A stretch of DNA of 20,640 bases, from positions 1 to 20,640 of IMG/VR virus record IMGVR_UViG_3300021962_000801; one strand, given 5' to 3'. The stretch is from a virus. A model generated the notes under the pieces. That model had not been told where the DNA came from and searched no databases. It was given only the letters and a program-made list of their open reading frames with translations. The translations under genes were made by a program, and so were the position numbers. Within the stretch, counting starts at the first letter, position 1, and each line of letters opens with the position of its first letter. This document shows, in pieces, positions 1 through 20,640 of this stretch.

Positions 1-2
1 GC

Positions 3-1118
3 ATGAGTACCATAAAGACTAACGCAATCCTTGACGCTTCAGGTGGTAACACAACCACGATCAATGGTGCTACGCCTACTGCCTATAACACTATGGGCAA
101 GAACAGGATCATTAATGGTGCTATGGATATTGACCAGAGGAATGCTGGGGCTAGTGTGACTCCTGCTAGTGGTGATTATACTTTAGATAGATGGAGAACT
201 TCTTTAACACAATCTAGTAAATACTCTGTTCAACAAACATCAACTGCCCCCTCTGGTTTTGTAAACTCATTAAAGGTTACATCTCTTTCATCATATAGTG
301 TTTTAGCTTCTGATTTATTCTTAATTCAACAAAGAATTGAAGGTAATAACATTGCTGATTTAGCTTGGGGAACAAGTGCTGCAAAAACTATTACGCTTTC
401 TTTTTGGGTTCGGAGTTCATTAACAGGAACGTTTGGTGGAACAGTAGCAGGAGTTGGTGGTCGTTCTTATCCGTTCAGTTACACGATTTCATCTGCTGAT
501 ACATGGGAACAAAAAAGTATTACTGTTACTGGAGATACAAGCGGTACTTGGGCTACTGATAATACTATAGGTATGTATATTTATTTTGGTCTTGGTGTTG
601 GTTCTGATTATCTTAATACAGCAGGCTCATGGTATGGTACATCTTACTATTCAGCAACAGGTGCGACAAGCGTAGTCGGCACATCAGGAGCAACCTTCTA
701 CATCACAGGAGTCCAGCTAGAGGTAGGCTCTGTAGCCACTGAGTTTGAGCGCAGACTGTATGGCACTGAGTTGGCTTTGTGTCAGAGGTATTATGAAAAA
801 AGTTATGATACTCTATCAGCAGTACCTACAAACACCACTTTAGGTAATCATGTTGGAATCGTAGATACGCAAAGTCTGACTGCAATTCACGCAAATATTA
901 GATTTAGGGTGGAAAAGAGAACAAATCCGACTATGAATTTTTACAAATATGAAACGACTGCTGGTGTATGGGCAAAAAATTCAGATAATTCAAACACAGG
1001 AACATTAACTACTCCTTGGGGAATAGGTACTACTGGAGTTGGAAGACTTGATAGTAGCACATCATTAAGTTCTGGTGGAATGTATCATGGTCAATGGTCT
1101 GCAACAGCGGAGTTATAA
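3..1118 (+). CDS. Tail fibre / receptor-binding protein
   Basis: This 371-residue protein is probably a tail fibre or receptor-binding subunit at the distal tail. The N-terminus (about residues 1-45) has the short Thr/Asn-rich lead and the NRIINGAMDIDQRN block that opens many phage fibre proteins. Residues 45-250 form a beta-rich, carbohydrate-binding-like module with the recognisable stretches LIQQRIEG, TLSFWVRSS, YPFSYTI and FYITGVQLEVG. This is followed by FERR and the ELALCQRYY motif near residue 260, after which a separate C-terminal domain of about 100 residues begins. The start lies 2 bases from the window edge, so no ribosome-binding site can be checked, but MSTIKTNAIL is a typical beginning. 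The gene runs straight into the next one (TAA then ATG). The family assignment rests on remembered motifs; receptor specificity cannot be read. Confidence 0.8.
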   Translation: MSTIKTNAILDASGGNTTTINGATPTAYNTMGKNRIINGAMDIDQRNAGASVTPASGDYTLDRWRTSLTQSSKYSVQQTSTAPSGFVNSLKVTSLSSYSVLASDLFLIQQRIEGNNIADLAWGTSAAKTITLSFWVRSSLTGTFGGTVAGVGGRSYPFSYTISSADTWEQKSITVTGDTSGTWATDNTIGMYIYFGLGVGSDYLNTAGSWYGTSYYSATGATSVVGTSGATFYITGVQLEVGSVATEFERRLYGTELALCQRYYEKSYDTLSAVPTNTTLGNHVGIVDTQSLTAIHANIRFRVEKRTNPTMNFYKYETTAGVWAKNSDNSNTGTLTTPWGIGTTGVGRLDSSTSLSSGGMYHGQWSATAEL

Positions 1119-1277
1119 ATGTATAAACTAATTAAAAATCCAATTACAAAAGAAGTAACTGTCATTTTTCGTTTAACTGATTATGCAAACATACCAGTAG
1201 ACCCCGCCAACACAGACTACCAAGAGTATCTGAAGTGGTTAGCTGAAGGCAACACGCCTGAACCTGCGGATAACTAA
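1119..1277 (+). CDS. Small tail-fibre-associated protein (52 aa)
   Basis: This 52-residue protein starts at the base after the fibre stop codon. It begins [13 protein letters not shown] and ends with the pattern [26 protein letters not shown]. The DPAN.DYQ.YL.WL.EGN.PEPAD motif is widespread in small proteins encoded next to phage tail fibre genes. Its role is not established; an accessory or assembly function at the fibre is inferred from position. Its TAA overlaps the ATG of the next gene by one base (TAATG), which suggests translational coupling. Confidence 0.8.
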
Positions 1278-1771
1278 TGAGTACATATTATGTCGAACCA
1301 GATCCATTAGCCACAGGCGGAGAGGCGTACTGGCTAGAAGGATATGCGGTAGGTGACGCTAAGTTAGCTGGAATGCTTACTAGCGGCACATCGACTACTA
1401 TTACGGCAGGATATAGATACTTACAGCCAGTAGGATTTTTAAGTGAAGGCAGTGGAACTACATTGATTGGCGGATACGCCATAAGGCCAACAGGATTCTT
1501 AGCTGAAGCAACATCCACTTCGTTATTTGGCGGGAACTACATATCATCATCTGGAATAGTACAGTTTCCAGAATCAACAACCATTATCAATGGCGATAAA
1601 AGAATTACTGCCGCAGTTGTTTCACGCCCAACTGTTACAACAATTATATCTGCGCGCCTCAAGTGGGAGGGCGAAGATGTAAATGTTGAAACATGGACTA
1701 ATCAGGCGGAGAATTCCGAATCATGGACAAAATTATCAACTAACTCTGAAACTTGGACTGAGGTAAATTAA
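1277..1771 (+). CDS. Repeat-containing tail-region protein, function unknown (164 aa)
   Basis: I do not recognise a named family. Residues 32-106 hold about four copies of a 20-21 residue unit that begins GxL or GFL, has a TTx(I/L) core, then a GGY-like turn (starts at residues 32, 53, 73 and 93). The C-terminus carries three tryptophan repeats, ETWT, ESWT and ETWT, at about residues 139-161. Short beta-repeat units of this type suit an elongated, solvent-exposed fibre or tip element. The gene is coupled to both neighbours: its ATG overlaps the previous TAA, and the next ATG follows its stop directly. A structural tail role is inferred from context. Confidence 0.7.
   Translation: MSTYYVEPDPLATGGEAYWLEGYAVGDAKLAGMLTSGTSTTITAGYRYLQPVGFLSEGSGTTLIGGYAIRPTGFLAEATSTSLFGGNYISSSGIVQFPESTTIINGDKRITAAVVSRPTVTTIISARLKWEGEDVNVETWTNQAENSESWTKLSTNSETWTEVN
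1370..1594 (+). repeat. About four tandem 20-21 codon repeats within the 164-aa gene
   Basis: The encoded units start with Gly at residues 32, 53, 73 and 93 and share the pattern G-(M/F/I)-L-x-x-x-x-(S/G)-T-(T/S)-x-x-x-G-(Y/N). The repeat is clear in the protein but diverged in the DNA, so it looks like an old internal duplication. Confidence 0.6.
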
Positions 1772-2314
1772 ATGGCTGATACTACGACCACTACTTATGG
1801 GCTGACTAAACCGGAGGTTGGCGCATCAGAGAATACTTGGGGAACCAAGTTAAATACTAACTTAGACACTATCGACGACTTGCTCGACGGGACTACGGCG
1901 ATTGCGCCAAACTTAACTGCTGGAAGCTGGAAAGTCGGCGGAACGGCTATTACGGCTACCGCCGCAGAGCTAAATTACGTTGATGGCGTTACATCTGCAA
2001 TACAGACGCAAATGGACTTAAAAGCGCCACTGGCATCTCCGGCATTAACTGGAACGCCTACTGCAATTCTTGCTGCGACAGGAACAAACACTACTCAAAT
2101 AGCAACTACATCATTTGTTCAGCAAGAAATAAATGCTCAAAATTTAGGAACTATGTCGACTCAAGCATCTAATTCAGTATCAATTACTGGCGGGACAATT
2201 AGCGGAACAACCATTAATACTTATACGGTTGGATCAAATTCTGTCGGCACAAGAACAGTATCTACATCATCGCCTAGTGGCGGATCTAACGGTGACATTT
2301 GGTATAAATACTAA
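1772..2314 (+). CDS. Tail fibre protein with collar-type repeat (180 aa)
   Basis: This is a probable tail fibre or fibre-adaptor protein. Residues 1-40 ([28 protein letters not shown]) are a common opening of phage tail proteins. Residues 63-117 carry the fibre shaft pattern AELNYVDGV...[21 protein letters not shown]...ATTSFVQ, known from many phage fibre and collar proteins. The C-terminus is Ser/Thr/Gly rich and ends NGDIWYKY, a short terminal motif seen in tail-tip proteins. The start directly abuts the previous stop, and the TAA overlaps the next ATG by one base. Family membership is recognised from motifs; the position within the virion is inferred. Confidence 0.75.
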
Positions 2315-2985
2315 TGACTATCTACGTTAAAGATGGCGGTACTTGGCGAGAACCTAAAGAAGTTTTTGTCAATGATGGAGGCACATGGAGAACTATTAAA
2401 GAACTTCATGTAAACGACTCTGGTACTTGGAGAAAGATATTTCCAGAGACAGGTACTTATACTCAGTCTACTCCGGGAACTTATTATTGGACTGTTCCTC
2501 AAGGAGTGTACAGCATCACCGCTTCTGTCTACGGAGCAGGAGGAGGTGGAGGATCACAATGGTTTTGTGGAGATGGTAACGGAGGTAACGGTGGTGGTTC
2601 TGGTGGTTATAACACTGGTCAAACATTAGCTGTTACTCCCGGTGAATCATTAACTGTAGTGGTTGGAGCAGGCGGATCAGGAGGCACTTTCCCCGGAGTT
2701 TGTCAAGGTGGAGCTAGTGGATCAAACGGAGGTTCTACTTCTGTTACTGGTGGATCAGGAAACGTAACAGCTACTGGTGGTGGCGGTGCTGGTACTTTTG
2801 GGGGAGCTATTGGAACAGGTGGATCTCCTAACGGGGTTAACGGAAATAGTGGTCAGTTATATGGTAACGGAGGATCTGGCGGAAGTAACGGCACTGGTTA
2901 TGGTAATGGTGGTACAGGTGGTGGTGGCCCTTGGGGAGGTAACGGATTAAGTGGTTCTAATGGTTATATTTCATTTACATGGTAA
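2314..2985 (+). CDS. Glycine-rich tail tip protein with DGGTWR repeats (223 aa)
   Basis: Residues 3-44 form three tandem 14-residue repeats ([42 protein letters not shown]). A short beta-strand segment ([24 protein letters not shown]) follows, then a strongly glycine-rich region from about residue 70 to 215, ending GYISFTW. Glycine-rich domains of this kind sit at the tips of phage fibres and can determine receptor binding. The preceding WTVP..V..I...V.GAGGGGG motif is characteristic of that domain. Coding starts in a TAATG overlap with the previous gene. Low complexity makes exact homology uncertain, but the motif order supports an adsorption role. Confidence 0.75.
2320..2445 (+). repeat. 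Three tandem 42-base repeats encoding (V)xDGGTWR units
   Basis: Three consecutive 14-codon units encode [18 protein letters not shown] and HVNDSGTWR, with tryptophans at residues 11, 25 and 39. The strict 14-residue spacing makes this an in-frame tandem repeat that could expand or contract by recombination. Confidence 0.75.
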
Positions 2986-2988
2986 CGT

Positions 2989-3138
2989 ATGATAGCTAGT
3001 GATGAAAAACAAGAGCAAAGAAGAAACACTTGTAATTCATGTGACAAAAATAAGTTAGGAGTTTGTACTGAATGTGGTTGTGTCTTAGCTTTTAAAAGTA
3101 AGTTTGAAAAAGCTAGTTGTCCATTAGGAAAGTGGTAA
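2989..3138 (+). CDS. Small cysteine-rich putative zinc-binding protein (49 aa)
   Basis: The reading frame encodes 49 residues with the pattern R-x-x-x-CNSC-(x)n-CTECGC-(x)n-CP-x-GKW. Six cysteines, spaced CxxC...CxxCxC...C and followed by a terminal CPLGKW, match a small zinc-ribbon-like family common next to tail genes in phages. No function is known to me. The frame is open from ATG to TAA in the gap between the glycine-rich tip protein and the next structural gene, and composition and motif support it as a real gene. Confidence 0.75.
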   Translation: MIASDEKQEQRRNTCNSCDKNKLGVCTECGCVLAFKSKFEKASCPLGKW

Positions 3139-3148
3139 AGGAACAATA

Positions 3149-4627
3149 ATGGCGTTGATCCCGTTAAAACTGCCTCCGGGCATATACAGAAATGGAACTG
3201 AGTTTGAGCAATCTAACAGATGGCGAGACTCCAGTTTAATTAGATGGGCAGAGGGCAGTTTACGGCCAGTTGGCGGATGGACTGATTTTGTAACGTCTGG
3301 TATTGCCGCAGCGCCTAGGGCTATGCATGGATGGCGTGATTTAAATGACAATAACAATATAGCTGCAGGAACATATAATAAGCTATATGCAATTAGTTCT
3401 GCCGGAACGATTACAGATATAACTCCATCAGGATTAAATGCAGGTCGCGAGGACGCAACAGAAAATACAGGTTACGGCGGCGGATATTACAACGTAGGAA
3501 CTTACAATACTCCTAGAACTCCTACGGCAACATGGCTTCCAGCCACTACATGGTCATTAGATAACTTTGGCGAGGATCTGGTCGCGTGTTCAACAGACGA
3601 TGGAAAACTGTATTTGTGGGACGTAGACGGTGGTGGCATTGCAGCAGTGATAAGTGGAGCGCCAACAAACAATGAAGGATTAATAGTTACAGAAGAACGT
3701 TTCTTGTTTGCGCTTGGCGCTGGTGGAAACTCTCGAAAGGTGCAGTGGTGCGACAAGGAGGATACCAGTACATGGTCTCCTGCCGCTACAAACGAAGCTG
3801 GCGACATTGAGCTACAAACATCTGGATCTATTAAGACTGCCACGCGTGTGCGCGGGAGAACGCTGATCCTAACAGATACAGACGCGCATTTGGCCACATA
3901 TCAAGGGCCACCGTATGTTTACGGATTTGAGCGTATTGGATCTGCTTGCGGTACCGACTCTCCAAAATCATTAGTTGCCGTTGATCAGATGGCGTTCTGG
4001 ATGGGGCAGAAGGGATTCTTTGTATTTGACGGTTCAATCAGTCGAGAGCTTAACTGCGACGTTAGTGACTATGTATTTAGAGATATAAACACTAACCAGA
4101 TCAGTAAAGTGTACGGCGTACACAATAGCCGTTACTCAGAGATATGGTGGTTCTATCCTAGTGAGGATTCTGTAGAAAACAATAGATACGTCACATTCGA
4201 TTACAAGGACAATTTTTGGACGTTTGGCCAGTTATCAAGAACTGCCGCCATGGATATTGGTATATTGAGATATCCAGTTTGGGCGGCATCAGACGGTCAA
4301 TTGTACTTCCACGAGTATGGATTTAATCACGCGGGAGCTACTGCATTTGTTGAATCTGGCCCGATAAGTCTTGGAAACGGTGATAACATTATGAAAGTTA
4401 CACAATTGATCCCAGACGAGCAAACACAGGGCGACGTTACGGCTAAGTTCAAAACTAGATTCTATCCAAACGGCTCCGAGACGGAGTACGGTAGCTACAC
4501 GATGTCCAATCCTACTGACGTTAGATTTAGCGGTAGGCAGATCAGGATGCGCGTTGAGACTACAATCAATGATGATTGGAGAGTCGGAGTGATGCGTATT
4601 GAGGCCAGCCCCGGAGGTAAGCGTTGA
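3149..4627 (+). CDS. Large tail / virion structural protein (492 aa), possibly stabilisation or nozzle-like
   Basis: This 492-residue protein is preceded by a good ribosome-binding site (AAAGGA about 8 bases before ATG). The N-terminus, LKLPPGIYRNGTEFEQSNRWRDSSLIRWAEGSLRPVGGW, is a recurring opening of structural proteins in marine and freshwater podovirus-like phages. The body has repeated beta-strand and turn signals with regularly spaced Trp and Gly (KLYLWDVDGGG, KVQWCDKEDTSTW, MAFWMGQKGFFVFDGS, SEIWWFYPSED, RYVTFDYKDNFWTFGQL), which suggests a beta-propeller-like fold. Proteins of this size and position often close the tail (P22 gp10-like stabilisation, or nozzle). That specific role is an inference. 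The stop overlaps the next TTG start by 3 bases. Confidence 0.65.
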   Translation: MALIPLKLPPGIYRNGTEFEQSNRWRDSSLIRWAEGSLRPVGGWTDFVTSGIAAAPRAMHGWRDLNDNNNIAAGTYNKLYAISSAGTITDITPSGLNAGREDATENTGYGGGYYNVGTYNTPRTPTATWLPATTWSLDNFGEDLVACSTDDGKLYLWDVDGGGIAAVISGAPTNNEGLIVTEERFLFALGAGGNSRKVQWCDKEDTSTWSPAATNEAGDIELQTSGSIKTATRVRGRTLILTDTDAHLATYQGPPYVYGFERIGSACGTDSPKSLVAVDQMAFWMGQKGFFVFDGSISRELNCDVSDYVFRDINTNQISKVYGVHNSRYSEIWWFYPSEDSVENNRYVTFDYKDNFWTFGQLSRTAAMDIGILRYPVWAASDGQLYFHEYGFNHAGATAFVESGPISLGNGDNIMKVTQLIPDEQTQGDVTAKFKTRFYPNGSETEYGSYTMSNPTDVRFSGRQIRMRVETTINDDWRVGVMRIEASPGGKR

Positions 4628-5286
4628 GTACACCTCCACCACCACTGGGCGGAAACTGGCGCGAGTGGGCAGAGCGCCTAAATCAGTTTATTCGCAGGAC
4701 TGCAAATAAGCTAGATTACAAGACTTCTGGCGAGTCAGCATCTGAAGATGGAGTCATGTTGTGGAACGAGGAAATAGGCCACATGGTTTTGTCAACAAAT
4801 GGTCAATATTTACCAATTCCATACGGCGAGAACTCATATGGCTTTTTTGCTGATTTTAACAATCAGACCGCCGCTACAATTAATACGGCAACCGCAATAA
4901 CTTGGGATACTGAGGCTTATTCTCATAATGTATCGATAGATGCAACAGACTCAAGTAAAATTGTGTTTGAGAAAAGTGGCGTATATGAGCTAACTTTTAC
5001 TGGAGAGATAGTATCTAGTTCGGCCAGTGCAAAAACGTTTTATTTTTGGCCAAGAATAAACGGATCAAACGTTCCTAATTCAACTATGGTGACTACTCTT
5101 GAGGCAAATGGGCAAAAGAAAATAGTGTCGAGAAGTGGCATTTTTGATGTTTCTGCAAACGATTATTTACAGGCAATGTTTGCCGTATCAGATGTTACGG
5201 CATCATTAAGCACTACAGCCGCAACAGCATTTTGCCCAGCTTCGCCATCTGTGACGCTATCTGTAAGTGAGCTAGAGGTTCCATGA
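4624..5286 (+). CDS. Virion fibre protein with C1q/TNF-like C-terminal domain (220 aa)
   Basis: Translation most likely starts at TTG 4624, seven bases after a strong GGAGG (4613-4617), within the overlap with the previous stop codon. Residues 1-45 (GGNWREWAERLNQFIRRTANKLDYK) look like a helical attachment segment. Residues 75-220 have the strand pattern of a C1q/TNF-like jelly roll: ADFNNQTAATINTATAITWDTEAY, SKIVFEKSGVYELTFTGEI, KTFYFWPRINGSNV and DYLQAMFAVSD. Domains of this type form trimeric knobs on virions. The gene ends in an ATGA overlap with the next one. The fold assignment is by pattern, not by alignment. Confidence 0.65.
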   Translation: MSTPPPPLGGNWREWAERLNQFIRRTANKLDYKTSGESASEDGVMLWNEEIGHMVLSTNGQYLPIPYGENSYGFFADFNNQTAATINTATAITWDTEAYSHNVSIDATDSSKIVFEKSGVYELTFTGEIVSSSASAKTFYFWPRINGSNVPNSTMVTTLEANGQKKIVSRSGIFDVSANDYLQAMFAVSDVTASLSTTAATAFCPASPSVTLSVSELEVP

Positions 5287-5669
5287 AAAAGGCTGAATAC
5301 TCAAATGGCATGGTTGATGAGATATATCGGTGCAAGCACTATATTGAGGATGCCTTGGCTTATTCTGGCGATACTCATAACTTTGATGATGTTGTGCTTG
5401 GGATTCTTACTGGCCACTTTCAGTTTTGGCCTACAGAGGATTCTTGTATGGTCACTGAAATAGTTGTATATCCAAGAAAAAAAGTATTTCACGTTTTTTT
5501 GGCTGGTGGTAGTCTTAATCAACTTATAGATTTCCACAAGCCAGCAACTGAGTGGGCTAAAGCGCAAGGATGCACCGGGATGACCATAACTGGAAGGCCG
5601 GGCTGGGAAAGAGTTTTAGCCAAGCATGGTTGGGATTATCAGTTTACGACGTTAAAAAAGGAGATTTAA
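5283..5669 (+). CDS. T7 gp13-like / GNAT-fold protein (128 aa)
   Basis: This 128-residue protein resembles the gp13-like proteins of T7-type phages, which adopt a GNAT (N-acetyltransferase) fold and are needed for virion morphogenesis. Visible features are an N-terminal helix, a strand region TEIVVYPRKKVFHVFLAGGSLNQLIDF, and the C-terminal (E)WAKAQGCTGMTITGRPGWERVLAKHGWDY, the usual end of this family. A classical acetyl-CoA pyrophosphate loop is not obvious, so enzyme activity is doubtful. It starts in an ATGA overlap with the fibre gene and abuts the next gene, so it belongs to the same structural operon. Confidence 0.7.
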   Translation: MKKAEYSNGMVDEIYRCKHYIEDALAYSGDTHNFDDVVLGILTGHFQFWPTEDSCMVTEIVVYPRKKVFHVFLAGGSLNQLIDFHKPATEWAKAQGCTGMTITGRPGWERVLAKHGWDYQFTTLKKEI

Positions 5670-6056
5670 ATGAGTAGCGGTGGTGGAAAAGGCGGTAGCA
5701 GAACTACCGAGACAAAAATTCCAGATTGGATAGCTCAACCAGCTACCAGAAACTTAGCTAGGGCTGAGGCGGCGCAAAAAATAGGATATATGCCATATTC
5801 TGGGCCAGATGTTGCTGCATTTAATCCAATGCAACAGGCGGCTATGCAGGCCAATATTGGCGCTGGTGAGGCTTTTGGACTGTTAAGCCCGGGATCGCTA
5901 CAGCCATTACAAGGAATGCCAGCACCGCAAACTTATGCTGGCGGTATGCAAGGATATTCATCTATGCCGTTATATGATCAGGCAGTGGCTGAGTTACAGT
6001 CCAGAAGCCCTAATCAGGTAGCCGCATACAATCAGCTATTCGTACCGAGAGGATAA
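5670..6056 (+). CDS. Internal virion-type protein, N-terminal part of a possibly split gene (128 aa)
   Basis: This 128-residue frame starts MSSGGGKGGSRTTETKIPDWIAQP and continues with ARAEAAQKIGYMPYSGPDVAAFNPMQQAAMQANIGAG. A Gly/Ser start, PDW..., then AFNPMQQAAMQ is the usual N-terminal half of a Gln/Ala-rich phage protein whose C-terminal half has YMNPYTEQV...GAYGGSRQAIAE. In this window that second half is encoded by the next gene in a different frame, 4 bases downstream. The frame ends FVPRG-TAA. It is either an independent short gene or the front half of a frameshifted one. An internal virion or ejection role is inferred from position. Confidence 0.7.
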   Translation: MSSGGGKGGSRTTETKIPDWIAQPATRNLARAEAAQKIGYMPYSGPDVAAFNPMQQAAMQANIGAGEAFGLLSPGSLQPLQGMPAPQTYAGGMQGYSSMPLYDQAVAELQSRSPNQVAAYNQLFVPRG

Positions 6057-6060
6057 AGAT

Positions 6061-6810
6061 ATGGCAGGCGCACCGCAGGGCGGAACACCAAACGTAAATC
6101 AAGCAGCAGCGCAAGGCGTTTATGGCGCTGGATTAGGATCAGCCGCAGGGATGGGATACACGCCACAGCAAGTACAAGCTGGGCAACTATCGTCTACTGA
6201 CATTGGTCAGTACATGAATCCTTACACCGAGCAAGTAATCAGGGCTAACGAGGCTGATATTCTGCGTGGCGCTCAAATGGGGCTAGATATCCTTGGAGCC
6301 AAGGCGCAAGCCGCAGGAGCATACGGCGGATCTCGACAGGCGATTGCAGAGTCAGAATATGGCAGAAATGTGGCACAACAGTTGGCTCAATCTTCTGCTG
6401 GATTAAGACAAGCTGGATTCCAGAACGCTCAACAGGCCGCATTAAGTGACATTCAAAACAGAATGGCGGCTGGTCAATTTAACGTTGGATCTGGCTTGCA
6501 GGGCGCACAACAGCGTCTAGCGGCCGCAAATCAGCTTGCGAATGTATCTAACCTTGGATTTGGTATGGGTCAGCAAGTTCAAGCTAATCTTGCTCAACAA
6601 GGCGCAATGCAACAAGCCATGCAACAACAGCTTATTGATGCAGCTAAAGCTCAATATGGAGGATACGTTGGAGCGCCTCAACAGTCTATTGGATACGTTT
6701 CTCAGGCACTTGGTGCTACTCCAGTTCCTCAGACTCAAGTTGCTACAAGACAGCCGGGATTGTTTGATTACCTAACTTTGGCGGCTACTGCTGCTAGTGG
6801 AAGATCATAA
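6061..6810 (+). CDS. Gln/Ala-rich internal virion-type protein, C-terminal part of a possibly split gene (249 aa)
   Basis: This 249-residue protein, rich in Ala, Gln and Gly, carries QYMNPYTEQVIRANEADILRGAQMGLD, AGAYGGSRQAIAESEYGRN and GFQNAQQAALSDIQNRM. These motifs occur together in a widespread phage protein lying between tail and portal genes. The start at 6061 has a GAGAGGA element about 7 bases upstream. The frame is also open 5' of this ATG back to 6022, so it overlaps the last 35 bases of the preceding gene and could be read by a +1 shift. Helical low-complexity sequence suggests an ejected or internal protein; this is inference. Confidence 0.7.
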   Translation: MAGAPQGGTPNVNQAAAQGVYGAGLGSAAGMGYTPQQVQAGQLSSTDIGQYMNPYTEQVIRANEADILRGAQMGLDILGAKAQAAGAYGGSRQAIAESEYGRNVAQQLAQSSAGLRQAGFQNAQQAALSDIQNRMAAGQFNVGSGLQGAQQRLAAANQLANVSNLGFGMGQQVQANLAQQGAMQQAMQQQLIDAAKAQYGGYVGAPQQSIGYVSQALGATPVPQTQVATRQPGLFDYLTLAATAASGRS

Positions 6811-6812
6811 AA

Positions 6813-7148
6813 ATGAATCCTTATTACTATTTATCTCCTGAGTTTTTGAGACAGCTTTATTCTCAAAATTATCAAATGATGAATCAAGCTGGAATGCAAC
6901 AGCCACAGCAAATGGATCCAAGAATTTCTATGGCTCAAGAAATGACACAGCAACAGCAAATGCCTATAAATCGGCCACAAATGCTTGGCCTTGCGGAGTC
7001 TCAAAATGCTATGGCAACTATGGATCAGCAAGACAAAGCATTGCAACAAGCTATTTCTGGATACATGAAATCAAGCAAAGATAAACCAGAAGGCGTTGAT
7101 TTAGATGGGCAAAAAAAGAAAAAAACTCTCTGGGACTTTATTGGATAA
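6813..7148 (+). CDS. Met/Gln-rich small structural-region protein (111 aa)
   Basis: This 111-residue protein has an aromatic start (MNPYYYLSPEFLRQLY), a Met/Gln-rich middle (QMMNQAGMQQPQQM, MTQQQQMPINRPQM) and a lysine cluster before the terminal TLWDFIG. No family is recognised. It has a GGAAGA ribosome-binding site 10-11 bases upstream and lies between two internal virion-type genes. The lysine cluster is encoded by an A-run containing A AAA AAG at 7112-7118, a classical -1 slippery heptamer, and the -1 frame stays open to the next gene. Confidence 0.6.
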   Translation: MNPYYYLSPEFLRQLYSQNYQMMNQAGMQQPQQMDPRISMAQEMTQQQQMPINRPQMLGLAESQNAMATMDQQDKALQQAISGYMKSSKDKPEGVDLDGQKKKKTLWDFIG

Positions 7149-7153
7149 TAAAT

Positions 7154-9094
7154 ATGCCTGAAATTAGAACGCATCCAGAAACTGGAAAAAAAGTTATTTT
7201 TTATTCTTTGGGAGAAGATGTACCAATTAATGGAGGTCAAGTATATACAACTCCAAACGGAAACTATATTGAAATTCCAGATACCGGAACACAATATGTT
7301 GAAGGATCGTATCAAAGAAAAGACTTTACTCAGCCTCAATTAGAGGCATCTAAAGATATCTTAATGGAAAGAGGGCTTTTGCCTTATGCCGCCGGAAGGA
7401 CTATAAATAATTTAGATTTGGCAAGAGAAAGAGACAGAAATATTCTTTATGAACAATCCTTAAAGAGAGTAACTCCAGAGCCTCAAAATATTGCTAATGC
7501 TATGTTGCCAAACGGCGTTCAAGGATTGCTTGGCCCATTGGTTGAAAAGGTTGGCAGAAGATTTTCTGATACCAAATCAGCTCAAAGCCAAGCTATTAAT
7601 CAGTTTGCGGCTGCCGGACAGGCATCTCCTTCTGTAGTTCCTGATAATAGAACAACTCCAGATCAACTTACTGCCATTCAAACTTATCCAGATACCAATC
7701 AATACCAAAATGTTTATGTTCCATCAAATGAATACGGAAGCGCAGACACTTTAGTTGCTGGCAATTCCGATAATCCATTCTCACGATCTTATGAAGCAGG
7801 CCAAGGAACTGGTATTTCAAATGCACTTCGAGATCAAGGCGGGACTAACACATTAAGTGGCGGCACAACTTCAGATGGGCCTATGTTTCGTACTTATGGT
7901 GGATTAATGAATTTCCCATCAGGAAGAAATGCATCAGAAGATGTATCTGGTGAAGGCGGAGGAATGTTTGGAGTTTCAAGTGTAATTTTGCCGGATGGAT
8001 CTGTTAGTAAAGATGTCAATCAAAAAGCTGACGACGCTATAAGACAAGTTGAAATATTAGAAAAATCTATTAATGCTGATTCTAAATTAAGTGAAGAATT
8101 TAACTCACAAAAAAATCAAGCAGCTTCTGATAATGATCCATACAAATGGCAAAATTTATTTGCTAATCTCGCTATTGCATTTAATACAATGCGATTAGAT
8201 CCAGATCCTCAAATACCTGCAATAATGGCTGATAGGATTAAGACAAATAGGGCATTGTATCAGTCATCAAAAACAGCAAAATTCTTTGAAAAAGATTATC
8301 CAGAAATTGCAAATATGGTAAGAACTGGAGCGCTTGAGCCTAAAGATGCGCTTACTTACATTACTAAAGTTGGTGATGCGTCTAAACTTACCGAGGCAAT
8401 AAACACAAGATTGCAAGCAGTAAAAATATTAGGCCTTCAGCCCGGATCTAAAGAATACAATTCTGTTATTGCAGGAGGAAAGCCTACAGATCCAAGTGCA
8501 ACTGCGTATGAAAGAAGAGCCAGCGCTAGAAAAGAATTCAATAGCATGGACGCAATTAAAGATTTTAGATCAGTTCGTTCTGCATACGGCAGAATTTTAG
8601 CGTCAGCCGATAAGCCTAGTGCCGCAGGCGATCTTGCATTGATATTTAATTATATGAAGATGCTTGATCCGGGATCAGTAGTTAGGGAAAGCGAATTTAG
8701 AACAGCCCAACAAGCAAAAGCATGGTTTGTAAATTTAGATGATGAATCTAGAAGCAAGGTTCCAAATTTTGTTAGAACATGGATACAAGGTGCGACTGAG
8801 GGAACAATGTTGCTTCCTGCGCAAAGACGAGACTTCGTTTCTAGATCAGAGGCATTGTACGATGATGCCGAAGAAATTTATTTAAATACTCGTAATCAAT
8901 ATGATGAGATTGCCAAAAAAGAGAAATATCTTGAAGAAGGCGAAAGTTTATTTATTGATGAAAGATATACTGGAAAGAATAGAACGTATCCGGTTCCTAA
9001 AGTTGGAGATGAAGAAGTTGGAACTGATGGAACGGTATATAGATTTGTTGGCGGGGATCCAAATAATGAAAAAAATTGGGAAAAGGTAAAGTAA
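7154..9094 (+). CDS. Large internal virion / ejection-type protein (646 aa)
   Basis: This 646-residue protein has a short beta-rich start (MPEIRTHPETGKKVIFYSLGEDVPINGGQVYTTPNGNYIEIPDTG). A long, mostly disordered Gly/Ser/Asn region runs from about residue 150 to 275. The helical C-terminal half contains ADKPSAAGDLALIFNYMKMLDPGSVVRESEF, then VPNFVRTWIQGATEGTMLLPAQRRDFVSRSEALYDDAEE. The D-L-A-L-I-F-x-Y-M-K-M-L-D-P-x-S-V-V-R-E-x-E-F block recurs in large internal or ejected phage proteins. No lytic transglycosylase motif was seen. The ribosome-binding site is weak (TTGGATAATAAAT before ATG), unlike that of the next gene. Arginine is mostly AGA. The role as an ejection protein rests on size, position and the motif. 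Confidence 0.65.
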   Translation: MPEIRTHPETGKKVIFYSLGEDVPINGGQVYTTPNGNYIEIPDTGTQYVEGSYQRKDFTQPQLEASKDILMERGLLPYAAGRTINNLDLARERDRNILYEQSLKRVTPEPQNIANAMLPNGVQGLLGPLVEKVGRRFSDTKSAQSQAINQFAAAGQASPSVVPDNRTTPDQLTAIQTYPDTNQYQNVYVPSNEYGSADTLVAGNSDNPFSRSYEAGQGTGISNALRDQGGTNTLSGGTTSDGPMFRTYGGLMNFPSGRNASEDVSGEGGGMFGVSSVILPDGSVSKDVNQKADDAIRQVEILEKSINADSKLSEEFNSQKNQAASDNDPYKWQNLFANLAIAFNTMRLDPDPQIPAIMADRIKTNRALYQSSKTAKFFEKDYPEIANMVRTGALEPKDALTYITKVGDASKLTEAINTRLQAVKILGLQPGSKEYNSVIAGGKPTDPSATAYERRASARKEFNSMDAIKDFRSVRSAYGRILASADKPSAAGDLALIFNYMKMLDPGSVVRESEFRTAQQAKAWFVNLDDESRSKVPNFVRTWIQGATEGTMLLPAQRRDFVSRSEALYDDAEEIYLNTRNQYDEIAKKEKYLEEGESLFIDERYTGKNRTYPVPKVGDEEVGTDGTVYRFVGGDPNNEKNWEKVK

Positions 9095-9106
9095 TTAGGA
9101 GATAAG

Positions 9107-11203
9107 ATGCCACAGCCTTGGGAACGTAATTACAAAGCAAGAAGCACCAAAGAAATGTTTGTTGGATCTGAGGATGCAAATTCTTTGCCTTCATCTGTAG
9201 AGGACATTGCTTCTAGGGCAAGATTAAGCCAAGAAGATCCTCAAAAACTTAGATCGTCACTTCAAGGTTTGACGTTATATCTTGGAGATGAATTAGAAGC
9301 ATTTGCAAGATCAAATTGGAATAAAATTGCAGGCGGAGAAACTGATTACGAGACAATTAGAGATGAAATAAGAAACAAAATTGAAAATTATCAACGCAAC
9401 AATCCCGGAGAATCGCTTACTTATGAGGTAATTGGAGCTATAGCTCCTACTGCTGCAATGCTTTTAGCCCCCGGCGGTCAAGGCCCGGGAATTGCAAATA
9501 TATCAGCAAACCTAGCAAAAATAGGTAAAGCTGGTATTGAGGCGAGTAAGGCTTCAAATATACTTAAAGGTGTTGGAACTAATGTTTTAAAAGGGATTAG
9601 CGAAGGCGCAGTAGGAAGTTACGGGCAAAGCGAAAAAGAATCATTTCTTGATAGCACTGAAGAGATACTTGAGGGGGGAGGAGTTGGCGGTGCTATATCA
9701 GGAACGCTTTCAATAGGTGGCAGAGCGCTTGGATTTGTTGGAAATACTTTCTTTGATGCAGTTACATCGCTTTTTGGCGCAGAAGGCAAAACAATTGTTG
9801 CCAGAAAACTAAAAGAAATTGTCGAAAGAACTGGAAGCACTCCAGATGAAGCAATAGCAAAAATAATGCGTGGAGAATTGCTTGCTGAAGATCCGGGATT
9901 AAACGCTTTAGTAAAAGTTATAAGAGAACAAGGCGGAGAGCCAGCGAGAAGATTACAGGCAACTTTGGATTATAAATCTGGTGCTAGATCAAGGAGAGTT
10001 TTAAGCACTGAAAGAGCAGCTCAAAAGGAATTGCAAACAGCTTTAGTTCCATCTCAAAGAATTGATGACAATTTAGTAGATTATTTTAATGTTGATGACG
10101 CAGCAGCAAAGTTGGCTGAAAACAAGGCTTACGGAAATGTGTTTGATGTTCCTGTAAATCTTAACTCTGAATTATTTCAGGATCTTACTGATTTATTAAA
10201 AGGCAATAGAACAGTACAAAAAGCTATAGAAGATATTTACGCATCAAATCCAAATATGAAAAAGTTTTTTGCTATAGATGCAAAAACTGGAAAGATGAAG
10301 ATTGATAGCAAGGGAAGAGTTGTTTTAAAAGGAACTCCAACTATTGAAGATGCTGAAAATATTAAAAGAGCGCTTGATGAAACTATTGATGCTTATTACA
10401 AAATGCAAGGCACAGGATCTACTGTTGCTACAAATCTGCAACAAAGACTAGATCGATTTGTAAATAAACTTGACTCATTTTCTCCAGAGTTAGCTGTTGC
10501 TAGGTCTGATGCTGCATTGTTAAGATCAAGCAGAAAGGCATACAAAGAAGCTCAAACCGATCTTGGAAAGCAGAATCAAGAAGAAGTTATTTCTAGGATT
10601 AATAAATATCTTAATGCTGCAGAAAACGGAACTCCAGACGAATTAAATGCATATAGACTGGGGATGATGACTGCGATTAAAAATAAATTTGTAGGAAAAG
10701 AAGATATTGCTAGGGCATTATCTACTCCGGGGACAAAGGAATATCAAATATTATCTAGAATAGTTCCAGAAAACCAATTGGATGATGTAATTTCAAAATT
10801 AGAAGTTTCGGCTCAGTCAAGAAGATCAATATCTAAAATGGCTGGAGGATCAGATACTCAAGAAAAACTAGCTGCTGAAGCATTTATGAATAGACCTGTC
10901 CCAGCGCAGGCAATAACTGCTGCATTAAAAGGTGACTTTAGTATGGCAATTCCAGCTTTAATTGGAATGTTTAAGCCGGGCCTTAACGAAAGGCAAAAAA
11001 GTGAAATAACAAGGTTATTGTTGGCTGATAAAGATATGGTCGAATTGGTCAAGAGATCTTTATACGATGAAGGCGCTTTAGGCCTATTACAAAATAAAGT
11101 AAACGCATTATCAAGAGTTGCTTTTGGCGGAGTTAGAAGGCAAGCAAGCGCAAATCCTGTTCAAACTACAACTGGAATTTTAGACTTACTTAATCTTCCA
11201 TAG
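9107..11203 (+). CDS. Large internal virion / ejection-type protein (698 aa)
   Basis: This 698-residue protein is preceded by a strong TTAGGAG about 6 bases before ATG. The N-terminus has YLGDELEAFARSNW followed by a Gly/Ala-rich hydrophobic stretch (about residues 105-215: VIGAIAPTAAMLLAPGG ... GVGGAISGTLSIGGRALGFVG), which could insert into membranes. The remainder is helical, Lys/Glu-rich and includes IEDAENIKRALDETIDAYY, LRSSRKAYKEAQ and LGMMTAIKNKFVGKEDIARALSTPGTKEYQIL. A membrane-active N-terminal region plus long helical body, encoded just before the portal, fits a phage ejection protein. I do not recognise a named family; this is inferred from architecture and context. Confidence 0.6.
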   Translation: MPQPWERNYKARSTKEMFVGSEDANSLPSSVEDIASRARLSQEDPQKLRSSLQGLTLYLGDELEAFARSNWNKIAGGETDYETIRDEIRNKIENYQRNNPGESLTYEVIGAIAPTAAMLLAPGGQGPGIANISANLAKIGKAGIEASKASNILKGVGTNVLKGISEGAVGSYGQSEKESFLDSTEEILEGGGVGGAISGTLSIGGRALGFVGNTFFDAVTSLFGAEGKTIVARKLKEIVERTGSTPDEAIAKIMRGELLAEDPGLNALVKVIREQGGEPARRLQATLDYKSGARSRRVLSTERAAQKELQTALVPSQRIDDNLVDYFNVDDAAAKLAENKAYGNVFDVPVNLNSELFQDLTDLLKGNRTVQKAIEDIYASNPNMKKFFAIDAKTGKMKIDSKGRVVLKGTPTIEDAENIKRALDETIDAYYKMQGTGSTVATNLQQRLDRFVNKLDSFSPELAVARSDAALLRSSRKAYKEAQTDLGKQNQEEVISRINKYLNAAENGTPDELNAYRLGMMTAIKNKFVGKEDIARALSTPGTKEYQILSRIVPENQLDDVISKLEVSAQSRRSISKMAGGSDTQEKLAAEAFMNRPVPAQAITAALKGDFSMAIPALIGMFKPGLNERQKSEITRLLLADKDMVELVKRSLYDEGALGLLQNKVNALSRVAFGGVRRQASANPVQTTTGILDLLNLP

Positions 11204-11213
11204 GGAAAAATAA

Positions 11214-13307
11214 ATGAAGCCAGAACGCATGGACAAATCAACGATTCAGGGCATAGTTAGAGATGCTGTTTCTGACGCTGTTGACTTTATTGAGAGTGAA
11301 GTAGCTGATGATCGAATCAAGGCACAAAGATACTTTGATGGCGAAGTAGATATCGGCCAAGAAGACGGCAGATCAAAAGTAGTTGCGACTAAAGTACGCG
11401 ACACGGTTCGAGCTATCAAGCCAAGCCTTATGCGAGTGTTTTTGTCTAACGATAAGCCAGTTGAGTATGTGCCAAAAGGCCCAGAGGACGTTGGAACGGC
11501 GCAAATGGCAACTCAGTATATGCACTGGGCGTTTGGCGAGCTTGGCGGATATCGCATCGTAAATGACGCATTTCATGACGCATTAGTCAAAAAGGTTGGA
11601 GTTCTTAAAACGTATTGGGATAAATACACAGACGTTGAGACTTATACGTTTACCAACTTAACCGATGAAGAGTTTGCTGCGATAGTAAACGAAGATGACG
11701 TAGATGTGATTGAGCATAGCGAAGAAAGCTCCATGTCAATTGACGAAATGGGCATGGAGATAGAGGCCACTCAGCACAGCGTCACAATTAACAGAAAGAC
11801 TGAAAAGGGCCGTTTAAAGGTCGAATCAGTGCCACCAGAGGAATTCATGGTGGACAGGAACGCTCGATCAATTGACGACTTTTATGTAGTTGCTCACCGA
11901 ACCGAGATGCGCGTATCTGACGTTGTAAACATGGGATACGACTTTGAGGAAGTGTCAAACTTAGACGGAATTGGCTCAAGTGACACATACTCAGAGGCAG
12001 AAGATTTTGAGCGTCGCGGCTACCAGATGGAAGAGGAAGAGCAAACCAAAGACGTATCTATGAAGCTCGTGGCAATCACCGAGGCTTACATGAAGATGGA
12101 CATCGAAGGCACGGGAATCGCTCAAATGTACAAATTCATCCTTGGCGGAAGCAATTACCAGCTACTGGATTACGAGCCTTGGGGCGAGGTTCCATTTGCC
12201 ATATTTGAGGTAGATCCAGAGCCACACGCATTCTTTGGACGATCAATCGCCGATCTCATCCTAGAAGATCAAGACGCAGCCACAGCCATGCTTCGTGGCG
12301 TACTTGATAACGTAGCATTGACCAACAATCCAAGACTTGGATTTGTGGAAAATCAGGTCAATGTCGATGACCTATTAAACAATGAGATTGGCGGCCTAAT
12401 CCGCATGAAGCAACCAAACGCCATACAAGAGATTTCTGTGCCGTTTGTGGCCGCTAATACGCTTACGGCTATCCAATATATGGATCAGATGATTGAGGGC
12501 AAGACAGGCGTTTCTAGGGCCGCTATGGGCCTAGATCCAGATGCCCTTCAAAATACTACCGCTACGGCTGCTCAGTTGACCGCACAGGGCGGCGCGGCTC
12601 AGATAGAGGTAATGGCAAGGAATCTGGCAGAGGGCGGCATGAAGCGCCTATTTAAGCTCATGTTGAAGTTGTTTATTGAAAACAGTGACGAAGAGCAAAT
12701 GATGCGTATGAACAGCCAGTTTGTGCCTGTTGATCCACGTTCTTGGAACACCAACATGGACGTTATGTGTAACGTCGGTCTTGGAACTGGACAAGAAGAT
12801 CAGAAAGCAGCCGCGTTGCAACAGGCTCTAGGGCTACAGATGCAGATATGGCAGGCTTATGGGCCGGGCAATGGCTTGGTCACAATGACGCTAATTCGCA
12901 ATACATTGGCTGATATGTTGGCGGTTGCTGGCATTAGAAACAGTGACAGATACTTCTCGCCACTTAATGATCAGACAGAGCAACAGTTGATCATGATGAA
13001 ACAACAGCAGGCAGCTAATAGTCCACAGCCGATTGATCCCGGTCAGGCTCTTATACAGGCCGAGCAACTCAAGGCCCAGACTAAAGCTCAGTCCGACATG
13101 GTTAAGATGCAAGTCGAGGCTCAGAAGGCTATTGCTCAAGATGATCGTGAGCGCGACAAGATGGATCAAGACTTGCTTATTGAGGCAGCTAAGATACTTG
13201 GCCAGTACGGTACGCAAGTCGATGTTGCCAACATTCGCAAGGCTCAACAGGAAGCCAGATATCCAGATAAACGGCCATCTGAGGCTGTATCTGGCGGAAG
13301 GTTTTAA
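11214..13307 (+). CDS. Portal protein, P22-like (697 aa)
   Basis: The dodecameric portal forms the vertex through which DNA is packaged and ejected. At 697 residues it has P22-like portal length. Supporting stretches are IVRDAVSDAVDFIESEVADDRIKAQRYFDGEVDIG at the N-terminus, KVRDTVRAIKPSLMRVFLSNDKPVEYVP, the clip-region acidic insert near residues 155-190, FGRSIADLILEDQDAATAMLRGVLDNV and GKTGVSRAAMGLDPDAL in the stem and wing. A long Gln/Lys-rich helical tail (about residues 585-690) would form the barrel. A second in-frame ATG lies 12 bases downstream of the chosen one. The stop overlaps the next ATG by one base. Scaffold and capsid genes follow at once, which supports the call. Confidence 0.85.
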   Translation: MKPERMDKSTIQGIVRDAVSDAVDFIESEVADDRIKAQRYFDGEVDIGQEDGRSKVVATKVRDTVRAIKPSLMRVFLSNDKPVEYVPKGPEDVGTAQMATQYMHWAFGELGGYRIVNDAFHDALVKKVGVLKTYWDKYTDVETYTFTNLTDEEFAAIVNEDDVDVIEHSEESSMSIDEMGMEIEATQHSVTINRKTEKGRLKVESVPPEEFMVDRNARSIDDFYVVAHRTEMRVSDVVNMGYDFEEVSNLDGIGSSDTYSEAEDFERRGYQMEEEEQTKDVSMKLVAITEAYMKMDIEGTGIAQMYKFILGGSNYQLLDYEPWGEVPFAIFEVDPEPHAFFGRSIADLILEDQDAATAMLRGVLDNVALTNNPRLGFVENQVNVDDLLNNEIGGLIRMKQPNAIQEISVPFVAANTLTAIQYMDQMIEGKTGVSRAAMGLDPDALQNTTATAAQLTAQGGAAQIEVMARNLAEGGMKRLFKLMLKLFIENSDEEQMMRMNSQFVPVDPRSWNTNMDVMCNVGLGTGQEDQKAAALQQALGLQMQIWQAYGPGNGLVTMTLIRNTLADMLAVAGIRNSDRYFSPLNDQTEQQLIMMKQQQAANSPQPIDPGQALIQAEQLKAQTKAQSDMVKMQVEAQKAIAQDDRERDKMDQDLLIEAAKILGQYGTQVDVANIRKAQQEARYPDKRPSEAVSGGRF

Positions 13308-13534
13308 TGAGTATTAAAGACAAAGCATCAAAGATTAAACAGCTCACCAATGATCCGACGTTTGTGTCGATCATTGAGGCTGTTAAGTCTAAGCAAGTGA
13401 CGATATTTTTAAATCCCAACTCTACTGAAAAGAGTCGGGAGGCGGCGCACAACGTTATTTGTGCATTAAGTGAAATCGAAGATTACATCAACACTGTTCT
13501 TACAGACGAAAAAATCTTTGATAAAAACAACTAA
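13307..13534 (+). CDS. Small protein between portal and scaffold (75 aa), unknown
   Basis: This 75-residue protein starts in a TAATG overlap with the portal stop codon, so it is likely translationally coupled. The sequence is mainly helical with a short strand (SKQVTIFLNPNSTEKS) and an acidic end (EIEDYINTVLTDEKIFDKNN). I recognise no family. Position in the portal-scaffold-capsid block suggests a head morphogenesis role, but nothing in the sequence proves it. Confidence 0.6.
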   Translation: MSIKDKASKIKQLTNDPTFVSIIEAVKSKQVTIFLNPNSTEKSREAAHNVICALSEIEDYINTVLTDEKIFDKNN

Positions 13535-13548
13535 GGGAGACAAGTACC

Positions 13549-14547
13549 GTGTCAGACACGACTGAAACCACATTCGATGGAAGCATCGAGCAAGCAGTTG
13601 GACTAATCACTAGGCCAGAGCCTTCTGATGAAGTAGAGCAAGAAGATATTACTGAATCTGAGGATGTATCTCCAGAGGTGGAAGCATCGGAATCAGAGGA
13701 TGTTGATGACGCTGAATACGACGACAGCGAGGAAGATGAAGTAGAAGTCGAAGCGAAGGACGATGACGACGAAACAGATGACGAAGCCGATTCTGAAGAA
13801 CCTGTATATTTTTCTGTAAAAGTTGACGGAAAAGAAGAGCAGGTAACCTTAGAGGATCTCAAGCGTGGTTATTCTGGCCAGAAGTACGTCCAAAAAGGGA
13901 TGCAAGAAGTAGCCGCCAACAGAAAGCAAACTGAAGAGGTTTACTCTGCACTTTTAGCCGAAAGACAGCAGCTCGTTGAGATGTATCAACAGATGCAACA
14001 AGGGCAGTTCTTGTCAAAGCCTAATCCACCATCTGACGATCTTTTGAGCGATGATCCAATTGGATACATTGAGCAAAAGGCAAGATACGATAAGGCAATG
14101 GAGCAATACAACCAGCAGCAAGTAAAAATGAGCCAGATCATGCAACAAAGTGAGCAGGCTCGTGAACGCGCTGTACAGGCTTATTTGCAACAAGAAATGC
14201 AATCGTTGGCAAATGTTATCCCTGACTTTGGTGACGCGCAAAAAGCAACCAAGCTCAAGGGCAAATTATTGGATGGCGGTCAAAACTTTTACGGTTATAC
14301 CGAAGAAGAGATCGGCTCAATAATGGATCACCGAGCAATTAGAGTTTTAAACGATGCCATCAAGTACCGCGAGATAGTCGCTGGCAAGTCGAAAGCCGAG
14401 CAAAAAGCTAAAGGCGCGAAACCAGTTATCAAGCCGGGATCTAAGAAGGTACAAAACACTAATGTCAAGGCTATGGAACGGCGAAAAGCCAAATTTAAAA
14501 CGAGTGGGCGCATCGAAGATGCTCTCGCTTTAATCGTTAATGAATAA
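13549..14547 (+). CDS. Capsid scaffolding protein (332 aa)
   Basis: This protein guides procapsid assembly and leaves before or during packaging. It starts at GTG 13549 with AAGGGAGA about 8 bases upstream. Residues 25-85 are extremely acidic (runs of D and E). Then comes VYFSVKVDGKEEQVTLEDLKRGYSGQKYVQKGMQEVA, the usual lead into phage scaffold helices. Residues 125-215 are Gln-rich and helical (coiled-coil type: LLAERQQLVEMYQQMQQG, YNQQQVKMSQIMQQSEQARERA). The C-terminus is basic (KPVIKPGSKKV, MERRKAKFKTSGRIEDAL), where scaffolds typically bind coat. It lies between portal and major capsid genes, as expected. Confidence 0.85.
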   Translation: MSDTTETTFDGSIEQAVGLITRPEPSDEVEQEDITESEDVSPEVEASESEDVDDAEYDDSEEDEVEVEAKDDDDETDDEADSEEPVYFSVKVDGKEEQVTLEDLKRGYSGQKYVQKGMQEVAANRKQTEEVYSALLAERQQLVEMYQQMQQGQFLSKPNPPSDDLLSDDPIGYIEQKARYDKAMEQYNQQQVKMSQIMQQSEQARERAVQAYLQQEMQSLANVIPDFGDAQKATKLKGKLLDGGQNFYGYTEEEIGSIMDHRAIRVLNDAIKYREIVAGKSKAEQKAKGAKPVIKPGSKKVQNTNVKAMERRKAKFKTSGRIEDALALIVNE

Positions 14548-14564
14548 CTAAGTGAGGTCATAAA

Positions 14565-15788
14565 ATGGCACAACCAACTAACACTTTTGACAGCTATGAT
14601 GCTGTCGGTATCAGAGAGGATCTCTCAGATATCATCTATGACGTATCTCCAGAAGATACGCCGTTTTACTCTAAATCAAAAAAAGTAAAGGCATCTAACA
14701 CTTATCATGAGTGGCAAACAGACGCTCTTCGTTCTTCAGCAGCTAACGCACACGTTGAAGGCGACGAGATTACCGCTAACGCTCGTACCGCAACTACCAG
14801 ACAAGGTAACTACACTCAAATCTTCGTTGATGCAGTGTCAGTTCCAGATACAGACTCAGGTCTGAAAAAAGCTGGTCGTGCATCTGAGATTGCTTATCAA
14901 ATGCTCAAAACTGCTAAAGAGCAGAAACTTGACATTGAGAAGGCTCTCTTTGACAACAACGCTCGCGTTGCTGGTAACAGCTCAACTGCTCGTGAACTTG
15001 CTGGCGCTCCAACTTGGTTGATCACCAACACTGTTTTTGGTGACAACGAAGGTGCTGACGCTACTGGTGACGGAACGGATGCTCGTACTGATGAGACAAC
15101 CACTCTTACCGCATTCAACCAAACTGACTTTGACACTGTCATGCAGTCAATTTGGGAGCAAGGCGGCAAGCCAAACACTGTTTATCTCTCAGCATTCCAG
15201 ATGAACAAAGCTCTTGCCTTCACCGGCATGAACAACCAGCGTTCAACGATTGGTGCATCAGTTGGTGGAACAAATGCTGTTATCAAGGCAGTTGATGTTT
15301 ATGTAACGCCTAAACAAACCCCTTGGGCCCTTGCAGCGTAAGTTGCTATGGATAATCGCGTGAATTGCTGGGAAGCTAAGTTGAAAAATAAGCCAATCAG
15401 CAGCCAAGCGTCACAGGGATGTGACGAAGGTTCAGAGACTAGGACACGGAGACTAGAACAGTCAGTAAAGTCCCACGAGTGCGCGACAACCTACATGGTT
15501 GAAGATATAGTCCGATACTCATCAGAAATGATGAGAGGTAAAGATAAAGAACTTTGCCATAACGAAATGTGGGGAACAGTAGACTTCATGCCATCTCGTG
15601 AGAACCGTTCTCGTGACGTGTTTATCATGCAAGATGATATGTGGTCAGTTGCAGTTCTACGTCCTACAAAGAACATGGAACTTGCTAAAACTTCTGACTC
15701 AACTCGACGCGCAATCGTTACTGAGCTTACTCTCGTATGTAACAACGAGAAAGCATCAGGCGGTGTGTTCGACAACACAGTATCTTAA
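14565..15788 (+). CDS. Major capsid protein (SU10/DUF5309-like), interrupted by a group I intron; join 14565-15311, 15570-15788
   Basis: The coat protein forms the icosahedral shell. Exon 1 encodes 249 residues beginning MAQPTNTFDSYDAVGIREDLSDIIYDVSPEDTPFY, with WQTDALRSSAANAHVEGDE and the WLITN stretch typical of SU10-like (DUF5309) coat proteins. Read without splicing, it stops at a TAA (15339-15341) right after VDVYVTPKQTPWALAA. Joining base 15311 to 15570 gives VDVYVTP-WGTVDFMPSRENRSRDVFIMQDDMW. This restores the family pattern VYVxDFGTxxxxPxRxxRxRDVF and yields 321 residues, ending KASGGVFDNTVS. Both exons keep frame (747 and 219 bases with stop). Codon use favours GCT, CGT and AAC, fitting high expression. 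A strong terminator follows 8 bases after the stop. Confidence 0.9.
15312..15569 (+). ncRNA. Group I self-splicing intron (IA-like, 258 nt) in the capsid gene
   Basis: The helices can be paired by eye. P1: exon GCCT (15308-15311) plus AA with TTGGGC (15323-15328), giving U.G at the splice site. P2: 15333-15337/15342-15346 with a GTAA loop. P3: 15359-15362/15474-15477. P4: 15366-15370/15398-15402. P5: 15375-15377/15391-15393. P6a: 15409-15415/15420-15426 with a GGGA loop. P7: GACTA 15437-15441/TAGTC 15508-15512. P7.1: GGAC 15442-15445/GTCC 15470-15473. P7.2: GACT 15451-15454/AGTC 15460-15463. P8: CAACC/GGTTG 15487-15501. P9: 15518-15524/15529-15535 with a GAAA loop. P9.1: 15537-15543/15552-15558. 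P10: CCCC 15319-15322 with exon GGGG 15571-15574. Conserved P, Q, R and S boxes are present, including AAGATATAGTCC. The intron ends in G (15569). P7.1/P7.2 indicate subgroup IA. No intronic endonuclease gene. Confidence 0.93.
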
Positions 15789-15795
15789 TTGATAC

Positions 15796-15822
15796 GGGGG
15801 GGCTAAATGCCCCCCTTTTTTT
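15796..15822 (+). terminator. Rho-independent terminator after the capsid gene
   Basis: A GC stem of six G plus C against G plus six C (seven base pairs, TAAAT loop) is followed by seven T. It begins 8 bases after the capsid stop codon and would end or attenuate the head-gene transcript before the lysis region. Confidence 0.92.
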
Positions 15823-15833
15823 AGGAGCTTGTT

Positions 15834-16124
15834 TTGAAAATCAAAGAAATAGTCCATCACGATGACGGCGGAGATACTCTGACTATTGAAAAGGTTTATG
15901 ACAATGAGCCTGTATTACGCCAAGTAGAGGAAATTAAGCATTCTGGACTGGGGCAAACTGGAGACAAAAGACTGGTAGGCCGTATCCCAATGCATATAAT
16001 GTCGCAATGGCTCAAGGAAGCCGGAGTGGACTGGTCTGATCATGGCGCGGCCCAAGAGGTCATTAAGCGTAAAATGTTATCAGGCGACTTTAACAAGTTT
16101 AGAGTTTGGGAAGGCAAATACTAA
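15834..16124 (+). CDS. Conserved phage protein of unknown function (96 aa)
   Basis: This gene starts at TTG 15834, six bases after AGGAG (15823-15827), which immediately follows the T-run of the capsid terminator. The 96-residue product (MKIKEIVHHDDGGDTLTIEKVYDNEPVLRQVEEIKHSG ... GDKRLVGRIPMHIMSQWLKEAGVDWSDHGAAQEVIKRKMLSGDFNKFRVWEGKY) resembles small proteins found near capsid and lysis genes in T7-like and marine podovirus-like phages. It has no membrane segment and no known catalytic motif. Its stop overlaps the next start (TAATG). Confidence 0.7.
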   Translation: MKIKEIVHHDDGGDTLTIEKVYDNEPVLRQVEEIKHSGLGQTGDKRLVGRIPMHIMSQWLKEAGVDWSDHGAAQEVIKRKMLSGDFNKFRVWEGKY

Positions 16125-16375
16125 TGGATCAAACTTTAATTAACTGGGCCTTGTCTGCGGTAAGCGCAGCAATCGGATTTTTTGGGCATCTTATATGGAT
16201 GGCTGTTCGTGACATACAAAAAGCTCAATCAAGACTACAAACTAGACTCAGTGAAGTTGAAGTCTTAGTTGCCGGAAGCTATGTTAAGCGCCAAGAGTTT
16301 GAAAGATTTATCGATAGAATTATTGATAAATTAGATTCAATTGATTCTAAGTTAGATAGCAAGGTTGACAAGTAA
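16124..16375 (+). CDS. Membrane-anchored coiled-coil protein of the lysis region (83 aa)
   Basis: I choose ATG 16124 (TAATG overlap with the previous stop) over an ATG 18 bases upstream inside the previous gene. The 83 residues comprise one N-terminal transmembrane helix (about 7-26, LSAVSAAIGFFGHLIWMAV) and a long charged heptad-like helix (29-82: IQKAQSRLQTRLSEVEVLV ... FIDRIIDKLDSIDSKLDSKVDK). This layout resembles inner-membrane spanin subunits and other lysis accessory proteins, but no partner o-spanin lipobox was found. The next tiny gene overlaps its stop codon. Confidence 0.65.
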   Translation: MDQTLINWALSAVSAAIGFFGHLIWMAVRDIQKAQSRLQTRLSEVEVLVAGSYVKRQEFERFIDRIIDKLDSIDSKLDSKVDK

Positions 16376-16500
16376 TGGCCAAGGTTAAATCTTTTGATGC
16401 AAAAGTAAAGCCGATCCCAAAACGAAAGAAGTTAAGTAAACGTAAAAAATTGGCAAAGATAGCAAAAAAATCTAAGCCAAAAAGTCCTTTATTTAGATAA
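16375..16500 (+). CDS. Tiny lysine-rich basic protein (41 aa)
   Basis: This 41-residue frame opens in a TAATG overlap with the previous gene. About 17 of the 41 residues are Lys or Arg (KPIPKRKKLSKRKKLAKIAKKSKPKSPLFR), and it ends SPLFR. Composition suggests nucleic-acid binding or a ribosome- or membrane-interacting peptide, but no family is recognised. Coupling to its neighbours and the absence of other coding in this gap support it as expressed. Confidence 0.55.
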   Translation: MAKVKSFDAKVKPIPKRKKLSKRKKLAKIAKKSKPKSPLFR

Positions 16501-16510
16501 GGAGAAAATA

Positions 16511-16870
16511 ATGTTTTTTAGCGAATTGTTTGAGAAAGCAAAAGAATCATCTAAAGGTTTTAGAGATGCATTTTTGTCATGTATGGTCATGATGGTAAAA
16601 GGCAATCTAGCGGTACTAAGTTTTGCTCATTTTGCAAATGCATTTAAAGTTGGTGTTGCAACTATGATTGCATTGTTTGTATGTAACATGGTTAAGCCAA
16701 CTGATAACAAGTGGATATTGGCTTGGATTGTAGGAACCATTACTGCGGTTGTTGACGCATTTGCACATGATCATTCATACGGATCTGAGGCAGTTCTTAC
16801 CGGAGTCGGCGCATTTGTTTTAGCTATGGCGTTCACCAAAGTAGGCGAACTAGGGATAATTAAAAGATGA
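16511..16870 (+). CDS. Putative holin, three transmembrane helices (119 aa)
   Basis: This gene is preceded by GGAG about 7 bases before ATG. The 119 residues have an amphipathic N-terminus and three hydrophobic segments at about 43-62 (FKVGVATMIALFVCNMV), 67-86 (WILAWIVGTITAVVDAFAH) and 91-110 (AVLTGVGAFVLAMAFTKV), ending in a basic IIKR tail. Size, topology and position just before the endopeptidase suit a class I holin, which would permeabilise the inner membrane. Homology to a named holin family is not certain. It overlaps the next gene by ATGA. Confidence 0.6.
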   Translation: MFFSELFEKAKESSKGFRDAFLSCMVMMVKGNLAVLSFAHFANAFKVGVATMIALFVCNMVKPTDNKWILAWIVGTITAVVDAFAHDHSYGSEAVLTGVGAFVLAMAFTKVGELGIIKR

Positions 16871-17379
16871 TTCCAATACTAGGAGCATTGCTTGGTAGTT
16901 TGGCAGAAAATGGCCTTGGTCTTTTGTCCTCGGCTATCCAAGCGAAGGGCAAACAGGTAGTCGAAAAGACTCTAGGAGTTACGATCCCAGATAATCCAAG
17001 CGATGTTGACATTGAAAAGATGCGTCAATTGCAGTTTGAGCATGAAGAAAAACTGCTAGAGCTTGGAATAGAGAAAGCAAAACTAGAGCAAGAGGAACTT
17101 AAAGTTCTGATTGATGCCGCCAGAAACGAAGATAACAACGTATCTACTCGGTGGTCTGCTGACATGGCATCAGACTCTTGGATGTCAAAGAACATTCGTC
17201 CATTGACTCTGGTGTACATTCTTACCGCTTACTTGCTATTTGCAGGACTTAGCGCCAACGGGATAGACATTAACGAAAGTTATGTAAGCCTGTTGGGGCA
17301 GTGGGGAATGCTAGTTATGACGGCCTACTTTGGCGGTAGAACTGTAGAAAAAGTTATGGAACTGAGAGGTAAGAAATGA
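16867..17379 (+). CDS. 3TM-type holin-like protein (170 aa)
   Basis: The product resembles the 'holin of 3TMs' family (gene-transfer-agent-type holin). It has a hydrophobic N-terminus (residues 1-25, MIPILGALLGSLAENGLGLLSSAI). A charged coiled-coil stretch (48-90, IEKMRQLQFEHEEKLLELGIEKAKLEQEELKVLIDAARNED) follows, then the family hallmark SWMSKNIRPLTLVYILTAYLLFAG. A last membrane segment (LGQWGMLVMTAYFGGRTVEKV) comes at about residues 143-165. It is likely to act with the endopeptidase encoded immediately downstream (ATGA overlap). With the previous gene, two candidate holins sit side by side; one may be an antiholin. Confidence 0.75.
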   Translation: MIPILGALLGSLAENGLGLLSSAIQAKGKQVVEKTLGVTIPDNPSDVDIEKMRQLQFEHEEKLLELGIEKAKLEQEELKVLIDAARNEDNNVSTRWSADMASDSWMSKNIRPLTLVYILTAYLLFAGLSANGIDINESYVSLLGQWGMLVMTAYFGGRTVEKVMELRGKK

Positions 17380-17714
17380 AACTCTCCGAGGAACAAGCGG
17401 CGTTCCTATTGGATGCCTGCAAACTAATTCAGTACGCCACTGAAAAGGGATTTATGGTTACTGGCGGAGAGTTGCACAGAACTCCTGAACAGCAAGCCAT
17501 ATACGTCAAATCTGGCAGATCCAAGACAATGAATAGCAATCACATTAAGCGATGCGCTATTGATTTGTTTTTCTTTAAAGATGGCAAGATTATCTGGGAT
17601 AGAAAAACAATCTCAGAAATAGGCGACTATTGGGAATCTCTCAATCCTAAAAACAGATGGGGCGGTAACTTTAAATCACTTGTTGACTGCCCGCATTTTG
17701 AAAGAAATGTCTAA
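17376..17714 (+). CDS. Endolysin: M15-family peptidoglycan peptidase (112 aa)
   Basis: This is a single-domain M15-type L-alanyl-D-glutamate (or D-Ala) peptidase that cuts peptide links in peptidoglycan during lysis. The zinc and catalytic motifs are visible: SNH-x4-A-x-D (His56, Asp63) in TMNSNHIKRCAIDLFF, and DCPHFE (Asp104, His107) near the C-terminus; Arg35 in GELHRTPEQQ is the conserved substrate-side arginine. The 112 residues have no signal peptide, so access to the wall needs a holin, and two holin candidates lie just upstream. Starts and stops are coupled to both neighbours (ATGA, TAATG). Confidence 0.88.
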   Translation: MKLSEEQAAFLLDACKLIQYATEKGFMVTGGELHRTPEQQAIYVKSGRSKTMNSNHIKRCAIDLFFFKDGKIIWDRKTISEIGDYWESLNPKNRWGGNFKSLVDCPHFERNV

Positions 17715-17989
17715 TGGTTAAAAAAGTCTATCAAAATCCAAAAGGTGGCCTGAACGAAAAAGGCCGTAAATACTTTGAGAATAAAGAGGGCGGAGACTTG
17801 AAGGCTCCAGTTAAGTCTGGAACCAATCCTCGACGTGTATCTTTTGCCGCTAGATTCTCTGGGATGGCTGGGCCAATGAAAGATTCAAAAGGCCGCCCAA
17901 CTCGTAAGGCGCTGGCGTTAAAGGCTTGGGGCTTTGGTAGTGTTGAGGCCGCAAGGAATTTTGCTAACAAACACAAAAAGAGCAAGTGA
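17714..17989 (+). CDS. Small basic phage protein, DUF6321-like (91 aa)
   Basis: The 91 residues contain GGLNEKGRKYFENKEGGDLKAPVKSGTNPRRVSFAARFSGMAGPMKDSKGRPTRKALALKAWGF. The string GLNxKGRxxY...GGxLKxP...RxSFxARxxGMxGPMKDxKGRPTRKALALxxW is a recognisable conserved small phage family (I believe DUF6321). Function is unknown; it is strongly basic with many Gly turns. It is coupled to the endolysin upstream (TAATG) and to the next tiny gene (TGATG). Confidence 0.75.
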   Translation: MVKKVYQNPKGGLNEKGRKYFENKEGGDLKAPVKSGTNPRRVSFAARFSGMAGPMKDSKGRPTRKALALKAWGFGSVEAARNFANKHKKSK

Positions 17990-18135
17990 TGAAAAAAGGA
18001 CTCTACGCAAACATTCACGCCAAGCGTGAGAGGATTAAAGCTGGATCAAAAGAAAAAATGAGAAAGCCGGGAACAAAAGGCGCTCCTACTGCTTCGGCAT
18101 TCAAGAAAGCAAAAAAAACAGCTAAGAAAAAGTAA
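17989..18135 (+). CDS. Tiny basic conserved phage protein (48 aa)
   Basis: The frame encodes MKKGLYANIHAKRERIKAGSKEKMRKPGTKGAPTASAFKKAKKTAKKK. The pattern KxGLYANIxAKRxRIxxGSxEKMRKPGxxGAPTAxAFKxA recurs in many phage genomes as an uncharacterised short protein. About a third of the residues are Lys or Arg. Its start overlaps the preceding TGA (TGATG), and the next gene starts at the TTG directly after its TAA. Confidence 0.75.
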   Translation: MKKGLYANIHAKRERIKAGSKEKMRKPGTKGAPTASAFKKAKKTAKKK

Positions 18136-18513
18136 TTGGCTGATCCAGTAGCTAGACGTAATTCTCGCTATAAAAGCGTGTATGGAATTACGTTTCGTCA
18201 ATACGTTGAAATCGCGTTCAGGCAAGGTAATAAATGCTTGATATGTGGCGTTGACGGCAAGCAAACTGAGAGAGAAAAATTATCAGTTGATCACTGCCAC
18301 TATTATGGTGAAATACGGGGATTGCTTTGCCAGAAATGTAACACTGGGCTTGGGCTATTTGATGACAATCCAGAGGCTATAATCAAGGCAGCAAAGTATT
18401 TGAAAAGATTCAATAGAAAAATAAAGCTCTCAAGGGCTGTAAAGAGAATTTATTATTTTATTGTTAAACTCTCATGGTCGATATTTCCTACTTATTGGAG
18501 GCTTAAAAAATGA
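18136..18513 (+). CDS. Endonuclease VII-type HNH nuclease (125 aa)
   Basis: This recombination endonuclease VII-type protein (T4 gp49 fold) is either a junction-resolving or a site-specific nicking enzyme. Zinc ligands Cys34/Cys37 (CLIC) and Cys65/Cys68 (CQKC) frame the HNH-like active site: Asp52-His53 in SVDHCH and Asn69 after the last cysteine, followed by the family signature RGLLCQKCNTGLGLFDDNPE. An in-frame TAA lies directly before TTG 18136, and there is no internal ATG, so a TTG start (MADPVARRNS) is the simplest choice. The C-terminal 30 residues ([20 protein letters not shown]) are hydrophobic and basic beyond the usual domain. It could also be a free-standing homing endonuclease. 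Confidence 0.85.
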   Translation: MADPVARRNSRYKSVYGITFRQYVEIAFRQGNKCLICGVDGKQTEREKLSVDHCHYYGEIRGLLCQKCNTGLGLFDDNPEAIIKAAKYLKRFNRKIKLSRAVKRIYYFIVKLSWSIFPTYWRLKK

Positions 18514-18626
18514 AAACTTGCCCAACTTGCCCAAATCCTAAGAAATGCATGGCAGCCGGTGAATGCATGATGAAGAAGGCGGCTAAAAAAAAGCCCAGCA
18601 AGACAAAAGCTAAAAAGGGATACTAA
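18510..18626 (+). CDS. Tiny four-cysteine, lysine-tailed protein (38 aa)
   Basis: GGAGG (18496-18500) lies 9 bases before ATG, which is in an ATGA overlap with the nuclease stop. The 38 residues begin [21 protein letters not shown] with cysteines spaced CxxC-x5-C-x5-C, a possible zinc knuckle, followed by a Lys-rich tail ([17 protein letters not shown]). Unknown function. The strong ribosome-binding site and coupling support it as a real gene. Confidence 0.65.
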
Positions 18627-18763
18627 TGCCGCTAGTTAAAAGCAAATCAAAAAAAGCCTTTAAAAAGAACGTAGAAGCTGAGATTAAGGCTGGGAAGCCG
18701 CCAAAACAGGCTGTTGCCATAGCTTATGCGGTCAAACGTAAGGCAGGTAAAAAGAAGAAATAG
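18626..18763 (+). CDS. Tiny basic conserved phage protein (45 aa)
   Basis: The 45 residues [45 protein letters not shown] match a frequent uncharacterised phage pattern, MPLxKSKSKKA...N...EI.[13 protein letters not shown]. It is a helical basic peptide. It begins in a TAATG overlap with the preceding gene, so the five tiny or small genes from 17714 onwards form one coupled string. Confidence 0.75.
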
Positions 18764-18785
18764 CCAAAATATGGAGGCTAAACAA

Positions 18786-19043
18786 GTGAATCGAGAGTGC
18801 GTATATCTTGAATGGGTTGACGCTGTAGCTGACTCAGGCTGGGAAGAAACTAAGAAACCAGAGCTTCATGATTGCTACACTCTCGGATTCATTGTTGCCG
18901 AGGATGACAAAGCAATATGCGTTGCATCCGCCATATCCAAAAAAGAATCAAACGCCAAGATTCATATCCCAAAGGCTTGGATCGTAAAGGAAGTTAGATT
19001 CAGTCCAGAATCCATAAAAAAAGCCCCAAAACGCGGGGCTTGA
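18786..19043 (+). CDS. Conserved small phage protein (85 aa), GTG start
   Basis: I prefer GTG 18786, 8 bases after GGAGG (18773-18777), giving VNRECVYLEWVDAVADSGWEETKKPELHDCYTLGFIVAEDDKAICVASAISKKESNAKIHIPKAWI. Upstream ATGs at 18771 and 18726 would overlap the Shine-Dalgarno sequence or the previous gene. The D..Y.LGFIV.E.D..I.VA.....E.N.K.HIPKAWI pattern is a recurring short phage protein; function unknown. Its last codons (KAPKRGA) lie within the minus-strand terminator hairpin. It is the last gene of the plus-strand block. Confidence 0.75.
   Translation: MNRECVYLEWVDAVADSGWEETKKPELHDCYTLGFIVAEDDKAICVASAISKKESNAKIHIPKAWIVKEVRFSPESIKKAPKRGA
19016..19041 (-). terminator. Rho-independent terminator of the minus-strand operon
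   Basis: Read on the minus strand, AAGCCCC (19041-19035) pairs with GGGGCTT (19027-19021) around a GCGTTTT loop, and the stem is followed by a run of T (complement of the A-run 19016-19022). On the plus strand there is no T-run, so it serves the leftward genes, whose last stop codon is at 19062. Confidence 0.8.
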
Positions 19044-19061
19044 GTAGGAGGAGTATGAAAG

Positions 19062-19280
19062 TTAACCGAGTGAATTAAATGCCTCATACACTCGATCTAC
19101 TGAATCATAGCCATATTTCTTAGCCAAGGCAAGCGCCTCAGTAGCTGTATATAATTTCCCGTCAATAAACGTAAATAGAGGCTCACCAGCGCGTTCTTTG
19201 CCAATAGCAACCATGTAGTAAGGCCCAAACTTTATGTGCTTTATACGCTTCTTAAATTTGCGTAAATTGATGCTTGTCAT
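19062..19280 (-). CDS. Small protein of unknown function (72 aa)
   Basis: This is the last gene of the minus-strand operon. The 72 residues are MTSINLRKFKKRIKHIKFGPYYMVAIGKERAGEPLFTFIDGKLYTATEALALAKKYGYDSVDRVYEAFNSLG. The basic N-terminus is followed by a two-strand segment and a helix-loop-helix with aromatic residues. No family is recognised. Its ATG overlaps the stop of the HTH gene (ATGA), implying coupled translation, and the operon terminator lies just beyond its stop. Confidence 0.6.
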   Translation of the reverse strand: MTSINLRKFKKRIKHIKFGPYYMVAIGKERAGEPLFTFIDGKLYTATEALALAKKYGYDSVDRVYEAFNSLG

Positions 19281-19555
19281 TTAATAGATAAATACAACAA
19301 AAACAAAAACAACAAGGAACATACAATGGCCAATATTCCAAAGACGTTAATCTTGTTAAATGCCTCGCTCTGATTGGCCTCTGCAAACACTTTTTCTATT
19401 TCTTGCATTATTTTATCGTTAGGGATAGAGCGCCCGTTTTCCCATTTGCTAATGGTCTTGTAATGAATATCCAATGCATCAGCTAATTCCTTCTGAGTGA
19501 TCCCTAGCTTTTCCCTGTTTTCCTTCAAATATGCAGAAATATTGTCATGTTTCAT
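19277..19555 (-). CDS. XRE-type helix-turn-helix protein with C-terminal membrane anchor (92 aa)
   Basis: The chosen start is ATG 19555, preceded on the minus strand by AAGGAGA with about 7 bases spacing; an upstream ATG at 19597 would give 14 extra residues and lacks that site. Residues 4-58 are a classic Cro/C1-type HTH (ISAYLKENREKLGITQKELADALDIHYKTISKWENGRSIPNDKIMQEIEKVF), with the recognition helix near 31-40. Residues 70-91 (INVFGILAIVCSLLFLFLLYLSI) are one strong transmembrane helix. A membrane-tethered DNA-binding regulator or membrane-localised DNA anchor is inferred. It overlaps the nuclease gene by 11 bases and the next gene by 4. Confidence 0.85.
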   Translation of the reverse strand: MKHDNISAYLKENREKLGITQKELADALDIHYKTISKWENGRSIPNDKIMQEIEKVFAEANQSEAFNKINVFGILAIVCSLLFLFLLYLSIK

Positions 19556-19940
19556 GCGCCATCTCCTTAGTAAAATTCTCGACTTGGCACTGAGCATCTT
19601 CGTTGCCTCGGCATACTATAACACTTTGATTAATAGATTTTAAATAATTGTGCCATTCTAGCTGGCTTGCAGACACGCTACCACCACTTTTTTTCTTCAT
19701 TTCAATCCAAAGTAGCCACTCCGGTACGAACAGGTCTGGGACTCCGGGAGTTACGCCCTCGGCCTTGAGACGTGCGGCGGTTACGATGTTTCTTTGGCCT
19801 CCGTTTGGTATCGCTATTATCTTGGCTTTGTAGGTCTTGCGAAACCAGCTTACAAACTCCCGTTGCTCAACGTGTTCACTTCGCCCATTTTCGTTGAACG
19901 ACTTTGTAATACTTGCCTTCCCTCTTGTAGAAAATCTCAT
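19545..19940 (-). CDS. VRR-NUC domain nuclease (131 aa)
   Basis: This stand-alone VRR-NUC (PD-(D/E)xK-fold) nuclease belongs to a family of structure-specific DNA nucleases. Motifs in order: EHVEQREFVSWF (Glu25-Gln26), IPNGGQRN (44-51), ARLKAEGVTPGVPDLF (Asp69), WLLWIEMKKKSGG (Glu80-x-Lys82) and SQLEWHNYL (Gln93). The only in-frame start codon is ATG 19940, which makes a 65-base overlap with the 3' end of the helicase gene; no strong ribosome-binding site is seen, so coupling to helicase translation is likely. Its place after a helicase gene suggests joint action in DNA replication, recombination or host DNA processing. Confidence 0.85.
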   Translation of the reverse strand: MRFSTRGKASITKSFNENGRSEHVEQREFVSWFRKTYKAKIIAIPNGGQRNIVTAARLKAEGVTPGVPDLFVPEWLLWIEMKKKSGGSVSASQLEWHNYLKSINQSVIVCRGNEDAQCQVENFTKEMAHET

Positions 19941-20640
19941 TTGGCGGCTTGCCCTTATTCATAATGTAGCAGATATCCTCCAAATTGCTTGTATTCAGAA
20001 ACTTCACATCAATCTCTGATTTGATGGCTATGCTTGCCAACTTACTTACTGCCATGTTCCCGGCGTATCCTTCGTGCTGGATGGGGAAATATTCTGCAAT
20101 GATAGGATCGGCCAGTATTTTAGAGTAATACTGCACCTTAACCATATCTCTGCCACTGGTTCTCGACCTATGCTTAGACCACTGCCAATCAAGAACAGAG
20201 AATCCGTCGTTGTTGTGGCCCATGATATCTATGTCATGAAGCCTCATGCGCTTCTCTTTCGTCTGAGGGAACTCGTATCCGCAGTCTGGGCATACTTTGA
20301 CGGCTGGGGCCACTAAACTATCACACTCAGGGCAAACCTTTACTGGAGCCTCTCCAGTGCCTTTACCGGGCTTATTCGGCGGCTCCACTCTGGTTATCGG
20401 GCCATGCATTTGGACTACGCCAGCAAAGTCTAAAACTAGGCAATGATCGGTATGGCTCTTGTTACGCATACCGCGCCCAGCCATTTGGACGTACAGGCCC
20501 GGAGACATCGTTGGGCGTAGCATTGCTATAAGATCAATGTCTGGATAGTCAAATCCAGTAGTTAATACGTTGGCGTTGGTTAGCGCCCGTATCTTGCCAG
20601 CCTTGAACTCGCTAATAATGCGTTCACGTTCTGGCTTTAT
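19876..20640 (-). CDS. Superfamily 2 DNA helicase, C-terminal part (partial, runs off the right edge)
   Basis: The reading frame is open from the window edge (codon at 20640-20638) and gives 254 residues. It begins IKPERERIISEFKAGKIRALTNANVLTTGFDYPDID, which contains helicase motif V, then LIAMLRPTMSPGLYVQMAGRGMR, motif VI with the arginine finger. A four-cysteine zinc ribbon follows (CPECDSLVAPAVKVCPDCGYEF), then a C-terminal region with WSKHRSRTSGRDMVKVQYY. The order matches RecG/UvsW/DEAD-type phage helicases with a C-terminal zinc ribbon. The ATP-binding motifs (I and II) lie outside the window. An internal ATG at 20523 is not the start. It is the first visible gene of the minus-strand operon. 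Confidence 0.88.
   Translation of the reverse strand: MKPERERIISEFKAGKIRALTNANVLTTGFDYPDIDLIAMLRPTMSPGLYVQMAGRGMRNKSHTDHCLVLDFAGVVQMHGPITRVEPPNKPGKGTGEAPVKVCPECDSLVAPAVKVCPDCGYEFPQTKEKRMRLHDIDIMGHNNDGFSVLDWQWSKHRSRTSGRDMVKVQYYSKILADPIIAEYFPIQHEGYAGNMAVSKLASIAIKSEIDVKFLNTSNLEDICYIMNKGKPPNEIFYKREGKYYKVVQRKWAK

Follow-up and report, generated by a model that had tools for sequence, protein, structure and literature searches.

Cro/C1-type control proteins of phages are usually regarded as soluble. The gene considered here, from a 20,640-base virus record analysed over its whole length (the window), encodes a 92-residue protein in which a Cro/C1-type helix-turn-helix (HTH) is joined, almost certainly, to a C-terminal transmembrane-like (TM) segment. 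What a phage would use such a protein for, here called HTH-TM, is the question raised by the locus, whose features are as follows.

18771..19043, plus strand: convergent small gene of unknown function adjoining the operon end, start codon inferred (ORF list)
19021..19041, minus strand: terminator-like hairpin and T run at the end of the minus-strand operon (weak alone, position fits)
19062..19280, minus strand: conserved 72-aa protein, overlapping the HTH-TM stop (ATGA) (ORF; profile search)
19277..19555, minus strand: HTH-TM protein, 92 aa (P0001), allele group A (ORF and homologues)
19289..19345, minus strand: predicted C-terminal transmembrane segment, residues 71–89 (hydropathy, naive insertion score, model helix 47–91)
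19385..19528, minus strand: Cro/C1-type HTH domain, residues 10–57 (HTH_3 58.1 bits, AlphaFold model, Foldseek)
19545..19940, minus strand: VRR-NUC nuclease (phrog_824), with an 11-base overlap with the HTH-TM start (profile matches)
19563..19567, minus strand: ribosome-binding site AGGAG, 7 nt before the ATG (sequence and relatives)
19876..20640, minus strand: C-terminal part of a RadD/ResIII-like helicase, cut by the window end (profile matches)

Gene structure and operon context

The HTH-TM reading frame runs on the minus strand of the window from an ATG to a TGA. The ATG at 19555 is favoured over a longer, 106-aa reading because TAAGGAGATG lies upstream, and upstream sites like it are present in several HTH-TM relatives. 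The operon order in the window is helicase, VRR-NUC, HTH-TM and 72-aa protein, HTH-TM and the 72-aa gene sharing 4 bases; the two genes overlap in the other allele groups as well (six groups, A to F, were named in this analysis). The helicase is 531 aa at full length in L007, and neither Pfam, PHROGs, NCBIfam nor PADLOC gave a match to the 72-aa protein. Terminator-like sites numbered 2, against 2.1 expected in shuffles.

HTH-TM is the next-to-last gene of a recombination/replication operon, which in the close relative G001 includes upstream genes for a Sak4-like annealing protein, a DUF669/SSB-like protein and a Cas4-type exonuclease. This gene content suggests early expression. The shared operon with a helicase and a nuclease, proposed from the bare sequence, was borne out by the identification of the VRR-NUC and RadD/ResIII-like genes on the minus strand. 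The plus strand of the window carries structure and lysis genes. A group I intron lies within its major capsid protein gene (15284–15535, plus strand; Rfam RF00028, 90.2 bits) and is too short for the usual homing endonuclease; relatives have one group I intron elsewhere (L096 11488–11714) or two (L106 13381–13614 and 14285–14531).

HTH domain and fold

HTH_3 (PF01381) matched residues 10–57 with 58.1 bits, above its gathering score of 23, and was found in 15/15 aligned HTH-TM rows at E 0.1. The AlphaFold2 model, built on alignment A1, has helices at residues 2–17, 21–28 and 32–39 followed by a single long helix at 47–91, with a mean pLDDT of 82.5 (62 at residues 61–70, a weak joint, and 71 at residues 71–80). 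In a Foldseek search of the PDB, the three matches at E ≤0.001 were two chains of one designed DNA-binding protein and a chain of an EDF1–ribosome structure; P22 C2 and P2 C came next at E 0.013 each, and the values for P22 C2, P2 C, C.BclI and C.Esp1396I lay between 0.003 and 0.02. HTH-TM thus has the same HTH fold and size as these repressors and control proteins, which are soluble and sit at the promoters they control. By its HTH_3 score and CI-type fold it is a member of the Cro/C1 (XRE) superfamily, and DNA binding is predicted. The complete HTH and single C-terminal TM segment that the sequence-only reading placed in 92 residues are both supported, the segment as a prediction.

Among eight proteins scanned against PADLOC (representatives of HTH-TM groups A to F, the nuclease and the 72-aa protein), none gave a full-length match; the best score of the window HTH-TM was 34.2 bits across 52 positions of a 383-position model.

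Similar HTH folds also occur on proteins that contact cellular machines, and HTH-TM might act on a host machine rather than on DNA, as RodZ does with MreB or EDF1/MBF1 on ribosomes; we consider this quite improbable. In its favour, the cytoplasmic HTH part of the membrane protein RodZ affects MreB localization (PMC6052060, PMC6946637). Further, EDF1/MBF1 provided the best natural PDB matches of the single HTH-TM sequence, P22 C2 being absent among the matches listed, and the EDF1–ribosome chain is among the three leading Foldseek matches. Swapping of a host-facing head would likewise produce divergence of the kind described below. However, a profile of 15 relatives ranked P22 C2 as the best natural match (E 6e-9) with EDF1 next (6e-7), and HTH_25, the RodZ-type model, reached 19.4 bits on the window protein, below its cut-off of 24.6 and far from the 58.1 bits of HTH_3, and was present in 5/15 rows at E 0.1. 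RodZ is cellular and larger, with a periplasmic part. HTH-TM resembles it in combining an HTH, cytoplasmic in RodZ, with a TM helix, but has three residues past its segment and no periplasmic domain. By sequence it therefore falls outside the RodZ class, whose members would be expected to exceed the HTH_25 cut-off and to carry a periplasmic domain.

Predicted membrane anchor

The mean Kyte–Doolittle hydropathy of residues 71–89 is 2.85, a value attained in 3 of 20,000 random reorderings of these residues; the maxima of VRR-NUC, the 72-aa protein and HTH2 (a second HTH protein of these phages, described below) are only 0.25–0.94. A naive sum over an insertion scale came to −4.4 for this segment, and the best-scoring stretches of the same three proteins gave +8.9 to +13.8. 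The region preceding the segment has a maximum of 0.55 among 24 distinct HTH-TM homologues, which indicates a single TM segment, and the C-terminus lies three residues past it, giving a C-tail-anchored layout. HTH-TM is accordingly placed in the C-tail-anchored class, with one segment near the C-terminus and none earlier; membrane insertion and location are predicted from hydropathy and the structure model. The HTH head would lie in the cytoplasm.

Dimerization through a C-terminal helix is frequent in short HTH proteins, and on that general knowledge HTH-TM could be a soluble protein with its hydrophobic helix packed in a dimer core. This is very improbable, as a 19-residue segment of Kyte–Doolittle 2.11–3.05 is kept in all complete copies and there is little other protein in which to bury it.

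Membrane-anchored HTH proteins are already known in cells, RodZ being one. ArnR and ArnR1 of Sulfolobus acidocaldarius have, according to PMC6396743, an N-terminal HTH and C-terminal TM anchoring, the layout predicted for HTH-TM; unlike HTH-TM they are cellular and combine two TM segments with HAMP and sensor domains. No phage family with the HTH-TM architecture was found described in the portions of the open-access literature available to us, including PMC9519451, PMC6316719, PMC7996906 and PMC6396743.

Occurrence and conservation

A nuclease scan took in 80 of 189 loci, of which 48 with nuclease identity of at least 66 % (L005, L011–L057) form the close set. A complete HTH-TM gene lies directly behind the nuclease in 46/48 of these contigs; in the other two the contig end truncates the gene (L022) or lies 7 bases past the nuclease match (L048). 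All 46 complete copies (24 distinct proteins of 92–115 aa) terminate in a hydrophobic segment with Kyte–Doolittle values of 2.11–3.05, situated 2–10 residues from the C-terminus, while identity to the window protein is as low as 26 % in the 15-row alignment. Homologues without a conserved segment had been named at the outset as evidence against an anchored protein, and none was seen among the 46.

Beyond the close set, the HTH-TM profile was unmatched in the 32 more distant nuclease loci (L058–L089; 0/32 at E 0.001), some of which end at the nuclease, as L059 does, or shortly past it. A six-frame search of helicase relatives in genome assemblies (L116–L119) likewise gave 0/4 profile matches, with 6/6 positive controls matched. 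In L116–L118 the nuclease is present and HTH-TM is missing, and a search of these three whole assemblies gave just two HTH-only matches, both in one assembly.

Scans with the HTH-TM protein, which used exact peptide patterns that distant homologues may escape, returned contigs of this phage group only (6/9, 27/28 and 12/15 loci) once chance and HTH-only matches were set aside. L008–L010 were rejected as chance matches to the TM segment, the L008 match being antisense to a long ORF and those of L009 and L010 sharing the same matched residues. In L157 and L170–L172 the HTH part alone matched, and a profile check showed no TM segment C-terminal to it. The premise of the sequence-only reading that phage HTH proteins are normally soluble also fits: in ten phage HTH matches, hand-picked among 118 and 403 matching records and including two that are nearly identical, eight lacked a TM segment, one (L125) had TM segments and one (L121) had no full ORF.

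These distributions bear on the possibility that HTH-TM tethers the DNA of its own phage to the membrane at the place of replication or recombination. The precedent is p16.7 of phi29, a phage membrane protein that organizes DNA replication (PMC4974454, PMC11476376, PMC4446434). Like p16.7, HTH-TM is phage-encoded and a predicted membrane protein with a (predicted) DNA-binding part; unlike p16.7, its anchor is C-terminal. Entries for p16.7 were absent from the best 60, 50 and 9 PDB matches of HTH-TM by profile, Foldseek and single sequence respectively. The p16.7 protein has an N-terminal anchor and a different fold, and serves protein-primed replication. The operon mates (Sak4-like annealing protein, DUF669/SSB-like protein, Cas4-type exonuclease, helicase and VRR-NUC) speak for such a role, but related nuclease and helicase loci do without HTH-TM.

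Phage group

The phages of this group are uncultured and most of their contigs are fragments; G004 and G005, at about 36.5 kb, are the longest relatives. Both appear about complete, since the ends of each are neighbours in another record: the ends of G004 in G005, where they overlap by about 140 bases, and the ends of G005 in G006. Neither integrase (PF00589) nor resolvase (PF00239) was matched in six records (0/6 each), of which G004 and G005 are about full length and the other four fragments; controls were positive in 14/14 and 11/14 genomes. HTH-TM is thus carried by phages without detected integration families, and the lysogeny module that would accompany a phage immunity repressor was not seen in these records. 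Judged by the portal, Octadecabacter Antarctic DB virus 2 is the nearest cultured phage, at 48.2 % identity over 98 %; it is described as a podovirus in PMC9239159. Alignment A1 was unmatched in this phage and in Sinorhizobium phage phiM5 (0/2); the 15 relatives used as positive control, picked as HTH-TM carriers, all matched.

The group also encodes HTH2, a second Cro/C1-like protein, which is soluble and 62–66 aa long (L097 8268–8465 and equivalents; HTH_3 25.2 bits, HTH_26 24.6 bits) and lies at the divergent early promoter, beside the primase-helicase gene. The first ORF of the operon (L097 7933–8217, minus strand, and equivalents; about 95 aa) has no Pfam or PHROGs match and contains HEACH, which we take to be a metallopeptidase-like motif. 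Outside the window, an iteron-like putative origin lies between the primase-helicase and small terminase genes (L094/G004, L093/G005, L102/G006 and L099/G007), with many genome-specific short repeats (ACGGATA; GGACA; GGGACAA; AGGACA/AGACA) and long palindromes.

Selection, divergence and exchange

Within allele groups HTH-TM is under purifying selection, as judged from dN/dS of about 0.04–0.20 over the gene in eight pairs. Between the window and L006 the ratio is 0.14 for the whole gene, with the HTH at 0.09 and the TM part at 0.21; between the window and L007 the HTH part alone gives 0.03 over 0.07, with changes too few to read.

Across groups, no other matched ORF is as dissimilar as HTH-TM. 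Its identity is 45.6 % for G010/G008 (lowest of 27 ORFs with a match) and 42.4 % for window/G012 (lowest of 18). The corresponding values are 95.8 and 88.9 % for the 72-aa neighbour, 86.2 and 87.7 % for VRR-NUC, and 90.6 and 64.8 % for the helicase. Since 9 ORFs of G010 and 12 of the window have no match, HTH-TM is not the sole variable gene. An endonuclease VII-like gene (window 18136–18513, plus strand) has the second-least similar matched counterpart in G010/G008 (50.4 %) and is possibly another exchanged gene. For L049/L033 the nuclease has a synonymous distance of 0.47 and the 72-aa gene one of 1.24, and that of HTH-TM is saturated.

DNA identity was profiled along eight pairs. In two A/B and two C/D pairs it is mostly 73–100 % over the 350 bases before HTH-TM, 25–68 % inside the gene and 74–96 % in the 72-aa gene. 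A D/F pair has only a mild dip over HTH-TM, the A/A pair and one E/E pair lack a clear one, and in the other E/E pair, L029/L046, HTH-TM is more alike than much of the flank. In trees of 23 rows, group C pairs with E for HTH-TM (98/97) and with D for the flanks, taken as nuclease plus 72-aa protein (95/87). The AU test rejected C+D for HTH-TM at p = 0.029, to be read loosely because C+D was chosen after the identities were known; C+E in the flanks (p 0.063) and C+D+F in HTH-TM (p 0.057) were non-significant. The conflict between the trees is of moderate strength.

HTH-TM appears to have been exchanged as a cassette between related phages, which would account most simply for the between-group divergence and the tree conflict; replacement would most simply have proceeded via homologous exchange at the conserved flanks. 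Fast evolution may instead account for the divergence.

That HTH-TM appears to move between phages on its own also argues against an organizer of replication. The putative iteron origins of G004 and G005 differ while their HTH parts are 97 % identical, which indicates that the HTH does not track the origin; for the same reason the iteron-like region after the primase was rejected as an HTH-TM target. The suggested role at the replication machinery is accordingly not supported in that form, given related cassettes without the gene (0/32 and 0/4) and its apparent exchange independently of the flanks, and is less likely than the reading preferred below.

Presumed base-reading positions and operator searches

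Residues 6–60 were surveyed in 25 rows (24 distinct). R14, Q21, L24, W38, E39, P45, E54 and F57 are invariant; we take Q21 to be the phosphate-contacting Gln17 of 434 repressor and R14/E39 to be its Arg10/Glu35 salt bridge. On this presumed correspondence, positions 32, 33 and 37 would be the base-reading glutamines 28, 29 and 33 of 434 repressor, and the spacing fits. They have 5, 4 and 7 states, and their combination differs in each of the six groups, single residues being partly common to groups (e.g. K33 in A and B). Non-reading positions are equally variable, with 9 states at position 48 and 6 at positions 12, 15 and 27, so the pattern is compatible with changed specificity and is not proof of it.

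Exact and near palindromes were sought in noncoding sequence and the divergent promoter region as candidate operators, and no operator was identified. Repeated dyads in 15 genomes, compared with shuffles, yielded nothing tied to the HTH-TM allele; the repeated G+C-rich dyads resemble terminators. Inverted repeats ACACTTTTTTTTA...TAAAAAGTGT lie upstream of early-type genes and overlap a −35-like TTGA box in G013 (L111, about 1549–1585) and G001 (about 2228–2270, operon orientation), followed in both by the common leader GCAAACGGAATTGGCCGA; G006 has a different repeat, TTGACACTTTTGTGTCA, with a similar leader. These A/T-rich palindromes were not assigned to HTH-TM, being alike in an A- and a B-allele genome despite differing reading residues.

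The same palindromes, which overlap promoter-like sequences, are among the observations that would suit a Cro-like autoregulator of phage early genes whose anchor tunes dose, timing or stability, as are the Cro/C1 fold, the small size and the early-type operon. This is unlikely, since beyond the likeness of the palindromes across alleles, HTH-TM is next to last in its operon and the separate HTH2 is already positioned at the divergent promoter.

Proposed function

Any function assigned to HTH-TM is tentative. The reading we prefer, as the most probable of those considered while still far from secure, is a tail-anchored Cro/C1-type DNA-binding protein at the inner membrane with a swappable target. 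It would be produced together with the phage recombination and replication proteins; its HTH would face the cytoplasm, dimerize and bind a specific DNA site, and the anchor would keep this activity at the inner membrane. If HTH-TM is indeed exchanged on its own, its decisive target would hardly be a site fixed elsewhere in the same phage genome, because moving the gene alone would break such a pair. Exchange thus favours targets needing no matching phage change, namely host DNA, competing-phage DNA or a site in the exchanged piece. Most likely the target would be DNA of related phages entering the cell, with HTH-TM as an immunity or exclusion factor, or a host site; the membrane would be a good place to meet entering DNA. 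Autoregulation via a site within the exchanged segment would fit as well.

The swappable-target reading draws on HTH_3 in 15/15 rows and the profile match to P22 C2 (E 6e-9), the TM segment in 46/46 copies, purifying selection within groups, and the position of HTH-TM as least similar matched ORF with an identity drop between its flanks and a conflicting tree. Group-specific combinations at positions 32, 33 and 37 on an invariant scaffold point the same way. Against it, the operator scans of 15 genomes gave no allele-linked site, two AU tests were non-significant, other positions are as variable, the dip in the D/F pair is slight and pairs within a group lack a clear one, other genes vary too, and fast evolution is possible. 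The best natural single-sequence PDB matches are moreover to EDF1/MBF1, an HTH seen on ribosomes, and the soluble HTH2 already occupies the divergent early promoter. Nor would immunity be of evident use to a phage in which integration genes were not detected.

A more specific form, which we regard as rather unlikely, is a membrane-tethered immunity factor of a non-lysogenic phage that binds entering DNA of same-allele phages and blocks superinfection. Specificity would reside in the HTH, and alleles would be swapped among similar phages like the immunity regions of temperate phages. In our judgement the swappable target ranks above the replication tether, followed by the autoregulator and, last of the four, a head docking on a host machine.

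A phage group that keeps a Cro/C1 head on a predicted membrane anchor would provide a way to ask whether DNA is recognized, held or regulated at its point of entry. The apparent exchange of HTH-TM between relatives would offer a handle on whether non-lysogenic phages have immunity types: related phages keep the layout and seem to swap the gene, much as though it were a marker of phage identity.
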